DNA from: a virus
Strand: one strand, 5' to 3'
Length of the DNA stretch: 64,000 nucleotides
IMG/VR virus record: IMGVR_UViG_3300014913_000007
Location: 89,390-153,389 of that record
Below are positions 1 to 64,000 of this stretch, one piece after another. Each line of letters begins with the position of its first letter. Position 1 is the first letter of the stretch. The position numbers were made by a program, and so were the translations under genes. The notes under the pieces were generated by a model, which had not been told where the DNA came from, made no database searches, and was given only the letters and a program-made list of their open reading frames with translations.

Positions 1-405
1 TTGGTCATCAGTAAGCGAGTTAATTGCCAAATTTAAATCATTTGATCCAGTAGTGGTTAAGATAACGTCTGGTATCTCAAATCTTAGTTCCTCAATGTCT
101 TGTAAAATACTTGAGTATTCTCCAGCCTCTACTGAAGCTATTAACTGATCTACATATAACTTAGTTGCAGCTTCAGAGTCTGTGGTGGGGTTTGGTAATT
201 GACTAAGTATTTGATTATTAAAGTCTACAGCATCCTGAGGAGGATATTTGTACCACTCATCTGCTGCAGCTCCAGAACTTGTAGCTCCAGAACTTGTAAC
301 TGCCTCTGAATCTCGGTATCTACCTCCAACAGCTAATAGTTCCTCTCCTCGCTGAATTACTCTAGATTCAGGTGTTACTTGTGGATCTACTTTATAATTT
401 GACAT
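1..405 (-). CDS. Tail-fibre-like protein, C-terminus outside window
   Basis: The reading frame is open from an ATG at 405 down to base 1, 135 codons with no stop, so the gene runs off the window. The translation starts MSNYKVDPQV and has a short TSSGA direct repeat near residue 40. It carries the motif AATKLYVDQ, a hallmark of phage tail-fibre and baseplate-attached proteins, where it precedes a coiled segment. The same motif (AATKQYVD) occurs in the fibre-like gene near 56.2 kb. A structural role is inferred from that motif only; no receptor domain is visible in this part. Confidence 0.6.
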   Translation of the reverse strand, partial: MSNYKVDPQVTPESRVIQRGEELLAVGGRYRDSEAVTSSGATSSGAAADEWYKYPPQDAVDFNNQILSQLPNPTTDSEAATKLYVDQLIASVEAGEYSSILQDIEELRFEIPDVILTTTGSNDLNLAINSLTDDQ

Positions 406-445
406 AATTATTATTATTCCCTCATATTAAAATTTCTTTTAATAT

Positions 446-456
446 TCTATAGTACA
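446..456 (-). promoter_or_regulatory. TGTAC plus -10-like box (minus strand)
   Basis: On the minus strand the bases read TGTAC followed by TATAGA, 41 bases upstream of the fibre-like gene starting at 405. No good -35 box lies at the usual distance. It matches the TGTAC/-10 element seen at other phage promoters in this window, so it is offered as the probable promoter of that gene. Confidence 0.35.
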
Positions 457-475
457 TTACCAAGTTAAATATTTC

Positions 476-504
476 TTGACATACGTTAATATCTGTACTA
501 TAGT
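476..504 (+). promoter_or_regulatory. Housekeeping-type promoter, TTGACA-17-TATAGT
   Basis: TTGACA at 476-481 and TATAGT at 499-504 are separated by exactly 17 bases. The -10 box sits inside a perfect 14-base palindrome (TGTACTATAGTACA, 495-508). It would drive the plus-strand genes at 511-1164 and perhaps the two tRNAs that follow. Confidence 0.7.
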
Positions 505-510
505 ACATTT

Positions 511-594
511 ATGATGTTATCTATTTGTAACATATCTTTTGACTTTGCCGTATTCAACGGTACAGGAATCACCTCGGGAACTGGCACACATTAA
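511..594 (+). CDS. Possible 27-residue leaderless peptide
   Basis: An ATG lies exactly six bases after the TATAGT box, i.e. at the predicted transcription start, and opens a 27-codon frame ending in TAA. The peptide (MMLSICNISF...) has no recognisable domain. There is no Shine-Dalgarno site, so translation would have to be leaderless. It could equally be untranslated leader. Listed because the same promoter-to-ATG spacing recurs at longer genes nearby. Confidence 0.2.
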   Translation: MMLSICNISFDFAVFNGTGITSGTGTH

Positions 595-685
595 GTGTAA
601 ACTGTCAGGATCCATCTAACAAATAAGTTTAAAATTTAATCTGGATACTGGCGGTACTAATATGATCGTATTTGGAGTTTGTTAC

Positions 686-1021
686 ATGAGTAGATCACGT
701 AGAAAAAAACCTATCATCAGACACGGTGGTAGTGATAAGTGGTGGAGAAGGAACTACAATCGTAAACTAAGAAGAGCTAATAAGGTACTCTTACAGAAAC
801 AGAAGGAAGATTTCCTACCTAAATTAGTTAGAGAAGTTAGTAATGTTTGGGATAGTAGTAGAGATTGTACTTTTAGATTTACTTATCTAAAGGATGGTAA
901 CTTATGTCATCTAAGTAACGTTGGATTCTGGGCTGATTTTTATGGAGTATCTATAGAAGAGTATATAGAGAAAGAAAAGAAAGAAGCTAAGGAGGAATAC
1001 AACAAATGGATGAGGAAGTAG
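686..1021 (+). CDS. Small basic phage protein, function unknown
   Basis: Encodes 111 residues from ATG 686. An in-frame ATG at 662 exists, but GGAG at 673-676 is correctly spaced for 686, so the shorter form is preferred. The N-terminus is strongly basic (RSRRKK, then WWRRNYNRKLRRANK), the middle has aromatic residues around GFWADFYG, and the C-terminus is a Lys/Glu-rich helix. It looks like a nucleic-acid-binding phage protein, but no named family is recognised. The next gene starts inside its last codons. Confidence 0.6.
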   Translation: MSRSRRKKPIIRHGGSDKWWRRNYNRKLRRANKVLLQKQKEDFLPKLVREVSNVWDSSRDCTFRFTYLKDGNLCHLSNVGFWADFYGVSIEEYIEKEKKEAKEEYNKWMRK

Positions 1022-1164
1022 AGTACAAGAAAACTAACAGGGAGAAGGTACAGACTCCTAAGTTAGGTATATTCTATTGCACATGTGATAGAGCTTTAGT
1101 AGGAAAGGGGAGGAAGTGTAAGTTTTGCGGGACTAGAGATCCTGGTAAAACATTTAAAAAATAA
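1006..1164 (+). CDS. Small zinc-ribbon protein (52 aa)
   Basis: ATG 1006 is preceded by a strong Shine-Dalgarno AAGGAGG at about 989-995 and overlaps the end of the previous gene by 16 bases, so the two are translationally coupled. The 52-residue product contains a CTC motif followed 13 residues later by CKFC, a Cys4 zinc-binding pattern, and ends in a basic tail. Such tiny zinc ribbons are common in phages; function unknown. The tRNA-Gly gene begins three bases after the stop codon. Confidence 0.65.
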   Translation: MDEEVEYKKTNREKVQTPKLGIFYCTCDRALVGKGRKCKFCGTRDPGKTFKK

Positions 1165-1167
1165 TAT

Positions 1168-1240
1168 CCTGGAATGAGGTTAATGGTTAGCCTGTCTGAC
1201 TTCCAATCAGAATGCGTCAGTTCGAATCTGGCTTCCAGGA
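1168..1240 (+). tRNA. tRNA-Gly (anticodon TCC)
   Basis: Acceptor arms CCTGGAA and TTCCAGG pair over seven bases with discriminator A. The anticodon stem TCTGA/TCAGA closes loop CTTCCAA, anticodon TCC, reading GGA. The T arm is GTCAG-TTCGAAT-CTGGC. All four arms can be drawn. No encoded CCA. Confidence 0.9.
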
Positions 1241-1245
1241 CTCCT

Positions 1246-1318
1246 GCTCGAATAGTATAAGTGGGCAATACACTGGTTTTGTAATCCAGAATTTTCGGAT
1301 CGTGGCCGAATTCGAGCT
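1246..1318 (+). tRNA. tRNA-Thr (anticodon TGT), slightly aberrant
   Basis: Acceptor arms GCTCGAA and TTCGAGC pair perfectly. The anticodon loop TTTGTAA gives TGT, reading ACA. The top anticodon pair is T-T, leaving four good pairs (CTGG/CCAG). The T stem TTCGG/CCGAA is perfect, but the T loop is ATCGTGG and lacks the usual T54 and A58. It may be functional but has drifted. Confidence 0.75.
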
Positions 1319-1324
1319 AATTAT

Positions 1325-1353
1325 TTGACATTACTTAGTATTTATAATATAAT
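1325..1353 (+). promoter_or_regulatory. Consensus promoter TTGACA-17-TATAAT
   Basis: TTGACA at 1325-1330, a 17-base spacer and TATAAT at 1348-1353 form a perfect housekeeping-sigma promoter. The ATG of the HNH reading frame begins six bases after the -10 box, so the transcript would begin at the start codon. Confidence 0.85.
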
Positions 1354-1359
1354 AGTTAA

Positions 1360-1728
1360 ATGTCCAAACTTAAAGTCTGTAAACAATGTGGAAAAACTTT
1401 CCCCAAATCAGGTATGTACTTAGGTAAGTGAAGGAACTTCTGTAATAGGAGTTACTTTCTTTTATGCTCCTCAACTAGGTTGGCCAGACAGTATTTACTG
1501 GAGAAACATGGAAACAAGTGTTTTCAATGTGAAGTAACCGGATGGAATGGACGGCCAGGACCTGTAGTTTTAGATCATATAAATGGAAACCCTTATGATC
1601 ATAGTTTAGAAAATATTAGATTGCTCTGTTGTAATTGTGATGCACAAACTAATACATATAAAAACAAAAATAAAGGTAAAGGCAGGCACACTAGGAGATT
1701 ACGATACAAACAAGGTAAAAGCTACTAA
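1360..1728 (+). pseudogene. HNH homing endonuclease interrupted by in-frame TGA
   Basis: A single frame runs from ATG 1360 to TAA 1728 with one stop, TGA at 1429-1431 (codon 24). Before the stop are a CKQC zinc knuckle and a basic stretch; after it follow FCNRS, then the HNH core: CFQC, LDHINGNPYDHS, and NIRLLCCNC. The parts together match a free-standing phage HNH nuclease. TGA is a genuine stop in this genome (it ends recA), so the gene is probably inactivated by one nonsense change; a TTG at 1480 would allow only a C-terminal piece. Read-through cannot be excluded. Confidence 0.75.
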
Positions 1729-1759
1729 TAGCTAACTCAACTCTCAGCTTCAGCTCCAT

Positions 1760-2065
1760 TTATTTTGGTAATAAAGTCTCAACGAGTACATGATAATCTC
1801 CGAATATAATACATGTACCATAGTCATTAATAGAAAACTGACCAAAATTAGGTGATATACCTTCCACACTCTCCTTAAAATAACTAAAGGGTACTTCAAG
1901 CAAGGAACTATTTCCCATACATAATACAACCTCTTCAGTGTTTACATCTATAAACCCACTTATTACATGCTTCTCTGGGTTATCTTTCTTTAATACTTTA
2001 GTTATATTATTAGGATCTAATTTTGCTCTTCTACTAATCATATGTTCCTCACTCAATGTATTCAT
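1760..2065 (-). CDS. DUF2442-like small protein
   Basis: Encodes 101 residues from ATG 2065. The C-terminal half contains VPFSYFKE and then a block ending GTCIIFGDYHVLVETLL, resembling the DUF2442 pattern in which a short tryptophan/aspartate strand is followed by a strand ending near a Leu-Leu. Homologues often accompany toxin-antitoxin genes, but no toxin partner is adjacent. Family assignment is tentative. A TTGACA-17-TATTAA promoter lies upstream. Confidence 0.45.
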   Translation of the reverse strand: MNTLSEEHMISRRAKLDPNNITKVLKKDNPEKHVISGFIDVNTEEVVLCMGNSSLLEVPFSYFKESVEGISPNFGQFSINDYGTCIIFGDYHVLVETLLPK

Positions 2066-2094
2066 TAGTTATTACAAAATAAGCTAGTAATATA

Positions 2095-2123
2095 TTAATA
2101 CATAATTTAAAGATAAATGTCAA
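2095..2123 (-). promoter_or_regulatory. Minus-strand promoter TTGACA-17-TATTAA
   Basis: Read on the minus strand, TTGACA (2118-2123) is followed after 17 bases by TATTAA (2095-2100). It lies 30 bases upstream of the gene starting at 2065. Confidence 0.6.
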
Positions 2124-2149
2124 GTTACCATGTATTATATGTACCATAG

Positions 2150-2160
2150 TGTACTATAAT
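2150..2160 (+). promoter_or_regulatory. TGTAC-TATAAT box, leaderless start
   Basis: TGTAC directly abuts TATAAT (2155-2160), and the ATG of the next gene lies exactly six bases later at 2167. No convincing -35 hexamer is visible. There is no Shine-Dalgarno site. Confidence 0.55.
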
Positions 2161-2166
2161 ATAAGT

Positions 2167-2529
2167 ATGGATATATTCCAATTAATCAAACAATGCTTAG
2201 AAACAGCTGAGGATACACCACATTTAAGCGTACTGGACGATTACATGCTATCTTATACCCTGGACCCAGATGATGAAGATCTAGCCACAGCGAGAGAATA
2301 TGACCTTGATCGAGTAACTTATAAAGGATTAATAGAAGGTGAACAAATATTTATAGGACCAGATAGACAACCTATAGCACTTAAAGAGTCTGAATATAAA
2401 AAGAAATGGGTGATGATTTCAACTACTAAATTAAAAGGACAAATATTACTTGCTGAATATGAAAAGCTAATCCAGCAAGTTTATAATCAGTTACCTGAAG
2501 CTTTGAAAGATAAAGTCTTTATTAAATAA
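2167..2529 (+). CDS. Hypothetical protein, acidic, 120 aa
   Basis: The chosen start is ATG 2167, because the upstream GTG at 2149 lies within the -10 promoter region. The product is acidic in its first half (DYMLSYTLDPDDEDLATAREYD) and ends in a helix-rich segment. No domain is recognised. The gene is transcribed alone and lies convergent with the next minus-strand gene; its message would begin at the ATG. Confidence 0.55.
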   Translation: MDIFQLIKQCLETAEDTPHLSVLDDYMLSYTLDPDDEDLATAREYDLDRVTYKGLIEGEQIFIGPDRQPIALKESEYKKKWVMISTTKLKGQILLAEYEKLIQQVYNQLPEALKDKVFIK

Positions 2530-2531
2530 TA

Positions 2532-2861
2532 CTAAAAAGCAAAGCATTCAAAATAAAATGCTGAATCAGATGGGGAGGAACTTATTCTTCTAGTACCTAC
2601 TCTAATAGTATTAATATCTGAACTATTAGTTAATTCTCTCCAACCAGTTACAGAACCATTGGAACTTTGCTGCTGATCTTCAAAAGATCTAAACTGTGTT
2701 TCAGGATCATTTCCTACATTACCCGTGAACATTCTTATAAGTTGCACTCTTTTACCAAAATTATGATTAAAATAATATTGAATTTCCGAAGTAGAGGTAC
2801 TCCTGGTTAATACCTCAGATTGATAATGTAAAACATTACTTTCATTTGTTAATCTAATCAT
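2532..2861 (-). CDS. Hypothetical protein, Ser/Thr-rich
   Basis: Encodes 109 residues rich in Ser, Thr, Asn and Gln (for example STSTSEIQYYF and QQQSSNGS), a composition typical of phage structural or surface-exposed proteins. No motif identifies it. It is convergent with the preceding plus-strand gene, with only two bases between the stop codons. Confidence 0.5.
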   Translation of the reverse strand: MIRLTNESNVLHYQSEVLTRSTSTSEIQYYFNHNFGKRVQLIRMFTGNVGNDPETQFRSFEDQQQSSNGSVTGWRELTNSSDINTIRVGTRRISSSPSDSAFYFECFAF

Positions 2862-2932
2862 AATATAATTCCTCGTATTTATTATCTATTCTTTATATAT
2901 ATAGTATAGAAGTAATATTTTTAATATAATAT

Positions 2933-2961
2933 TTGACATTAATTTTTATTTGTACTATGAT
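2933..2961 (+). promoter_or_regulatory. Promoter of the tRNA cluster, TTGACA-17-TATGAT
   Basis: TTGACA at 2933-2938 and TATGAT at 2956-2961 are separated by 17 bases. TGTAC directly precedes the -10 box. It faces the six tRNA genes that start at 3106. Confidence 0.8.
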
Positions 2962-2970
2962 CTATTTGTT

Positions 2971-3057
2971 ATGTTAATATCAACTCTAAAACATATACTA
3001 TTCGATATAAAGCGGTTCCATAACCGCCATAAAAGACGCTTTGCGTCTACAATATAA
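2971..3057 (+). CDS. Possible 28-residue basic leader peptide
   Basis: The first ATG after the tRNA-cluster promoter opens a 28-codon frame ending at TAA 3057. The C-terminal half is basic (KRFHNRHKRRFAS) and is encoded by the two hairpins in the leader. No Shine-Dalgarno site is visible. It may be a leader peptide or chance. Confidence 0.2.
   Translation: MLISTLKHILFDIKRFHNRHKRRFASTI
3012..3048 (+). promoter_or_regulatory. Two tandem hairpins in the tRNA leader
   Basis: GCGGTT-CCAT-AACCGC (3012-3027) and AGACGC-TTT-GCGTCT (3034-3048) are two perfect six-base-pair stems seven bases apart, between promoter and first tRNA. No T run follows, so they are not classical terminators. They could be RNA-processing or stabilising structures. 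Confidence 0.6.
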
Positions 3058-3105
3058 TCAAACAAACAATTCAATTAGGGTAGAAGTAATTAAGTAAATA
3101 AATTT

Positions 3106-3174
3106 GGCTGTATAGGTTAATGGTAGACTAGGAGACTGTCGATCTCTTTGCCGGGTTCGATTCCCGTACAGCCG
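3106..3174 (+). tRNA. tRNA-Asp (anticodon GTC)
   Basis: Acceptor GGCTGTA/TACAGCC, discriminator G. Anticodon loop CTGTCGA, anticodon GTC, closed by GGAGA/TCTCT. T arm CGGG-TTCGATT-CCCG. First gene of the six-gene cluster. Confidence 0.9.
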
Positions 3175-3180
3175 TTCTTT

Positions 3181-3254
3181 TAGGGAGATAGCTCAATGGT
3201 TGGAGCACTCGGCTCGTATCCGAATGGTTACGGGTTCAAGTCCGGCCTCCCTAC
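3181..3254 (+). tRNA. tRNA-Thr (anticodon CGT), imperfect stems
   Basis: Acceptor TAGGGAG/CTCCCTA pairs perfectly and the D stem GCTC/GAGC is intact. Anticodon loop CTCGTAT gives CGT, reading ACG. The base of the anticodon stem is a C-A mismatch, and the T stem (ACGGG/CCGGC) has two mismatches, so this copy may be weakened. Confidence 0.7.
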
Positions 3255-3290
3255 TTTTTAAAGTAAACTATTCTTTACATTATACCAACT

Positions 3291-3345
3291 TAATGTATAG
3301 AATACTAGACATTATCTGCTATACTGTCTAAGATTCTATACATTA
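3291..3345. repeat. Long inverted repeat / 55-base hairpin
   Basis: TAATGTATAGAAT (3291-3303) and TAGACA (3306-3311) are mirrored by TGTCTA (3325-3330) and ATTCTATACATTA (3333-3345). This gives 19 base pairs interrupted only by a 2x2 internal loop, with a 13-base apical loop. It lies between two tRNA genes and has no T run after it. Confidence 0.85.
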
Positions 3346-3354
3346 TAGCATTTT

Positions 3355-3428
3355 GCTGCAGTAGTCTAACTGGATAGGCATCTCGCTTCTAACGAGACAA
3401 TATGAAGGTTCGAGTCCTTCCTGCAGTG
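3355..3428 (+). tRNA. tRNA-Arg (anticodon TCT)
   Basis: Acceptor GCTGCAG/CTGCAGT with one G-T pair. Anticodon stem TCTCG/CGAGA, loop CTTCTAA, anticodon TCT, reading AGA, a codon favoured by AT-rich genes. T arm GAAGG-TTCGAGT-CCTTC. Confidence 0.9.
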
Positions 3429-3437
3429 CTTTATATG

Positions 3438-3510
3438 GTGACCATAACTTAACTGGTTAAAGTGCCTGACTGTGAATCAGGTGATTCGGGTTCAAATCCC
3501 GATGGTCACA
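3438..3510 (+). tRNA. tRNA-His (anticodon GTG)
   Basis: Acceptor GTGACCA/TGGTCAC pairs perfectly; a G precedes the first base, as expected for the extra 5' G of tRNA-His, though the facing base is A. Anticodon stem CCTGA/TCAGG, loop CTGTGAA. T arm CGGG-TTCAAAT-CCCG. Confidence 0.9.
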
Positions 3511-3516
3511 CCCTTT

Positions 3517-3589
3517 GCCCTGGTAGTATAATCAGATAAAACACTCAGCTACGAACTGAGAGATGAAGGTGCAAGTCCTTCCTAGGGTG
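3517..3589 (+). tRNA. tRNA-Arg (anticodon ACG), CCA encoded next
   Basis: Acceptor GCCCTGG/CTAGGGT with two G-T pairs, discriminator G. Anticodon stem CTCAG/CTGAG, loop CTACGAA, anticodon ACG. T loop begins TGC rather than TTC. Bases 3590-3592 are CCA, the only encoded CCA tail in the cluster. Confidence 0.88.
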
Positions 3590-3597
3590 CCAATTAT

Positions 3598-3668
3598 TCC
3601 CTCTTAATGTAACGGTAGCATACCTGGCTTTTAACCAGTTTGTGGGAGTTCAAATCTCTCAGGGGGAA
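3598..3668 (+). tRNA. tRNA-Lys (anticodon TTT)
   Basis: Acceptor TCCCTCT/AGGGGGA with one T-G pair, discriminator A. Anticodon loop CTTTTAA, anticodon TTT; four good stem pairs (CTGG/CCAG). T arm GGGAG-TTCAAAT-CTCTC. Last gene of the cluster. Confidence 0.85.
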
Positions 3669-3706
3669 CTTTTTCAATTTCTAAGTATTAACTAAGTGCT
3701 ATACAC

Positions 3707-3919
3707 TTACTGACTTCCCCACTGTGCAAAACCTGTGGGAGAGTTATAAATTGTAGGTTCTTTGGTAATATCTTCGGATACACTAAAACTATCAGGATAT
3801 CTTCTCAACAAAATTTCTCTCGCCTGTTCAACGCTCTCTGCCAAAGCGAACATTATTCCTGCTTTCCAGTCCCAGAGAACATCTTCCCATACGTATAGTT
3901 TTAGGTTTTTATTCTTCAT
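3707..3919 (-). CDS. Small conserved-looking phage protein, unknown
   Basis: Encodes 70 residues beginning MKNKNLKLYVWEDVLWDWKA, followed by a helix (ALAESVEQAREILLRRYP). The Trp-rich start and the ordered helix suggest a folded domain of a type frequent in phage small-gene clusters, but no function is known to me. Its start overlaps the end of the upstream gene by 11 bases, so it belongs to the minus-strand operon running down to the tRNA region. Confidence 0.55.
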   Translation of the reverse strand: MKNKNLKLYVWEDVLWDWKAGIMFALAESVEQAREILLRRYPDSFSVSEDITKEPTIYNSPTGFAQWGSQ

Positions 3920-4322
3920 CTGACCATTTACCAGTTAGTTTAAAGTGCATTAGTTCACCAGTAAGCTCACTGCTACCACATAGAACTGGTACTCCAAGTT
4001 CTACACAGAGTTCTACTTCTTCACGCATACCTCCAGATACCTTATCACCGTAAAGCCAAAGCTCGTCAAAGCCTCCTCGTCTAAACATTGCCTTGTTTGC
4101 TTCTATTCCCAATCTTCTCTCTTCTGGAATGTTATCATCTAAATAAAGAAGTGGGACTATGTAGGGAGCTAATGGGATAATATTTGGAGAATTTTTATGT
4201 ATTTCCTCACATATATCTTTTACACGATCAATATTACCAGAAATATCTCCAGACACCGGATGAGCTATATAAACCATTAGTTTCTCTTTTTTTGTCTCTT
4301 TAACTTCTGTTTTACCAAACAT
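3909..4322 (-). CDS. DUF7768/DUF4406-type nucleoside deoxyribosyltransferase-like protein
   Basis: From ATG 4322 the product is 137 residues. YIAHPVSGDISGNIDRV near residue 17 is the nucleotide-binding start of the DUF4406/DUF7768 group, related in fold to nucleoside 2-deoxyribosyltransferases; PLAPYI, ERRLGIEAN, DELWLYG and SGGMREEVELC follow in the usual order. GGGAG upstream and the preceding stop at 4324 favour ATG 4322 over 4340. In phages these proteins may act on nucleotides, which fits the dUTPase gene 550 bases upstream. The exact reaction is not known. Confidence 0.7.
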   Translation of the reverse strand: MFGKTEVKETKKEKLMVYIAHPVSGDISGNIDRVKDICEEIHKNSPNIIPLAPYIVPLLYLDDNIPEERRLGIEANKAMFRRGGFDELWLYGDKVSGGMREEVELCVELGVPVLCGSSELTGELMHFKLTGKWSDEE

Positions 4323-4323
4323 T

Positions 4324-4482
4324 TTAGGCTCCCATAGCATGTAAAAAGTAAGTTACACAAAAGATTATAACAGCAATATCAAGTACTATCATTGCAAAAT
4401 TATGTAAAAATTTTCTCCAAAATCCTGCTAAATCTATAACAAAGCTAGCAGATATTTTTAATAGTAATCCTAATTTATACAT
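4324..4482 (-). CDS. Small single-pass membrane protein (52 aa)
   Basis: An ATG at 4482, preceded by GGAGAAGA, overlaps the stop of the upstream gene and opens a 52-codon frame ending one base before the next start. Residues 29-49 (FAMIVLDIAVIIFCVTYFL) form one hydrophobic segment, and the N-terminus is weakly amphipathic with Lys and Arg on one side. The tight spacing on both sides supports a real gene. Phage roles for such proteins include membrane anchors and holin-like or exclusion functions; none can be chosen from sequence. Confidence 0.6.
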   Translation of the reverse strand: MYKLGLLLKISASFVIDLAGFWRKFLHNFAMIVLDIAVIIFCVTYFLHAMGA

Positions 4483-4705
4483 TCTTCTTCTCCTTGGCTT
4501 TGGCCTCTAAAACTTTAAATTCCCTATACTGAGTATCTAATATCTTTAATAAATCAAAATCGTTAAGGAAAAATAGATCAGGTACTTTAGAGTCACAGTC
4601 TATATCAGTCAATAACTGTCCAAACCTTTTATCAGGTCGTTGTCTCCATACCTCTCTCACTGTTGCAAGAACTAGGTCTATTCTTTCGAAGTCTTCATTA
4701 GGCAT
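4475..4705 (-). CDS. DUF1040-like small protein, copy B
   Basis: Encodes 76 residues. The pattern RIDLVLATVREVWRQRPDKRFGQLL, then PDLFFLNDFDLLKIL, matches the upstream neighbour position by position and resembles the YihD/DUF1040 group (helix, PD-R-GQL, F-x-D-x-LL). Overlaps the stop of the neighbour by 28 bases. Function unknown; the C-terminus is Lys-rich. Confidence 0.6.
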   Translation of the reverse strand: MPNEDFERIDLVLATVREVWRQRPDKRFGQLLTDIDCDSKVPDLFFLNDFDLLKILDTQYREFKVLEAKAKEKKNV

Positions 4706-4881
4706 TCTAAAATCTCCAACAATTTTGAATCTTCAAAGTAAAATACTTCAGGTGCTATTAAGTTCTTCTTCTTCTGTCTCATTAAATTTATAAGTATCTG
4801 ACCCAACCTCAAATCTGGCTGAGATTTCCAACGTTCCTCTAACAAGCTTAGTATTTTATCTATTCTTTCTGGATCTCTCAT
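4678..4881 (-). CDS. DUF1040-like small protein, copy A
   Basis: Encodes 67 residues. RIDKILSLLEERWKSQPDLRLGQIL followed by PEVFYFEDSKLLEIL shows the same framework as the next gene, so the pair arose by tandem duplication. The family resemblance is to YihD/DUF1040. Starts within the last codon of the dUTPase gene (four-base overlap), giving translational coupling. Confidence 0.6.
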   Translation of the reverse strand: MRDPERIDKILSLLEERWKSQPDLRLGQILINLMRQKKKNLIAPEVFYFEDSKLLEILECLMKTSKE

Positions 4882-5315
4882 TTACCTGTACTCCCAAAGC
4901 CTGCGGACCCTCTAATAGATTCATCTAACTTATCTACTTCTAAAAGTAGAATCTTACCTGTATTATCCTTCCTTAAAACTAATTGGGCTATTTTATCTCC
5001 CCTGTTTATTTTAAAGAAGGGTAGTTTATTGCTTGCTTTATTGCATTTTAGCCTTACAAAAATTTCTCCGCGATAATTTGGATCAAGTACTCCGGCCATC
5101 ACATGTGCATACTTAGATACAGAAGATCTATCAATGATTTGAAACCAATAACCAGTAGGAGGTTGTATAGCTATACCCGTAGGTACTAGAGTCACGTCAC
5201 CCGGAACCATATCTATATTTGCGTCTGCATAAATATCAATTCCAAGGTCTCCAGGTCTGGGTGGTTTAATCTTATTTAGTGGTTTATTTAAGTACTTAAC
5301 TTTGGTTACAAACAT
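4878..5315 (-). CDS. dut: dUTP diphosphatase (trimeric dUTPase)
   Basis: Hydrolyses dUTP to dUMP and pyrophosphate, keeping uracil out of phage DNA and feeding dTMP synthesis. All five motifs of the trimeric family are present in order in 145 residues: PGDLGIDIYA, DRSSVSK, GVLDPNYRGEI, RGDKIAQLVL and the flexible C-terminal RGSAGFGSTGK. Length is normal for the family. It sits in a minus-strand operon and overlaps the next gene by four bases. Confidence 0.97.
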   Translation of the reverse strand: MFVTKVKYLNKPLNKIKPPRPGDLGIDIYADANIDMVPGDVTLVPTGIAIQPPTGYWFQIIDRSSVSKYAHVMAGVLDPNYRGEIFVRLKCNKASNKLPFFKINRGDKIAQLVLRKDNTGKILLLEVDKLDESIRGSAGFGSTGK

Positions 5316-5321
5316 ATTTAA

Positions 5322-5711
5322 TTAAGCATCCTTTAAAGTTATTATAGACCCTTTTCCTATTTTATTAGTGTCACAGAAATCCTTACGAAGTTCTACTGCT
5401 ACTGTGTAAACTCCATACATTGGAAATACTATTTTTGCACTGTTCTTGTTCATATCTACACTTTCCATAACCACTCCCTGCTGAACATCTTCAGTGTCTA
5501 TCATGTTGAGTAGATATAGAACTCTTAAATCATAAGGTACTCCAGTATTTTCAAATTGAAGTTTCATTGCTGTATCATATTGAAACATGTAACCCTCATT
5601 ACTTGATAAGGTGTTTCCAGATGCTCTTGCTCCCTCTCTATACTCATCTGAAGTTTCTACTTTATTTAGCATTATAGGTATTCCATCTATTATAGCTTTT
5701 TGTTTTAACAT
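5322..5711 (-). CDS. DUF192-like protein
   Basis: ATG 5711 overlaps the upstream TGA (TGATG) and is preferred over the GTG one codon earlier. The 129-residue product follows the DUF192 plan: an early region with EGYMFQYD, then a strand MKLQFENTGVPYDLRVLYL in the place of the usual MKNT-x-xPLDI, a GVVMESVDM strand, and a final VAVELRKDF-x-x-x-NKIGKGSII like the family's helix with a KVGD turn. Function of DUF192 is unknown. The canonical MKNT is altered here. Confidence 0.55.
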   Translation of the reverse strand: MLKQKAIIDGIPIMLNKVETSDEYREGARASGNTLSSNEGYMFQYDTAMKLQFENTGVPYDLRVLYLLNMIDTEDVQQGVVMESVDMNKNSAKIVFPMYGVYTVAVELRKDFCDTNKIGKGSIITLKDA

Positions 5712-6160
5712 CACACTTCCAATTTAAAATTTAAGAAATCTTTTAAGGCTTCCAAGTTCTGTCTAGCTTGAGAATTTCTATTATCATATGTTTCTGCTAT
5801 TTGTTTAGTTCTTATAATCTGAGATTTAGAAAAATTAACAATATTCATTAAAAAATTTAATTCATGAAAACTAAATTCCTTCTTAGAAAATCCTCCCTCT
5901 CTAGAATTTTTAACTGCCTCGGAAAGCATTTTAAGAGCTTCGTCCAACATGTCTTCATTTTGGAAGGCTAACTTTTTCTCATTCTCTACTGCTTCTTCTG
6001 CTACTTCCTCTACTATTGGAGTTTTTGTAACAGACTTTCCAGGTTTTATTGTTTGTCCTTTAGCAGTAATCTCTGGCTTTGGTTCCTGAGGTTCTGGATT
6101 TACTCCAGCTTTATTTATTTTACCTTCAGTAATTGTTTTTGAAGCTTTTTTCTTAGGCAT
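5711..6160 (-). CDS. Hypothetical protein with disordered N-terminus
   Basis: 149 residues. The first 60 are Lys/Pro/Glu-rich (MPKKKASKTITEGK, then PEPQEPKPEI) and look disordered. Residues 65-149 are predicted helical, including FSKKEFSFHELNFLMNIVNFSKSQ. Unknown family. It is coupled to its neighbours by one- to three-base overlaps, so it is part of the 3.7-7.8 kb operon. Confidence 0.5.
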   Translation of the reverse strand: MPKKKASKTITEGKINKAGVNPEPQEPKPEITAKGQTIKPGKSVTKTPIVEEVAEEAVENEKKLAFQNEDMLDEALKMLSEAVKNSREGGFSKKEFSFHELNFLMNIVNFSKSQIIRTKQIAETYDNRNSQARQNLEALKDFLNFKLEV

Positions 6161-6510
6161 TACTTACGTCTCCTATTTTTCCTATTATTCCTATCCCTTC
6201 TACATTTTTCCTTTCGTACAAAGATATACAAGTCTTTTAAGTCAGGAAAGTCTCTAAGGATACTGCTAAAATTTTTATCTACATATTTCTCTAAGGTAAT
6301 ATCAAAATTACCACTATCCACTATTCTATCTAAAACTTTATGGTAAATAGTTTCATTTTTACTCAGAAGTAGTCTTTCAGACATCTCAGCTACGAAGTCT
6401 TCTTTTTTAATAAACTCCCTAGGAGTTTTTGGCTTAGTAGCCTCTTCTGCTAACTCTTCTGCTGTTTCTGCTGTTTCTTGTACACCTAAACTGGCTGATT
6501 TTTCCTGCAT
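6160..6510 (-). CDS. Hypothetical protein, basic C-terminus
   Basis: 116 residues. An acidic, Ala/Glu-rich N-terminus (ETAETAEELAEEATK) is followed by a helical middle and a very basic tail (CRRDRNNRKNRRRK) that could contact nucleic acid. No known domain. The stop overlaps the next start by one base; it forms a pair with the following gene, which has a similarly disordered beginning. Confidence 0.5.
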   Translation of the reverse strand: MQEKSASLGVQETAETAEELAEEATKPKTPREFIKKEDFVAEMSERLLLSKNETIYHKVLDRIVDSGNFDITLEKYVDKNFSSILRDFPDLKDLYIFVRKEKCRRDRNNRKNRRRK

Positions 6511-7781
6511 TATATCTTACTCCATAAGTTACATTTATTATTTTTATTTATAGGTATAGGCATTCTATAGTTATTAGAATAATTATACCCCTTATTACAC
6601 GTCTGTGTCAACATTATAAATCCATCAATACTAGTTGAAGTGCTTTTACATTTTGAAAAATAAATATCCAGCCCAAATACTAACGAATTACTCTTAGTAA
6701 TAGATCCTCTCAACCCAACTGACTTAACTTTCTTACTGTTAGTCGGGAATAGTGAAAGGTAAATAGTCTGAAAAGTTGTCTTATCTTGTATTAATAAGAT
6801 TCCATAACCCAAGTTTTGAGCTATAAGTTTTTTTTTCTTAGTTTTGGTTATAAAGTCATACACTATAGAAGCAAAAGCTTCAGGATTTGTGACACTTATA
6901 TCTCCATTAGTTTTCCTAAACTTATCTTTATATACAGTTCTTCTAAGATCTACTTTTTTAATACAATCTTTAATAATCCAAGATAGTGTTTCCTCTATCC
7001 ACTCTAAGGATCCTGAATCTAACGAAACAAATTCGCTGAGTATACTACAATGAGTATCCTTAAGCGTAATAGATTGTTTATACTTTAAATCCTGTTCTAT
7101 CAGTTTTACCTTAAGCCTTTGAATTTGCAGGCTATGTACCTGCTCAATAGATTGATTACTTTTCTGTGGTTGGGTGTTTTTGTCTATACTCGTAAATAAA
7201 TCATTTAAAGTATACTTACTCTCAATATTTCCACCTAATTGTGCTATCTTTTTAAATAACATTCGTGACCAAGATTTCATTACACCTTTAGTTAAAGGAG
7301 ATAACCAGTTCTTATCTGATATATCTAGCTTTAATTTCTTCCAATCATATTCATCAAATATGATTATATTATGTTGTTCACGTAGTGTTTTTAATTTATT
7401 TTTTTGTCCCTGATACAAATCTTCGAATTTTACAGGTACGGTAACGATGTATACTGGTAAATTATTTACAGTTAAATCCTTCAATTTACAAGTTATCTTG
7501 TAAAAAACATGATTATCTAGTGGTATTTCTTTAGTAACTATTGAAGTACGTCTAATCTTTCCATCATCATCTATGTAATTTATGGGCTTATCTACTTTTT
7601 CTTTTCTTGTAAGTATTGTTTTAAGAGGTACTCTCTCTGCTTCCGAGAAAGGTACATCTGCTTGCATTAGGAATTTGAATAGAGAGTCTCTAACTTCTTT
7701 AAAGGATAGCTTTGGTTTGGCTTGACTTTTAGTTATGTCAGGTCTATCTACAGAAGTAGGTGATGCTGTAGTTAAACTCAT
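6510..7781 (-). CDS. Hypothetical 423-residue protein
   Basis: First gene after a clear minus-strand promoter, with AGGAG before ATG 7781. No P-loop, nuclease, methylase or transmembrane pattern is visible. It contains mixed strand and helix segments, a Lys-rich stretch (KTKKKKLIAQNLGYG) and a Ser/Asn-rich C-terminus ending NKNNKCNLWSKI. I do not recognise a family. As the largest protein in an otherwise small-gene operon headed by its own promoter, it is probably important to that operon. Confidence 0.55.
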   Translation of the reverse strand: MSLTTASPTSVDRPDITKSQAKPKLSFKEVRDSLFKFLMQADVPFSEAERVPLKTILTRKEKVDKPINYIDDDGKIRRTSIVTKEIPLDNHVFYKITCKLKDLTVNNLPVYIVTVPVKFEDLYQGQKNKLKTLREQHNIIIFDEYDWKKLKLDISDKNWLSPLTKGVMKSWSRMLFKKIAQLGGNIESKYTLNDLFTSIDKNTQPQKSNQSIEQVHSLQIQRLKVKLIEQDLKYKQSITLKDTHCSILSEFVSLDSGSLEWIEETLSWIIKDCIKKVDLRRTVYKDKFRKTNGDISVTNPEAFASIVYDFITKTKKKKLIAQNLGYGILLIQDKTTFQTIYLSLFPTNSKKVKSVGLRGSITKSNSLVFGLDIYFSKCKSTSTSIDGFIMLTQTCNKGYNYSNNYRMPIPINKNNKCNLWSKI

Positions 7782-7816
7782 TGATTGCTTGCTCCTAAGT
7801 ATTAAAATACACTTGT

Positions 7817-7845
7817 AGTATATAGGCTATAAGTACAGTTGTCAA
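7817..7845 (-). promoter_or_regulatory. Minus-strand promoter TTGACA-17-TATACT
   Basis: Read on the minus strand, TTGACA (7840-7845) and TATACT (7817-7822) are 17 bases apart, 36 bases upstream of ATG 7781. It would give the 7.8-3.7 kb genes their own transcript. Confidence 0.75.
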
Positions 7846-7846
7846 G

Positions 7847-8191
7847 TCAGTCCTTCCTTTTGAATATGAAGGTGAAGGATTCTTCCCCAGTGTCACTTTT
7901 TACACTATCAAAATCTATTTCTAAGTCTTTAAAATAACTTAGTTTATTTTTGGCTAGGAATACTGTAATACCTGTAGATTCGTTAGTAAAAAATAAATGT
8001 TCAGTATCCTCTATACCATCATCTTCTACATGAACCGAGGCTAATTGGAATACTACTCCAGATTCTTCAGTATAATTTACATCTAGTAATATACTTCTTT
8101 CAGCTTTTGGGACGCTATTTTCTTGGTATATACTAATTAACTCTTTTTCTGCTCTCTCTGTAAATATATCTTTTAAAATACTATTATCCAT
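7847..8191 (-). CDS. HesB/IscA-like fold protein lacking cysteines
   Basis: 114 residues. The start FTERAEKELISIYQEN resembles the first helix of A-type iron-sulfur carriers (LTxxAxxxIxxL), and FLAKNKLSYFKDLEIDFD matches the conserved (V)DxxSLxYLxGxxIDY segment, followed by a hydrophobic end strand. The whole protein contains no cysteine, so it cannot bind a cluster in the known way. It follows the DNA polymerase gene directly. Assignment rests on two motifs and is tentative. Confidence 0.5.
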   Translation of the reverse strand: MDNSILKDIFTERAEKELISIYQENSVPKAERSILLDVNYTEESGVVFQLASVHVEDDGIEDTEHLFFTNESTGITVFLAKNKLSYFKDLEIDFDSVKSDTGEESFTFIFKRKD

Positions 8192-8216
8192 GTCTTTTCT
8201 CCGTCTTAAATTAAAT

Positions 8217-10550
8217 TTATTTCAACCAGTGTGGTGATTCTTTGCCTTCTACTGCTGCTTTAACAGTTGGACAGTAAAAACTTTCTGCTCTATTCATTTT
8301 CTCTATAACGATCTTTTCAACCTCAGCTGCCTGTGAGTCTATTACCTCCACAATCACTTCATCATGGATTAGTCCTACTAGTTTTGCGTCAAATTCTCCA
8401 GCTTTTATGGCATTTCGTATATCTATCGCAGCTAATTTTGTCATGTCTGCAGCAGTTCCCTGAATATGGTGGTTTCCAGCTTGTCTAGCTATCTCGGACT
8501 CTAATCTGGAAATTACTTTGTCCTTCATGGATCGCATGTTCTTCGCAGTTACTGGTCCTTTTTCTAGTAGCCAGTGCATCTTCATGTCAACTATCCGTCT
8601 CTCTACTCCACTGGGTGAGATTTCGGCCTTTATCCAGTTTATCCTCTCTTTTAGAAAAGTGTAGTATCTCCTTCTTCCCATAATTGTATTGCTGTAGCCA
8701 TACTTATTAGCTAGGAACCCATACCTCTCCATTGCATCTTTCATCACTGAGTATACCTTCCAGTATCTTGATTGAATATCTTGTGCATCCTCTATAGGTA
8801 TGTGCAAAGTTTCTGACACATTCCTAACTCCAGATCCATAGAGAGATCCAAAGTTCAAAGTCTTACCAGCTCCTCGCTGCTTTTTAGCGATCTTGTGTAA
8901 GCCTATGATCTCTGCTTCCTCTACATTGAACTTACTTATTATATCATCTTTTTGTTTCCGCACTTCCACTGGTTCCATGGAATCATCATACTTTGCTAAT
9001 GCATGTAACCTTTCATAATCTTCGTGATACATCTCACTTGCTGCGAAGGAATGTAAATCTTTCCCCTCTTTAAAAGCCGTATGTAGTGCAGGATCTCTGG
9101 TGATATGTGCTGCTATTCGCATCTCTTGTGCGCTGTAATCATAGATTAGAAAAGTATACCCTTCCTTAGCTATGAAGCATTCTCGTAATCCATCTCTATC
9201 CGCTAACTTCTTCACTGTAATTGGGTTTTTTGATTCTTCTAATGTTATTTTCCAATCTATATTGGCTGGCATATTCTGTAAATTAGGTTTAGAGGTACTT
9301 ATCCTACCTGTATTTAAAATCTGTTTAATGTTGTAATGTAGTCTACCTGTCTCTGGATTTACCTGTTGCATTAAAGGTTTACCATATGTACTTATTAGTT
9401 TTGAAGTTTTTCGATATCCTATAAGATTTTTTAATGCGTTGTGTTGATTTGATCCTTCCTCTAAGGCTTTGATAGTATTATCTAAGATATCTGCACCAGT
9501 GCTCTCTACATAAAGTCCTAAACTATTTAGTGCATCCTTGATCTGTGCTGGAGAGTCTGGATTAATAGCTGCATATCCGAATAGAGTATTCTGAGAGGCA
9601 TCATTAGACATGCAACTTAAAAAATCAGATTTATATTCTTTATAATCTTTTTCTACCAGTTGCATAACTTCTGAATGTTTATCAACATCAAAACCTATAC
9701 CATCTAATTCTAATTCTATTACGACTTCTAGAAACTTAAATTCTAAACAAGCAGTATCCCATAAAGTCATTGTTGGTGGAAAGAGTTCCTCATACTGTTC
9801 CCGGACCCTAGGTTCCGAGGCTGAAGTTACCTGATGATCATATAAAGTACTGGGACATGGAATTTGTAATCTTGATAATTGCCAAGTCACTAACTGAAAC
9901 ATTGTATCTTTAGCAACATCGTGTGCTGCATAAGCAAGCTGACCTGGATCAAAGTCAGTATCTTTGTCCATGTTAAGAAACGATTGTTGCATTTTCTTTT
10001 TTGCGGTTTTAGTTTTATTCTCTTCGGAGAAGTTGGATCCTCCCATTAAATCCTTCCTAATGAGAATCAACTCTCTGTCAAATCTCTTCTTAAGGATTGC
10101 GTCTAATGCGAATCCACCCTTATCCTCACCTCTAATTATCATTTCTGCAAGCATGGTATCATACATCCTCTCTATGGAGATTCCCCATTTCACTTTTGCA
10201 AACTTTGCATCGAACTTAATATTATGACCTATTTTCCAACAACTAGTAATAAGAAGTGGTAATATTATATTATAATCTATCTTACGCATGTCAAAAATAT
10301 ATTGATCATTATAAACTGTCCCTATTTGTGCTAGCAATATCTCATCTGTAAAGGGGCTAAAACCTGTTGTCTCTATGTCGAAAGCTATCATGGAGTTTGG
10401 ATCCTTAACTATGCTCTGTAGCTTTCTAACTGCCTCAATTGCGTGTTCATTTTCCGTTATGTAGTAATAATTTACCTCACAGGTTAAGCATAGTGTATCA
10501 CCAGTATGTATGTTGGCCTTAGATGTAGTTACTCTACTTGGGAAGTTCAT
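8217..10550 (-). CDS. polA: DNA polymerase, family A, with 3'-5' exonuclease
   Basis: Replicative-type phage DNA polymerase of 777 residues. The N-terminal DEDDy exonuclease has DIETTG (58-63), GHNIKFDAKF (108-117) and YAAHD (207-211), so proofreading should be active. The polymerase domain has motif A with D471 (DYSAQEMR), motif B RGAGKTLNFGSLYG (R559, K563, F567), and motif C HDE (729-731), plus HHIQGTAAD. No 5'-3' flap nuclease domain is present, as is usual in phages. The Phe at 567 corresponds to the residue that discriminates against dideoxynucleotides. Its start overlaps the end of the epimerase gene by 17 bases. Confidence 0.97.
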   Translation of the reverse strand: MNFPSRVTTSKANIHTGDTLCLTCEVNYYYITENEHAIEAVRKLQSIVKDPNSMIAFDIETTGFSPFTDEILLAQIGTVYNDQYIFDMRKIDYNIILPLLITSCWKIGHNIKFDAKFAKVKWGISIERMYDTMLAEMIIRGEDKGGFALDAILKKRFDRELILIRKDLMGGSNFSEENKTKTAKKKMQQSFLNMDKDTDFDPGQLAYAAHDVAKDTMFQLVTWQLSRLQIPCPSTLYDHQVTSASEPRVREQYEELFPPTMTLWDTACLEFKFLEVVIELELDGIGFDVDKHSEVMQLVEKDYKEYKSDFLSCMSNDASQNTLFGYAAINPDSPAQIKDALNSLGLYVESTGADILDNTIKALEEGSNQHNALKNLIGYRKTSKLISTYGKPLMQQVNPETGRLHYNIKQILNTGRISTSKPNLQNMPANIDWKITLEESKNPITVKKLADRDGLRECFIAKEGYTFLIYDYSAQEMRIAAHITRDPALHTAFKEGKDLHSFAASEMYHEDYERLHALAKYDDSMEPVEVRKQKDDIISKFNVEEAEIIGLHKIAKKQRGAGKTLNFGSLYGSGVRNVSETLHIPIEDAQDIQSRYWKVYSVMKDAMERYGFLANKYGYSNTIMGRRRYYTFLKERINWIKAEISPSGVERRIVDMKMHWLLEKGPVTAKNMRSMKDKVISRLESEIARQAGNHHIQGTAADMTKLAAIDIRNAIKAGEFDAKLVGLIHDEVIVEVIDSQAAEVEKIVIEKMNRAESFYCPTVKAAVEGKESPHWLK

Positions 10551-11877
10551 TTTTCTTGACTCCTTTAGAGAAACTAGTTTTAATTGGATCTTCTGATAAG
10601 TTAAAAATCTCCTTTACCTTAGCTATAGCCTGCCCTGTAGTAATATTTTGCTCTCCAGGTGTGAGCTTGCTCTCTTCCTTATCAAACCCTAATAATTCTT
10701 GTGCCCTTTCCTGAAATCGACCATACCTTATATATTTAAACTGGTCTCCAGCTACTTCTCTAATATTTGAGTAAGCTATAGCACGTTTCTCTTTCCGTTT
10801 ATCATACATACTTTTAGCGTTCAGTGGTGTAGTATCTAACACTTTAGGTTCTGATACTATTTGTTCAATTGCCATGTCCCTAGAAATTTCTAACTTTCTT
10901 ACAGGTAAGTACTGCTGTATAAAGTAATCCAAGTTATATCTACTAGACTCATAGGGTATAATTTGTTGAATCTTCTTAGAATCAATAGACATATTTTCTA
11001 TTCTAAGTCTGTTGCTAGGTACTAGTTTGCTGGCAGTCTCTCCATAATATGTTTGAATCTTCTGTACTAATTCAAACAACTTAATGGTATTCCCAGAAGA
11101 TACATTGTAAATTCCTTGTCGCGTCTCTACTACACAATCAACCACGACTTTTGACAAATAATTTACATGAATTAGGTCTATTTCTGTGCTTGGTGAGAAT
11201 ACTTCTATCTCCTCTTCTCTTTTCACAATCTTATCTAAGTAGTAATGAAAATATCCTGGCCAGTAGTTGCTTCTTCTAAATTCGTTATGATGTTTCCTTC
11301 CGTATACTTCAGTAGGTCTAAGGATACAGTAAGGTACCTTTAACATTCCCAATACCTTCTGAACAGTATCTTCTACATACAGTTTCCCTATACCCGTATA
11401 ATTTGCTGGTACTAGTGCGTCACTTTCATTGGAATTCTCAATACCATTTTCGCCATAAACGCTCCAGGAGGATATATACAAAAAGTAAGGTCTAACGTCA
11501 TCATCTTCAAATAAAGGCATAGTGGCGTATGCATTCATTGTATTTACAGCTGCTAAGATTGATTTAGCATCGTTTTCTATATCACCTAGTCCATCTGTAG
11601 GTCCTTCAAATCCAGCAGCATATATTATTACGTCAATGGCTTGAGCAGCAAGAAAGGCTGTAATACCTTCTGAGCTGGTGAGGCTCATGTGTACTTGCTG
11701 TACTACTGCATCATATCCTTCAGTATCTATTGTTACACCGTTAAGTCTCTTATCTAAGGACCATATTCTTACGTTTGATTGATTAGATAGTCTCCTAATA
11801 ATGTTCCTACCAATGAAACCGTTACCGCCTAAAACGGCTATATGAATTTTGTCTCTTATGTGGTGTGATCTAATCAT
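10534..11877 (-). CDS. NAD-dependent sugar-nucleotide epimerase/dehydratase
   Basis: Extended short-chain dehydrogenase. The Rossmann motif GGNGFIG (17-23), a catalytic Ser in YISSWSVYG (near 137) and the YxxxK pair Y160/K164 are all present; RPTEVYGRKH is the usual substrate-loop strand. It would act on an NDP-sugar. About 110 residues after the catalytic domain (from about 335) are unusual and Lys/Glu-rich. It lies between polA and a group of glycosyltransferase genes, suggesting it makes their sugar donor. Confidence 0.9.
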   Translation of the reverse strand: MIRSHHIRDKIHIAVLGGNGFIGRNIIRRLSNQSNVRIWSLDKRLNGVTIDTEGYDAVVQQVHMSLTSSEGITAFLAAQAIDVIIYAAGFEGPTDGLGDIENDAKSILAAVNTMNAYATMPLFEDDDVRPYFLYISSWSVYGENGIENSNESDALVPANYTGIGKLYVEDTVQKVLGMLKVPYCILRPTEVYGRKHHNEFRRSNYWPGYFHYYLDKIVKREEEIEVFSPSTEIDLIHVNYLSKVVVDCVVETRQGIYNVSSGNTIKLFELVQKIQTYYGETASKLVPSNRLRIENMSIDSKKIQQIIPYESSRYNLDYFIQQYLPVRKLEISRDMAIEQIVSEPKVLDTTPLNAKSMYDKRKEKRAIAYSNIREVAGDQFKYIRYGRFQERAQELLGFDKEESKLTPGEQNITTGQAIAKVKEIFNLSEDPIKTSFSKGVKKNELPK

Positions 11878-11880
11878 ATG

Positions 11881-12177
11881 TTAATCCTTACTATCCTTGC
11901 TATCCTTACTATTCTGACTTATAGCTGAACTAAACGCTTGGTCCCAATTAATTTTCCTTGGATATTTTACTTTGACTCCTTCAAGTGATTTGATTACTTC
12001 TTCTAGTGATTTCCTTCCCCAGTTATAATCACACAAAGTCTCCACTAAAGAGTCCCTAGCGAACCTATTAGTTTCTAATACCAGCATATGTTTAAGTAAT
12101 GCATCTATAGTTTCCTCTAAGGGTTTATTCTTATATTTATATTCTTCTAATATATTCTTATAAAAATCTGTTGACAT
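11881..12177 (-). CDS. Hypothetical protein with SKD-repeat tail
   Basis: 98 residues, mostly helical, with WGRKSLEEVIKSLEG in the middle. The C-terminus is three copies of SKD, from a nine-base tandem repeat at about 11884-11910, so it may vary in length among relatives. Transcribed from its own TTGTAA-17-TATAAT promoter and followed by the epimerase and polA. No family recognised. Confidence 0.5.
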   Translation of the reverse strand: MSTDFYKNILEEYKYKNKPLEETIDALLKHMLVLETNRFARDSLVETLCDYNWGRKSLEEVIKSLEGVKVKYPRKINWDQAFSSAISQNSKDSKDSKD

Positions 12178-12211
12178 ACTTATCCCTATTGAGTTTCCTA
12201 TTAATAACTAC

Positions 12212-12240
12212 ATTATACAGTACTTAAGAATCTTTTACAA
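12212..12240 (-). promoter_or_regulatory. Minus-strand promoter TTGTAA-17-TATAAT
   Basis: On the minus strand TTGTAA (12235-12240) and TATAAT (12212-12217) are 17 bases apart, 35 bases upstream of the gene starting at 12177. It would drive the epimerase and DNA polymerase genes. The -35 box overlaps the upstream stop codon. Confidence 0.6.
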
Positions 12241-12564
12241 CCATTTATCAGATAAGCTAAATTTTAGAATATTATCCTCGTAATAACTAAAACCTACTGC
12301 CAATGTCTGATTACCATCATTATTAAGAATAATTCTTAAAGTGATATCTCCCTCCTTATACTTCATACCATTTATAAGGTAGGGGAAAAAGTCTTTAACT
12401 ACATTGTAATGATCTTCGTGCATATTCAAGGTGTTAGGTAGGGTACTAGACTCTTGCATCTCTGTTACAAATGAATTTATAAGATATACCACTAATAAAG
12501 CTAACTCTTTATTAAGATTAAACGTCTCTACATCTAACTGCCTACTGTCGTTAGTTATGTTCAT
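12235..12564 (-). CDS. Hypothetical protein (109 aa)
   Basis: A helical first half (LDVETFNLNKELALLVVYLINSF) is followed by a strand-rich second half ending FSYYEDNILKFSLSDKWL. Unknown family; soluble. It lies seven bases after the zinc-finger gene in the same operon. Confidence 0.5.
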   Translation of the reverse strand: MNITNDSRQLDVETFNLNKELALLVVYLINSFVTEMQESSTLPNTLNMHEDHYNVVKDFFPYLINGMKYKEGDITLRIILNNDGNQTLAVGFSYYEDNILKFSLSDKWL

Positions 12565-12571
12565 AATCTTC

Positions 12572-12811
12572 CTACTTTAAACTAAAACTTTGTACTTTCT
12601 TGGAACTTTTATTAGCAGACTTCTCCACTGACGAAAAATTAAATTTAATTATGCAACAAGTTTGTTCTAAAACGGATCCTACCCATTCTTTATGACAGTG
12701 CATACATTCAATTCCGGGCGTTCTCGCCTTTACAGCAGCTGTTAAATCAAATGGAGTAAATTTCCCACACCCTGAGGCAAAACACCTAAATTGTCTAGTT
12801 CTAACCACCAT
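12572..12811 (-). CDS. Small zinc-finger protein
   Basis: 79 residues. Two Cys pairs, CFASGC (10-15) and CMHC (36-39), form a zinc ribbon, with a further CC at about 51. ATG 12811 overlaps the stop of the upstream gene by 11 bases. Such proteins often bind nucleic acid or act as phage transcription adaptors; the specific role is unknown. Confidence 0.6.
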   Translation of the reverse strand: MVVRTRQFRCFASGCGKFTPFDLTAAVKARTPGIECMHCHKEWVGSVLEQTCCIIKFNFSSVEKSANKSSKKVQSFSLK

Positions 12812-13931
12812 TATTTAGTACCTGCATAGCTTCTAACTTCTTCTCCCATAAAGGATCGTTTAATTCTGGGTTAGTTTTAAAAAAATTATCAGATAGTTTC
12901 TTAGCGTACCTTCTCTTTAAAGCTTGAGCACTTGCTACGTAACTGATAGCTTTTCCTATCCTGACACTATTTCTACCATCAAAAGTTCCTGGTAAATACT
13001 TAGTAAGTACATAATTTATTTGCCTTTCAGTGTAAGATTTGGTCTCTGTTAAGAATTTATGCTTATCCACCAAAGTACTAATATCTAATAATCCTACTTT
13101 GGAATTAAATTCATTCACATCCTCATCTGCTTTATCTAGTGAAAAATTTGATGTAAGGTTGTTAGAAAGTACACCTACAAGTGTTCCCTCTAAAGTATCT
13201 GAAGTTACTGCTTTACTGTACTCTAAAAAATCAACTTCTGGTACTACATATTCTCCTACTAAATTAGGACTATCTATAAAAACCTTATCTCCAGTACCTA
13301 ATTGACTAACTTCAATATTGTCCTCTATTTCTCCATAAGTATCTCTCAAATATACAAAAATATTTTTGGAATTAAAGTAATTAACTAAGCTATTAATTTC
13401 CTCACAGTCGGAATAAAAATTGTCAAACATTATAGTTACTATTTCTAAAGACTCTTTATTACCTATAGCCTTACAAAATTGATCCCTTGAAAATATTATT
13501 TCTCTTTCCTCTCTGCTCTTAAATCTATCTAACCAAGAATCTCCTGTTATTATTATGGACTCCTCCATCATTCCTTTTCGTAGTAACTCTTGTTTTTGTA
13601 ACACATTTGCACAAAGTATGTAATCTGCAGAATCAATAAATAAATTATAAGCAAAAGAAAGACTGTAGTAAACTGCATCTAAAGTTAATACTACAGGTAT
13701 ACTTTTATTTTTACATTGTAGTACAAACCCATCTAATTCTTTCTTACATATACTGGAATCACAATTAAAACAGGAATATTGGAAAAGAAACATATGTACT
13801 TTAGAATCTAATTTAATATTACCTATAGTCTCTTTAGTTAAGTTTATAATGTCGTACTCGCTGGACACTAAATTATAAGCGTCCTTAAAACTATACTTAT
13901 CTACTAAACTAACGATTTTTCTTTTGCTCAT
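12801..13931 (-). CDS. GT-B-like glycosyl/glycerophosphotransferase
   Basis: 376 residues. The middle contains SADYILCANVLQKQELLRKG followed by IIITGDSWLDRF, the pattern seen where GT-B enzymes such as CDP-glycerol glycerophosphotransferases close the N-terminal domain. The second half is less typical and lacks a clear donor-binding Glu motif, so the enzyme may be divergent. Context supports it: it is third in a row of glycosyltransferase genes. Called by fold resemblance only. Confidence 0.45.
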   Translation of the reverse strand: MSKRKIVSLVDKYSFKDAYNLVSSEYDIINLTKETIGNIKLDSKVHMFLFQYSCFNCDSSICKKELDGFVLQCKNKSIPVVLTLDAVYYSLSFAYNLFIDSADYILCANVLQKQELLRKGMMEESIIITGDSWLDRFKSREEREIIFSRDQFCKAIGNKESLEIVTIMFDNFYSDCEEINSLVNYFNSKNIFVYLRDTYGEIEDNIEVSQLGTGDKVFIDSPNLVGEYVVPEVDFLEYSKAVTSDTLEGTLVGVLSNNLTSNFSLDKADEDVNEFNSKVGLLDISTLVDKHKFLTETKSYTERQINYVLTKYLPGTFDGRNSVRIGKAISYVASAQALKRRYAKKLSDNFFKTNPELNDPLWEKKLEAMQVLNNGG

Positions 13932-14157
13932 ATTCCCTCATCACAAAGCTATGAAGTTCATCCCAATCTACTGGCATTACCTCTGTTGTATTTCTTGTAA
14001 GGTAAGCAGGTATATATCTCTCCCCATCAAATAACATCTCAAGATTTCCATGCTCTCCTTCATAGTATATCTTGTTAGTTATCTTTCTGGTTTGAAACAG
14101 TTTTTTTGCGAACTTTGTTGCTCGGTCTAACTGATATTGATTCTTTATTCTTTCCAT
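13909..14157 (-). CDS. Hypothetical protein (82 aa)
   Basis: A basic N-terminal helix is followed by a strand-rich core (NKIYYEGEHGNLEMLFDGERYIPAYL) and an acidic helix. It overlaps the end of the upstream glycosyltransferase by 83 bases in another frame, more than is usual here, and the next start by 23 bases. Its ordered composition argues that it is real. Function unknown. Confidence 0.5.
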   Translation of the reverse strand: MERIKNQYQLDRATKFAKKLFQTRKITNKIYYEGEHGNLEMLFDGERYIPAYLTRNTTEVMPVDWDELHSFVMREYEQKKNR

Positions 14158-15322
14158 TATTTCTTAATCTATTAAATGATTCGTTTAATTCTACAACTAG
14201 ACTATCGCCCACTGATCTATAGGTGCAGTTAGTCTCTAAAAATTGTCTTAAGTTTCTTCCCTTTTCTTTTGCTAATTCTTGGTTTTCATAGCAAAATCTC
14301 ATTTTACTTGTCATGTCCTTCAGGTCCGGTTGTGCCCAGTACTGGTTTGATAAGTACCAGGGCCACTGTTGCATACCTGTAACGGGTCTTAGTGTGTGAT
14401 TATATATGAACCCAGTGTCACTAGTAACATAACTAGCTTGCTCACCAAATGTATTTGTTATAACTGGGTTTTCAAATATTCCAGATTCTAGAATTCCCAG
14501 CCCCAATCCTTCCCCCCTAGAAGGTGAAACGTAGCAATCACATCTCTTGTGAAGACCTAACATTTTTTCTCTAGATAGTAGTTGGTTTACTAGTATAACC
14601 TCTGGAACCTGGGTATACTTACCTTGACTTTGTATTTGCTCTATTACCTCAGAGAGGTATTCAGACTCTTCCTGACTGTGCTTAGCCAAGTAAGTCTTTA
14701 AAACCAAACAAACGTTCTCTCCATTACTAAATTCTGACCAGTAGGCTTGTAACAGATCTTTAAAGTTTTTTCTCTCAGACCACTGTGATATGTAATAAAA
14801 TACATACGTATCATTGCCTATAATTTCGGATGCAGATCTCTTTAGACTTATTGGACTTCCTTGTCCATAGGATTCCAGGTCTATTGGATGATGAAATGTT
14901 TTTAAAGGTACCGTAACTTTAGAGTCCCTAAAAACTTTTCTATTAAAATCTCCAGGTAGCCAGCATTCATCCATCTTGTTTATAATATTCACCCAAGCAG
15001 GATGTAGTAAATCTGTCTCCCAAAGTGTAAAGTTTATACGCAATGCTTTTTTATTAGTATCACCATTGAATACCTTTTCAGCTATTTCGGGAGTTGTCCA
15101 TGAAATAATTGCATCATATTCAATGTCCTTACCTACTAGACTATTTAAAGTGTTACCTATTTCCCCCAAGTCTGGTCCTTTTTCTTCGAACTTAATTGGT
15201 GCTAGTGTAATTGGTATCTTAGTCTCATTCAATGCTAAAATGTAGTTTCTGCTCCACTCAGCATACCCTGATCCATCAAATACAGGTGCTACACATTTTA
15301 TACCTCTAAGCTTCTTATTCAT
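14075..15322 (-). CDS. Glycosyltransferase, GT4-like
   Basis: 415 residues with GT-B fold. FDGSGYAEWSRNYI near the start is the acceptor/donor loop GxGxxxR region; VFYYISQWSERKNFKDLLQAYW marks the start of the donor domain; CYVSPSRGEGLGLGILESG is the EX7E-type nucleotide-sugar site, followed by NPVITNTFG. It transfers a sugar from an activated donor to an unknown acceptor. No membrane segment. Coupled to the next GT gene upstream by an eight-base overlap. Confidence 0.85.
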   Translation of the reverse strand: MNKKLRGIKCVAPVFDGSGYAEWSRNYILALNETKIPITLAPIKFEEKGPDLGEIGNTLNSLVGKDIEYDAIISWTTPEIAEKVFNGDTNKKALRINFTLWETDLLHPAWVNIINKMDECWLPGDFNRKVFRDSKVTVPLKTFHHPIDLESYGQGSPISLKRSASEIIGNDTYVFYYISQWSERKNFKDLLQAYWSEFSNGENVCLVLKTYLAKHSQEESEYLSEVIEQIQSQGKYTQVPEVILVNQLLSREKMLGLHKRCDCYVSPSRGEGLGLGILESGIFENPVITNTFGEQASYVTSDTGFIYNHTLRPVTGMQQWPWYLSNQYWAQPDLKDMTSKMRFCYENQELAKEKGRNLRQFLETNCTYRSVGDSLVVELNESFNRLRNNGKNKESISVRPSNKVRKKTVSNQKDN

Positions 15323-16883
15323 CTTCTATGGAACCTACTATAATATTTGACTTAGGATCAGCTTTTTTAGATTCTTTTAATTTTACTCCCTCCTGAGGTA
15401 CCCGTTGTAATAGACTATGTGTTTGAACTCCTTGTATGTTTTTAATTTTAATATCCTTTGCTAAACTAAATGTATCATGAAACTTGGGTACGATGTTACG
15501 TTCCCAATCAAGATCGGTCTGTGTCCATTGATAGGCTTTCTCTTCTATTTTTCTACATTCTGCTTGATTATTGTAAACCCACAACATTTTTTGCAGAAGA
15601 TCATCAGTATCTGGAAGTGGTCTTGGTACTTCATTATCTCCAGGAAATATAGCTATCTGGGATAAGCTTGCTCCTGATTTATATAATATTCCTCGCATAT
15701 TCTCATCTTTACCACAAAGTTCAGTGTGTGAGGTATTGTCTGGAGCTATAACAGTGGTCTTAGTGGCAAAAGCTTCAGTAATTGATAGCTCCCATCCACC
15801 ACCTACTGCAGTTGTAACTAATGCATCTGCTGCGTTATATACTTTATTCAAATCTTCTAGGGTTAAACCCTTCTGAACACTAAAGTTGGGTGGAAATAAT
15901 ACATCACTTCCAACTTGAAGTCCTAGAGTCGTGCATACCTCTGGTAAGTTCCATCCAACATCGACAGCTTTCATGTTTAAGTATATAAATGAGTTTGATA
16001 CTTGTTCCTGAAAATGCTTAAAAGCTAGCAAAGTAGCAGGTAAAAACTTTCTTAATTGGTTTCTATTAACATTGAGAAACATAAATTTATCTGCAAACTC
16101 CTCCCCAAACATGGCTCTTTTAAAAGTTCTAGATTCTTCTTTAGGGATTGGATAAAAATCTTTAGAATTTACTCCATGTGGTATTATCCTAAGTCTTCCA
16201 TTCAAACTATTATTCTTCCTAATACATTCAACTGCGCCAAATCTTAGGTAAGTTATTGGAAGATCTACTTTACATATATTATCTATCCAAGCTTTCTTGG
16301 GTATACCATCTATTGGAAAATATGAAACTATAGGTATATGACTCTTATTTAATGACTGTAAAGTATTCTTAATAGCATCTACAAAGGCTATAGGAGGCTT
16401 TGCTCCAGGAACTCCTCCTCCTACCCAAAAAGGATCTTCCATTAGAAAAATCATATCTATATCAGTTTTCTGTAAGATATTAGGCATTATATTTAAGAAC
16501 TTACGTTGTCCGTACATGTCTGCCTTGTTGGATCCCATCATCATTGCTGGCCATTGTCGGTACCTACCATTCTTCTCTCCACCTGTAATCTCCGATTCCT
16601 CATAGTGGTCTCCCATATGATTAATACCTACCTGATATATTTCATATTCTCCAGGATAATTTTTATATAAACCCTGCAAAACACTACGTACTACTATCCC
16701 AAATCCAGTTATTACGTAAGGACTTGCTCCCCAAACTAGTATTTTCTTCTTAGATGTTCCTTGTGTTACTAATTCAGTAGTCCCAGACTTTGGATTTACT
16801 ACAGACTTTATCTTTCCACTCCTAGCAGCGTTACCTAGCGCAGAACCTTTTTTAATTTTAAGGGTCTTTTTCTTTTTGGCCAT
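15315..16883 (-). CDS. Glycosyltransferase, GT4-like, long
   Basis: 522 residues. A very basic start (MAKKKKTLKIKKGS) precedes a GT-B enzyme: ITGFGIVVRSVL (N-domain loop), RIIPHGVNSKDFYP, FLNVNRNQLRKFLPATL (donor domain start), and GGGWELSITEAFATKTTVIAP with the paired glutamates. The Lys-rich leader is unusual for the family and may bind nucleic acid or another protein. Together with the epimerase and two more GT-like genes it forms a sugar-transfer group inside the replication block. Confidence 0.85.
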   Translation of the reverse strand: MAKKKKTLKIKKGSALGNAARSGKIKSVVNPKSGTTELVTQGTSKKKILVWGASPYVITGFGIVVRSVLQGLYKNYPGEYEIYQVGINHMGDHYEESEITGGEKNGRYRQWPAMMMGSNKADMYGQRKFLNIMPNILQKTDIDMIFLMEDPFWVGGGVPGAKPPIAFVDAIKNTLQSLNKSHIPIVSYFPIDGIPKKAWIDNICKVDLPITYLRFGAVECIRKNNSLNGRLRIIPHGVNSKDFYPIPKEESRTFKRAMFGEEFADKFMFLNVNRNQLRKFLPATLLAFKHFQEQVSNSFIYLNMKAVDVGWNLPEVCTTLGLQVGSDVLFPPNFSVQKGLTLEDLNKVYNAADALVTTAVGGGWELSITEAFATKTTVIAPDNTSHTELCGKDENMRGILYKSGASLSQIAIFPGDNEVPRPLPDTDDLLQKMLWVYNNQAECRKIEEKAYQWTQTDLDWERNIVPKFHDTFSLAKDIKIKNIQGVQTHSLLQRVPQEGVKLKESKKADPKSNIIVGSIEDE

Positions 16884-16898
16884 TTTTTATACTTTCCT

Positions 16899-18113
16899 TT
16901 ATAATTTCTTAGTTCTATATTGGGGATTACCTACTTTAACAAACGCAGCGTCCTCTATGTCTCTTTTTAAATCAGGATCATCTAACCTATTTAACAATTT
17001 GGTAATCTTTGTACTACTTATAGATGCTACTTCACCTAATTGATCAGGAGTAAGTAAGTTAATGACTCGCTCGGTGTCATAATATCTTCTACTAGAACAT
17101 GTGGGGTTTAAAAAGTGCGTGTCATTGGCCACAGGAGTCTCTGGATCTGCCTCGATCCGTTGAGATACCCACAGTTTAATACTATCCTTGTAACCCTTTA
17201 AAGCTTTCTCACGTAGTAAGATCTTCTGAAGTTCAACTATTGCTAGCTCATCCTTCATTGCGGTTATAGGTATAAAATCCGTTTCAAAGTTTCCACACAT
17301 TAATGCTCCATACTGAGGACATTTATCTCTATAAGCACACCAGTGACAAGTATCATGTACAGTTCCGTCCGGCCTATCTTTTGGTACATTTGCAAAGTAT
17401 TCTTTAATTGCTGTAAATATTGAAGATATTTGTCTTCTAAATTCCATCTGAGCTATTTCGGTCCTGTAGGAGGTTACACTCTGACCTAACCTTACATACT
17501 TCAATTCAAGTATGCGGTTTGGATATTGTGGATACATTACCGCAGCTGCTAAATCATACATAGAGAGCTGTTCATCTATTTTTGCTTCATCCCAAGACAT
17601 TGCCATTTTCGATGTTTTATAATCTGTTATCTTTACAGTAGTATCGTCTATTTCTGAAACTTTATCTATAAATCCGTAGATATTTACTCCCTCAGGAGTC
17701 GTAATGTCAAACTCGACTTCTGCATCAATTACTTTCTCATCATAGTCCAGACCTAAAAGTTCTGCCCTTACCATATCTGCACCTGAGTCAAAGAACTCCA
17801 TAGAGTCTATGAAAGTTTTTGACATGTAATCCCTAAAAATATCCACGTATTCTTCCACTTCATCTACTGTTAATACTCTTGGATTCTGTATTAAGGAGAT
17901 GTTTGCTCTCTCCAGAGCGTAATGTACTGAGTTTCCTAATGAAAACGAAGTGTTAGCTGGTTTAGGTAATTTTTCGGTGTAGTTCAAATGAAACTGTAAT
18001 AAACATTGTAACCAAAGTTTCATCATTGATGCCGATAACCTAATCTTTTTAGATTTAGTAAACTTCTTACTTGCTTTAATTACTTCATCTTTAATTTTCT
18101 TTGCTTTCGCCAT
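16899..18113 (-). CDS. RecB/Cas4-family PD-(D/E)XK nuclease with Fe-S cysteines
   Basis: 404 residues from ATG 18113; the frame's upstream TTG is less likely. Motifs in order: RLSASMMKLWLQC with Cys37, GNSVHYALE with His65, GFIDK with Asp150, ITDYKTSK with Asp164 and Lys166, QLSMY with Gln182, then CHWCAYRDKC (Cys256, 259, 265). The four cysteines match the [4Fe-4S] cluster of AddB and Cas4 nucleases. It probably resects DNA ends for recombination and lies next to the RuvC-like resolvase gene. Confidence 0.92.
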   Translation of the reverse strand: MAKAKKIKDEVIKASKKFTKSKKIRLSASMMKLWLQCLLQFHLNYTEKLPKPANTSFSLGNSVHYALERANISLIQNPRVLTVDEVEEYVDIFRDYMSKTFIDSMEFFDSGADMVRAELLGLDYDEKVIDAEVEFDITTPEGVNIYGFIDKVSEIDDTTVKITDYKTSKMAMSWDEAKIDEQLSMYDLAAAVMYPQYPNRILELKYVRLGQSVTSYRTEIAQMEFRRQISSIFTAIKEYFANVPKDRPDGTVHDTCHWCAYRDKCPQYGALMCGNFETDFIPITAMKDELAIVELQKILLREKALKGYKDSIKLWVSQRIEADPETPVANDTHFLNPTCSSRRYYDTERVINLLTPDQLGEVASISSTKITKLLNRLDDPDLKRDIEDAAFVKVGNPQYRTKKL

Positions 18114-18158
18114 ATTAATTCCCAACGATAAACATAAAATAGTTAACTATATTTTAAC

Positions 18159-18656
18159 CTATTCACCCTGTTTAGTCAACTTCATAACTCCCCAATCTGC
18201 CATTAAAATAGCATCAGTAATATCATTATGACTTGATAGGATAAACCCTTCTAACTCATACTTTTCTACTGCCCAATCAAATACATGTCCCTTATCCAAT
18301 TTAGCTATACCTAATACAGGTTTTACTACATCTTTCTTTGCCGTGGCTTGGTGACACATCCTAATAGGTATATTGTCTGGAATTGCTATAAGTGTTACAC
18401 CATAGAAACCTCCCAACAGTTTTACTGAGTTCAAGTTCCTAGTCTGGTGAAGTTCTTCAATGACTACTACATCTGGTTTATGTATCTGAAGTGCTTCCTC
18501 TATATTATTAGTTAAAACTTGAAATCTTTTCCTATGTGAATCCTCTTTCTTCTTTAACCTTGTTTGCCAACTTCCACAATCCACAAGATTGTATCCATCC
18601 TCAATAACTGCATATCCAGTTCTAGTTGCTAAATCTAACCCTAAAACTCTAACCAC
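18159..18656 (-). CDS. RuvC-like Holliday junction resolvase
   Basis: 165 residues, RNase H fold. The acidic residues are D8 ([14 protein letters not shown]), E67 (VVVIEEL), and D145/D148 ([13 protein letters not shown]), in the RuvC order. It would cut four-way junctions arising from recombination-dependent replication. Coupled to the DnaJ-like gene by an eight-base overlap and followed by the Cas4-like nuclease. Confidence 0.9.
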
Positions 18657-19467
18657 CTTTTTTCCATCCTTTCTTTAGTAGTTCATTTAACAATGCACAA
18701 TCTTCTATATTCAATTTGGATAAGTCTGGTAAATCTATTATTGGCATTATACCTAAACATCCTGGAGTAACTTTCCATCCCTCGTTTCCTAGTCCAGAAA
18801 ACTGTAGTAATTTACCTATACTATACCTAGGAGGTATAGTAAAGTTAACTTCCTTTTTCTTATGATATACAAGCTTACCCTTACAGATTCTACAAGAACG
18901 TTCAGTAGTCCAACCAACTTTGTTACACCTTGTACAAGACTTTGTAGTATTTATAAACCCATGTGAAGTCTTTATAGACCTAGAGATCATTCCATAACCT
19001 TTACATGTCGCACATTCTATCCATCTACTAGCATCACCGAGGCAATTATCACAACAAGCTAATACCTCAAGTTCTAAACTTATACTTCCACCTGTAAGTG
19101 CCTCCAATAAAGTTATAGGTATATCTAGCGGGGCAATCTCTCCCAACCTAATAGGTTGAGAACCTGGCCTCGGCCTCTTTTGAGGTCTAGGTTGTTGTTC
19201 AAAGCGTCTATTAAAAAACTCAGCAAAATCTACTGGATTAGATCTCCCTGAAAAATTACGTCCATTTAGATCATTACCTAAATAATCCTTCTTAGTAATA
19301 GTATCATACGCCAAAGTAATTTCCTTGAACTTCTCCTCTGCGTTCTTATTCTCTCTATTTACGTCTGGATGATACTTTTTAGCTAACTTTCTATATGCTT
19401 TTTTAATATCGTCCTCAGATGTTGAAGTATCCACACCTAATATTTTATACGCTTCACTTAAATTCAT
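18649..19467 (-). CDS. DnaJ-like co-chaperone
   Basis: 272 residues. A J domain (2-66) has the essential HPD at 33-35. A Gly/Arg/Pro linker follows, then a four-repeat zinc centre (C139/C142, C152/C155, C178/C181, C192/C195) in CxxCxGxG style. It is shorter than bacterial DnaJ and lacks most of the C-terminal substrate domain. ATG 19467 follows the upstream stop (TAATATG) and is chosen over an earlier in-frame ATG inside the neighbour. It would recruit host DnaK, plausibly to remodel replication proteins, since its neighbours are OB-fold, primase and helicase genes. Confidence 0.93.
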
Positions 19468-19468
19468 A

Positions 19469-19765
19469 TTATCCCACACTAAACGCTGAAGCTGTAAATT
19501 GAGAGTAAGTTTTTCCAGCGAATTCATTTTCACTGAAACTACTTAATACTTTTATCCAGGAACCTTCTGGTACCTCTCTTAATCTATCAGCTATATCATA
19601 CCAAGCTACTATCTTAATACTTTGATATCCGTTCCTTCCTGACTCTTGTAGTCTAATCTCTCCCTTTCCCATAGGATGTCTATCTCCTACTACATTATAA
19701 GTATATCCAAATAAGTAACCTTCAAAATAACAATTATTTTTTGGTACTTTAGAGTAGCTTTCCAT
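19469..19765 (-). CDS. OB-fold, SSB-like protein
   Basis: 98 residues from ATG 19765; GTG 19774 is an alternative. The segment [11 protein letters not shown], then GKGEIRLQ, a [31 protein letters not shown] stretch and a final strand follow the bacterial SSB strand order. It is shorter than SSB and lacks the acidic C-terminal tip. A role in binding single-stranded DNA or the primosome is inferred from fold and place between primase and DnaJ-like genes. Confidence 0.5.
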
Positions 19766-20852
19766 ATTCCACACATTTTTCTACTTCTGTATTTTGATAT
19801 ACTCTAAGATTACTTAAACATTTGGTAATCTGCTCCTTAGAATTATCATCTGGATCTCCTGATTCTAACCTAGCAATACTTATTTTCATACCTGGTAATT
19901 TTTCTAATGAATTTATGACTCCTTTTTCTGCAGCTTCTCCAGACTCTACTAAAAATACTACATTGCAGCAATACTTATATAAAAGTCTTGCCTGATTGTT
20001 GGTTAAATTAGATCCTCTAGATGCTACAACATTTTTAAAACCATATGAATACATCCTAATTGCTGAAAGTTCCCCTTCAACTACTATTAAACTATCATTT
20101 ACTAAATTATTTTTTGCTCTATTTAAATTAAAAAGTACTCCACCTTTCTTAAAGTTTGCTACCATATCATACTTTGCTATCTTCTTCTCTTTCCCCAAGC
20201 TGTTAATAACTACTTCAGGATAATTAAGTACTCCATCCATTCTTCTAGCATTAACTCCAACTAGGTTACCAAATTCATCAAAGGCAGGTATTCCCATCCT
20301 TAATATGTTGTAGTTATCTAAGCAGGGATAAAATTGAAAGGTAGATATAGTATCTTCGTCAGTATAATTCCTTGACTCTAAATACTTCTCTACATAGTTA
20401 TACCCTTCTTCGTAGTATCCTGGAAAGGTAGTCAATACTTTTAAACTTTCTAATCTGGTATTCTTCATTGCGGTGTAATCTTTTCGTACTTCTGCTGCAG
20501 CAAGATAATCAGAGTAACCTTCAGAGTCTCCGGTCTGTAAGTCAAATCCAAACATAGTTGATAAAGTCTCTACTGCTTCCTTAAATTCTACATTTAGCTT
20601 ATTCATAACAAATGCGTACACATCTCTAGGTCCATCTTTTCCACATTCCTTAGTGAAGCATGTCCACATTCCCTCACTCCTTTTCCAAGAGAATCCTGTA
20701 GGATTGTCTCCAGAATGTAATGGACATGGACAACGTATTTCAAAACCATTATCTGTCATAAGAGCAGGAGATACTCCACCTATAGAAATTAAAACTTCTT
20801 TTGGATCTACTACTTGCTTTAATTCTTCTATTGATTCTTTTTTATAAAACAT
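19749..20852 (-). CDS. DnaG-type primase with altered TOPRIM site
   Basis: 367 residues. The N-terminal CHC2 zinc module has C41, C43, H46, C65 and C70. The RNA-polymerase-like core contains IPAFDEFGNLVGVNAR, and the TOPRIM domain starts with VVEGELSAIR (E259). The DxDxAG metal motif reads ESGEAAEKG (303-311), so the two usual aspartates are Glu and Gly. A DPDD loop follows. No helicase domain is fused. It lies directly after the DnaB-type helicase gene. Activity of the TOPRIM site is doubtful. Confidence 0.88.
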   Translation of the reverse strand: MFYKKESIEELKQVVDPKEVLISIGGVSPALMTDNGFEIRCPCPLHSGDNPTGFSWKRSEGMWTCFTKECGKDGPRDVYAFVMNKLNVEFKEAVETLSTMFGFDLQTGDSEGYSDYLAAAEVRKDYTAMKNTRLESLKVLTTFPGYYEEGYNYVEKYLESRNYTDEDTISTFQFYPCLDNYNILRMGIPAFDEFGNLVGVNARRMDGVLNYPEVVINSLGKEKKIAKYDMVANFKKGGVLFNLNRAKNNLVNDSLIVVEGELSAIRMYSYGFKNVVASRGSNLTNNQARLLYKYCCNVVFLVESGEAAEKGVINSLEKLPGMKISIARLESGDPDDNSKEQITKCLSNLRVYQNTEVEKCVEYGKLL

Positions 20853-20861
20853 AAAAGTACC

Positions 20862-22406
20862 TTAAAATAAGTCATCATCATCTACTGGTAAAATATACTC
20901 TTCTTTTACAGTTACTTGTTCAATATCTGTATGTTTTATTACATTTTCTACTTTTTCTACTTTAAATGACTCATTAATCAATCTAGCATATTCTGCAGGT
21001 GTTGTTGTTTCAACATTGATTGCTGAATCCTCACCAGTCTCCTCATTAATGTCATCAATGAAATCTTCTGCTTCCTGTAATAGGTTACAAGGTTTCCAAA
21101 ATCTTACAGGTGTTCTTGCCTTTCCACCCGATCTAGTTTTCCAGCTTGTTAACCAATGGGTTCCGTATTTACGGTGATCTCCTGCATATTCTAGTTCTTT
21201 TACTGTTTTAGCTCTAAACTCTATTAGATTATTACAATACCTGAGGATTCTGTCACTATCTGCTACCTTAAGGTTCCTAGTATTTATCTGACAGGCAGCA
21301 AGAACTGGGATATTTAACTTTCCAGCTGTAGTTTTTAATGCTACAGTTAAGTCACCTAAAACCTGATCCTCCCTTCTATTCTTAATCTGACCATTATCCA
21401 TATTAGTATCTAATTTGATGTAATCAAAAATCACTAAACCTATATTGTGTTTAGCTTTGTGGTATTGAATTCTACTACACAATTTACTTGCATTAAATTC
21501 AGGCATGTATTCGTGGAAAAAGGTCTCTCCATTTTCTATTTCAGTTATAACTCTATCAAGTATTAACTTACTTTTTGGATCATGATAGGCAATACCATTT
21601 GAAATATCTCGCTCCCTTATCATTGATCTCATGGCTAGTAATCTAGCTGCATCTTCTTCTGAATACATTTCAGTACTTATGAAGTATACTGGGACTCTAT
21701 GTGCATTTGCAAATGCTACTTCCTCAGCTATATTTAATAGAACCGTTGACTTCCCTGCCCCAGCTATGCCAGCAACTACCGTTAAGGCTCCTGGCATTAA
21801 CCCATTAATCGCCTCATCTAGTTTTTTAAATCCAGTGTGTAACCCTCGAATATTGGTAGGATTAGCAGCCCATTTCTCTACATACTCACGTATAGTGGTA
21901 TTAATGTGAACTGCTTCCTGTTCCTTGTCTTCATATCCTCTTAATTTATTGATCCTAGCAAGTACCTCATCCATTAATTCATTTGAATCAAGTGATTCTT
22001 GCACGTCCGTTCTATTCTGCTGTACTATTGTATGTGAATCCTTTATTGCCTCATTTAAAGCGAATTTCTTATACGCTTCTCTTACTTTGTTTAGATATAG
22101 TTTATAGTTGCTAAGCTTAAAGTTATGTTCACAAACCATCATTAGGTAGTCTGCTCCAACTCCTGAGTCTTTTAAACCAAGCTTGGCACATTCTATGTAA
22201 ACAGTATCTATATCTAAATTTTTAAGGTCAGTTTGATCAGATAGTAGACACATGGCTGTATATATAATCCTATGTGGTTCATATAAGAAATACTCAGATC
22301 CAATAAGTTGTCTAGTCTCTATAAGTAAATCTTCATTACTAAAAATTAAACCTAGCAACCCTCTCTCATACTGAGAGTAAAACTTTGATCTCTCGTCATT
22401 ATTCAT
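20862..22406 (-). CDS. DnaB-type replicative helicase
   Basis: 514 residues. An N-terminal DnaB-like helical domain (about 8-110) and linker lead to the RecA-type motor: GLHTGFKKLDEAINGL, Walker A GIAGAGKST (213-221), VPVYFISTEM, Walker B IGLVIFDYIKLD, then a CQINTRN sensor region. It unwinds the fork and would pair with the primase encoded ten bases downstream. The C-terminal 80 residues are acidic. Confidence 0.93.
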   Translation of the reverse strand: MNNDERSKFYSQYERGLLGLIFSNEDLLIETRQLIGSEYFLYEPHRIIYTAMCLLSDQTDLKNLDIDTVYIECAKLGLKDSGVGADYLMMVCEHNFKLSNYKLYLNKVREAYKKFALNEAIKDSHTIVQQNRTDVQESLDSNELMDEVLARINKLRGYEDKEQEAVHINTTIREYVEKWAANPTNIRGLHTGFKKLDEAINGLMPGALTVVAGIAGAGKSTVLLNIAEEVAFANAHRVPVYFISTEMYSEEDAARLLAMRSMIRERDISNGIAYHDPKSKLILDRVITEIENGETFFHEYMPEFNASKLCSRIQYHKAKHNIGLVIFDYIKLDTNMDNGQIKNRREDQVLGDLTVALKTTAGKLNIPVLAACQINTRNLKVADSDRILRYCNNLIEFRAKTVKELEYAGDHRKYGTHWLTSWKTRSGGKARTPVRFWKPCNLLQEAEDFIDDINEETGEDSAINVETTTPAEYARLINESFKVEKVENVIKHTDIEQVTVKEEYILPVDDDDLF

Positions 22407-22873
22407 TATTGACCTGTATTACCCCTTACAGACAGTTCCTTCTTCAATGCATTAGCTATTTCCATAACCATTTCTGGTGTTTTATGGAACAACGTTGCCT
22501 CACTCTCAGCTTTATACCAGTTCTCCTCTAAAACAGCTAAGTTAGGATTATCCTCTAACGCTTGTGCAGCCTTCTCCTTTACCGTTAATTTTGACTTCTG
22601 CAGCTTTATCATAGTCTTTCCTAGTTCTAACTCATACCTTCTCTTAGTAGAATCTCTCTTAACTGTCCGCATGTTTGATTGTAATTGTAAATATAACTGA
22701 TATCTAGTTAGGGTGAAGATCAATGAGGAGATTTTCTGGGCTGATAAGGTTCCTAGCATGGTTCCATCAATGCTCAAAGCCTCTTTTAATGCCTCTGGTT
22801 GAGGAGTTATGGATCCTAAACCTGTTTCTTCTAAGCATCTATTCAAACTCTTAAAATGTTGATCTTCAGACAT
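22406..22873 (-). CDS. Hypothetical helical protein in replication operon
   Basis: 155 residues, nearly all helix, with a Lys/Gln-rich centre (TKRRYELELGKTMIKLQKSK). It overlaps the helicase start by one base. Position between a nuclease and the helicase suggests a helicase-loading or accessory role, but no motif supports this. Confidence 0.5.
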   Translation of the reverse strand: MSEDQHFKSLNRCLEETGLGSITPQPEALKEALSIDGTMLGTLSAQKISSLIFTLTRYQLYLQLQSNMRTVKRDSTKRRYELELGKTMIKLQKSKLTVKEKAAQALEDNPNLAVLEENWYKAESEATLFHKTPEMVMEIANALKKELSVRGNTGQ

Positions 22874-22883
22874 TAAAACTCTC

Positions 22884-23225
22884 CTATGAATTAACTATTC
22901 TAGCCTTAACTTCCTCTACAGTTAGTTTTGCTATCTCATCATATTTAAAGTATACCAGAGTATACCCATTTTTACCACACCATTCTTGCTTTAAATTGTC
23001 CCTAGCGTTAGATTTATAAAAATTCTCTATCATACCATGAAAAAACCGAATAAATTTATAATGCTGTTGCCCTTGAACTTCTATCATAACTTTTAAAGAA
23101 GGTATGCAGAAATCAAAAAAGAGACGAGTACCATACATAGTCTCATAACACTGACTCTCAATATCATAATTTGGTAGAGCTTTAGATATTAACTCATCTA
23201 TTGTTATTTCAAGTTTACTAATCAA
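22884..23225 (-). CDS. Vsr-like PD-(D/E)XK endonuclease
   Basis: 113 residues from a TTG that overlaps the recA stop codon. RLFFDFCIPSLKVMIEVQGQQHY gives the catalytic D-(x)n-E-x-Q signature of very-short-patch-repair and DUF559-type nucleases; ARDNLKQEWCGKNGYTLVYF is the following helix-strand. Probably a DNA repair or homing nuclease. Its coupling to recA favours a recombination role. Confidence 0.75.
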   Translation of the reverse strand: MISKLEITIDELISKALPNYDIESQCYETMYGTRLFFDFCIPSLKVMIEVQGQQHYKFIRFFHGMIENFYKSNARDNLKQEWCGKNGYTLVYFKYDEIAKLTVEEVKARIVNS

Positions 23226-24376
23226 TCAGCCTCATTATATGTTACTTCTTTAGGGCTACCATCTTCATTCAAGAAGGGGTTAGTGAATCCATCTAAATAT
23301 TTAAGTTCTAAACTTTTAATTACCCGACTTCTTACTTCAATAAAAAATTCAGGCTCATTATAAAGTTTCTGTATTAAATTATCTTTTCCATACACTACTT
23401 GGTCTCCAGCTGGGTCATCTCCCCATCTGTATCTCCCACCATTTCCAACTAGTACGTCAGTCTGTTGAGTTGCTAACTCTGCCAACTCCATGTGAGGCTG
23501 AACACCAATACCTAAAAACAAGGGTATAGTGACTTCCCTCAGAGGCATACCTATCTTAGACTTATCACATAGACATTTAACATGCTGACCGACTGGCTTT
23601 CCAGTTATTGGATCTAAGATCCTGCTATTAGCGTACTTAACTTTTCCCGTTAGTTTAATACTTGCAGCTAAATAGTGCTCCAGACACCATCCACCAAAGG
23701 GTTTAACCCCACCCATATTGAACCCACCCAGATTATTCCTAACTTGATTAACTACAATTAGTAGTACATTATTATCAGCACACATATCTGCAATTCTTGG
23801 AAGTGTTGTAGATATAAAGGATGCTGAAGAAGCTATCCTATCATGTGTTATATCAATGTCCTTATCCTTCTTAGCTTTCGGATGTGGTTTCCACGCTGCT
23901 ATTGAATCTATGATTACTACTCCAACTTCACCAGTCTGTAACATCTTATACAAAATGTTAGAAGCCATGTCAGCTTCCTTCTTCAAGACCCAAAAATTGT
24001 CTTTAACTACTCCAGAAGCTATTACTAAATCAGCATCTAAGGTTTTCTCTGCATCAAGGAATAATACCTTTTCTCCTCTAGCCGTAGCATTTGCTGCAAA
24101 TCCTAAAGCTAAGGTAGTCTTCCCTGTTCCAGGCTCTCCCCACAATTGAAGCATCATTCCTTTACGCATACCACCTAGCCTAGGACTAAGTATGTAATCA
24201 ACTGATAAAGATCCACTACTTATGCCTTTGGCTGGCTTTGCTAGCATTTCATCTAGAGTTTCTAATATAGATCCTCCTGTCTCTTCTTCTAACACCTGCA
24301 TTTGCTTTTCAAACATTGTTGTAGGTTTCTTTTCTTCCGTTTTTGATTTCTTTCCTACTTTAGTTTTCTTTACCAT
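23222..24376 (-). CDS. recA: RecA-type recombinase
   Basis: 384 residues. Walker A GEPGTGKTT (80-88), KVLFLDAEKTLD, Walker B VVIIDS (153-158), and LLIVVNQVRNN are in RecA order, and the region MGGVKPFGGWCLEHYLAA corresponds to loop L2. Lys-rich N-terminus. Phage RecA/UvsX proteins promote strand exchange and repair of forks. Ends with TGA, which shows that TGA is a stop here. Confidence 0.92.
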   Translation of the reverse strand: MVKKTKVGKKSKTEEKKPTTMFEKQMQVLEEETGGSILETLDEMLAKPAKGISSGSLSVDYILSPRLGGMRKGMMLQLWGEPGTGKTTLALGFAANATARGEKVLFLDAEKTLDADLVIASGVVKDNFWVLKKEADMASNILYKMLQTGEVGVVIIDSIAAWKPHPKAKKDKDIDITHDRIASSASFISTTLPRIADMCADNNVLLIVVNQVRNNLGGFNMGGVKPFGGWCLEHYLAASIKLTGKVKYANSRILDPITGKPVGQHVKCLCDKSKIGMPLREVTIPLFLGIGVQPHMELAELATQQTDVLVGNGGRYRWGDDPAGDQVVYGKDNLIQKLYNEPEFFIEVRSRVIKSLELKYLDGFTNPFLNEDGSPKEVTYNEAD

Positions 24377-24378
24377 TC

Positions 24379-24939
24379 TTAGTCTTCTCCTTTAAGTAAT
24401 TCTTTGTGACGTAACTCTCTCAACTTTTTAAAAGTTTCGTCCTCGTCCATGTCATTATATTTGGCCCTTTTATATTCCTCTGCTTCTTCAGAATCCTCAT
24501 AAGACTCCACTGCATCTTTATGTGCTTTTAGAGCTTTAGTAAATATCCAACTACCTTTCTCAGATACAAGAAAGCTTATGGAGTACGGAGGATCGTTCAA
24601 ATTTAAAGCATCATAATATGTAAATACTAAATCTATTAAATCCATTAAGGATTCATTTGCTGAATTCTTACTTAAGTTTTCTTTTAATGCCTTTTCTTGA
24701 AACTTTTTTACTGCCTTTAGTTCCCTGTTCTCACTCAATCTATTACTTATTACTGTACTGTCATCTGCTACCTCTGAAAGCCTCCCATAAAAAAAGTCTA
24801 TAACATTTTGATTAGTAATCACTAAACTAGTTTTTGTCTCTCCAGCTACTACAGAATAACCTAGACCTTCGAGTAATTTTACTGCCTCTTCCTCTCTTAA
24901 AACCTTCTTAGTTTTTATTAAGCTATCCTGTTCGTTCAC
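24379..24939 (-). CDS. Hypothetical protein between recA and clamp genes
   Basis: 186 residues. The N-terminal half alternates strand and helix (VKLLEGLGYSVVAGETKTSLVI); the C-terminal 50 residues are a charged helix rich in Glu and Lys. No family recognised. Two-base spacing on both sides places it in the recombination/replication operon. Confidence 0.5.
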   Translation of the reverse strand: MNEQDSLIKTKKVLREEEAVKLLEGLGYSVVAGETKTSLVITNQNVIDFFYGRLSEVADDSTVISNRLSENRELKAVKKFQEKALKENLSKNSANESLMDLIDLVFTYYDALNLNDPPYSISFLVSEKGSWIFTKALKAHKDAVESYEDSEEAEEYKRAKYNDMDEDETFKKLRELRHKELLKGED

Positions 24940-24941
24940 TG

Positions 24942-26105
24942 TTAGTTCATTCCCTGGATTAAAAAAATTAGCTCCCTATTAGGAGAACATAGAGTTACTC
25001 TATTGTTGCTGCTGTTAAAGTAAAACTCTGACATTTTTTCTATACTACTTAACTTCTGTATACTAGTGGTAAATAAAGATCCGTTTATCTTCACCTCCGA
25101 GTCACATCTAATGGTTGAAGGTAGACCTTCACTGGAATTCTTATCAGTTCTTATATTAAAACTTCCCTCTTTAAATTGCAAGTATACTTTATTATGAACA
25201 TCATTTGATAGATGAGTTAATGTACTAACTATCGATGGGATAGGAGGTAAATCTATAGAACCTATATGCTGAGAATTTTCATCTAAATTAAAAAATGCAT
25301 TTGGATCATTAATTCCATATAAAGTATTTAATGTAGGTACCTTCATACCTCTTTGAGAGGTCTCAACGTATAGAGAAGACCTGGAAGCAGAAATCTTAAT
25401 AGATTCCGTCCCATTTGTGAAATTTTTTATCAAAGCCAATATAACATTAGACAATACCACTCTAAAGTGTTTATCCAAAGTGTGTTTTATTACAGGCGAC
25501 TGAAATTTTGAAGCCATAATACTATCTGTACCTACTAAAACAAAATCTTGACCCACGATCTCTAAAAGACATCCGTTACCATCTCTAGATGTAGCATCTG
25601 CTTTAAATAGATTACAATTAATTATAGCTTGGTGTATTTTTTCTGTACTTATCTCTACAAAGTTTTCTCTATCCTTCATCAACTTCGAAAAAGTAGACAC
25701 GTCCTTTCCAATTTCAAGTATAGCATGAGCTAATCTTAGTTGAGTAGATTTGCTCTCTGAATAGAAGACTTCCCAACTAGTATGTAGAATAGATTTAGAA
25801 AACTTAAAAGATACTCTCCGAGTATAAGGAAATTTATCTTCCTTTTTAAATTCAGATACATTAATAGAGGATAGCTCTTTAACTAATATGGTGGAGTTTC
25901 CTTCACCCTCAGAAGAAATTACTGGTACATCTTCGACGAAGATACAAGGTATGTCAGTTTTCTCAATCTTAGATTCATAAAATACCTTTAGTTTAGAAGC
26001 TTCCAATAAAAAAGTTATGGAAGCTGCTGGATCACCAGAAGCTACTCCAGACAGTCTCTTTAAAAGTCCATTTAAGACTAATGTATCTATTGCAAAGTTG
26101 AACAT
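24942..26105 (-). CDS. DNA polymerase sliding-clamp-like protein (DnaN-like)
   Basis: 387 residues, close to the 366-380 of bacterial beta clamps. The features that fit are an overall three-fold strand-rich plan, LEIVGQDFVLVGTDSIMASKF in the middle (compare the LxATDGHRLA segment), and a C-terminal strand set ending RELIFLIQGMN like the clamp's VMPM/R terminus. It would tether the family A polymerase. Assignment is by pattern and gene context, without a diagnostic catalytic motif. Confidence 0.6.
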   Translation of the reverse strand: MFNFAIDTLVLNGLLKRLSGVASGDPAASITFLLEASKLKVFYESKIEKTDIPCIFVEDVPVISSEGEGNSTILVKELSSINVSEFKKEDKFPYTRRVSFKFSKSILHTSWEVFYSESKSTQLRLAHAILEIGKDVSTFSKLMKDRENFVEISTEKIHQAIINCNLFKADATSRDGNGCLLEIVGQDFVLVGTDSIMASKFQSPVIKHTLDKHFRVVLSNVILALIKNFTNGTESIKISASRSSLYVETSQRGMKVPTLNTLYGINDPNAFFNLDENSQHIGSIDLPPIPSIVSTLTHLSNDVHNKVYLQFKEGSFNIRTDKNSSEGLPSTIRCDSEVKINGSLFTTSIQKLSSIEKMSEFYFNSSNNRVTLCSPNRELIFLIQGMN

Positions 26106-26122
26106 ATTCTCTTATAAAAAAA

Positions 26123-28351
26123 TTAAACAGTACCTGAGATCGTAGAAGCTAGATCAGCTATTTCTACTCCAGAAATAGTTGCTACTAAATCGGGTGTCTC
26201 GGTATCTACTATAATATCAGTACTTATAACTTTAGTCAAGACCACTGTTTTCTGTCCATTCTCTAGGACTACTACTTTAGGTATGTATTCAATTCCTAAA
26301 GTATCAACTAGTGTATGTTTAGTATAATCAGTATAATTAGAGATTAAGTGTGCGTTTAAATCTTGTAAGTCTCCAGTACCTTCTATACTTGCATTTAATA
26401 TAGGTTGATTAGCTACTGGTAATATTTTAGTTTTCAAATCCTTAATATATCTTGAGTCTATCGGTAATACTTCTGCACCTAAATCATCCAGATCACCTTT
26501 GGATGTAATTGTGGCAAACAAGTTTTGACTTATTTCAGATACAGCACACATAATTCCGAATTTTATTGCCTCGTCCACACTCTCAAAATCCTCCAAGTTG
26601 TCTATAACACACCGTTTTACATTAGTCTTTTGAGTAAGAACACTCGCTATATCTTCATCTATCTTATCAAAGCTCTCTACTATAATCTCTAATCTACTAT
26701 CAGGACTTAAACTTAGAGATGTGCCTGCCTCTTCTGAATAGTAATACTCTAAGGCATCTCCTTTAAAAAATATCCTTAAAGTTTTCCTCTCTCCAGTTTC
26801 AGTGTTTACCCACTCGCCTAATAAACTAATATCTTTCTTAACACTTGAATAATAAAGAGGAGTGATTTCAGCAGATAAGTCAGTAGAGGGTTGTATACCT
26901 TCAATAAATGCAAATAAGTCTCCAAATGGTGAGTTTGTTATAACAAGGGGTATCACTGCCTCAGATGTGGCTGGTTGATCCGCTATAAAGAAGACCCAAT
27001 CTTCACTAATTACCTGATTTTTCACATAAAATTTTATTAAATCTTCAGCTATAGCGTACTGACCAGCAATACCTACTACAGATGCTTCTATGTCTTTATT
27101 ATTTACGCCCTTAATACTAACATGTAAATCATTAAAACTACTAGAGAATTCACATGCAGACGCATTTATGAGAGCCTTAAAATCTCGATACGGAAAGGTA
27201 CTGATAGGTATAGAAGAATCTACATAAAAAACCTTTGGATATATAGTTGCAAACAACCTCCCTGGCTCTATTGCAGTGATTAATGAACTCAATGACTTAG
27301 AGTCCTTAAAGTCATAAAAAGCCTTTAAGTCTGAAGATACATTAGGAGATACCGAGGCATCTAAGTCTAATTGCTTTGTTATATCTCCATAAGGAGTTAT
27401 AGTTGCATTCAACAACTTCTGAGGAACAACTCCTATGGTGGCCCTCAAATCCTGTGTCTGTACCCCGTCTACTAGTGCATATAATAAAGTAGTATCCTCA
27501 GTTGATGCAAAAATATACCCTGTAAGACCCTTTAAATCACCCGTAGGAACGATCTCTGCTACGAGTGACCCATCAGGTAGTTTTCCAGATATAGAGCCAT
27601 ACAGAGGTGCTGTGGACAATCCTAGTAGGGATCCAATTAGACCTACTGGTTCATATCCTTCTATCTCAGCTGTTATGTCTAAAGGTTCATATCCTGCTAT
27701 GGTGGCATCTAGATTTAGGTGTCCTGAACCTAGTATTATAGCTCTTAATTGGTCTTCCTCTTCTACCCCAACAAATCCTTGAATCCCTGCTAATAAATCA
27801 TCAGTACCGAGACCTGTTCCAGATAGTAAAGCTTTAAAGCTATCAGTGTAGTAGGGATGATAGAGGCCAGATATTGAAGTATCATCCCAACCAATTATGT
27901 TTCCTGATAACTGGTCAAAAGCCAGTCCTGTTATGGTAGCAAGAAGATCTATTGGATCTATAGAAGCTATATTAGCATTTAAATTCAGACCTGTTACACC
28001 GATTAAAGTAGCTAGTAAATCCAGTGGAGGTATTGGTTCTATCTCAGCCATTAATCCAAACCCAGAGGATGTAGTTGGAACATAGTAACCGTTCAACGGT
28101 TGGATTACATATGGTATTGCTACCCCTGAAATTACTGCTACTAAATCTGGAGTAGTTGTACCAGAAACAGAATTAGTAGCTGTGCTTATTGTAGGATCTT
28201 CTCCAAAATAAATACTAAAGTTATAAGAAAATCCACCTTCTTTGTAGATTACATCTATATAATCAGTATTACTAAATAGAATATCAAAGTCTGTTTGACT
28301 TCTCCCTTCCCTACCACCTTTTCGAAAATTTAAGTTTTTAACTACCATCAT
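26123..28351 (-). CDS. Long repeat protein, Leu-x-Ala-x-Ile-x-Gly units
   Basis: 742 residues. After a non-repetitive head of about 65 residues, units such as DLVAVISG (69-76), DLLATLIG (111-118), LNLNANIA (122-129) and DLLATITG (135-142) recur through most of the chain at roughly 10-25 residue spacing, separated by Gly/Pro/Asp turns. The last 30 residues again read DLVATISG and DLASTISG. A non-repeat insert lies at about 500-600. The pattern suggests a regular beta structure such as a solenoid or fibre shaft. Found with other fibre-type genes, so a virion role is likely. Confidence 0.7.
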   Translation of the reverse strand: MMVVKNLNFRKGGREGRSQTDFDILFSNTDYIDVIYKEGGFSYNFSIYFGEDPTISTATNSVSGTTTPDLVAVISGVAIPYVIQPLNGYYVPTTSSGFGLMAEIEPIPPLDLLATLIGVTGLNLNANIASIDPIDLLATITGLAFDQLSGNIIGWDDTSISGLYHPYYTDSFKALLSGTGLGTDDLLAGIQGFVGVEEEDQLRAIILGSGHLNLDATIAGYEPLDITAEIEGYEPVGLIGSLLGLSTAPLYGSISGKLPDGSLVAEIVPTGDLKGLTGYIFASTEDTTLLYALVDGVQTQDLRATIGVVPQKLLNATITPYGDITKQLDLDASVSPNVSSDLKAFYDFKDSKSLSSLITAIEPGRLFATIYPKVFYVDSSIPISTFPYRDFKALINASACEFSSSFNDLHVSIKGVNNKDIEASVVGIAGQYAIAEDLIKFYVKNQVISEDWVFFIADQPATSEAVIPLVITNSPFGDLFAFIEGIQPSTDLSAEITPLYYSSVKKDISLLGEWVNTETGERKTLRIFFKGDALEYYYSEEAGTSLSLSPDSRLEIIVESFDKIDEDIASVLTQKTNVKRCVIDNLEDFESVDEAIKFGIMCAVSEISQNLFATITSKGDLDDLGAEVLPIDSRYIKDLKTKILPVANQPILNASIEGTGDLQDLNAHLISNYTDYTKHTLVDTLGIEYIPKVVVLENGQKTVVLTKVISTDIIVDTETPDLVATISGVEIADLASTISGTV

Positions 28352-29327
28352 AAAAAGTTATAGTTCCAGAACCTGCCACTCCTGAAGCTGTAAGAGATAA
28401 TGCCCTAGCCCCTACTGATGGAGTATTGTTAGCTGAAACTAATATATAGTCTCCTGAGAAAGGTATGTATGTTGTATAATCACCTCCAGAGGAAGTAACT
28501 TGTATATCCGCTAGTTCATTATCAGAGGTATTAATTAGATATACGGAAGTTCCTGACGCTGGTAAGTCTCTAGTATCATATACTGTACCACTTATGACAA
28601 AGGCTGGGTCATCTCCAGCAAGTGAATCAACTAAAAAAGTATCGTATATACCGCTAATACTGGTTGGACTAAGTTCCTCACTATATGTGGCAATATATCC
28701 CATCTTTACAGGAGGTTCATAAAAACTTACTGGCAATCCAAGAAGTGTTTCAAGATCTGTTCCACCGGAGTATGCATTATCAGGTACTGTTGAGGTTTGA
28801 TTAATGTATACTCCATCTAAGTATAACTTAGCTATTGGAGTACCCTTATTCACAGTAAGTACTGCACAGTGCCACGTATCTAAATCTATATTGCCTGTGG
28901 GTACTTCTATAACCATGGTGTTATTTACATAAAATCTTATTCTATGATTATCAAAACTTGTTTTATAAAGGAATAAACCAGTATTAGCCCCAGATACTCC
29001 ACCGTTCTCACAGTATAATCCTGTAACACCATTATTTCCCGTAGTACCTGCATTATCATATAGATTAAACCAACAAATAAAGCTTCGAGTAGTATAGGAT
29101 CCTGAATAATTACCCTTACAACCTACATATTCACTCTCTCTATCAAAAACATAACCATCTCTAGTAGTATTAGCATTCAAAGATATTCCGGGTCTATAAC
29201 TGAAGTCTGGAAGAGTAGTTACTGATTGAACAGTACCTAGTACATCTACTGCGGGTATATTATCTATGTTATCTACTGGATATGTTCCACTAAAACTTGT
29301 AAAGTCTACTTCCCAAATCTTTACCAT
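28338..29327 (-). CDS. LamG-like plus carboxypeptidase-regulatory-like domain protein, copy B
   Basis: 329 residues. Residues about 60-235 have the concanavalin/LamG pattern (SFICWFNLYDN, WHCAVLTVNKGTPIAKLYLDGVYIN, GYIATYSEELS), a carbohydrate-binding beta sandwich. Residues 245-329 (SGTVYDTRDLPASGTSVYLIN, GDYTTYIPFSGDYIL) form an Ig-like carboxypeptidase-regulatory domain. Likely a virion surface adhesin. Same architecture as the gene just upstream, with one base between them. Confidence 0.75.
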   Translation of the reverse strand: MVKIWEVDFTSFSGTYPVDNIDNIPAVDVLGTVQSVTTLPDFSYRPGISLNANTTRDGYVFDRESEYVGCKGNYSGSYTTRSFICWFNLYDNAGTTGNNGVTGLYCENGGVSGANTGLFLYKTSFDNHRIRFYVNNTMVIEVPTGNIDLDTWHCAVLTVNKGTPIAKLYLDGVYINQTSTVPDNAYSGGTDLETLLGLPVSFYEPPVKMGYIATYSEELSPTSISGIYDTFLVDSLAGDDPAFVISGTVYDTRDLPASGTSVYLINTSDNELADIQVTSSGGDYTTYIPFSGDYILVSANNTPSVGARALSLTASGVAGSGTITFYDGS

Positions 29328-29328
29328 A

Positions 29329-30255
29329 TTAAACCTCGTCGTCGTATATTATTATTTGTTCTCCACTTGTTACCGTAAGTGAGGATGCCCTGCCCCCTGG
29401 AGTACCTGACTTTGAAGTATAGATACTATACTCTCCGGGAGATGGAAATCTAACAGTATAAACACCATTTGACTCACTTACAGTTTCATCTACTACCAGA
29501 CCTTCTACATGATCATATATTATTACATTTGCCTCTGGTAGTGGATCTCCCTCTAAGTCTCTAACTACCCCTACCATCTTAGTAAATGGGTAAGGATTTT
29601 TTGCGTCTAATAGAAAGTTAAGGTACATTGCAGTCACTTCTTCCTGACTTAATACTCTATCATAAGTAGATATGTACCCTAATGCAGTATCTGACTCACT
29701 ATCTGTCGCTAACTGTCCCATTTTAGAATTACCTGAGTTAGTAGGAGGCATAACACTATCTGAATATACATTATTAGCATTATAATAGCATTCATACTCA
29801 TCACTTAGTCTATCAACTGTTACTATTGCGTTGTGCCATCCGACATTTGTACCAGAGGAAGCAGTTGCTACTGTAGTACCACTCCTTACAAACTCAAGTC
29901 CTGAAGTTGCTAATGCAAATCCATTATCTCCATCTCCCCATATGTAATTAGTATTTCCACTATCGTGACTTGAACTGTAACTGTAATACCAAACTACAAA
30001 ACTTCTCTTACTAGTTGGGGAGTAAGTACTTCCTATTTTAAGTGCCTCTGCACCAGAAACTGCACTATCAAACTCGTAGAAATCTGCTACATTATCTACT
30101 GAAAAGTATACCCCAGGTCTAAATACGAAGTCCGGTAATACATTAGTTATATTAGGAGATCCAGAAGTAGTTCCACTTAAAGTAGTGTTACTGATATTAT
30201 CTACTGGAACTAAATCAGTGAATCGAGTAAAATCTATTTCGGATAACTTAATCAT
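29329..30255 (-). CDS. LamG-like plus carboxypeptidase-regulatory-like domain protein, copy A
   Basis: 308 residues with the same two domains as its downstream neighbour: a LamG-type sandwich (SFVVWYYSYSS, WHNAIVTVDRLSDEYECYYN, LGYISTYDRVLSQEEV) then a C-terminal domain (GVVRDLEGDPLPEANVIIYD, GVYTVRFPSPGEYSIY). The starts also match (MIKLSEIDFTRFTDLVPVDNI against MVKIWEVDFTSFSGTYPVDNI), so the two are tandem duplicates. Likely surface-exposed on the virion. Confidence 0.75.
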   Translation of the reverse strand: MIKLSEIDFTRFTDLVPVDNISNTTLSGTTSGSPNITNVLPDFVFRPGVYFSVDNVADFYEFDSAVSGAEALKIGSTYSPTSKRSFVVWYYSYSSSHDSGNTNYIWGDGDNGFALATSGLEFVRSGTTVATASSGTNVGWHNAIVTVDRLSDEYECYYNANNVYSDSVMPPTNSGNSKMGQLATDSESDTALGYISTYDRVLSQEEVTAMYLNFLLDAKNPYPFTKMVGVVRDLEGDPLPEANVIIYDHVEGLVVDETVSESNGVYTVRFPSPGEYSIYTSKSGTPGGRASSLTVTSGEQIIIYDDEV

Positions 30256-30263
30256 AACTACTC

Positions 30264-33056
30264 CTACAACTTATCTGTAAACATCCATGCTTTTATACTT
30301 AATAAATCAGTACTTAGATTGTTTACTGAATCAAAATTGTACTTTAAATAGACAGGCTTAGACTCTCCTACCTGCACGTCCTCTAAAAGTATTACTGGTG
30401 GAAACTCCACAGACTCTACTATTGCATTGTCCTCTGGTCTAGGACTTGTAGTCTTCACTGTTAGTTGAATCTGTACGAAGTCTGTTTTAGGTATTAAAGG
30501 ACTATTAACAGTAATTGGAAAGAACTCTAAGCTTCCAGCGGTTCCATATAAAGGATCCTCTATGTGTAGAGGTATAGCTCTATCATCTTCTGAACTAGGC
30601 TCTAATCCTACTCTGTTTACTGTTAGATATTTAAATCCTTCATCAGCGTCTACTGTTTCAGATAGACTAAAGAATTCAAAAGTATGTTGAGACTTTAACT
30701 CCTCTATTTTGAAAGCAGGTATACTTCCAGAACCTATTTCCTGACCGTCAAAGTGAAGACTGTACGCTCCAGTATCCCAATCTACTACCCATACAACTTC
30801 ATAGGAATTTCCAGCACTTGCTGACATGTTATAGGTAGAAGTGGTACTCCCATTATATACTTTTATTGCTGAAAAAGATCCACCAGTATCTGAAGACCTA
30901 CCAAAAATGAGTGATATGAAGTCATCATCAGACCTTTCTGCAGTCTCTAAATCTCTATTAGGTAAACTACCTGTCTCTAATGTATCAATAAAGGGTGCTA
31001 AATAGAACCTTGAATACTTAGTAGATCCTGAAAGTCTATCTGTTGCAGGATTCCACCAGAACTTATATTGCATTTTACTGGAAGTTCCAAGAGGGAAACC
31101 AAAAGTAACGTAACCACTGTTATAATCTCCTACTCCTGCCTGATGACTAAAAGTTAGTATATCACTATCTGAAGTAATAATAGTATCATTAAACACTCCT
31201 TGTACCCAAACATCTGGGTCTAAAGCAGTCCCAAAACTCTCTACTACATTATCAGATGCGGGTGTTTCATTGGATCCTCTAATTTGAAAGTTCGCTACCC
31301 CTAAACTGTCATCAAACTTAAGAACACTGCTATCATTATCTATAAGGTTCATATAAATTCTTCTGAAGTTTTCTGCCTCTTCCATTCGCATGACCGGAGA
31401 TAACCATGTTCCAACTACTGGAGCGTTGTAATCCTCTAGAGATATCTCACTTAATATAAGTGCTTCCTGATATGAGTCATCGTCTCCCTCTGTTTGAAAC
31501 AGTAAGGTATTATCAAATCCTACTATTATATCATCATATGTATTAGTAGGACTTAAAACTAAAACTGGATTAGAACTCCACAGACCAGTAACAGGATCAT
31601 ATTCGTATACATTCTCACCATCTAAGTTTAACCAGACCTTGTTTATATCGGGCCTTGCAGTTAAACCATTAACAAATGTACCTAATGAAGCATGATCTGC
31701 TAAAGTATACCAAATGTTACTGCTTATATTATACCTATGGAATCTTCTACCATTATTTGGTCCAGAAGCAAAATAAATGTCATCACCTAACTGACAAAAC
31801 CCGTTTAAAGCATCGTCTGGACTTTCAGTCATGTTGGCCATCCTAGTCTGTACTTCTGTAGTAGTATTAATTCTCCAGACTTGATAGCTTACAGAACTAG
31901 AAGATCCAGCTGAAGACATTGCTCCCATAACATATAAATTACCTTCATAATAAAAAATCGCTTTACATTTTCTATTATAGAAACTGAGACCCGTCATAAA
32001 GGTGGAGTGTGTATCTGTTGATATCTCATATCTCTGCAACTCTTGAGTGTCTTTACCGTTTAAGTAATAAATATAATCTCCACCATCCCAAGCTAAACAA
32101 GTGTAGTTTTGTTCATCTGTGTTTGAAGGACTGTTTACTGGTAGGGATGAGATAGTCCTAGTGTTAGTTACTGCATTCATTAAATAAATTCTATGGTTGG
32201 TTTTTGTTCTTGCGAACACTTTGTTACCATCTTTGTCTATTACTTCTATACCTATTGATCCTGTTGATTCATTATTCGATTCTGATAGGGTTATAGTATC
32301 TCCCTCTCCTAACCCAGCTACTGGATTATTAGGATTAGACACTGCCAGCTTATTATCAGCTGTTACCGTGGTATTTTCAAAAACTCCCCATTCCCATGGA
32401 ATTGCACTTGGTATGCTCAGTTCAGAGTCGAAACTTAGGAAAGTTCCTGTGGTGGTTGTGGATAGTTCTAACTTCTTTAGTAGATCATAATCCACATCAG
32501 AGGTATCAGCTGAGACAAACATATCAGTAGGGATTGTTCCATCATTTCTTACATCTAATTCGTAGATTGTACTTGTTTCCGAGAAGGCTCCTCCAGTTAG
32601 GTTAAAAGATTGCAGGTTTCCATCCTCTCCAAAGTTTACTTCTGTATCATTATTTATTACTTCCAAACTTGTGAGGGTTAGAGGACTGCCTGAAGGTACT
32701 ACGTGATCTACTTTAAAATATCTAGGATAATCAAAGCCACTAGTAGTTGGTTCGACTCTGACACTTTGACCTATTAAACTTAGACTTCCAGCTGTTAGAT
32801 TATCTAAATCTCTACCGTATTGAATAGTTAGTCCAGAGGTGCTAACTGGAGTAAATCCATAATCTAACCTATCTATTGACTTTTGAGTGCCAAGATCTAG
32901 TAACAGGCTTAGTGTACCACCAGAGACTGAGATGCTGGCTCCTGAGCTTGAAATTAAGTCAGCTACTTGCTGTGCATCTAAACCTATTGATGTTCCTGAT
33001 GTAAGTGGCTCCTCATTTGTTATAAAAGATTCGCTTAAAATATTAAATTCAGCCAT
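30264..33056 (-). CDS. Large structural protein with kelch-like propeller
   Basis: 930 residues. Residues about 285-540 contain repeated blades of kelch type (GDYIYYLNGKDTQELQRYEIS, GNLYVMGAM, DDIYFASGPNNGRRFHRYNIS, VWLNLDGENVYEYDP), each with a hydrophobic strand and an aromatic near its end. A LamG-like region follows (about 630-800, with YEVVWVVDWDTGAYSLHFDG). The start has a discoidin-like pattern. It is typical of a host-recognition fibre or baseplate protein. Confidence 0.7.
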   Translation of the reverse strand: MAEFNILSESFITNEEPLTSGTSIGLDAQQVADLISSSGASISVSGGTLSLLLDLGTQKSIDRLDYGFTPVSTSGLTIQYGRDLDNLTAGSLSLIGQSVRVEPTTSGFDYPRYFKVDHVVPSGSPLTLTSLEVINNDTEVNFGEDGNLQSFNLTGGAFSETSTIYELDVRNDGTIPTDMFVSADTSDVDYDLLKKLELSTTTTGTFLSFDSELSIPSAIPWEWGVFENTTVTADNKLAVSNPNNPVAGLGEGDTITLSESNNESTGSIGIEVIDKDGNKVFARTKTNHRIYLMNAVTNTRTISSLPVNSPSNTDEQNYTCLAWDGGDYIYYLNGKDTQELQRYEISTDTHSTFMTGLSFYNRKCKAIFYYEGNLYVMGAMSSAGSSSSVSYQVWRINTTTEVQTRMANMTESPDDALNGFCQLGDDIYFASGPNNGRRFHRYNISSNIWYTLADHASLGTFVNGLTARPDINKVWLNLDGENVYEYDPVTGLWSSNPVLVLSPTNTYDDIIVGFDNTLLFQTEGDDDSYQEALILSEISLEDYNAPVVGTWLSPVMRMEEAENFRRIYMNLIDNDSSVLKFDDSLGVANFQIRGSNETPASDNVVESFGTALDPDVWVQGVFNDTIITSDSDILTFSHQAGVGDYNSGYVTFGFPLGTSSKMQYKFWWNPATDRLSGSTKYSRFYLAPFIDTLETGSLPNRDLETAERSDDDFISLIFGRSSDTGGSFSAIKVYNGSTTSTYNMSASAGNSYEVVWVVDWDTGAYSLHFDGQEIGSGSIPAFKIEELKSQHTFEFFSLSETVDADEGFKYLTVNRVGLEPSSEDDRAIPLHIEDPLYGTAGSLEFFPITVNSPLIPKTDFVQIQLTVKTTSPRPEDNAIVESVEFPPVILLEDVQVGESKPVYLKYNFDSVNNLSTDLLSIKAWMFTDKL

Positions 33057-33057
33057 C

Positions 33058-36000
33058 TTATCCTCTCCTCCATCTAGTTCTTAGATGCGCTTTTCTTGCT
33101 AAGTTTCTAGTATCCTTAGGTAAATCTGTTTTTATCCAGACTCTAAGAGAATCCCCTGGCGGTACATTCTCTATTAATATAGGCAAGTTATTACTAGTTC
33201 CTTCATAAAAATTTACTCCATCTATGGATATTTTAATTTTATCCTTCAGAGTTTGTAGTTGTGAGAATTCAAATTTCTTTGGTTCTCTACTTATGATAAC
33301 ATTTTCTATCCCTGCAGTCACGCTTTTTAGGTCAGGTACTATCTTCCCTGGCACTGAACTTAGGTATTCGTCTGTTATATTCATTGCTATATCTATTTCT
33401 GGTGCTTTTCCACCTATAAAGAAGTAACTATTCTTAGTTATCTCTATATCCCAAGTAGTGGTAAAGTGCATTATGGATATATCATTAAACCATATTCTTA
33501 CAGTTGATCCTGCTATCTGGTCTATCTCTTTTCCAGAACTGTCCCAGGCTATACTAAACTTAAAGGGTTTATACTTCTCTATATCAAAAACCCTACCAGT
33601 TACTAAGCTAATTCTATTAGTTTTAGTAGTAATAGTTAGTGTAAAACCTGAAAACGCTGAGTAAGTACATGTTAAACTCTCATCTAGTTCATTAACTGCT
33701 GTAAATACTGTGAACGCTTCCGACTTGGTTACTGTAGTGTTTGCTTGAAAGTCCCAATCAGGTGTTATCCACGCTTCAAAGAATCCTTTATCAATTCTAA
33801 ACCCTGACAGTGGATAGTATAGATACTCCAAGTTATTTAAGTAAAGAGTATCGTTATATTTTCCAGGTAAGCTAAAATTCTCACGTACTATCTTAAAATT
33901 ATCTAACCAAACATTTATATCCACACTAGTAGTATCTAAAGGTTTAAGCTCTAGTTCTACAAAACCTAAAGGTCCGTTTTTAAAGTCAACTCTAGATTCT
34001 AAATCCGATCTATCAACTGAGTTTAAATTAATTCCAGGTATTCCCTGTATAGGTGCATCTTTAAATCTGAAGTTATATCTCTCTAACTCTGTAGAAGCTA
34101 TATCCCCCTCTATAGAAGCTAATGACCATTCATAATAGTAAGTGGAGTCCTGCCCAACCCTGATGAAGCAGTTATCTAAGTCTAGCAGCTCAGGTGAGTC
34201 AATTTTTAAAGAGACACTTAGGAAATCCTGTATTGACCAGTTTTCATCAATGTCTATTCTGGCAGCTGTACCTATTGTAACTGTCTCAGACTCTTCGTTA
34301 CCGCTTAGGTATGTTATTTTTAGTGACCTTCTACCTCCGTCCCTAACATTTGGATCATTATCTACATCTATTACTGCAGCAGGTTTATTAGTATCTTCAT
34401 ATAAGTATACATCTCCTACAGTAACTGTACTTTCATGTACGGTAGAACCATATGTTATATCTTCAAATAATACTCTAAATCCACTAAGAGTTACTGGAGA
34501 GGTAAAATTGGCTCTATAAGTATCTCCTCCGTTAAAGACAAGCTCTAAATTGTCATCATCCTCTAACTCTCCCTCTGTATACACCTCTTCAACAAGGTCA
34601 CTTTCAGTATATATAGTGTACCAGTTAGATTCGATAGTTGGATCTTCTCCAGATAATGTTTGAAAGGTAAGAGTATTTGGTTTACCTACAGCTGAGTCAG
34701 GTATTCTAATTCCAAACCCATTTGCAGTTACTTCATAAAACTCTATATAAGTATCCTCTATATCTGAAGTTTCAATAGGTGGAAAGTCTATTCCAGATAT
34801 TGAGTAAGATACTCCAGAGGATGTTACAAATAAATTACCAAAAGCTCTCCACGCATTATAGCTGGAGGCTTGCATGATTACATTAGTAGTAAGGTCTTCG
34901 TCAAATAACTGATCCGTTCTACTGGTTTCCATGTTATCACTTACTCTAACTGATGCGGATCCATATAAGAAGTCTTCTGCATTGTTAACTTCAAAAGCTG
35001 TCAATTTAGCTATATTATTCTCTTCTAGGTAAGGAACTGTAAACCAACTTGCATATTCCGTAAAGTCTACTATACTTTTATATTCACTTGCATTATTAAG
35101 AAATACTCCATCTGTACTTGCTTGGAAAGTCGCAGCTAACTTTTGTAAATTGGTACCATCTGTTATATCAAAGGTCTCATTTTTAAAGGACAACCATCTA
35201 ATATCTCCTGAAAACTTATCCTCTTCAGAGTAATCCACCCAGCTGTCCCAGGAAACTTCTTTTGGATTGTCTTTATTGGTTGCTGAAGATGTTTGTTTAG
35301 CCTCAGCAGTCCATCCATTGAATCCAGGTCTACCTGAATATTCCTGATTTGAGGTATCCAGAAGTTCATAGAAAGCAACACTAAAAGTCTCTAGTAAATC
35401 TACTGCAATAACTGGATAATCTAGCTGACTAACCGCTGTTTGAGTGTCTCCATCTGTGAGTATGTTTCCTAAGGACTCCCACTCAGAGTTTGTAAACTTG
35501 CTATCTGGCAATCTAGTAATATCTGGATAGATTCTTAATATATCTAAGTAAGTAACATTAGTTTCTGTTACTGGTACTGCATCCTCTAAGAAGAGTACCC
35601 ATCTAGCATTAAGTACTGTAGAATTTCCCCATAACACTGAAGCTATATCCGAAGTATCTGAGCTTGAATACTGTGTCCTATATGCTTTCCAGAGATCTTT
35701 TCCAGTATTAGTGTAAATCTGCATTATATCTAGATTATAAACTGTTCCCAAATCAACGGCTATTGCTTTTGCACCATAATCCGTAACCAAATCTACTTTA
35801 TTATCTTCTTCTACCTCTCCAAGAGAACCTATCATCTTTGGAAATTTGAAGCTAATATTGTAAGAGGAAAAAGTAGACTCTCCTGCAAACTGGAAAGAGT
35901 TTATACTTTGGTAAGGTGTGACACCCGCTGCATATCTATAAGGTCTTACATTTCCAGTCTGTGTTTCCCAATAGTTACCTATAAACACCTTTAAAGGATC

Positions 36001-39000
36001 TGTTAAATTATAACTTAGTAAGTCTATTGAGAAGACGGGATCTGTTCCCCACTGAAACTCATTAGTTCCATTTACAGAATCAATATAATAAAAGTGTAAA
36101 CTATCTACTCCAGATTTTACTTCTCTAGTTAGGTACATTGAGTATTCTACTCCATCATCCCACTGCCCATATGATCCATCACCTACTGTGAGTATGTCTG
36201 CTACTTGTACTGAACTTAATGTTCCTATGTTACTGTCTCGTACCTCATAATATATGCGCTGTATAGGACCCAAACTTATTGCATTCCTATCGTAGTTTCG
36301 AATTCTTTTACGTATGTATATTTTTCTTCCATTTCCATCTACTATTCCAATGGTTGCTCCCCTCTTGTTGCAGCATAGTCCTCTAACATCTGTCTCTGCA
36401 AGTACAGAAGCTGTAAAACTTCCTACCACATTCCAAGAACTATGAAGCTCTGCATTAAGTGGTGGATTAGGATTAGCTAAAGTATCACCATCTACACCTT
36501 GAATACTAAACCCTGGATCGTCTCCATAGTTTATCTTCCCTCCAGGAATGAGTACACCTGTATCTGGGGCAGTCTGTGGAAAGTTCTCGTGATAGCCAGC
36601 TAACCATCTGCTTCCGTAACTTACTCCACGTATAAAGTAGTCAGACTCATTTTCGAACCTTGAAGATTCGTAGTATAATTTCTTAGAAGCTAGATTTTTT
36701 AACCCATAACAAGGTGAGTTGATAGCTATAGTCTCAGTTATTCTTAAATCAAAGTCCTCATTCTGCTCTATTACACCTGCTGGACCTATTTCAGGTAATC
36801 TTACATCCTCTTCAGTATTCATGGAAGACTTAAGAATTAAATCATCTGCTATCTCTTCAGTCTCTATGTATAGTTCTACGCTTGAACTTTCACAAGCTCT
36901 GTTCACTACCTCTACTACCTCCGCAGCTGACTCCTCTCCCTTCTCTATTTCAGGAGCTATTAGTTCTAGAGGTTTTTTAGTTTGATAGTCCTTATATCTA
37001 ACAGTATCATCAGAACTTTCTGCGTAAAATTCAGAGATTGCAAAAGTTGTACCGGGACTAGATACTATTCTAAGATATCTAGTTGGAAATCCTATATTGA
37101 ATCTTGCTTTATTCTCTGAAATTAATTTTGGATCTACTCTCTGAAATTCAACTCCATCTATTGAGAAGTAAAACTCTAGAGACTCATCTAATCCTGAAGC
37201 AGAATCTGTTTTAGATATAAGTTCCACTTCTGACATTTTAGTGGAAACATGTGCCCTACATGCCCACCTAACTGCTGTAGTATTAACTGAATCAAATTTC
37301 TTCTGTAATAAAATATAAGGATTCTTATTATAAGTATCTACTACTTCACCTGACGATGGGTTAAATGCGGATAGTTGGGCATCAAATGTCGTATCAAAAT
37401 GTTTCTGAAATTCCACTAACTGATCAAGATCATCTCTGTGAAGCCTTAATCTATCTAAGTATACTTGTTCGTACTCTGAGGAATTACCTAGCCCTATTCT
37501 TTCAAAGCCCTTTATCTCACTATCATATGTAGTACTTGAGTCTTTTAACCACTCTAGCGAGTAGTTCTCTGTATGTGGATATTCTTTAAAAAATAAGTTG
37601 AACTGTTGAATATTCTTTGGTACATCCCAAGTCATTCTTATCTCATAGGGATCTCCATAATAGTCATAGATCCTTTCATGAATTAGTGTCCCAGCTGTAG
37701 GAAATTCTATATCAATAGGGTCTTCTGGGTATGTAGGTGTCCACTCACCATCTCCTGATATGTAGCAATAAGCTGCTCTAGAGTCATCCCCTTCAAAGGT
37801 TCCAACACTTCCATTAGAGGCGAACCTCAATCCATCTGTCAATGTAAATACATTATATGCTATATTGTCGTGTATCTTATCCTCTGGTAGTGCTGAGATT
37901 GTATTAAAAACTCTATGAATGTGTGTACCTGAAACAAGTACTTGCAAGTTAAAGCCCTTACCTACAGCAGTTGCTATGTTATACTCTCTATCATGTGGTA
38001 ATACTTCTCCCACTACCTCAAAAAATTCTATATTCTCAGATTGAGGGAACTCTATATCGTATACTGCTCTAGTTTGCTTAAGCTTTGATCCTCCAAATAA
38101 ACCTATTCCTCGTATTCCTGCGCCAATAGGTGTGGAAACATTTATATTGTCTCCTATTAGATCTCCGTCTTCCTCTAAGTAGATTGCATCTACACTATTA
38201 TTTATATCATTTCCTGCATATACTTCTATTGCATTGTATATACCTATAAAATCTCCACGATGTACATACCAATTAACATCTACTCTATATGTATCGTGAT
38301 TTCTGGTATAAGTTTCTCCAGATTGTTCTATTCCTAACTGTGTCTCATTAATTAACGTTAAGTCTCCATCAATGTTTGGCCTGAAGTGTTTTAACTTTGC
38401 TATAGATTCTATAGTTAATTCTAAAGCAGAGGCTGTAGGTAAAACTGTATCAATACTTACTGCCCCATTATACTTGTGTACTTGTACTACTCCATAAGTT
38501 CCATTTCCAATGTAACCTGGTGTATCTATTATAACTAAGTCTCCTATATTTACGTTGGCTTCTTTAATACTACCTACACCTAGATTTATCCAACTACTTG
38601 TTATACTTGCATAACTGGTAGTTACTTTTACTTCTGCAACTTTGGGTAACTTACCATGAAAGAAGACTTCTTCTAAAAACCCCTCGTCTGTAGCTCTATG
38701 TAAGAAATCTATTAAAGTCTTATTAGTTCCACTGATTTTATTTAATCTTCCTGTAAATCCAGCATCATCTATCCCTATTTGTACAGTATTCAGTGTCGGA
38801 TTGTGGTATAAAACTTTGACATCTTCTTTGTTATTATCTATTAACCTATTTAAATCATAAGTTCTAGGTCTAAAAGTATTAGAGAAGTTAAATCCCTGAG
38901 AATGGGGCCTACCAGCTGAACTTATTCCTGCAGATATACCTTCCTCTGTAAAACCTAACGTATCAGAAAGGGTGGAGTCTAAATGTTTGCTTACTACAAC

Positions 39001-40449
39001 ATTACTATCAAACCCATAAGTACCTGACTTAATTCTATATGCATTATAGTCATCTATGAAATCTACTTCACAGTATGGATAGCCCCCAACATCTAAAGAA
39101 GACAATTGCTTCTCTAGTTCTCTAGCTAGTTCTCTATTTGTATATCCTTGACGATCTGGTATTTTTATAATAACGTCTCCATAGTTATTCATATTTACCA
39201 GTAGGGTATCATTCATTCCATAGGTGATATCCACTCTATTAAAGTCTACAGACCCTCCTCTTACTTCTCCCTGCTTACCTACTCCAGGACAGTTCTTACT
39301 CTGATCAAATTCTTCTACTAGCTGAAGGTTATCAAAATACAAGTTATTTACAGTTGTCTCAGTATTTTCTAATTTTAAAGACCTTATAGTTTCCAGTCTT
39401 AGGTTAGGAATAGAGTTACCTATTTGTTCATTATTTAATGTAGTATTAAACACCGAGCTAGAATAGTTAAACTGAATTAACAAAGAATTCCAAGAGTTTA
39501 AATTGTAGTTGGAATTTCCAGAAAACTCTGAGAACGTTACCAAGCCTGATTTATATTTTAGCTTTCCATTTGAGTCTAACTTTATCTGTATAATTTCACT
39601 AGTTGCTAGAGTATCTGAATAGAGAGTAATCATACCTGAGAAATTTGTAGGTCTAAATGATAGAGATAAGTATCCATCTGCTATTTGCCTACTTGCTACT
39701 CTCACTGCTCCAGGTCCTTCACTACTTCCTAGAATATTTTCCAAACTTAGTACTTGATTAGAGATACTTTCAGGATCTTTTCTTACTACTACCTGTCTAT
39801 TATCAAAGTTTACATCAGTTAACGACCAGTTTTGTGGTGCTAAGTTAACATCCTGATTATCAAAAGAGTCTGCAAAAAGTGTCTCACTTAAATCTTCAAA
39901 ACAAACTTGAGTACAAAATTGAAACACTGGGTTTTGAATCTTAATGTGTTCTACAAATATCTCATCTCCCTTTATTCCTTGATTGTCAGCAAAAACTACC
40001 TTAAGACTTACTATATCTCCTATCCAAGTACGGACTGGACCCATGTTTATTCTATATACATGCCACTTATCATCTGATATTACTTCGAAGCTCTCTGATT
40101 TATCTTCTGAGAATACAACATCAGAAGAGGTCTTAAAGTATACCCTTCCACTGTCTACTTCAAAATGTTCAGAACTATTCTTATACTTTGCCTTAATTAC
40201 TATTTCAGTATAGGTATCTGCAGATACTAGTGAGAAATTACTACTCCTACTTAAACTTGGAGAGGTAGTTGTTGCACTGAAGAAAGTAAATCCTCCTGAT
40301 ATTCCATGTAAGGTACCATTTTCAACAAAGTCCCAACCTTTGTAGTCTCGTTCTATGTCGAATACAGTATTGTGTCCTAAGTTTTCAGACTCATCACAAA
40401 CTCTTGCATTCTTAATTACTGCATTTTTTAATATGTTTCTCTTCGACAT
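33058..40449 (-). CDS. Giant multidomain structural/adhesin protein (2463 aa)
   Basis: The largest gene in the window. It is strand-rich, low in cysteine, and contains several sandwich-type segments resembling carbohydrate-binding or discoidin domains (for example WHVYRINMGPVRTWIGDIVSLKV near the start, AVDLGTVYNLDIMQIYTN, and YFDNLQLVEEF). The C-terminus is basic (NLARKAHLRTRWRRG). No enzyme motif was seen. Size and neighbours indicate a long tail fibre, tape-like fibre or baseplate hub decoration. There is no coiled-coil of the kind expected for a tape measure. Confidence 0.65.
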   Translation of the reverse strand: MSKRNILKNAVIKNARVCDESENLGHNTVFDIERDYKGWDFVENGTLHGISGGFTFFSATTTSPSLSRSSNFSLVSADTYTEIVIKAKYKNSSEHFEVDSGRVYFKTSSDVVFSEDKSESFEVISDDKWHVYRINMGPVRTWIGDIVSLKVVFADNQGIKGDEIFVEHIKIQNPVFQFCTQVCFEDLSETLFADSFDNQDVNLAPQNWSLTDVNFDNRQVVVRKDPESISNQVLSLENILGSSEGPGAVRVASRQIADGYLSLSFRPTNFSGMITLYSDTLATSEIIQIKLDSNGKLKYKSGLVTFSEFSGNSNYNLNSWNSLLIQFNYSSSVFNTTLNNEQIGNSIPNLRLETIRSLKLENTETTVNNLYFDNLQLVEEFDQSKNCPGVGKQGEVRGGSVDFNRVDITYGMNDTLLVNMNNYGDVIIKIPDRQGYTNRELARELEKQLSSLDVGGYPYCEVDFIDDYNAYRIKSGTYGFDSNVVVSKHLDSTLSDTLGFTEEGISAGISSAGRPHSQGFNFSNTFRPRTYDLNRLIDNNKEDVKVLYHNPTLNTVQIGIDDAGFTGRLNKISGTNKTLIDFLHRATDEGFLEEVFFHGKLPKVAEVKVTTSYASITSSWINLGVGSIKEANVNIGDLVIIDTPGYIGNGTYGVVQVHKYNGAVSIDTVLPTASALELTIESIAKLKHFRPNIDGDLTLINETQLGIEQSGETYTRNHDTYRVDVNWYVHRGDFIGIYNAIEVYAGNDINNSVDAIYLEEDGDLIGDNINVSTPIGAGIRGIGLFGGSKLKQTRAVYDIEFPQSENIEFFEVVGEVLPHDREYNIATAVGKGFNLQVLVSGTHIHRVFNTISALPEDKIHDNIAYNVFTLTDGLRFASNGSVGTFEGDDSRAAYCYISGDGEWTPTYPEDPIDIEFPTAGTLIHERIYDYYGDPYEIRMTWDVPKNIQQFNLFFKEYPHTENYSLEWLKDSSTTYDSEIKGFERIGLGNSSEYEQVYLDRLRLHRDDLDQLVEFQKHFDTTFDAQLSAFNPSSGEVVDTYNKNPYILLQKKFDSVNTTAVRWACRAHVSTKMSEVELISKTDSASGLDESLEFYFSIDGVEFQRVDPKLISENKARFNIGFPTRYLRIVSSPGTTFAISEFYAESSDDTVRYKDYQTKKPLELIAPEIEKGEESAAEVVEVVNRACESSSVELYIETEEIADDLILKSSMNTEEDVRLPEIGPAGVIEQNEDFDLRITETIAINSPCYGLKNLASKKLYYESSRFENESDYFIRGVSYGSRWLAGYHENFPQTAPDTGVLIPGGKINYGDDPGFSIQGVDGDTLANPNPPLNAELHSSWNVVGSFTASVLAETDVRGLCCNKRGATIGIVDGNGRKIYIRKRIRNYDRNAISLGPIQRIYYEVRDSNIGTLSSVQVADILTVGDGSYGQWDDGVEYSMYLTREVKSGVDSLHFYYIDSVNGTNEFQWGTDPVFSIDLLSYNLTDPLKVFIGNYWETQTGNVRPYRYAAGVTPYQSINSFQFAGESTFSSYNISFKFPKMIGSLGEVEEDNKVDLVTDYGAKAIAVDLGTVYNLDIMQIYTNTGKDLWKAYRTQYSSSDTSDIASVLWGNSTVLNARWVLFLEDAVPVTETNVTYLDILRIYPDITRLPDSKFTNSEWESLGNILTDGDTQTAVSQLDYPVIAVDLLETFSVAFYELLDTSNQEYSGRPGFNGWTAEAKQTSSATNKDNPKEVSWDSWVDYSEEDKFSGDIRWLSFKNETFDITDGTNLQKLAATFQASTDGVFLNNASEYKSIVDFTEYASWFTVPYLEENNIAKLTAFEVNNAEDFLYGSASVRVSDNMETSRTDQLFDEDLTTNVIMQASSYNAWRAFGNLFVTSSGVSYSISGIDFPPIETSDIEDTYIEFYEVTANGFGIRIPDSAVGKPNTLTFQTLSGEDPTIESNWYTIYTESDLVEEVYTEGELEDDDNLELVFNGGDTYRANFTSPVTLSGFRVLFEDITYGSTVHESTVTVGDVYLYEDTNKPAAVIDVDNDPNVRDGGRRSLKITYLSGNEESETVTIGTAARIDIDENWSIQDFLSVSLKIDSPELLDLDNCFIRVGQDSTYYYEWSLASIEGDIASTELERYNFRFKDAPIQGIPGINLNSVDRSDLESRVDFKNGPLGFVELELKPLDTTSVDINVWLDNFKIVRENFSLPGKYNDTLYLNNLEYLYYPLSGFRIDKGFFEAWITPDWDFQANTTVTKSEAFTVFTAVNELDESLTCTYSAFSGFTLTITTKTNRISLVTGRVFDIEKYKPFKFSIAWDSSGKEIDQIAGSTVRIWFNDISIMHFTTTWDIEITKNSYFFIGGKAPEIDIAMNITDEYLSSVPGKIVPDLKSVTAGIENVIISREPKKFEFSQLQTLKDKIKISIDGVNFYEGTSNNLPILIENVPPGDSLRVWIKTDLPKDTRNLARKAHLRTRWRRG

Positions 40450-40834
40450 GTTTCAATAAGCGATCCAAATATGGATTACTATCTCTATCCTCTTTACTAA
40501 TGTTTTTATGTAAACCTTTCTTTATTATATACTTTTCTAAGTAATTTTCATAGTACTCAGGTGTTCCTATTTCTACTCTACTTCTTACCCAAGCAAGCTC
40601 TGAGCAATCATCTCTTAACATTTTTATAGCTTCTTCATGACTTACATTAAAAGATTCTTCACAGTTACTGCAGGTCATTATGAAGAAGTTCGGACTTAAA
40701 GGTGGATTACTATACGGTAATACTGTCTTTATATCCTTACTATATTCCTCAGAGTATGCTTCTACAGTTTTAATGTAGTCAACATCTAATGATTTAGTGT
40801 TACATTTCTTACACTTACATTGTGCTAATATCAT
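40412..40834 (-). CDS. Zinc-ribbon protein between two giant genes
   Basis: 140 residues. CKCKKC (7-12) and CSNC (about 55-58) form a zinc ribbon, followed by a helical, charged C-terminal half. It overlaps the start of the 2463-residue gene by 38 bases and touches the end of the 1777-residue gene, so all three are co-translated. It may help assembly of the giant proteins; this is inference from position. Confidence 0.6.
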   Translation of the reverse strand: MILAQCKCKKCNTKSLDVDYIKTVEAYSEEYSKDIKTVLPYSNPPLSPNFFIMTCSNCEESFNVSHEEAIKMLRDDCSELAWVRSRVEIGTPEYYENYLEKYIIKKGLHKNISKEDRDSNPYLDRLLKHVEEKHIKKCSN

Positions 40835-43800
40835 TATGGCCTATACCTCGCTAAATTTTGTCTTGCTTTCTCTTCTCGGTTTCGTGCTGCGTCAGATACT
40901 GCTTCCACTAAAGATTCACTTCTAACTTGATTACTTAGTAAATCACTGTATGAATCAAACACACCTGCATCTACTTGTCCTAGTAGCCCTGCAGCTGAAG
41001 TTCCCATTGCTCCAGCTATTTTGTCTGTAAGTCTTCCAAATTGGAATAAACTGTAAGCACTTCTACCTCCCTTTCCATCTGAAGTACAAGTATCATGCGA
41101 CTGGTTTTTGTAGACATAGTGAGCAGTCCTTGAACCACTTCCAAAACCTATCACTCCTAAATTTACAACACAGCTTTTAACTACTTGCTCAGTGGTTCCA
41201 TGACACGCATGAAATCCGTCCGGTTGCCAACCTGCTGGTAGTGGTACTGGAGCAACTATAGAATCAGCATTAACCCACTTATCTGAAGCCTCGACATTCA
41301 TATTGATAGATGTTCCCTCTAAACCAGTAGATAGATTATATTTAGATAATAAATACTGATCGCTTGCATTTACAAAGTACTGAAGTGGCATTTTTAATAG
41401 CTTCTCTACGGACTTTAACTTATCTTCCATATTTTCTAATAAGGTTATCTGACGTTTCTCACTTAACTCCACAGTACTATCTACAAATACGGCTGGTGAG
41501 GTATCTTCTTCATAATATTTTAATGTATCATAAGTCATCCAATCTGATGCCCAATGTCTACGAATCTTTCCAAACGTTCCAACTTCATAGTCTAAAGATG
41601 CCATTCCAGGTTGCCATAGCTCTGCAATTCCAACCGTTTCAAGTGAGTCTGGTTGATCTCTTAAGGCTCCCACTCCAGATAAAAACTTTCTCTGAGAGGG
41701 TAAGTACTGTGAATTACCTGTTATACTATCTGGATCACTTGTTCCATATCCTTTACTTAGAATGTATTTTTGATCTAAACAGGAGAACTCTTCTACAGCT
41801 CCTTCATATCTTCTCACCTTAACACTAAAACTACTTAGAGAGAAACCTGTAGCATCATCTCTACTTCCTATAAAAACCTCTATCTGTTTAGTTTTAAATG
41901 CCTCCATATTAGTTGAATCAAATGAAAAGTTTCTTATTACATCCTCGTTATCTACTTCTTTAATTGAAATCCTAGGCTTTGATACTAATTCTAAAGTTGT
42001 ATCTCCAACTAGTGCTACAGAAAATTCTGGATCTGTAAATGGTCCAGCTATTGGCTGAGAAAATACGGTTCCCTGCTCTCTACCATATAATTTATAACTA
42101 AACTCTATAGAACTAACTTCTACTACACTTGCAAAGGTGACTGTTATAGAAGAAGGTCCAATCTGTCCCTCTCCTTTACTAGGGTCTGGTAATGATAAGT
42201 CATCTAGAGAATAAGGTTTCCAATCATATACATAAGCTTCTACTTCTCCAAAGAATAACTCACTAATTGCATCCAGTTCCCTTCCTGACTTAGCTTCTCT
42301 AGTTACTAAATCTATACTTGGATAATTTCCAAAATTTGCTGTAGGCATCTGGCTAACTGATTGATCCTCAACTGGAAGCTCTGAATACGGGAAAAGTCTT
42401 GGGCTAATTGCTAATACCTCAACGCCTTTAAAAAATCCTTTCCAAATTACTTCTTCATCATCTAAGTTATTACCAGTTGGTCCATTTGTAGAATAAATAT
42501 ACACAATAGATAAATCAGATACCACATTACTGTAAAAGGTAATGTCCTCTAAATCTTCTAAACTCTCAGGAATTGACTCTGCAGCTTTAGCTGATACTGG
42601 TTCATAAACTGGTACTATCTCAGGTTCTATTCCTAATTCACCTAATGCTGCTATTATCCCCGTCACTGTAGTTAAGGTATAGATTGCAGGATTACCTTCC
42701 TTATCTGTTTCCTGTATCTCTCCGTCTGCTTTATCGTAATACAAGGGTGCGTTCTCATCAATAAAAATCTTTCCGTACTCTACTTCATTTCCATCCTCAT
42801 CTAGTTCTGGCATCTCAAGAGTTACTGTCTGTAAGCCTTCATCTGGACCTATCTCTACAGGTCTAGAGAATCTATCTGTCAGTCTTGATCCATTTACTGT
42901 AGGCTTCTGAAATACCACTCCATTTAGATAACTTCCTTTTACAGTGTTTGAGTGCTCCCTACCTACATCACTACTTGGCTCTATATATCCCCATAAAGTA
43001 GTGTACTCTTTTGGATTAAAGTATAGACCCTCAGGTGGCCAGCGAGTTCCATAAGCTAAGTTACTGGCTCCAGGTCTTCTAACTTGAAAAGTAGTATCAA
43101 AGTCTTCCCTCTCAAAGGAGACTACTTCAGAATTTGTAGTACTTGTACCAGTTTCTTCTGATAGTATCTCAAGGTGTCCTTCATAAGAGTTATAGTCTTT
43201 CTCCGTTAGGGATGAACTCTCAGTTGAATAATCAAATAAAGTTCTAGGTTGAGTATCATCAAATATACTACTACTACCTAGAAAAGGTACAGCTGGCATC
43301 CACCCAGCACCTACTTTTAATCCACCTACTGCTGGATATAAGTATTCTCTGTAGTGCATAGTTCTGAATATACGTATATGCTCTCTTCCTTTATTTCCAG
43401 AAGGTGGGAACGCCCAATCTTTAGAAACATAAGCTGACCATAAATATAAATCTAAGTACTCACTTACTGGTCCACGTAATCTAGCTAGTCCAGCCCAGGT
43501 AGACTCCTGTCTATTCTTTGTTCCAAACGTCCACTCAAACACACAAGATGAGAAAATTCCAGCTACGTTGTGCTGTATAGAATAAGGTCTCTGTCTTTCT
43601 GGTCCTCTATATCTCTCATAGTAGTCCTTCTCCAGGTCTATTCTCTGATTTAGTATTATACCTCCATCATTGATTGCTATCTGAGCAGGAGTACAGGTAG
43701 AATAGGGGGTAAACAACCAAGTCTTCTCATGATCTCCACATGCTGGAGTATATGTAGCTACTCCCGATGACTTCTGACTACCATCTCCAGGATCAAAAAA

Positions 43801-46167
43801 CTTCTCAGGTTTGTTAAGCTGTCTAGTTGCACGAGAGTAGTCGGGGGTTAATGTTTGTTCTGTTTCGATAGATGACCACTTATATTGTATGTCTACATCT
43901 CTTGCCCATGTGTGACATATCTCACCTACTGCGTATATCCACTTTCTACCTATTACTTCCCCATCGGGTGTAGAAAATTCTACTATATAACTCATATCAT
44001 ACTTACTTGATTTTCCTAGATTCAATACTGAACTAGAAATATCCACATCATGTACCGAAGCCTCTGCTAGCATTGTCTTATCTGTTACTCCAGTTATCCT
44101 TACTCCACCTGCATTACTTGTTAGAGGATCTGGAAACTCAGAATATATTTCATCAAAGTCATCTTCGTTTAAAGTATTAGAGGCTTCAAATATATCTAAG
44201 TTAACTGACATAGTAGAGGTTTTTGATGGGAAGGAAATACTTCCACCTCCTTTAGGTTCTACCATTAAAAATCTTACAGGTAATAAGGTTCCGTCTAGGG
44301 ATCTACTTACTTCTCCAATACCTTCGACTACCTCCATAACTATTTCAGTTCCCTCTGGACTCTCTTCTGACTCTTCTGACTCCGGTACTACATTAAAGAG
44401 TATCTCTCTAGGTTCCCAAGTTCTATCTATGCCACCTGGCTTTGCGGAAGATAGTTGTGGTTCTACAATCTCTATTAGGTATCTGTTGCAGTTATCTAAC
44501 CTTGACCATTTTAGTGATCCACCTATCTCTCCATCTCCCGTTACAAGTTCTGACCTTTTAGAAACTGACCAGTACCTACGGTCTGGTAAAGCTTCCTCAT
44601 CCTGTGCATATAGCATTCTAGAAAAAGATCTGTCGAAAACATAATAATGATATGCTTTACTTATAGTAAGACTACCACTTAATATGTTACTATGAAATAA
44701 TATATTCTCCTTAGGAGCTAAATTAGCTAGCCCTGTTACTAGAGATTGTGATTGAGGTGTTTGTAAAACAGCTGTAAAGCCATTTTGAATTAATTCTGCA
44801 TGATGAAACCTGTAATCAATAAAGATTTTTAAATGTGTCCATTGATTTCCAGTTCGAACTAAAATTAGAACCTCATTAACTTCATTGGGCTGTAGGTCTA
44901 TCCCTTCTGGAATATCCCAGAACCTATCCTGACTAGACGTTACAACTCTAAACCCAGTAAAGGATCCGGTTGTTCCAAGTGTATCTACTAATTCTAGAAT
45001 ACTCTCACTTACCTGCTCATTGTAATCTTCTTTACCTGCGTCCAGTTCTGGAAAGCTATCTATAATAGAAGTGTTTACTATGTATACATTTGTTACAGCG
45101 TAAGTTGTACCTGCAAGATACATTGTATTTCTATAGTTACTAAACGAATTATAAACAAATCCTGTATCGTATATGTTATCTCCATTTGCAGACAGTGGTG
45201 GTGGGAAAGTTACTTCTATGGGTGCCTTTATAGCATTACCTAGGTCACCTATTATGGAGTAGTAACTTGGTGAAGTAGTTTGACCTTCTGTATTTTCTAC
45301 GGGTGTACCTTCACTAGGTGTACTAGGTTCTATTACTAAAACAGCATCCTTCTCAACAACATTCCAAGATACTTTTACTAGTTTTACACTATCTGGATTA
45401 TCTTGTATTACGTCTGGTGCCTCTTGTGCTATATACATAGGGTCATCTTCAAAATCTCTAGACCAGATATAAGGATCTTCAAAGGTCTGATTCCAAACTT
45501 CTTCTGCATCAGGTATTAAGCTCCAGTCTCTAATTAAAGATCTCATCTCTTGAACCTGCTGACCTGTTATAGGATCTCCAGGTCTAACATCAACGTCTTT
45601 TAAATATTTAAAGGAAGGACCTGTATAGAAAGGGCAGTTTGTCTTAGCACCGTTACATGGAGGTGCTCCATCTTGTCCCTGGTGGTACTGCTCAGCTCCT
45701 GGCTGTGTACATTTAGTTGTAATAGTTGTATCAGTAGGTACTGTCTCAAAGGTTCTAGGCTGTATTAGGAAGGAAGGCTCATCTTCATGCAACCACCCAC
45801 CAACTACTATATCAGAACTTGCGGTATCTCCGAGGTCTGTAACTTCTAAATCTGTTAACCCTTCTAAATCTTCTATTACTTTATATGAAAAGGTATTGGG
45901 CGTATCATAAGCGACTTGTAAGTCTTCTGGATTTATATCTTCTGGATTAATTGTTAAGTCTCTCCAGTGGCAGCAGGGTTTAAGGCTGGCTCTTTCTCTA
46001 AGTATCTGATACTTATATGGAAGTTGTGTTACTGTACCCTCTTCTTCAGTAGCTACTACAGTATCAAATACCATTCCACAAGGGAAAGGTACTTCTTTAG
46101 TACTTCCATCTAATAATTCTACAGTAATGTAACAATCTAATACAGGATCGTCATCAAAATTTGGCAT
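40834..46167 (-). CDS. Giant structural protein (1777 aa), cysteine-containing
   Basis: Strand-rich, with dispersed cysteines at both ends (ELLDGSTKEVPFPCG and LKPCCHWRDL at the start; GFHACHG and DTCTSDGKGG near the end). The final 100 residues switch to a Gly/Ala/Ser-rich, then helical tail. No enzyme signature was seen. Like its downstream partner it is probably a virion fibre or baseplate component. Cysteines might bind metal, as Cys pairs and nearby His suggest, or form disulfides outside the cell. Confidence 0.65.
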   Translation of the reverse strand: MPNFDDDPVLDCYITVELLDGSTKEVPFPCGMVFDTVVATEEEGTVTQLPYKYQILRERASLKPCCHWRDLTINPEDINPEDLQVAYDTPNTFSYKVIEDLEGLTDLEVTDLGDTASSDIVVGGWLHEDEPSFLIQPRTFETVPTDTTITTKCTQPGAEQYHQGQDGAPPCNGAKTNCPFYTGPSFKYLKDVDVRPGDPITGQQVQEMRSLIRDWSLIPDAEEVWNQTFEDPYIWSRDFEDDPMYIAQEAPDVIQDNPDSVKLVKVSWNVVEKDAVLVIEPSTPSEGTPVENTEGQTTSPSYYSIIGDLGNAIKAPIEVTFPPPLSANGDNIYDTGFVYNSFSNYRNTMYLAGTTYAVTNVYIVNTSIIDSFPELDAGKEDYNEQVSESILELVDTLGTTGSFTGFRVVTSSQDRFWDIPEGIDLQPNEVNEVLILVRTGNQWTHLKIFIDYRFHHAELIQNGFTAVLQTPQSQSLVTGLANLAPKENILFHSNILSGSLTISKAYHYYVFDRSFSRMLYAQDEEALPDRRYWSVSKRSELVTGDGEIGGSLKWSRLDNCNRYLIEIVEPQLSSAKPGGIDRTWEPREILFNVVPESEESEESPEGTEIVMEVVEGIGEVSRSLDGTLLPVRFLMVEPKGGGSISFPSKTSTMSVNLDIFEASNTLNEDDFDEIYSEFPDPLTSNAGGVRITGVTDKTMLAEASVHDVDISSSVLNLGKSSKYDMSYIVEFSTPDGEVIGRKWIYAVGEICHTWARDVDIQYKWSSIETEQTLTPDYSRATRQLNKPEKFFDPGDGSQKSSGVATYTPACGDHEKTWLFTPYSTCTPAQIAINDGGIILNQRIDLEKDYYERYRGPERQRPYSIQHNVAGIFSSCVFEWTFGTKNRQESTWAGLARLRGPVSEYLDLYLWSAYVSKDWAFPPSGNKGREHIRIFRTMHYREYLYPAVGGLKVGAGWMPAVPFLGSSSIFDDTQPRTLFDYSTESSSLTEKDYNSYEGHLEILSEETGTSTTNSEVVSFEREDFDTTFQVRRPGASNLAYGTRWPPEGLYFNPKEYTTLWGYIEPSSDVGREHSNTVKGSYLNGVVFQKPTVNGSRLTDRFSRPVEIGPDEGLQTVTLEMPELDEDGNEVEYGKIFIDENAPLYYDKADGEIQETDKEGNPAIYTLTTVTGIIAALGELGIEPEIVPVYEPVSAKAAESIPESLEDLEDITFYSNVVSDLSIVYIYSTNGPTGNNLDDEEVIWKGFFKGVEVLAISPRLFPYSELPVEDQSVSQMPTANFGNYPSIDLVTREAKSGRELDAISELFFGEVEAYVYDWKPYSLDDLSLPDPSKGEGQIGPSSITVTFASVVEVSSIEFSYKLYGREQGTVFSQPIAGPFTDPEFSVALVGDTTLELVSKPRISIKEVDNEDVIRNFSFDSTNMEAFKTKQIEVFIGSRDDATGFSLSSFSVKVRRYEGAVEEFSCLDQKYILSKGYGTSDPDSITGNSQYLPSQRKFLSGVGALRDQPDSLETVGIAELWQPGMASLDYEVGTFGKIRRHWASDWMTYDTLKYYEEDTSPAVFVDSTVELSEKRQITLLENMEDKLKSVEKLLKMPLQYFVNASDQYLLSKYNLSTGLEGTSINMNVEASDKWVNADSIVAPVPLPAGWQPDGFHACHGTTEQVVKSCVVNLGVIGFGSGSRTAHYVYKNQSHDTCTSDGKGGRSAYSLFQFGRLTDKIAGAMGTSAAGLLGQVDAGVFDSYSDLLSNQVRSESLVEAVSDAARNREEKARQNLARYRP

Positions 46168-46168
46168 A

Positions 46169-46351
46169 TTAACCCTTTATTATCTCTTCACATGTATTCA
46201 ACTTTATTCTCCACTCACCGCTAGGTAGCTTAAATGCTTCTATCTTATCTTCTCTACACCAATTTTTTACTGTTTGTACAGAAACTTGAAATAATTCAGC
46301 TACTTGCTTTGGAGTAAGTACGGGTTGAATTGAACAACTAAAATTTTCCAT
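46169..46351 (-). CDS. Excisionase/MerR-type helix-turn-helix protein
   Basis: 60 residues. LTPKQVAELFQVSVQTVKNWCREDKIEAFKLPSGEWRI is the HTH_17 pattern: helix-turn-helix followed by a two-strand wing with a conserved Gly-x-x-Arg-Ile. Such proteins are DNA-bending excisionases or small repressors. The gene is one base from the giant 1777-residue gene and has a repeat-rich leader, so it may control the structural operon. An integrase is not present in the window. Confidence 0.85.
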   Translation of the reverse strand: MENFSCSIQPVLTPKQVAELFQVSVQTVKNWCREDKIEAFKLPSGEWRIKLNTCEEIIKG

Positions 46352-46360
46352 TATACCTCT

Positions 46361-46391
46361 ATATGGATCTCTATGGATCTCTATAAAGGTA
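46361..46391. repeat. Tandem 10-base repeat inside an inverted repeat
   Basis: ATGGATCTCT occurs twice in direct tandem (46363-46372, 46373-46382), flanked by TACCTCTATA and TATAAAGGTA, an imperfect inverted repeat with one mismatch. It lies in the leader of the HTH gene, a layout typical of an operator. Confidence 0.65.
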
Positions 46392-46408
46392 TATAGTATA
46401 TTTAGTGT

Positions 46409-47206
46409 TTAATCACTGAAATTTTTAAAGATATTTAAGGCTGTCATAAAGTCCCACTTAGCTAACTTTAATACATTGTATATCTTGTCTTTATCTTGTA
46501 AATTCAATCGTTTAGCTAACTTATCTACCATGTCTTTTCTTTCTCTATTTAAAGCTTCACGGTAGGTTCTATCATTACTAATCTGTGCATCTAATGGTCC
46601 AAGCTTTAAGGCTTTAACTACCTTAGATGTTGATTCTGCGTCTGCTAGTGCCCTGTGTGCTGGTAAAACCTGTTGTAGGTTCAACTTACTGAGTGCTTTT
46701 TTTAACCCTCCCCTGCCACCATAACATAGCTTTACGTTAACGAATCTTGGATCGAATTCAATTGGTGGAAATCTTTTACTAATGTATCCCTTATACGACT
46801 TGGCTACTATCTCATCTTGTAGCCAAGTAGCATCTCTTCCCCAACATGTCCAAACAAACTCTCTAGGATCTGGAAGCTCTTCTTTTAGAATTGCTGCAGT
46901 TACATTTAAGTTTTTAGAGAGGTGAATCTCCTCCTGTGAAATGTGAGTTAAGTTCTTGCAGTAGTCAGATAATATTGGATAAAATATAGGTTTTACTGTT
47001 TTGGTATGTTTACTGATAGAGTTATACTCTAAGTCTAGTATCTCTACACCTATTTCAGTAATCTCCATCTTATCCCTAGGTTGACTATCCCAGGACTTAC
47101 CATCCCAACATGTAAGCTCTAGATCCATCACTGCTAAGTACTTTTTGTCCTCTAACTTACCAAACTTATTTACTATCTCTTCATTGTGAAACTTAGTATT
47201 CTTCAT
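46409..47206 (-). CDS. DEDDh 3'-5' exonuclease (DnaQ/ERI-1-like)
   Basis: 265 residues. Catalytic residues are D28 and E30 (AVMDLELTCWD), D125 (CWGRDATWLQDE) and the HxxxxD pair H184/D189 (PAHRALADAEST), in the DEDDh order. LTCWDG is typical of the KapD/ERI-1 branch, which trims RNA or single-stranded DNA 3' ends. The C-terminal 60 residues form a helical appendix. It is the second exonuclease here besides the polymerase domain. Confidence 0.9.
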   Translation of the reverse strand: MKNTKFHNEEIVNKFGKLEDKKYLAVMDLELTCWDGKSWDSQPRDKMEITEIGVEILDLEYNSISKHTKTVKPIFYPILSDYCKNLTHISQEEIHLSKNLNVTAAILKEELPDPREFVWTCWGRDATWLQDEIVAKSYKGYISKRFPPIEFDPRFVNVKLCYGGRGGLKKALSKLNLQQVLPAHRALADAESTSKVVKALKLGPLDAQISNDRTYREALNRERKDMVDKLAKRLNLQDKDKIYNVLKLAKWDFMTALNIFKNFSD

Positions 47207-47213
47207 ATATCTC

Positions 47214-47591
47214 CTATTTATAGGGTTCCTCTTCTACTTGAAACTTACCAGTAGCTCTAAATCCACGAATAAGTACCTTAACTTTCTTTTCATTGTCGTA
47301 ATAACCTATGAACCAACCAACAACTGGGGAAGATGTTATTCTAATTCCACCTGCTAACTCATCTCCTATAGATATTTCACGTAGCTCAGTCTTTCCTGGT
47401 GGTATATACATTCCCTTATCTACTAATTCATAGTGCTTATGTCTACATTTCAAACCTACAATCTTAATATCTTTTTTATTCGGTACTTTTCTCCAGTACT
47501 CTGCCTCTTCCATTGTTATGACAGTACCATCATTATAGACTACGTACCAACCACCTTCTAACTTATTTATTTTTTCATGTGTGTAAGGCAT
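47214..47591 (-). CDS. Hypothetical strand-rich protein (125 aa)
   Basis: Begins with a short helix then strands (GGWYVVYNDGTVITMEEAEYW, GWFIGYYDNEKKVKVLIRGF). The compact beta fold has no recognised family. It overlaps the end of the primase-like gene by 25 bases and precedes the exonuclease gene, so all three are in one operon. Confidence 0.5.
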   Translation of the reverse strand: MPYTHEKINKLEGGWYVVYNDGTVITMEEAEYWRKVPNKKDIKIVGLKCRHKHYELVDKGMYIPPGKTELREISIGDELAGGIRITSSPVVGWFIGYYDNEKKVKVLIRGFRATGKFQVEEEPYK

Positions 47592-48904
47592 CTTGCTCCT
47601 AGCTCCTCTTTTATTTTTTTATGCATGTACTTACTGTAAGGCTCATCATAAGTATCTAGATACCCATTCTTATAAAGGAAATCTGAAAACCTTTGATAGC
47701 CTCCTCCAAAATCTTTAAGCTCTGGTCCTACATACTTAAAGTTAGAACAGTTACCTCCCGAGTATCCTCTAGATAACATCGTCAAAATATGATCTTCCTT
47801 AAGCCTCTCCATTACTATACTATAGTTTTCGCTGTGAAGTCCAATCTCATTTACTAGCTGACTTGTGGATAGAAATATTTCATCCTTCTCAGTCTTAAAT
47901 TCTTTAATATGTTTAAATAGTTGGAATACAGCTTTTTGCATTTTGTATAGATTGCTTCCAGAAAAAGTTTCAACTATGTATTCACATGTCCAACGCTCTA
48001 GGAACATTCTATCTAAGTTCTTCTTTCTCTCTAGGACACTTGCATTTAGACCGTCTATTAAGGATTCTATTCTTTTATAGATATGTTGAGGGTTAATATT
48101 ATAATCAGTAGATTTGCCATTATTTTTCACGTCAATCCAACCAATGAATAGGGACTTTGCCACTTCTTTATTTAAATTAGCCTTAAAGAAAAAGTAAGGT
48201 GCCATGTCAGTTAGGATATCGTTGCAGGTTCCAGGTTCCAGTATTCCATTTTTGTATATTAAATCAAGTTGCTTCATCTTATTCTCATTCAGTGCTCTAC
48301 TGTGCCTGCAAAGCCTTTTATATCCAGGAGTTGCTTCATTTATAAAAGGTAAGTACGCAAATTCTGCTATTTCTTTTATGGCTAATTCTAATCCCGCTAA
48401 CCTTGGCACATTAACGGGTTCTAAAGAGCTATCTAAAAGCTTACTTCCTTCTCCAAAAGGTAATCTAATATTTCCGTTACTGACGAAAACCTCTACAGGA
48501 TCAACTCTAGGTATTATTTTATGATTGTGTAATGTTCCCTTAATTCTATCTTTAATTATAGATGGTGATGCATGTTTAAAATAAAGTAGTACATGCACAT
48601 CTCCAGAGTTTGAGGACTGTACGGGTATCTTTGGACACTGAAATAGTAGACAAGTTTTGTTAATAAACTTTTTAAACTCTTCTACACTTAATCCTTCAGG
48701 TCTATCAAAGTCTAAAACTGCGAAGCGTTTCTTCTCATGCTTATTAAGAATTTGTCCAACTATCTTATCTCCACGTAGATGCTTATCTATATATGAGTTA
48801 GATATTTTATATTCAGAACACCTCTTCCACTCTTCTCCTATACGTAAGGACAGTGTAGAACCCTTCTGTATGAAAGCTTTTCTAAACTCGTGTGTAAGGT
48901 TCAT
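47567..48904 (-). CDS. Archaeo-eukaryotic-type primase (AEP) superfamily protein
   Basis: 445 residues. FAVLDFDRPEG supplies the DxD metal site (D65, D67). SSNSGDVHVLLYF gives the S-G-x-x-H motif (S100 to H104), and DPVEVFVSNGNIRLPFGEGS matches the third AEP segment ending in a strand and RLPxG. A helical C-terminal half with a possible winged-helix follows. AEP enzymes synthesise primers or act as primase-polymerases. No helicase is fused. It is unusual beside the DnaG-type gene 28 kb away. Confidence 0.75.
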   Translation of the reverse strand: MNLTHEFRKAFIQKGSTLSLRIGEEWKRCSEYKISNSYIDKHLRGDKIVGQILNKHEKKRFAVLDFDRPEGLSVEEFKKFINKTCLLFQCPKIPVQSSNSGDVHVLLYFKHASPSIIKDRIKGTLHNHKIIPRVDPVEVFVSNGNIRLPFGEGSKLLDSSLEPVNVPRLAGLELAIKEIAEFAYLPFINEATPGYKRLCRHSRALNENKMKQLDLIYKNGILEPGTCNDILTDMAPYFFFKANLNKEVAKSLFIGWIDVKNNGKSTDYNINPQHIYKRIESLIDGLNASVLERKKNLDRMFLERWTCEYIVETFSGSNLYKMQKAVFQLFKHIKEFKTEKDEIFLSTSQLVNEIGLHSENYSIVMERLKEDHILTMLSRGYSGGNCSNFKYVGPELKDFGGGYQRFSDFLYKNGYLDTYDEPYSKYMHKKIKEELGARCLTHMKK

Positions 48905-48906
48905 TG

Positions 48907-51366
48907 CTAAAGCCTATCAGCAGCTTCAGTTGCTAATGCAGATCTTACTCCATCTATTAATTGTATGTGTCCTACCAGTTCAGAATCTTTGAACTTCTCA
49001 ATAGTCTGAGCCAGTCCATTAGAGGTTCTAGATACATAGTAGTTATCAATTTGATCTAAGTCTCCCAACAATATAATTTTAGAGTCGTCACTAATTCTAG
49101 TTACAATTGTCTTCACATCTTGTATTGATAAGTTCTGAGCTTCATCTACAATCATTATAGAATTTCTAATGTTTCTACCACGAATATATTGTAGAGGTTC
49201 TATCTCTATAATAGGTTTTTTACCATCTCTAGCATCAGTCATGTAGTCCATTACGTCATTACCATCATCCCCCATTACAAAATCTATAGCGTCTTGAAGT
49301 GGCATAAGGAAAGGTCTAAGTTTATTGCTCAGGTCTCCCGGCAAGAATCCAAGCTTATCTTTACCGCCCATAACTGTTAGAGATCTACTGAGTACTACTT
49401 TACTATACTTAGTTTCAGAGTTTCCTATCACCTGCGCCAATGCTGCTGCTATGGAGATCAGGGTATTGTGTGTAACAACATAGTTGTCAGTTACATAGAG
49501 ATGATCCTTGTCATCAATTAGAATACACTGACATTCTTTCTTTCCTATCTTTTTAATATCTTTTATACCTAACCCCAAGTTTTTAGTATACTGATCTTTC
49601 TTTTTTATTCGTTCCTTCTTTCTTTTTAGTGAAAATAGACTTCTCTTATCTCTATGTCTAATGTTAACTATATAATGCAATCTTCCCTCTACTTTCCTAC
49701 CTGCTTTATCCTTGTAATATGGAAGCTTCTCTGCTATTCTAGCTATACCACCTAACTCCCATATAATGGATTGAACCTGTGTAGCTAACTTCTTACTAGA
49801 AGAACTAAAAGATACTGTACTTAATGTATCTGCATAACCATCTGTATCCATTAAACCTTGTAATAGTTTCAATTTCGAAGATAAACTAGCTTTCAAGTAC
49901 ACCTCTGGTATGCTTTTCTCATAAGAGTACTTCCCATATAGGTCCAAAGATTCCAGCTTACCAACTAGTCTGTTTTTTGTTTTACCTTTTCCAGTATGTT
50001 TAACTAGCAAGTCTACAATAGAGTAATCATATTCTCCATGTTTAGTCTTTCGCATTTCAAAAGACTTTCCTAAAATTCTTTTTAGTTTATTGAGTATTTC
50101 TGCATCTGCAGTTGAGAACGTTGGGGTTCTAGTACGAAAGCACCCATCTCCAATTAAGGCTCCTAGCACATAAGGATCGATTGGTAAGTCTTCTCTCTCC
50201 TTCTCTATTAAGTCTAAACTAAGATTTACTAGTGGAACTCTACCTCTAGACTTATTGTGTGACTTTGATTTAAACTTGATTAGTTGTTTAAGATCAGCAA
50301 CTTCTATCTTCGATCCGTCATCCCTATCAAGCCCTATAACTGACCAAAGGTGGTCTTCACAGCACTCTACACTTCTACCATCTACAAACTCCACTCTGTA
50401 GACTTCCTTCTCGCCTTGAGGAAACACTTGAAGTACTTTGACACTTTTTCCCGTAGGTGTTAAAACCTTAGAACCTTTAACTATATCCCCCATCCTTACA
50501 TAACCTTCAGGTGTAAGTACATTTGAGTCCAGTGGCTGTGCTTTACCAGATCCAGCTCTTCCAGTTAATGTTACCATTTTTACACTTGGATCCATCAATA
50601 ACTGCATAGCATACGCTTGCTCATCGTTTAAGGCTTTTATATTATCTATTTGAAACTCTCTTGGTATTCTAAATAGCTTTCCATTTCTATGGTAGCATCT
50701 AACTTCAGACTTACCTGTAGCTCCACCTTTTACTATACAAAATTCATTCTCTTGTAGTTTATACTTCTTACTAACCTTTGTACCTGTCCACACATGGGCC
50801 TTATGTAAACTGTCTACTAAAAGTTTAGGTGTTTCTTGTATAGGTTCTTCCCTATGTCCAGTATACTTAGTCAACTTAAGTAAGTTTTCTTGATACTTAG
50901 AAGTTTTTATATCATACATAGCTGCTCTCAATCCTAGCAGGATATCATTAGTAACTAAGAGAATTTCTTTACCCTTTTTTAAACTCTGTTTTAATTTCAT
51001 ACATGTTCCAAGTATCCTATCATCTCCTTTTGTTGGATCTAGCGGAGCTTCTAGCTCTGACATGTCTTCAGCTACAAACCTTACAGTTACTCCGGTGTCT
51101 GTATTTAGAATACCTTCGCTTATATTTCCTACCTGTTCAGAGAACCACTCCAGTGCTTTGGAGGCTTTCCGTATGTTAACTGCTTCGCTTCCACCAAGTA
51201 GTTTATCCTTTACTTTATCAAGTTCTTGAAGAACTGTGCTTGTAATAATTACAATATTATCTTTGTAATGACTCAAACAAGAAGGGTCATGTATTAAAGA
51301 AGATGTATCTATTACTACGAGGTTTCCTTTTCCTTTTGGATTATAATTTGATTCCATCAGTGACAT
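48907..51366 (-). CDS. phoH: PIN-PhoH ATPase interrupted by an intein
   Basis: 819 residues before splicing, about 460 after. The N-terminal PIN nuclease domain has VVIDTSSLI (D20), LQELDK (E48) and VTND (D141). The PhoH domain has Walker A GRAGSGK (269-275), cut by a 359-residue intein, completed by T635 onward, then FLPGDLSNKLRPF and Walker B IMIVDEAQ. PIN-PhoH proteins act on RNA, unwinding and cleaving it; phage copies are common but their role is unsettled. The ATPase cannot work until splicing. GGAGTAAT lies before ATG 51366. Confidence 0.95.
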   Translation of the reverse strand: MSLMESNYNPKGKGNLVVIDTSSLIHDPSCLSHYKDNIVIITSTVLQELDKVKDKLLGGSEAVNIRKASKALEWFSEQVGNISEGILNTDTGVTVRFVAEDMSELEAPLDPTKGDDRILGTCMKLKQSLKKGKEILLVTNDILLGLRAAMYDIKTSKYQENLLKLTKYTGHREEPIQETPKLLVDSLHKAHVWTGTKVSKKYKLQENEFCIVKGGATGKSEVRCYHRNGKLFRIPREFQIDNIKALNDEQAYAMQLLMDPSVKMVTLTGRAGSGKAQPLDSNVLTPEGYVRMGDIVKGSKVLTPTGKSVKVLQVFPQGEKEVYRVEFVDGRSVECCEDHLWSVIGLDRDDGSKIEVADLKQLIKFKSKSHNKSRGRVPLVNLSLDLIEKEREDLPIDPYVLGALIGDGCFRTRTPTFSTADAEILNKLKRILGKSFEMRKTKHGEYDYSIVDLLVKHTGKGKTKNRLVGKLESLDLYGKYSYEKSIPEVYLKASLSSKLKLLQGLMDTDGYADTLSTVSFSSSSKKLATQVQSIIWELGGIARIAEKLPYYKDKAGRKVEGRLHYIVNIRHRDKRSLFSLKRKKERIKKKDQYTKNLGLGIKDIKKIGKKECQCILIDDKDHLYVTDNYVVTHNTLISIAAALAQVIGNSETKYSKVVLSRSLTVMGGKDKLGFLPGDLSNKLRPFLMPLQDAIDFVMGDDGNDVMDYMTDARDGKKPIIEIEPLQYIRGRNIRNSIMIVDEAQNLSIQDVKTIVTRISDDSKIILLGDLDQIDNYYVSRTSNGLAQTIEKFKDSELVGHIQLIDGVRSALATEAADRL
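49465..50541 (-). mobile_element. Class 3-type intein with LAGLIDADG endonuclease
   Basis: The intein runs from A276 to N634 of the host protein. Block A starts AQPLDSNVLTPEGYV; block B is EDHLW with W341; the end is VTHN followed by T635. C614 (CILIDDKDHLYV), T632 and W341 form the W-C-T triad of class 3 inteins, which start with a residue other than Cys or Ser. The endonuclease part has LGALIGDG (401-408) and LQGLMDTDG (502-510), so homing may be active. Joining the exteins restores GRAGSGKT. Confidence 0.93.
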
Positions 51367-51914
51367 ATTACTCCATCATCATTTCCACCGCTTCCATCTT
51401 CAGGATCAGGATCATCATCATCGTCCTTAGATGAAAGTAAATCCTCAATATCAGAGATGCTACCCAACTCTCCACTCTCAAGTGCTTGTGTAAGAGTATG
51501 AGCCATTACCATAGTTTGAGTAGGTGAATTCATTAAAATTAAACTTTTCTTGTTATGGGTCCTTAATATTGGTTTATCAAATTCAAGCATATTAAAGTAA
51601 GCTACTACTATTGTATCATCAGTTGGGTAGGAGTATCCTACTACTGATCCTACTAGGTAGGAGTCTGAGTTATCAGTTAAGGAATTTGGATCATCCATAA
51701 GCAATCCATCCTGCATTAACTCTAACTTATCCTCAGTTGTTACTAAGTCTCCGGGAAGAAAGATATATTCACTCAATATCTCCATATTTGGAATATGTAC
51801 TGGGTCTTTCTTTGAAGGATTTACTAGCTTACGTATTAATTTTAACAAATAAATTAAAAAATCAATATGCTTCCTAACCACTAGTTTAAAACATGATTTA
51901 CTTAATGTATACAT
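51357..51914 (-). CDS. Hypothetical protein with acidic tail
   Basis: 185 residues. A basic, hydrophobic N-terminus (KHIDFLIYLLKLIRKL) could be an amphipathic or membrane-touching helix. The middle is strand-rich and the end is very acidic (KDDDDDPDPEDGSGG). Unknown. It is coupled by overlaps to ClpP upstream and PhoH downstream. Confidence 0.5.
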   Translation of the reverse strand: MYTLSKSCFKLVVRKHIDFLIYLLKLIRKLVNPSKKDPVHIPNMEILSEYIFLPGDLVTTEDKLELMQDGLLMDDPNSLTDNSDSYLVGSVVGYSYPTDDTIVVAYFNMLEFDKPILRTHNKKSLILMNSPTQTMVMAHTLTQALESGELGSISDIEDLLSSKDDDDDPDPEDGSGGNDDGVICH

Positions 51915-52510
51915 TATTCTTTTAATTCCTTTTCGCTTTCTATTATCCTATCAATTAAATTAAGATTTTTTGCCTCTTCAGGACACATCCATAAATCTCT
52001 TTGAAGCATTTCTAATACTTTCCCTAAGTCTACTCCAGTTTTCTTAGCTAATATTTTTGCTAAAACTGAATTTAACCTATCAACTTCGTTGAAATTTATC
52101 TCTTGTTCCGTTCTAGTACCTTCTGTAGGGCCTCCACTTACTTCGTGAATCATTATTCTAGTATTTGGTAATGAAAATCTTTTACCATCTGCTCCAGAAC
52201 AGAGCAGAACTGCACCCATACTCGCTGCCTGACCCATGCCTATTGTACGGACATCTGCAGATATGAAGTTCATAGTATTTATAATAGCTAATCCAGCTGT
52301 AACTGAGCCTCCTGGAGAGTTTATATATAGTTCAATATCTTGTTCTGGATTCTGCTGATTGAGTAGTAATAACTGAGCAACTACACTGTTTGCAACATCA
52401 TCAGTTATCTCGGATCCTATGAAAATTATTCTATCTTCTAAGAGTCTTGAATATACATCATAAGCTCTCTCGCCTTCTTTAGTTTTTTCAATTACATTAG
52501 GTATTAACAT
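51914..52510 (-). CDS. clpP: ClpP-like serine protease
   Basis: 198 residues, colinear with bacterial ClpP. Catalytic residues S97 (GMGQAASMGA), H122 (MIHEVSGG) and D172 (LQRDLWM) are present, as is INSPGGSV. The usual HQPxGG is HEVSGG. It lacks the features of a prohead protease fused to scaffold, and no capsid gene is adjacent, so it may form a peptidase ring with host or mixed subunits. First gene of the minus-strand run starting at the divergent promoter. Confidence 0.95.
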   Translation of the reverse strand: MLIPNVIEKTKEGERAYDVYSRLLEDRIIFIGSEITDDVANSVVAQLLLLNQQNPEQDIELYINSPGGSVTAGLAIINTMNFISADVRTIGMGQAASMGAVLLCSGADGKRFSLPNTRIMIHEVSGGPTEGTRTEQEINFNEVDRLNSVLAKILAKKTGVDLGKVLEMLQRDLWMCPEEAKNLNLIDRIIESEKELKE

Positions 52511-52540
52511 AAAATCCTATGATTGTAGTACTTATTCTAA

Positions 52541-52569
52541 AGTTTAACACAGTGACTTCAGAACGTCAA
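52541..52569 (-). promoter_or_regulatory. Minus-strand promoter TTGACG-17-TAAACT
   Basis: On the minus strand TTGACG (52564-52569) and TAAACT (52541-52546) are 17 bases apart, 31 bases from the clpP start. It is one half of a divergent promoter pair; the spacing to the plus-strand promoter is 23 bases between the -35 boxes. Confidence 0.6.
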
Positions 52570-52592
52570 CAAACTAATTATTTTAAATATTT

Positions 52593-52621
52593 TTGACTAA
52601 AGTTATAAAATATTGTATCAT
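52593..52621 (+). promoter_or_regulatory. Plus-strand promoter TTGACT-17-TATCAT
   Basis: TTGACT (52593-52598) and TATCAT (52616-52621) are 17 bases apart. A GCAGGAG Shine-Dalgarno and ATG 52663 follow. It drives the glycosyltransferase operon. Confidence 0.65.
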
Positions 52622-52662
52622 TTAATTATATACATAAAAAATCTTAAGCAGGAGAAAATTCG

Positions 52663-53793
52663 ATGAGCGATTTCAATCTTTACGGACCACTAAATGATTT
52701 CGGATATGGAGTATTTACAAGAGGTATAATTAAAGGACTCCTTGAATTAAACGAATCTAAATTTAGTATTAATCCTATAGGTCCACTATCCTTAGAAAAT
52801 CAACAAGAAACTCAAGTACTTAGAAACATAATAAGTAGTAATCAATGGGATAGGGAGGTTCCTTCAGTGGCCATCTGGCATGAGTTTGACCTAACTAAGT
52901 TCTCTGCCAAAAAATTAGTGGCTTATCCAATATTTGAAACTGATAAGTTTAATTCTACAGCTATGAATCAACTACCACAAATGGATGCTATATTTGTCCT
53001 ATCTAAGTGGGCAAAGGAGATAGTAATAAAGAATATAGGAAACTCTGTTCCGGTACATGTGGTTCAGGGAGCTTCTGATGCTGTCCTACATAAGAAAAAA
53101 GAGTACAGTGAAGCTGATACTTTTACATTCCTTAGTGTTGGAAAGTTTGAACAAAGAAAGTCTCCTGTTGAAGCTATTACTGCATATGTAAATGCATTTC
53201 AAGCAAAGCAAGCTACCACTCGATACATTTGTCACTGTTTTAATCCTTTTGACAGACATTTTGCAAATAACATGGCTACAATATTAACACAGATAGGATT
53301 ACGTGTGATTCCAGCTACTTCCAGTGGGTCCATTATAGGTGTAAGAGGTAATGCCATAGTTGAAGTACCTCGATTTAAGTTACAGAGGGATCAATTGATA
53401 GAGCTAATGTCACGGAGTCACGTAGGATTATTTCCTGCAAGAGCAGAGGGTTGGAATCTACCTCTAATGGAAACCATTAAAGCTGGTACGCCTTGTATAG
53501 CTACCAACTACTCAGCTCACACTGAGTACCTCACATCTGAGTATAACTACCCTCAAGACCTATTACTTAATAATCTCACTACTGAACTAGCAAATGATGG
53601 TCAATTTTTTAAAGGAGACCGCGGAAACTGGATGAGACCGAATACTGGGGAAATTTCCCAGAAAATGAACTATGTATATGATAACTACAAAGAAGTATTA
53701 GAGGATTTTAATAGAAATACAATAGCAGATCAATTTACATGGAAAAACTCTGCTAAACAGCTTATTTCTTCTTTAAATAAAATTAATGATTAA
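52663..53793 (+). CDS. Glycosyltransferase, GT4-like
   Basis: 376 residues. GPLNDFGYGVFTRGI is the glycine-rich N-domain loop; FTFLSVGKFEQRKSPVEAI begins the donor domain; VGLFPARAEGWNLPLMETIKAGTPCIATN is the EX7E donor site. It resembles the two GT4 genes at 14-17 kb, so the phage has at least three such enzymes. Acceptor unknown. A strong AGGAGA lies nine bases before ATG 52663. Confidence 0.88.
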   Translation: MSDFNLYGPLNDFGYGVFTRGIIKGLLELNESKFSINPIGPLSLENQQETQVLRNIISSNQWDREVPSVAIWHEFDLTKFSAKKLVAYPIFETDKFNSTAMNQLPQMDAIFVLSKWAKEIVIKNIGNSVPVHVVQGASDAVLHKKKEYSEADTFTFLSVGKFEQRKSPVEAITAYVNAFQAKQATTRYICHCFNPFDRHFANNMATILTQIGLRVIPATSSGSIIGVRGNAIVEVPRFKLQRDQLIELMSRSHVGLFPARAEGWNLPLMETIKAGTPCIATNYSAHTEYLTSEYNYPQDLLLNNLTTELANDGQFFKGDRGNWMRPNTGEISQKMNYVYDNYKEVLEDFNRNTIADQFTWKNSAKQLISSLNKIND

Positions 53794-54004
53794 AATATTA
53801 AAAGAAAAATTAAGACCAACTGCAGTACCTGAAAACCTTATTCCCATTGTTTTTAGATGTCAGGACTGTGGGTGTACTATTCGAAGATTGGAGGCTACAA
53901 ACTCATACGTTTTAATGAGTACTAGTTCTCTAATAGATCGTGGAAAGCAGAAAATATGTCCCTTCTGTTATAGACTCAAACAATATCAAGGAGTCTCTAA
54001 TTAA
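53786..54004 (+). CDS. Small zinc-ribbon protein
   Basis: 72 residues. CQDCGC and CPFC (25 residues or more apart) make a Cys4 ribbon. Its ATG overlaps the stop of the glycosyltransferase by eight bases. Function unknown; may be a structural zinc protein. Confidence 0.6.
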   Translation: MIKILKEKLRPTAVPENLIPIVFRCQDCGCTIRRLEATNSYVLMSTSSLIDRGKQKICPFCYRLKQYQGVSN

Positions 54005-54499
54005 TTGGCTAGAATAAATTTAAAACATTCTAAAGCTCCTAATGGACTATTAATACCTATCACAGTAAATATAGAGCATTCTGCTTTAAAAAGTAACAAT
54101 GATGGTGAACTAATATTCATCCTGACTTTCGATACTGGAGCTATTGATTTAAATGGGGCCGTAATTGAAACTGTAGTAATTGACGGAGTTTCTAAAAAGT
54201 CTATAAAAAGAGAAATCCAAAAAGGTGTAACATTAATAGGGAACCAAATAGATTGGGAGGATCTTCAAGAAGATGTGGCAGCTCCTAGAATAGAGAACAT
54301 AAGTCCAGAGCCTGGCGAAAAAGACGTAAGTATAGAGTCACATATCATACTTAAATTAAAAGATAACTTCCCGACAACAGGTATAGATCCTAACTCAATA
54401 AATCTAAAAGTAAATGATATAGATATTACAAGTGACTTAAGAATAAAGGGTGCAGATACAGAATATTATATTAGATGGATTCCTACTATTTTAAAGTAA
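54005..54499 (+). CDS. Ig-like domain protein
   Basis: 164 residues from TTG 54005, directly after the upstream stop. Residues from about 98 (PRIENISPEPGEKDVSIESHI, then SINLKVNDIDIT) match bacterial Ig-like (Big_5) domains that decorate surface proteins. The N-terminal half is strand-rich and unclassified. Likely a virion decoration or fibre-associated protein. It is convergent with the next gene without a visible terminator. Confidence 0.6.
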   Translation: MARINLKHSKAPNGLLIPITVNIEHSALKSNNDGELIFILTFDTGAIDLNGAVIETVVIDGVSKKSIKREIQKGVTLIGNQIDWEDLQEDVAAPRIENISPEPGEKDVSIESHIILKLKDNFPTTGIDPNSINLKVNDIDITSDLRIKGADTEYYIRWIPTILK

Positions 54500-55135
54500 T
54501 TATACTGGGGTTCCACTACTAAGTATGTATAGGACCCTATCAGCTAGTTCTTCTAAACTTAGCCCTATAGGCTCATAACCTCTCTCTATTAGTCCATTAT
54601 TTTCAAAACTAGTTCCAGAGGTGGATGTAAAGTAATCAAATAATCCTTCCACATCTCCTTCAGTTGTCCCTTCGACACCTAGATTATTATATTTCCACAG
54701 GTAATCACCTAAATCACTTACTAGTTCTCCAGTCTCTTCGTAGGTTAATCTATTGAATAGTTCTGAAATTGCTGCATCTTCTCTACCTGCTCTACATTTG
54801 CAAGATCTAGCATGGAAGACTTTTCCGTTCTCTATTTGTTCATCTAGAGAAAAGAAGAGATTACGAGTATCTGTGTCTGTACAGAAATGTTCTGAAGCTT
54901 GCATCAACTCGTCTGTTGACATTATTTGCCAATTGTTGGTTACATAGTGTATAAGTGAGTGTCTGTGCCAAATATAATCATGCTCACAGTCTTCCCAACT
55001 ATCATTGTCGCACAATACACTTACTGAACCGGATGTTACTGTGTGATCTGAGCCACTAGGACATACTTCCATTGTAAATAAACCTTCTTCTACATGAGAG
55101 GTATTACATGTTTCACAAAAAAATCTATATCTCAT
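54500..55135 (-). CDS. Cysteine-rich hypothetical protein
   Basis: 211 residues from ATG 55135, chosen because AAGGAG lies 9 bases upstream; the frame's earlier ATG is inside the previous gene. CETC near the start, CP, LCDN, CEHD and CKC look like metal-binding residues. The second half is acidic and contains Thr/Ser-rich loops. It follows two fibre-type genes in one minus-strand unit; probably virion-associated. Confidence 0.5.
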   Translation of the reverse strand: MRYRFFCETCNTSHVEEGLFTMEVCPSGSDHTVTSGSVSVLCDNDSWEDCEHDYIWHRHSLIHYVTNNWQIMSTDELMQASEHFCTDTDTRNLFFSLDEQIENGKVFHARSCKCRAGREDAAISELFNRLTYEETGELVSDLGDYLWKYNNLGVEGTTEGDVEGLFDYFTSTSGTSFENNGLIERGYEPIGLSLEELADRVLYILSSGTPV

Positions 55136-55146
55136 ATATCTACTCC

Positions 55147-55767
55147 TTAAAGCTCCAAAGAAATAAAATTGCAATAGGTTGCATATTTATTTGTCTTGAG
55201 CTGTATTTCCCAAATTGCTTCAGATTCTGGTATGTTCGCTATCTTTTCTAGTATAATTAAATTTTTTCCCATCTCTTCACAGCTTCCCACACATATTTCT
55301 TTATTATTAGTTACATCAAAAATCCTTATACTACTGATCTGCTTTTTTTTCATTACAGATATTATTACTTTTATCTTCCGTAACACACCAAAAGCTTTAA
55401 TACCTGGAAATAAAATAGTACTTCTAGTGTGCCAATATTTACTTTTCGTAGCTAATCCATTGTTTTCGAAAACATATGATATTCTCCTATTCCCTAAAGT
55501 GATACAATTTTCTGGATCCTTGTCTGATGCCACGTAAGATGTATCACCCATCATTCCAAAATGAAATGCGTTCCCATGTTCATCTGTAAAATGTACCTTA
55601 GAAGAAAGCATACCATTGTTCATTACTTGATCGTAGTGATCTTCTGTTACATAAGTTTCCACTAGATGATGATCTGGGTACATATCTAAATGATGCTGAC
55701 TTCCACCTATGCCAATAAATTTTTGACACTGCAAACAAAAATCAATCCATCTTACATTAATACTCAT
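55147..55767 (-). CDS. Hypothetical protein, possible virion component
   Basis: 206 residues. FCLQCQKF near the start and a His-rich stretch (GGSQHHLDMYPDHHL) might bind metal. The rest is strand-rich with NGLATKSKYWHTRSTILFPGIKAFGV. Coupled by one base to the fibre gene upstream. No family recognised. Confidence 0.5.
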   Translation of the reverse strand: MSINVRWIDFCLQCQKFIGIGGSQHHLDMYPDHHLVETYVTEDHYDQVMNNGMLSSKVHFTDEHGNAFHFGMMGDTSYVASDKDPENCITLGNRRISYVFENNGLATKSKYWHTRSTILFPGIKAFGVLRKIKVIISVMKKKQISSIRIFDVTNNKEICVGSCEEMGKNLIILEKIANIPESEAIWEIQLKTNKYATYCNFISLEL

Positions 55768-56543
55768 TAACTTAACTCCACCATTTCTATATTTAAAAAC
55801 CCACCTGCCACTGGGAAAGTCTGTCCAAGATCTCCATACATACCAGCTCTAACTGCAATAGTCTCATCACTTCCCGAAGTAGTGATGTAGTAAGAACCTG
55901 CAGTACTTGTATGTCCAGACTGATTACCGTCTCTAACATATCCACCTTGAAGTGTGGCTAGTAATTGAGTTCCATCATTTTGATTAAGATTAGTTAGTAA
56001 AGTTTTTCTATCCCTAGCAGTCCTAGGTAAATAAGAACAAACCGACCAACTTACCTTATAAACGCCTGCATCAGATATTGTTATAGCATTGTTTTCAACT
56101 TCAAATAAACTGCTGTTACCTACTACTGTATTAGTGTTCATAGGCAGTTTATCTACTGAGGTATCTAAATCTGTACCTAACTCAAAATCTACCTGGCAAT
56201 ACTGTATAACACTCTTAGAATCTACATACTGCTTAGTGGCAGCCTGCCCAGAAACCGTTGGATCTGTATTTAAATTGAGTGGACCTGTCATTGTATCGCC
56301 CGATATAGAAACATAATTGTCATCAGTATATCCAGATAGTGCTACGATCCCTGCCGAGTTGTCAACAATATCAGAAGCGTTAGTGGAGATGTCTAGTGAA
56401 TTCTGATCTGTGGTACCGGATACACTTACTAAATCTGCGTGATAAGCTGCACCTATATCACTTGGATCTAGTACTTCTTCAATCCAATCATCATTTTCAT
56501 TTACCTTCTTTACTACAATTGTTCCACTAGGCCATATAGTCAT
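55767..56543 (-). CDS. Tail fibre with C1q/TNF-like C-terminal domain
   Basis: 258 residues. An N-terminal shaft region contains AATKQYVDSK, then residues from about 115 fold as a C1q-like trimer head (YCQVDFELGTD, ITISDAGVYKVSWSVCSYL, SGSYYITTSGSDETIAVRAGM pattern, GGFLNIEMVEL). This is a standard phage fibre tip design for host binding. Initiated without a Shine-Dalgarno site close to a TGTAC/-10 element. Confidence 0.75.
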   Translation of the reverse strand: MTIWPSGTIVVKKVNENDDWIEEVLDPSDIGAAYHADLVSVSGTTDQNSLDISTNASDIVDNSAGIVALSGYTDDNYVSISGDTMTGPLNLNTDPTVSGQAATKQYVDSKSVIQYCQVDFELGTDLDTSVDKLPMNTNTVVGNSSLFEVENNAITISDAGVYKVSWSVCSYLPRTARDRKTLLTNLNQNDGTQLLATLQGGYVRDGNQSGHTSTAGSYYITTSGSDETIAVRAGMYGDLGQTFPVAGGFLNIEMVELS

Positions 56544-56551
56544 ATGGTATT

Positions 56552-56562
56552 AATATAGTACA
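56552..56562 (-). promoter_or_regulatory. TGTAC-TATATT box (minus strand)
   Basis: TGTAC abuts TATATT on the minus strand, eight bases before the fibre ATG at 56543. No good -35 is visible. It matches the element found at other promoters. Confidence 0.4.
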
Positions 56563-56571
56563 TTAGAAAAT

Positions 56572-56603
56572 TTGACTTTAGGTTCTAGTTGCTATAGTAT
56601 AGT
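56572..56603 (+). promoter_or_regulatory. Plus-strand promoter TTGACT with TATAGT boxes
   Basis: TTGACT at 56572-56577 is followed by overlapping TATAGT boxes at 56593-56598 and 56598-56603. ATG 56611 comes seven bases after the second box, implying a leaderless or nearly leaderless message. Confidence 0.55.
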
Positions 56604-56610
56604 AAGTACT

Positions 56611-57072
56611 ATGATTAGATCATCTACATCAAAACGTAAATTAAACACTGTTAGAATACATAATCAACTATGGTTAAGGTGGTCTAAAATTGAGCACTTA
56701 GGTGATGGTAAAATAAAAGTAAAGAATCCAGAGTTCTATGGTCCAGTTATGAGTGATTGCGTAGAAATGGAGGACACTGGTAGTATTAGGCTGGATCTTA
56801 CTAATCACTTTTTACTAATACTTCCAAAGCCTTACATAGTAAGATTAGAATGGACAGGTAAAATAAGCCAAAATGAAAAAAAGGCAGTATTTACTGAAGC
56901 TATCCTACATGACACAGATTTAGGTAATCTAAACTTATTGAGAAATAAATATCAAATACTTATTGATTGTGAGAATCATACTACAGAATCTAGAGCGAAA
57001 GGTAACTTAAAAACTTCTTTTACTTCAACAGTTTATGACCATAACGGTCAACCCTGTGACATAACTAATTAA
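56611..57072 (+). CDS. Hypothetical protein (153 aa)
   Basis: ATG 56611 is used because the upstream TTG is the -35 box. The product begins basic (MIRSSTSKRKLNTVRIHNQLWLRW) and is strand-rich. Two cysteines only. Unknown family. It lacks a Shine-Dalgarno site. Confidence 0.5.
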   Translation: MIRSSTSKRKLNTVRIHNQLWLRWSKIEHLGDGKIKVKNPEFYGPVMSDCVEMEDTGSIRLDLTNHFLLILPKPYIVRLEWTGKISQNEKKAVFTEAILHDTDLGNLNLLRNKYQILIDCENHTTESRAKGNLKTSFTSTVYDHNGQPCDITN

Positions 57073-57109
57073 AATTACTACATAAAGGTTACTATACTAT
57101 ATAATAAAT

Positions 57110-57454
57110 ATGACAATAAAAGCACCAGTATTAAATAGGAGAGTTCAAGGAAGAAAAAGGTATTGCTGGAGAATATGTCCATATGCAACGAACGATCTTT
57201 CAGATAGAATTCCAGATGTAGAACGAGCAGATCATGTTGTGACTAGTGGGCAAATGGCTATGGATATTCGTGGTGGACACCATAGGGCTGGTTGGGTATG
57301 TGAGGATCCCAGCTGCCCATTCTTTTTAGGTACAGCAGTAACTCCTATACAAATTTATGAAAACAAGATAGTTATAAGCGGTGCTGACTATACCGTTCAG
57401 AAGATTCCTCACGACACTCCTTTATGTTCTGGCATTCAATTTTGGGAGTACTAA
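57110..57454 (+). CDS. Hypothetical cysteine-containing protein
   Basis: 114 residues. CWRICPYA and VCEDPSCPFF pairs and a GGHHRAGW stretch may form a metal site. Strand-rich second half. TATAAT (57100-57105) lies four bases before the ATG and there is no Shine-Dalgarno site. Function unknown. Confidence 0.5.
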   Translation: MTIKAPVLNRRVQGRKRYCWRICPYATNDLSDRIPDVERADHVVTSGQMAMDIRGGHHRAGWVCEDPSCPFFLGTAVTPIQIYENKIVISGADYTVQKIPHDTPLCSGIQFWEY

Positions 57455-57487
57455 TCTAGCTTTTCGTACTATTTAGCTATTAGAGTT

Positions 57488-57503
57488 GGTATAGACGTAT
57501 ACC
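57488..57503. repeat. Perfect hairpin/palindrome GGTATA-GACG-TATACC
   Basis: Six-base arms around a four-base loop in the 80-base gap before the gene at 57535. Possible operator or RNA hairpin. No T run follows. Confidence 0.5.
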
Positions 57504-57534
57504 CTGAAAAATATAATTAAAAGAGGATATTATA

Positions 57535-58449
57535 ATGGCACAATCGGAACAAGTAAGAGATCTCATAAATAATCCAAGTGTTACTAAAACAGTGACCTTA
57601 GATATGGATAAAGTAGTTCCTTTAGATAATGAAGGAGATGAAGTTTACGTTTCTGTAGGCTCCACTGCAAATACTGCCGTAGGCGGTTCATCAATTACCC
57701 CTATCTATGTCCGTGAATTTAAATCAGGATATTTTAAGAGTTCTGGGTTCAAAACTGAACCTTTCACAATTGACTCTTCTGCTAATGCGATGGAAGTTTC
57801 TATGGATGGATCTACTGCTAGAGAGATCATCTTAGAAGAAGGTACTGGACTATCAGGAGAAAATATAGCTGATGACATTAGAGACAAGTTGTCTGCTCTA
57901 GCTGCAGCTTCAGCAGTTGAAGAGGGAAATTTATCATTCCTTAACTGCACAGTAACCTGGAAAAACAATAGATTTAGTATCATTTCTGGCTCTATTTCTA
58001 GTAATTACACAGGTGTTGGAAAATCTAGCGTTGAGGTTACAGCAGCTACATCAAACGATGTATCAGTACTGTTGGGCTTTGATCTAGGAGTTTCTAGCCA
58101 AGCTATTAGTTCTAAAAGATCAGTTGAATCTAAACTTTCTGCAGACTTTACTGCGAGTGGTACTACACTTAACTTAGTTAGTGTAGAAGACATGGCAGCT
58201 GGAGAAGCATATACAATCTTCGACGCTACTAATAGGGGATACTTCGTAGCTGAAGACGTTACAGCTAGTGGTTCTACCATTACTGTAGCTTCTGGAGCAG
58301 TTACTAATAGTTACTCTACTGGAGCTGGAGTTCAAAAAATATATGAAAGGGACGCTGATTCAGAACTGGCTTCTCCTCATGAGACTATTGACGACATTTA
58401 TAGACACATTCTAAAAAGTGTTGCTAACCAAATAGACTTCACATCTTAA
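57535..58449 (+). CDS. Virion structural protein (304 aa)
   Basis: Starts after AGAGGA. Residues 75-185 contain a Ser/Ala-rich, REIILEEGTGLSGENIADDI segment, followed by LNCTVTWKNNRFSIISGS, the layout found in tube-like and flagellin-like phage proteins and repeated in the 516-residue gene near 63 kb. The second half has SADFTASGTTLNLVSV strands and a helical tail. A strong terminator follows, fitting an abundant product such as a tail or baseplate protein. Confidence 0.65.
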   Translation: MAQSEQVRDLINNPSVTKTVTLDMDKVVPLDNEGDEVYVSVGSTANTAVGGSSITPIYVREFKSGYFKSSGFKTEPFTIDSSANAMEVSMDGSTAREIILEEGTGLSGENIADDIRDKLSALAAASAVEEGNLSFLNCTVTWKNNRFSIISGSISSNYTGVGKSSVEVTAATSNDVSVLLGFDLGVSSQAISSKRSVESKLSADFTASGTTLNLVSVEDMAAGEAYTIFDATNRGYFVAEDVTASGSTITVASGAVTNSYSTGAGVQKIYERDADSELASPHETIDDIYRHILKSVANQIDFTS

Positions 58450-58454
58450 TATTA

Positions 58455-58487
58455 AAGCCTCGGTATATGCCGGGGCTTCTTTTTTTG
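58455..58487 (+). terminator. Rho-independent terminator
   Basis: Nine-base-pair stem AAGCCTCGG/CCGGGGCTT with loop TATATG, followed by a T run (TTCTTTTTTT). It ends transcription of the 57.5-58.4 kb structural gene. It is the only clear intrinsic terminator seen in the window. Confidence 0.93.
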
Positions 58488-58516
58488 CCCTCAAAATAAA
58501 AAATTGTTCCAAGTAG

Positions 58517-58545
58517 TTGACTTTATCCTATATTAGTGTCATAAT
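58517..58545 (+). promoter_or_regulatory. Plus-strand promoter TTGACT-17-CATAAT
   Basis: TTGACT (58517-58522) and CATAAT (58540-58545) are 17 bases apart. It serves the zinc-ribbon gene at 58593, which is preceded by AAGGAG. Confidence 0.65.
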
Positions 58546-58592
58546 AACTTTACATCAAGAATGATGAATTCGCATAAGGAGAAATAGCGTAA

Positions 58593-58859
58593 TTGGATAA
58601 AGAACTAGAAAAAAGAAACGAATATATATTTGAGAAAGTAAAAACTTGGCAAGAGTTTCAGTATGTTAAACCTTTAATTTGTTCCAATCAAGAATGTAAT
58701 GAGGCTAAACTTAAGCCTAAGAAAGGTAAGTACAGAGTGATGCTTCAATGCCCTAAGTGTAAGAAAGTACAAAACTATGTACCTCAAAAAGTTTTACAAA
58801 TTAAATTAGATATACCACAAGTACTTACTAGAAACCAAGCTAAGCACTTCATTAAGTAG
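58593..58859 (+). CDS. Zinc-ribbon protein (88 aa)
   Basis: Begins at TTG 58593, downstream of AAGGAGAAATAG. CSNQEC and CPKC form a zinc ribbon flanked by basic residues; the N-terminal helix is charged. Perhaps a nucleic-acid-binding regulator. Convergent with, and overlapping by eight bases, the following minus-strand gene. Confidence 0.55.
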   Translation: MDKELEKRNEYIFEKVKTWQEFQYVKPLICSNQECNEAKLKPKKGKYRVMLQCPKCKKVQNYVPQKVLQIKLDIPQVLTRNQAKHFIK

Positions 58860-59133
58860 TCTTAGTTCTAGTTTTAGTAGTACCTCTCACTTTAATATCT
58901 ACTCTGGATAAATCTTCAGAAAATTTAGCAGACACATACTTCCATTCAAATATGGAGGCATGTGACTTCCATACATTACTGTCTAAGAATGTCTGCATAA
59001 TTACGTCCTTATCTACCACTGAGGCATCAAAAAACAGGGAGAATTCGAGCTTATCCTTTATATAGAAGTCCCTTCTAGGTATTTCTAGATCCTCTTTAAA
59101 GTTAATTTTACTTGTCTTCTTCTTTCTAGGCAT
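58852..59133 (-). CDS. Hypothetical protein (93 aa)
   Basis: Basic at both ends (MPRKKKTSK, RGTTKTRTKTT), with a strand-rich middle. Unknown. One-base overlap with the upstream gene. Part of a short operon ending in the HNH gene region. Confidence 0.45.
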   Translation of the reverse strand: MPRKKKTSKINFKEDLEIPRRDFYIKDKLEFSLFFDASVVDKDVIMQTFLDSNVWKSHASIFEWKYVSAKFSEDLSRVDIKVRGTTKTRTKTT

Positions 59134-59438
59134 TAATACTCATTATATAATACAAACCAAGTCATCCCATATTTCTGCTTTTCTACCTTTAACGTAGATC
59201 TTCTACTATTGTTACGATCATCTTCTAAATGAAAGGTAAAGTACCTTTTACGAATTACTTTATAAGTATTCATAATATAACACTTGCCCTCATAAACCCA
59301 AAATAGTACACGGTTTCCACTAGGTTTAATTTCTGTAATATCCATTCTTTTACAATAATAGGCATTATAAGTATCTATACTAATCTCATGTATGCTTGGC
59401 CATTTATCTGCATTAAATTCTTTAGACTTTCTACCCAT
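59133..59438 (-). CDS. Hypothetical protein (101 aa)
   Basis: Strand-rich with many Tyr and Arg residues (IDTYNAYYCKRMDITEI, GKCYIMNTYKVIRKRYFTFHL). It resembles a small beta barrel but no family is recognised. It lies five bases after the HNH gene and may be co-transcribed with it. Confidence 0.45.
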   Translation of the reverse strand: MGRKSKEFNADKWPSIHEISIDTYNAYYCKRMDITEIKPSGNRVLFWVYEGKCYIMNTYKVIRKRYFTFHLEDDRNNSRRSTLKVEKQKYGMTWFVLYNEY

Positions 59439-59443
59439 ATAAC

Positions 59444-60061
59444 TTAACCTAAAAACTTATTAATTAACCTCTGAGGTACACCTTTGGACTTTAAAACTTT
59501 AACATATTTCTGTCCGTTTCTCTTAAAAGCATTTAGTTCTCTCTTAGATACTCGGTTTAGTTCCAGAAATTCCACTCTGGCTCCAAACTGTCTATAGTTA
59601 TAAGTTGCATAAATATTATAAATAATAGCTGCATAGGACTCCTTCTCTATACCGCACAACTCAAACCACTTTCTTCTTCTATCTTTTGGATCTAACACTA
59701 ATGAAGCCGAATCCTTGGGAGTCACACTAAATTTTACCCTCCACTGGCTGGTAATTAGTCTTCGTTTATCTACCGTGAGACCTTTGTGAACTGATATTCC
59801 TCCTCTAGAGGGAGTATTCAGTTGGTTCTCTGTATGGGTTGCATATCGTAGATTTTGCCTACGATTATCTAGTTTATTTTGATTCTTATGATCTACTTGA
59901 AAACCGTCTCTTTTACCCATGATAACTAGTTGAATTTGTTTACCTTTAGTACATGGATACCCATAAGCATCTAATGACCATGAAAATTGGGATAACTCTT
60001 TGAAATCTCTATCATCTACTAACACAAGACTACTTGAATTGTTAAGTTTAAGCTTCTTCAT
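59444..60061 (-). CDS. HNH homing endonuclease with AP2-like segment
   Basis: 205 residues. VDHKNQNKLDNRRQNLRYATHTEN is the HNH_3 nuclease core (DHxNxxxLDNRxxNLR). Residues about 85-170 contain RRLITSQWRVKFSV and AAIIYNIYATYNYRQFG, the layout of an AP2-type DNA-binding domain found in phage homing enzymes. Transcribed from its own TTGACT-17-TATAAT promoter. Confidence 0.9.
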   Translation of the reverse strand: MKKLKLNNSSSLVLVDDRDFKELSQFSWSLDAYGYPCTKGKQIQLVIMGKRDGFQVDHKNQNKLDNRRQNLRYATHTENQLNTPSRGGISVHKGLTVDKRRLITSQWRVKFSVTPKDSASLVLDPKDRRRKWFELCGIEKESYAAIIYNIYATYNYRQFGARVEFLELNRVSKRELNAFKRNGQKYVKVLKSKGVPQRLINKFLG

Positions 60062-60118
60062 ATATAACTCGCTGTTAATATTGAAATTTTAAATGTCTAT
60101 CTATAAGTTCCTAATATC

Positions 60119-60147
60119 ATTATATCCAATTTACAGATCTTAGTCAA
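60119..60147 (-). promoter_or_regulatory. Minus-strand promoter TTGACT-17-TATAAT
   Basis: On the minus strand TTGACT (60142-60147) and TATAAT (60119-60124) are 17 bases apart, 58 bases upstream of the HNH start at 60061. Confidence 0.75.
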
Positions 60148-60161
60148 GGATATTTATTTAG

Positions 60162-60186
60162 AGGGCCATATTTGCCCTGTACGGGC
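60162..60186. repeat. Overlapping hairpins after the Hef-like gene
   Basis: AGGGC-CATATTT-GCCCT (60162-60178) and GCCC-TGTAC-GGGC (60174-60186) share the GCCC arm, so only one can form. They lie in the 200-base gap after the endonuclease gene; no T run follows. The rest of the gap (60062-60264) holds only the HNH promoter. Confidence 0.45.
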
Positions 60187-60264
60187 TTATTATTCTGGGG
60201 TAGGTTGGTAACTGTATTTACAATTATATCATCAGGTAAGTACGCTGGGTTCGATATTGGTGAG

Positions 60265-61959
60265 TTATTTAGTTGGTTTAAAGATATACTTAACTTTACC
60301 TGAATCAAATATGACTCTATAACTTGTATTATTAAATACATTCTGAAATTCAGTTAAATTAGGGTCGTATAGTTCTCCTAACATAACTTTCAACTTACTT
60401 TTTTGAAAGGATCTTCTGTGAAACAAAGTATTAGTATCTGTATACTTATACCTAGGTGGAAGCTCCCCAGTCCTATCAAATCCTAGAGTAGTATATAAAT
60501 TGCCATAAGAGTATGATAGATCAGCAAAGGTACTTACTTCATTCACCTTATAAATTCTGCAAAAGTTTTTAAATAACTTACTTGCTCCTCCTAAAACATT
60601 TGTTTTAAGCTTAGAAGCAAATCTAACCAATTGCCAATTATACTCTAAAGTCTCTTTATTAAAACTCATACAAGATACTAGCTCATCTTGAGATACTAAT
60701 CCTAAATGTACTGTTGCCCCGACTGCTCCTTGAAGATGGTTAGTTTCATAGAAGATTTTTGCTTCCTTAGCACTTACTTCAACTAACTCACACTTTCTTG
60801 CATATACCTTATCCATTAACTTAGGTGCTATAGCATTTGTTAATACAGACTCCCAAATACTTCTCTTAGTATTGTTGTACCACTCACACTCTATAATGTG
60901 AAACAATCTAATACCTAGGTCTATACATTTCCGGGTCTTATCTCTGTGATAGAACTTTTTCTTATAAACATCTTCTATAGTATTAAGTGAATGGTAATAT
61001 AAGCCATCTGCCTCTATTGCTAAATTTAGTTCAGGTATGTGAAGATCTAATTCGAAAGTGTGCTGCCTATCGTTATAAATGGTTTCTTTATTAGTTATAC
61101 TACTTACAAACTCTGCTATATTTTTTTCGAAGGATGATCTAACCAAGTGTTTTACTTCTATGTTTAACTCTTTCATTAAGTAGGATACTCCACCCTTATA
61201 ACCAAGCCTAGATCCTATTTCCCCTAATGTTAACTTTTCCATGTGATGCCATTTAGTTAGAGTTTCTTTAAGTAATACTTTATCTTGTAGTAAGTTTAAT
61301 GTGTTAGAATCTAAATTTACCTGTTTTATATTTTTAACTCCATACTTAAGTAAATTAGTGTTATACATCTTATTAATAATTTTTAAATCACATATTGGTG
61401 CAGGTCCTCCATATCTCTTTAAGTTAGTTTCTCTAACTTTTAACAATGTGTTAGGATTTTTTAAAGGATTATCAACTCCATATTTAGATTCTAGAGTTTT
61501 TCTACACTTCTCTTGAACTTCCTCAGACTTAAAAGGGCTATCCACTCCGTACTTACTTGTAAAATACTTGTTTCGTTTTTCTAAAATATCCTTAGAGAAC
61601 ATAACATTAGTTACTCCATACTTTTCTTGCACAGTACGCTTTCTTACTAAGTTCTTTCTCTTGGTAGGTACCTTAATCTCGTATTTTTTCAGTATTTGGG
61701 TTATTCTTGACTTACTACAATTAAATTTCTCTGATATTTCCTTCAATGAAAGATCTGACTCTTTAAAGAGTTTACATATTGCTTTATCTTTAATTGCCTG
61801 CTTTTCTTTTGCAGTTATACAGGTTATATTATACTTTTTTAGTCTTTTAGAAATTCCTGTTTTAGCTACTCCAAGTTTGGTAGCTATTTCTGAACAAGTT
61901 AGTCCTTGTTCAGCTAATTCTTTGATCTTATCTACAGTTATGCCCTTATTCTTTGCCAT
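60265..61959 (-). CDS. Hef-like homing endonuclease
   Basis: 564 residues. The N-terminus has two resolvase-type helix-turn-helix units (TCSEIATKLGVAKTGISKRL, LSLKEISEKFNCSKSRITQIL). Residues about 110-215 hold four to five repeats of an R-x-x-KYGV-x-N/P unit, a DNA-binding module of phage homing proteins. A Vsr-like PD-(D/E)XK core follows (ELDLHIPELNLAIEADGLYYHS, then HRDKTRKCIDLGIRLFHI). The C-terminal 170 residues match the domain after the nuclease in Hef-type enzymes. TATAAT is six bases before ATG. Confidence 0.85.
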   Translation of the reverse strand: MAKNKGITVDKIKELAEQGLTCSEIATKLGVAKTGISKRLKKYNITCITAKEKQAIKDKAICKLFKESDLSLKEISEKFNCSKSRITQILKKYEIKVPTKRKNLVRKRTVQEKYGVTNVMFSKDILEKRNKYFTSKYGVDSPFKSEEVQEKCRKTLESKYGVDNPLKNPNTLLKVRETNLKRYGGPAPICDLKIINKMYNTNLLKYGVKNIKQVNLDSNTLNLLQDKVLLKETLTKWHHMEKLTLGEIGSRLGYKGGVSYLMKELNIEVKHLVRSSFEKNIAEFVSSITNKETIYNDRQHTFELDLHIPELNLAIEADGLYYHSLNTIEDVYKKKFYHRDKTRKCIDLGIRLFHIIECEWYNNTKRSIWESVLTNAIAPKLMDKVYARKCELVEVSAKEAKIFYETNHLQGAVGATVHLGLVSQDELVSCMSFNKETLEYNWQLVRFASKLKTNVLGGASKLFKNFCRIYKVNEVSTFADLSYSYGNLYTTLGFDRTGELPPRYKYTDTNTLFHRRSFQKSKLKVMLGELYDPNLTEFQNVFNNTSYRVIFDSGKVKYIFKPTK

Positions 61960-61965
61960 ATTATT

Positions 61966-61993
61966 ATTATAACATATAGTACAAAGAAGTCAA
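61966..61993 (-). promoter_or_regulatory. Minus-strand promoter TTGACT-16-TATAAT, leaderless
   Basis: On the minus strand TTGACT (61988-61993), a 16-base spacer and TATAAT (61966-61971) precede ATG 61959 by exactly six bases. A TGTAC-TATATG element lies within the spacer. Confidence 0.65.
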
Positions 61994-62043
61994 CAGATTA
62001 AACTTCGGTTGTTATCTCTATAATTATTAGTTAATTCAACAAC

Positions 62044-63594
62044 TTATGAAAAATCGAAAAATTGACGATACACTATGGATGGATTAGCCCCTGTCTCAGT
62101 AGCTCCTAGCTTAACTGTTAAGTATACAAAATCACTAATCATCTGTCCAGCTGCTACTCCAATTGCTTCAGAGTTATCTGCTGTAGCTACTACATCTAGA
62201 TTTGCTTTAGATGCAGATAAGTAATCAGGAGGAGTATCACTGTCTAAATCAGCTGCTGTTACTCCAGTTCTCCACTCTGTTTGTACTGTTGGGTCAGATC
62301 CTGCAGGAGTTCCTGCTCCAGCTGTACCGAATCCAAACAGTGTATCACTGTTACCTTGATTATGATGCTGTGCTGTACCATCTGATTGTAATCCAAACTT
62401 AGTATTTGAAAGAATAGTTGCTCCAGATGTCAATTCAAACCAAACTGCTTTTACTGGTGAATATGTTGAAACCGTTACACTACCGTAATTAAGAGTAGTT
62501 ACTCCTAGAGTAGTTGGCTGAGGACCAGAACATATAATTCTAAACTCATCTCCAGCTGTTACATTCGAACCTGTTGAGAAGAAAGCTTCAATACCTAAGT
62601 TACCTACTTTCTCACCTGTAGCTGAACTAGTTAAACCTGTAGTAGATTTACCTTCTCTACGTGAATCCCATTGATATTGAGCTGAGCCTATTGCATTAAC
62701 ACCGCCAGATGCTGCAATACAAGCTACTGTAAACTCATCACTAGAACCAAAAGGTACATCAGAGAACTTAATTCTAACTCCTTTAGTACCTACTTCATAG
62801 TAGTAATCTGAATATAAGAGTTCTACTCCTGTAGCATCATTATCACTTGAAGGGCTTGAAGTCCAGGTCATTACTGGTACATTTCCTTGTCCACCATTCA
62901 TTACTGGGTCAGATGAGCCATCTACTGTAATAGTGTAAGTCTCTATTGTATCATTGAAATCTCCAGCTGTCTCTACAGTACCTGCGTAAGTATTTCCACC
63001 GTCTGCTACTGCATCTCCTACTAGATGATCTCCTTCTGTAAAGATGATTGTATAAATGTCATCAAATTGACCTCTGAATACACCACTTACTGTTAAAGTA
63101 CCCTGATAAGTACCTGAGTTATCTGTAGTAACTCCGTCCACATTTACATAGTCTGGGCTTCCACCTGTTGTTAATTTAAGGTCTTCTGATATGTCATTAG
63201 TCCCTACAGCAAAGTCTACTTCAGACCCAGGACCTAATTTACTTGAATATACTCTAAACTTGTTATTAATGTATTCACATTGAACAAAATCAAACTCGGA
63301 TCCTGCTAACTGTTTACACTTAAAAGAGATGTCTCTGGCTATTGTTCTGGAATCAATATCTGTTCCACTGGTTAAAGTTATTTCATTTAACCCGTTACCA
63401 TCTATATTTACTTGAATGTCTTCTGCTACACCAGGTGTAACTGTAATAGTATCATCTGCCACAGAATTACTCTGTGCATATCCTAATGTTCCTCTTCCGT
63501 TTGAGCTGCCTGATGCTGCAGTATCATATGATTGTGCTGTGATTTCACCATTTGCATCTACGTCAAAAAGTACGAATCTACTTGTTGCTGCCAT
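62044..63594 (-). CDS. Major-type virion structural protein (516 aa)
   Basis: Gly/Ser/Thr/Ala/Asp-rich with low Lys, the composition of abundant tail or capsid proteins. ITLTSGTDIDSRTIARDISFKCKQL followed by FVQCEYINNKFRVYSSKLGPGS parallels the segment in the 304-residue protein at 57.5 kb. Later parts are Ig-like strands (GTYQGTLTVSGVFRGQFDDIYTI; TVTTSTYSPVKAVWF type). AGGAAGAG precedes the ATG. Possibly a sheath, tube or decoration protein; the exact one is unknown. Confidence 0.6.
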   Translation of the reverse strand: MAATSRFVLFDVDANGEITAQSYDTAASGSSNGRGTLGYAQSNSVADDTITVTPGVAEDIQVNIDGNGLNEITLTSGTDIDSRTIARDISFKCKQLAGSEFDFVQCEYINNKFRVYSSKLGPGSEVDFAVGTNDISEDLKLTTGGSPDYVNVDGVTTDNSGTYQGTLTVSGVFRGQFDDIYTIIFTEGDHLVGDAVADGGNTYAGTVETAGDFNDTIETYTITVDGSSDPVMNGGQGNVPVMTWTSSPSSDNDATGVELLYSDYYYEVGTKGVRIKFSDVPFGSSDEFTVACIAASGGVNAIGSAQYQWDSRREGKSTTGLTSSATGEKVGNLGIEAFFSTGSNVTAGDEFRIICSGPQPTTLGVTTLNYGSVTVSTYSPVKAVWFELTSGATILSNTKFGLQSDGTAQHHNQGNSDTLFGFGTAGAGTPAGSDPTVQTEWRTGVTAADLDSDTPPDYLSASKANLDVVATADNSEAIGVAAGQMISDFVYLTVKLGATETGANPSIVYRQFFDFS

Positions 63595-63608
63595 ATCTCT
63601 TCCTATCC

Positions 63609-63632
63609 TTTTACCTAAATTTTTACCTAAAT
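63609..63632. repeat. 12-base tandem repeat in leader
   Basis: TTTTACCTAAAT occurs twice in direct tandem in the untranslated leader of the 516-residue structural gene, just upstream of its Shine-Dalgarno site. Confidence 0.6.
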
Positions 63633-63668
63633 TTTTATTGTCCCAGACTATAGAAACTCTTCTTATTA

Positions 63669-63679
63669 TAAATAGTACA
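63669..63679 (-). promoter_or_regulatory. TGTAC-TATTTA element (minus strand)
   Basis: TGTAC abuts TATTTA, with TATAAT two bases further, about 75 bases upstream of the 516-residue structural gene. TTGTAG lies 18 bases upstream as a weak -35 box. Confidence 0.45.
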
Positions 63680-63820
63680 AAAAGTAATTACGCTACAAGC
63701 TAAGGTACCATCATATTAAAAACCCAATAATATTAAATGTATAGTAATTTAAGTTACTTATATAAAACATTAAATACTAAAAAACCTAAAGTTATTTAAA
63801 AATATGCCGATATATTAGAT

Positions 63821-64000
63821 ATGACAAATTGGGATGACGAAAAGGAGTGTTTAAAAGCTGTTAAAGAAAATGGATGGGCTTTACAGTATGTAAAAAATCA
63901 AACTCCAGAAATCTGCCTAGAAGCTGTTAAAAAAGATGGATGGGCCTTAGAATATGTAAAAAACCAAACTCCAGAAATCTGTTTAGCTGCTGTTAAACAA
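63821..64000 (+). CDS. DUF4116 repeat protein, start only
   Basis: ATG 63821 opens a frame that runs off the window; 60 codons are visible. It contains two near-identical 23-residue units: GWALQYVKNQTPEICLEAVK and GWALEYVKNQTPEICLAAVK, the DUF4116 repeat, a helical repeat abundant in large viruses and some bacteria. TATATT (63811-63816) lies four bases before the ATG and there is no Shine-Dalgarno site. Role in phages is unknown. Confidence 0.85.
   Translation, partial: MTNWDDEKECLKAVKENGWALQYVKNQTPEICLEAVKKDGWALEYVKNQTPEICLAAVKQ

Follow-up and report, generated by a model that had tools for sequence, protein, structure and literature searches.

A divergent AEP-superfamily protein in a phage whose DnaG-type primase has lost its TOPRIM DxD motif

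The window analyzed here, the final 64 kb of a virus record of 153,389 bases, encodes a protein that almost certainly has the AEP fold and belongs to the AEP superfamily, the archaeal/eukaryotic class of primases, which has no structural kinship with DnaG. This protein is a divergent stand-alone AEP. What is new is the pairing of a divergent, plasmid-like AEP with the loss of the DxD motif from the DnaG of the same phage, related phages keeping that motif. The best overall explanation, which we consider reasonably likely, is that the protein is a stand-alone AEP primase or primase-polymerase that would perform much of the priming for the phage; its activity, its template, the impairment of DnaG and any takeover of priming are matters that we infer.

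Assignment to the AEP superfamily

The initial annotation had proposed that this phage carries an AEP-superfamily gene as a second primase-type gene beside its DnaG-type one, pointing to DFD, SGDVH and RLPFGEG in AEP order. Our analysis bears out both the order (residues 65-67, 100-104 and 147-153) and the assignment, and it adds E138, which had not been listed (Table 1). The Pfam AEP-TOTE family (PF22548) matches residues 30-125 with an E-value of 1.5e-5 and 25.2 bits, below the curated cut-off of 27 bits. A profile of 48 cyanobacterial AEPs, drawn from a genome scan that returned 80 cyanobacterial loci and built with the phage protein left out, scores the phage AEP at 37.0 bits (E 2.3e-10); the top of 2000 shuffled sequences reached 7.2 bits, and the next of the 463 ORFs of the virus record 4.2. 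A second match to this profile, at GYKRLCRH, was out of order and non-significant, and was rejected. By tblastn, the cyanobacterial plasmid hits of the phage AEP are weak, yet all of the motifs are common to both. Single-sequence searches of the PDB and NCBIfam with the phage AEP gave nothing useful. A five-sequence profile containing it matches the structures of CAPP (CRISPR-associated Prim-Pol) with an E-value of 0.0023, and a 42-sequence profile, which also contains it, does so at 1e-8, a value that is partly transitive because the members are mostly cyanobacterial.

Table 1. Positions, in the window, of the features discussed in the text
Feature	Position	Strand	Remarks
AEP-superfamily primase/polymerase gene	47567-48904	-	445 aa, ATG start
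AEP catalytic domain, about residues 1-170	48395-48904	-	profile match residues 23-165
Motif I (hhhDhD), AVLD65-F-D67, metal ligands	48704-48712	-	invariant in 42 sequences
Motif II (sxH), S100-G-D-V-H104, nucleotide binding	48593-48607	-	S100, H104 invariant (42 sequences)
Motif III acid E138 (VEVF; V137-E138), third metal ligand	48491-48493	-	invariant in 42 sequences
R147-LPFGEG (residues 147-153)	48446-48466	-	R147, P149 invariant (42 sequences)
PriCT-like helical domain, about residues 220-290	48035-48247	-	invariant G220, N228, L231; predicted helices 227-241, 246-260, 272-289
Putative winged helix for DNA binding, about residues 320-395	47720-47947	-	suggested by sequence only; model there of low confidence
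PIN-PhoH2 gene with intein, upstream of AEP gene	48907-51366	-	
125-aa gene	47214-47591	-	no assigned function; overlaps AEP 3' end by 25 nt
KapD/ERI-1-like DEDDh 3'-5' exonuclease gene, just downstream (two genes 3' of AEP)	46409-47206	-	Pfam RNase_T 1.3e-6
DnaG-type primase gene (CHC2 zinc ribbon + TOPRIM)	19749-20852	-	Pfam Zn_ribbon_DnaG 3.2e-9, Toprim_2 1.6e-7
Altered TOPRIM DxD, E303-S304-G305	19938-19946	-	codons gag tct gga
DnaB-type replicative helicase gene, adjoins DnaG gene	20862-22406	-	

Predicted structures agree with the profile evidence. An AlphaFold model of the full-length protein has a pLDDT of 55 overall, 71-81 for residues 61-110 and 67-81 for residues 61-130. Its leading PDB matches by Foldseek are to CAPP and then to HP0184, LigD-Pol and Prim-PolC; in BFVD, it retrieves phage primases and the TOTE-type primase of Gordonia phage GordTnk2. 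A second model, of residues 1-290 and based on 53 sequences, has a pLDDT of 69, with most of the PriCT-like helix blocks at 83-88. It matches CAPP with an E-value of 3.7e-7 (highest TM-score 0.63, normalized by target length), and the same three structures come next. The initial annotation had held that a predicted structure without the AEP catalytic fold would count against it; both of these models lead with AEP matches.

The features that mark the AEP superfamily are present in the phage protein: motifs I, II and III, and a predicted RRM-like palm fold, the elements of which (E, strand; H, helix) are E61-66, H74-88, E92-96, E103-108, H114-127 and E137-141 in the AlphaFold model. The phage DFD aligns with the DxD of CAPP, and the E138 region aligns with the EIFP of CAPP and with the E[IV]FP present in AEPs from cyanobacteria and phages. 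Invariant columns in the 42-sequence alignment are W26, G50, D65, D67, S97, S98, S100, H104, E138, F140, R147 and P149, joined in the helical region by G220, N228 and L231. The RLPFGEG motif is common to the phage AEP and the cyanobacterial plasmid AEPs (RLPxxxGSxLLD); the PrimPol-PV1/All3500 supergroup, whose members cluster with PolpTN2/All3500 homologues, has a conserved Arg motif IV, for which R147 is a candidate residue in the phage AEP. Pfam PriCT found no match in this protein, and the term “PriCT-like” is accordingly a putative one.

Genomic setting and comparison with known AEPs

The AEP gene sits in the string PhoH2-AEP-125aa-KapD-like, in which gene borders overlap or are closely spaced. 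Given the 2-nt gap between the PIN-PhoH2 stop and the AEP start codon, and the 25-nt overlap with the 125-aa gene, the AEP gene is probably translated as a member of this string. The exonuclease also matches NCBIfam KapD (9.7e-10, under the KapD cut-off). The neighbourhood as a whole is a PhoH2/ClpP/exonuclease gene string with no adjoining helicase, and some 27 kb separate the AEP gene from the DnaB/DnaG module.

Several other genes on the virus record deserve mention; positions prefixed L007, L008 and L009 refer to loci of the record. The intein of PIN-PhoH2 occupies about residues 276-602, and a second intein, with Hint and LAGLIDADG domains, is found in a UvsW-like helicase gene (L007:1202-3742, minus strand). 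An RF-1-type (GGQ) peptide-release domain protein of 125 aa (L009:13531-13908, minus strand), eight tRNA genes (window 1168-3669), an RNA ligase gene (L008:6502-7650), an RtcB-like ORF (L007:16446-17633) and a CCA-adding-enzyme-like ORF (L007:18937 on) constitute a sizeable translation and tRNA-repair set, the last two members having been recognized by eye only. The record also encodes ribosomal protein S2 (L008:3024-3908, plus strand, corresponding to 42024-42908 of the record; Pfam E 2.5e-74, over the NCBIfam rpsB cut-off), a hybrid sensor histidine kinase with a receiver domain (L008:4864-6450, plus strand) and at least two repeat proteins whose repeats start TNWDDEKECLKAVK (window 63821-64000 and L008:14259-14684, both on the plus strand).

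The best profile score of the phage AEP, 37 bits, is with plasmid AEPs of the cyanobacteria Nostoc, Calothrix and Leptolyngbya, which are 730-860 aa in length and annotated as hypothetical. The two have in common DxD, SSxSGxxH, ExF, RxPxxxGSxLLD and the PriCT-like G-x7-N-x2-L. The phage protein, however, is borne by a phage, has only 445 aa, is only about 16-26% identical to them, and has neither their FPN...Y insert in motif III nor their long C-terminal portion. CAPP (PDB 7nqd, 7nqf and 7p9j) is the top match among solved structures by profile and by fold, with DxD and EIFP aligned; identity is about 17%, the architecture differs, and a scan of flanking ORFs recognized no cas gene. DNA primase-polymerase activity has been proven for CAPPs, and in MpCAPP it is abolished by the D177A+D179A substitution (PMC8211822).

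Stand-alone AEPs of other phages (Dinoroseobacter R26L/R5C, Pseudanabaena Pan1, and Acinetobacter, Klebsiella and Pelagibacter HTVC027P phages) display the same kinds of motif (DID, KSxSGGxH and EVFP), are 508-588 aa long and are annotated as primases; most of the genes examined adjoin a helicase gene or lie within a gene or two of one. The profile of these proteins scores our phage AEP at only 11.7 bits, which places it outside their group. The coexistence of an AEP and a DnaG has a precedent in Bacillus thuringiensis phage 0305phi8-36 (orf181 and orf236, respectively; PMC2147016). In that phage, the AEP adjoins DnaB and the DnaG is without a helicase-interaction domain, whereas here it is the DnaG, with its altered DxD, that adjoins DnaB. 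A survey of jumbo phages found AEP and DnaG in different groups (PMC7824862).

The DnaG-type primase and the related viral contigs

The DnaG-type protein, which also matches the NCBIfam dnaG domain (4.6e-30, under the cut-off), has an intact CHC2 zinc ribbon (C43, H46, C65 and C70) and retains the invariant catalytic Glu of the TOPRIM domain (E259, in VVEG). The initial annotation described the TOPRIM site as altered, and so it is: E303-S304-G305 stands in place of DxD. The D303E replacement is conservative. D305G takes away the second metal ligand, which is present in all 24 DnaGs compared. These comprise 18 orthologues encoded on related viral contigs (14 once near-duplicates are removed), in which the motif reads DND, DGD, DPD, DAD or DSD, and six more distant phage DnaGs, which likewise all keep DxD. 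Two base changes are required to convert GAT or GAC to the gga of G305, and thus a single sequencing error is unlikely. The TOPRIM Glu is regarded as the general base and the DxD as the Mg ligands (PMC4538821); the D309A variant of E. coli DnaG still makes primers in vitro (PMC7367122).

A general decay of the window's DnaG was considered and rejected: its mean identity to relatives is 27.6%, compared to 29.7% for DnaB and 26.1% for RecA, and its divergence is therefore no greater than theirs. By this comparison, the protein is under constraint, and it may still work. Eleven of its changes occur at otherwise invariant columns, and five of these (261, 265, 303, 305 and 308) flank the two TOPRIM catalytic motifs. 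Between the RecA-like gene and the structural genes of the window lies a gene for a 387-aa protein with no family match (24942-26105, minus strand); its position suggests a divergent sliding clamp.

The related contigs were found by a scan with the glycosyltransferase of the same gene neighbourhood, and they are fragments of 12-116 kb. A DnaG orthologue is present in 17 of the 18, and a further relative (L128) brings the orthologues to 18. Searches of 18-19 related records with the AEP profile and the phage AEP sequence, and with the Pfam families AEP-TOTE and Prim-Pol, detected no AEP; the own-genome positive control of the AEP-profile search used an alignment containing part of the query and so was not independent. 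Because the records are fragments, this absence is suggestive only. A weak PF22548 match in one contig (G044) was traced to an ORF that resembles HAD phosphatases and has no AEP motifs. PhoH occurs in one of 19 related records, and the PhoH-AEP locus is not common to the relatives, which makes a before-and-after comparison of the insertion site impossible.

Viral-contig searches with the AEP, the exonuclease, the spliced PhoH, the AEP alignment and a 1777-aa protein retrieved no relatives, and the phage AEP had no match in phage records; nor did searches of viral contigs, phages and plasmids yield a close relative of it. A radical SAM protein of the virus record (L008:10565-11536, plus strand) has relatives of 45-69% identity in many viral contigs. 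Those contigs were dismissed as kin, having few or no other genes in common with the phage, and no AEP.

Proposed role and alternatives

We propose that the AEP has an RRM-like catalytic core, in which D65, D67 and E138 would be the two-metal ligands and S100 and H104 would bind nucleotide, and that after this core come the PriCT-like helices and perhaps a winged helix. On single-stranded phage DNA, it would start a new strand by coupling two template-paired nucleotides, and would then extend the dinucleotide into a primer. Because the DnaG, although it retains the zinc ribbon, Glu259 and a position next to DnaB, has lost its DxD, the AEP would most likely be responsible for a large share of priming, whether on the lagging strand or in repriming at stalled forks. 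The protein is very probably active as a catalyst, and probably primes phage DNA in some role. That it took over the main replicative priming is somewhat doubtful. In favour of such a takeover, the DxD is lost, among the DnaGs compared, only in the phage that bears the AEP; against it, the correlation is a single case (n=1), of one genome set against fragments. The distance of the AEP gene from the DnaB/DnaG module, the constraint on DnaG, the conservative nature of D303E and the primers made by the E. coli D309A variant likewise weigh against it. The loss of DxD and the presence of an AEP thus fit a takeover of priming but do not prove it. A more specific version, which is rather speculative, is that a takeover is in progress: an AEP from plasmid-like sources would have replaced DnaG catalysis in a DnaB-dependent replisome, with DnaG kept as a non-catalytic zinc-ribbon and helicase partner, perhaps presenting the template to the AEP. 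The initial annotation had suggested that priming moved to this enzyme, or that the enzyme serves repair or lesion bypass. The AEP and the specific loss of DxD support the former idea in part, and the latter is the main rival reading, that of repriming or repair.

According to that rival, which we regard as unlikely on balance, the AEP is an auxiliary Prim-Pol, akin to PrimPol and Prim-PolC, that acts in repair, in repriming past lesions or in gap filling, and the E-S-G DnaG makes the routine primers. The accessory location of the gene, apart from the replication module, is consistent with this, as are the lack of general decay in DnaG, the activity of the E. coli D309A variant, the structural matches to LigD-Pol and Prim-PolC, and the KapD-like exonuclease nearby; the loss of a metal ligand kept in every other DnaG compared argues against it. 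Another possibility, a decidedly less probable one, is that the protein is a plasmid-type initiator that primes only at an origin or on special DNA (for example, in an episomal stage), its C-terminal domains recognizing the site. The nearest sequence family, the cyanobacterial plasmid AEPs, points in this direction, with RLPxxxGSxLLD...LEP and PriCT-like features in common, as does the possible winged helix. Yet no partition or plasmid gene was recognized beside the AEP gene, and its surroundings are lytic in style (structural genes, DnaB, PolA and RecA).

The company of a PIN-PhoH2 and a KapD/ERI-1-like exonuclease in one closely packed string, and the TOTE conflict-system name of the closest Pfam family, could be read as signs of an RNA-processing or counter-defence set, and hence of a conflict-related or RNA-directed role for the AEP. 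TOTE systems have helicase and nuclease domains fused to the AEP, whereas the 445-aa phage protein has no helicase or nuclease match; PADLOC returned no hit for it, and comparable AEPs of other phages lie in replication cassettes. We consider such a role very unlikely. It is more improbable again that the AEP fold is catalytically dead and retained as a DNA-binding protein. The shortened motif-III region, without the FPN...Y insert, and the presence of D102 instead of Gly at the small position of sxH could be taken to favour this idea, but D65, D67, H104 and E138 are intact and invariant in the alignment, and Asp is ordinarily classed as a small residue.

A stand-alone AEP that does much of the priming is the reading we prefer, and it touches on a long-standing problem. 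DnaG and AEP answer the need for priming in unrelated ways, and the manner in which one gives way to the other in evolution is an old question. With both enzymes in one phage, and the metal site of DnaG altered only where the AEP is present, this replacement becomes testable with a single phage and two purified proteins.

Follow-up and report, generated by a model that had tools for sequence, protein, structure and literature searches.

The DNA analyzed here raises two questions: which class of intein splits the Walker A motif of a phage PIN-PhoH ATPase, and does its placement amount to a switch on that enzyme? The window, a stretch of 64,000 nucleotides, belongs to a 153,389-base IMG/VR virus record whose phage genes include those for a DnaB-like helicase, an exonuclease, and several other proteins such as glycosyltransferases; megablast found no DNA-level relative of the phage among 50,697 phage records. 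Reading from sequence, we conclude that the insert is very likely a class 3 intein, equipped with a homing endonuclease of the LAGLIDADG type, in the Walker A coding sequence of a phage PIN-PhoH gene, and we predict that it splices.

The host gene is a single uninterrupted frame for a precursor of 819 aa, predicted to become 460 aa once spliced (Table 1). It has a PIN domain at the N terminus and a PhoH ATPase with Walker A and Walker B motifs at the C terminus, the PhoH2 arrangement, based on Pfam matches and aligned motifs. The PhoH2 model NF053827 matches the host protein (E = 2.7e-50) at 171.6 bits, under its whole-protein cut-off of 680. In alignment, the joined extein retains the PIN Asp motif VIDTSSL, Walker A, the Walker B motif IMIVDEAQN, and the LGDLDQ sensor, and this retention points to a spliced PIN-PhoH that would be a working enzyme. 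A ClpP-like protease gene lies closely upstream of PhoH (window positions 51914-52510, minus strand), and in Vibrio phage 1.161.O (L068) a ClpP/crotonase-like gene lies four genes past the intein-bearing PhoH.

At its junctions the precursor reads ...LTGRAGSGK / AQPLDSNV...ECQCILIDDKDHLYVTDNYVVTHN / TLISIAAA, where slashes mark the intein boundaries, so that the intein is flush between the Walker A Lys275 and Thr635. The empty site is flush as well: aligned with the joined exteins, the intein-free PhoH2 proteins of two Bacillus phages, KLEB27-3 and PBS1, and that of IMG/VR contig L066 are continuous across ..GK-T.., without a gap. Base composition does not distinguish the intein, with a G+C content of 35.7% versus 35.9% in the remainder of the gene. 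The original prediction had placed an intein at 49465-50541, exactly between GRAGSGK and the following T of a PIN-PhoH ATPase, and the reading frame, Pfam matches, and alignment with intein-free homologues confirmed position, flush split, and host alike. Its catalog of residues also stood: A276, W341, C614, and T632 of the precursor, which are intein residues 1, 66, 339, and 357, the THN/T end, and two LAGLIDADG motifs are all where it had put them.

Table 1. Features of the intein-bearing PIN-PhoH gene, in window positions.
Feature	Position	Strand	Basis
PIN-PhoH (PhoH2-type) gene with intein	48907..51366	(-)	One open frame; PIN_4 and PhoH Pfam matches
PIN domain, aa 17-159	50890..51318	(-)	Pfam PIN_4, E 8e-22, model covered full length
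N-extein end, Walker A part GRAGSGK, aa 269-275	50542..50562	(-)	Sequence; aligns with intein-free homologues
Predicted class 3 intein, 359 aa (aa 276-634)	49465..50541	(-)	Residues, profiles, alignment, predicted model, empty site
Intein residue 1, Ala, without N-terminal nucleophile	50539..50541	(-)	Sequence; counts of residue 1 versus residue -1 in family
Trp66 (B:12) of WCT triad, within ECCEDHLW	50344..50346	(-)	Invariant in 22-sequence alignment
First LAGLIDADG motif LGALIGDG, intein aa 126-133	50143..50166	(-)	Sequence, alignment
Second LAGLIDADG motif LLQGLMDTDG, intein aa 226-235	49837..49866	(-)	Pfam, alignment
Cys339 (F:4), predicted first nucleophile	49525..49527	(-)	Invariant in 22-sequence alignment; HMMER register with 6bs8 catalytic Cys
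Thr357 (G:5)-His358-Asn359, intein C terminus THN	49465..49473	(-)	Invariant in 22-sequence alignment
Thr+1, predicted second nucleophile and Walker A Thr of PhoH	49462..49464	(-)	Sequence; intein-free alignment
Remaining PhoH ATPase domain, Walker B IMIVDEAQN and sensor LGDLDQID	48925..49464	(-)	Pfam PhoH 634-814, E 1.7e-36

Class 3 inteins are defined by the lack of an N-terminal nucleophile together with Trp B:12, Cys F:4, and Thr G:5 (PMC3196547, PMC5050341). The insert has Ala1 in place of Ser, Thr, or Cys, and it has W66 (two residues past the block B His64), C339, T357-H358-N359, and Thr+1; the original call to class 3 thus agreed with every sequence feature that can be tested (residue 1, the W, C, and T of the triad, and Thr+1). 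H64, W66, C339, T357, H358, and N359 are invariant in an alignment of 22 sequences, whose members are 29 to 44% identical to the window intein, and the invariance of six residues across such diverse relatives argues that the WCT/His/Asn signature is not due to chance. C337, which adjoins the catalytic Cys, is not conserved in that alignment. HLW, the F:4 Cys, THN, and Ser or Thr at +1 were found in 159 of 159 non-identical class-3-like relatives from viral, phage, and genome loci, a count subject to ascertainment bias in block B, where ECCEDHLW or CCEDHLW was used as a pattern in some scans; blocks F and G never were. Residue 1 is not a nucleophile in all but one of the 159. A viral class-3-like intein, L040, has W, C, and T yet Cys at residue 1 (ENGA/CLPLS), and may be a form intermediate between classes 1 and 3. 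At intein residues 60-61 (window positions 50359-50364), many relatives also have Cys at the position of the Asp in the DxxH of MsmDnaB1; the same block B position is Asp in Streptomyces RecG-like inteins and Thr in others.

Profile and structure comparisons gave the same picture of a splicing domain with an endonuclease. The NCBIfam model intein_Nterm matched above its cut-off (25.2 versus 24.5 bits), and Pfam LAGLIDADG_3 matched the intein at 1.8e-12. In an HMMER alignment that spans blocks A-B and F-G, the W, C, and T of the intein line up with those of the class 3 intein MsmDnaB1 (6bs8), W341 and C614 of the precursor falling on the triad; C339 is also in register with the engineered Cys of 6riz. 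An AlphaFold2 model of the intein, built with 22 relatives, had a mean pLDDT of 88.6 and a pTM of 0.89. Its best PDB matches by Foldseek were the intein-endonucleases PI-SceI and TliVMA, and the splicing domains of the class 3 inteins MchDnaB1 and MsmDnaB1 matched with E values of 3e-6 to 3e-5; Foldseek did not tell the classes apart, as the class 1 gp41-1 intein scored equal to the class 3 ones. The two LAGLIDADG motifs contain acidic residues, and the predicted fold resembles PI-SceI and I-DmoI; together these features suggest a DOD endonuclease.

Class 2 inteins too can have Ala1, which counts for a reading of the insert as a class 2 intein, in which the +1 residue attacks directly, or as a derivative of class 1 in which W and C fall at these positions by chance. 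Some class 1 inteins have an F:4 Cys (PMC3196547), and THN is also the ending of gp41-1, a class 1 intein (PMC7664689). However, W, C, and T occur together here and are invariant in 22 of 22 aligned and 159 of 159 extracted inteins, and class 2 inteins were known only from KlbA, as stated in PMC3196547. Class 2, which is marked by Ala1, direct +1 attack, a KlbA host, and no WCT, does not fit, since WCT is present and the host is PhoH; taken with a class 1 origin, this reading is very improbable. A splicing-dead remnant that leaves the phage PhoH nonfunctional has a precedent in the class 3 pseudogene Arsp-FB24 (PMC3196547), but there the His of block B and the Cys at F:4 are missing, and the window intein has both. 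All catalytic residues, both endonuclease motifs, and the extein motifs are intact in an unbroken frame of 819 codons, and we consider a dead remnant highly unlikely.

Phylogenetic placement is compatible with class 3 membership. When the signature residues were masked in a tree of the splicing blocks, a branch with 95% SH-aLRT separated 65 relatives, the window intein among them, from all class 1 references; the long-branched mycobacterial DnaB class 3 reference grouped with class 1 (95% SH-aLRT). A constrained tree that joins this reference to the class 3 rows had a higher likelihood than the free search (AU p 0.93), which makes class 3 membership phylogenetically compatible, not proven.

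If the steps worked out for other class 3 inteins (PMC6195587, PMC3196547) apply by analogy, Cys339 would attack the Lys(-1)-Ala1 bond and take the N-extein, Thr+1 would receive the N-extein from Cys339, and Asn359 would cyclize to release the intein. The exteins would then be joined as GRAGSGKT, which would rebuild the ATP-binding loop. The endonuclease may cut intein-free P-loop alleles, and the intein gene would spread in this way. Because the +1 residue doubles as the Thr of Walker A, the precursor before splicing would, by the same analogy, be a poor ATPase.

The original prediction went further and saw in the placement a possible timing switch. A timing or redox switch would hold PhoH off until a signal, and the unusual Cys pair C60/C61 beside the active-site Trp could contribute. 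The insertion does split the Walker A Lys from its Thr, and oxidation reversibly inhibits a mycobacterial class 3 DnaB intein via its F:4 Cys (PMC6195587). However, the P-loop K/T junction is a "classic" intein site, including in proteins without known regulation (PMC5050341), and placement, on which the suggestion was based, does not distinguish regulated from immediate splicing. C61 sits at the MsmDnaB1 DxxH Asp position, where Cys is common in the family, but Cys is not universal there (Asp, Thr, Ser, and Gly are seen too), and the redox partner of MsmDnaB1, Cys48, is located elsewhere. The frequency of Cys is also inflated by the search patterns, and because ECCEDHLW and CCEDHLW were scan patterns and the family varies at these positions, we dropped Cys60-Cys61 as a conserved redox device; the same-site relatives L006 (ECSGDHLW) and L010 (RACGEHLW) differ there. 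A regulatory switch would matter more if true, but nothing beyond placement speaks for it here, and we think it unlikely.

Class 3 inteins had been described in the original prediction as rare and mostly known from other phage proteins, and both descriptions need correction. A single bacterial genome scan confirmed at least 463 relatives, and published class 3 inteins include those of DnaB and PhoH in mycobacteria (PMC6195587 Fig. 6a; PMC7360933). Class 3 inteins are widespread, not rare. Among the best 80 of the at least 463 relatives, the insertion is nearly always GK/A...THN/T in P-loop proteins; many hosts in this set resemble DnaB and RecG by their flanks, and one is ClpB by Pfam. Most of the bacterial relatives inspected interrupt DnaB, RecG, ClpB, SNF2-like, or other P-loop proteins, and viral hosts include PhoH, a Cpn60 chaperonin (L050, Pfam 1.7e-51), and ResIII-type helicases. 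The nucleotide-binding motif of viral Cpn60 (GroEL-like) chaperonins is interrupted at GDG/TTT by class 3 inteins that begin with Pro1 (L037, L039, L042-L059, L061-L063, and L065); Pfam confirms the Cpn60 identity for L050, and our literature search found no paper pairing "GroEL" with "class 3 intein."

Within PhoH, class 3 inteins occupy three sites: the P-loop GK/T, the viral LPG/T, and YMRGR/TLNDAFIILDEAQN in Mycobacteriales. P-loop PhoH inteins are found in the window and in L003, L005, L006, L007, L010, and L068, while 17 non-identical inteins occupy LPG/T in viral PhoH and 23 occupy YMRGR/TLNDAF in Mycobacteriales. The window protein reads LPG-D and RGR-N at the other two sites and therefore offers at neither the Thr or Ser that an intein would require as its +1 residue. 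One viral PIN-PhoH gene, L010, has two class 3 inteins, one in the P-loop (Ala1) and one at LPG/T (Pro1), at 1639-2883 and 2998-4224.

Occupation of one site does not mean common descent. In a full-length intein tree, a single lineage for all seven PhoH P-loop inteins was rejected (AU p 0.00027), as was a single lineage for all PhoH inteins (p 0.004). The seven P-loop inteins require six label changes on the tree (five to six across bootstrap trees), a number not below that of many shuffles. Since these inteins are not one lineage, the PhoH P-loop site was probably invaded several times by class 3 inteins. By path length, the nearest rows to the window intein are in other P-loop proteins, namely L012 (a GAGK-type ATPase) and the pair L071/L069 (L069 is ClpB), and the nearest inteins are about 44 to 45% identical to it. 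L003, a P-loop intein with Ala1, groups with the Pro1 inteins of the LPG site with 100/100 support, suggesting a move of an intein within the PhoH gene family; support is otherwise modest, with 19 of 52 branches starred.

Residue 1 varies with the extein residue just before it. Among 159 class 3 inteins from L001-L180, Gly at -1 is followed by Pro in 33 of 33 and Lys or Arg at -1 by Ala in 120 of 124 (all four exceptions have Lys), a pattern that rests on only two to three independent changes, too few for a statistical test of the link between Gly at -1 and Pro1, and that is not yet significant. A broader reading is that class 3 inteins move among the P-loops of unrelated ATPases, that the PhoH Walker A motif was invaded several times from this shared pool, and that at least one move between two PhoH sites came with a change of residue 1, either from Ala after Lys to Pro after Gly or the reverse, this residue being tuned to the one that precedes it in the extein; we give this whole scenario an even chance.

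The same virus record holds a second intein outside the window (L002, G000:C1:21743-22807, minus strand). It has Cys1 and an HHN/S end, is without the W and the F:4 Cys, and splits APPG/SGKT of a ResIII-type helicase; judged by these residues, it is a class 1 intein in another P-loop. One phage thus has two inteins, assigned to different classes, that split two Walker A motifs. No relatives of the second intein or its helicase were found in IMG/VR.

These results add the phage PIN-PhoH P-loop to the host sites of class 3 inteins and correct the idea of their scarcity. Because class 3 inteins have been published in mycobacterial PhoH, the pairing of class and host was already known; the phage PhoH P-loop site seems to be undescribed in the literature searched. 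We found no paper on it, in a search that left out the InBase-era PMC3133030 and PMC4760082, and earlier notice is possible. With three sites in one protein family, a two-intein gene (L010), and same-site inteins that are not closest kin, the window intein and its relatives provide a usable test set for site change and for adaptation of residue 1 to the extein.

Among known systems, PI-SceI and TliVMA are the best whole-structure matches and share with the window model a splicing domain and a two-motif LAGLIDADG endonuclease, but they are class 1 inteins in V-ATPase subunits. The DnaB inteins MsmDnaB1 (6bs8) and MchDnaB1 (6rix) share the class 3 signature, Ala1, and a P-loop ATPase host, and DnaBi1 is inserted in the P-loop (PMC6195587). 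MsmDnaB1 differs from the window intein in its DnaB host, in being a mini-intein without endonuclease, and in having Ser+1 and DxxH in place of CxxH in block B. The viral LPG/T PhoH inteins (L004, L008, L013, L020, L026, L054, and others) are class 3 and 32 to 36% identical to the window intein where aligned but lie at another site, have Pro1 instead of Ala1, and leave the P-loop unbroken. NVP1161O_150 of Vibrio phage 1.161.O (MG592529, L068), annotated as a "hedgehog/hint domain protein," is a PIN-PhoH that a class 3 intein interrupts at the same P-loop K/T junction; the intein is 43% identical to that of the window, but the extein is just 26% identical, and the intein is not the closest kin in the tree. 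The mycobacterial PhoH inteins (M. smegmatis, M. xenopi, and M. fortuitum; PMC6195587, PMC7360933) are of the same class in the same host family. All 23 actinobacterial PhoH inteins examined have Ala1, HLW, the F:4 Cys, THN, and Thr+1 like the window intein, but in the Mycobacteriales genomes examined, perhaps not those of the published species, the PhoH insertion lies just before Walker B and not in the P-loop.
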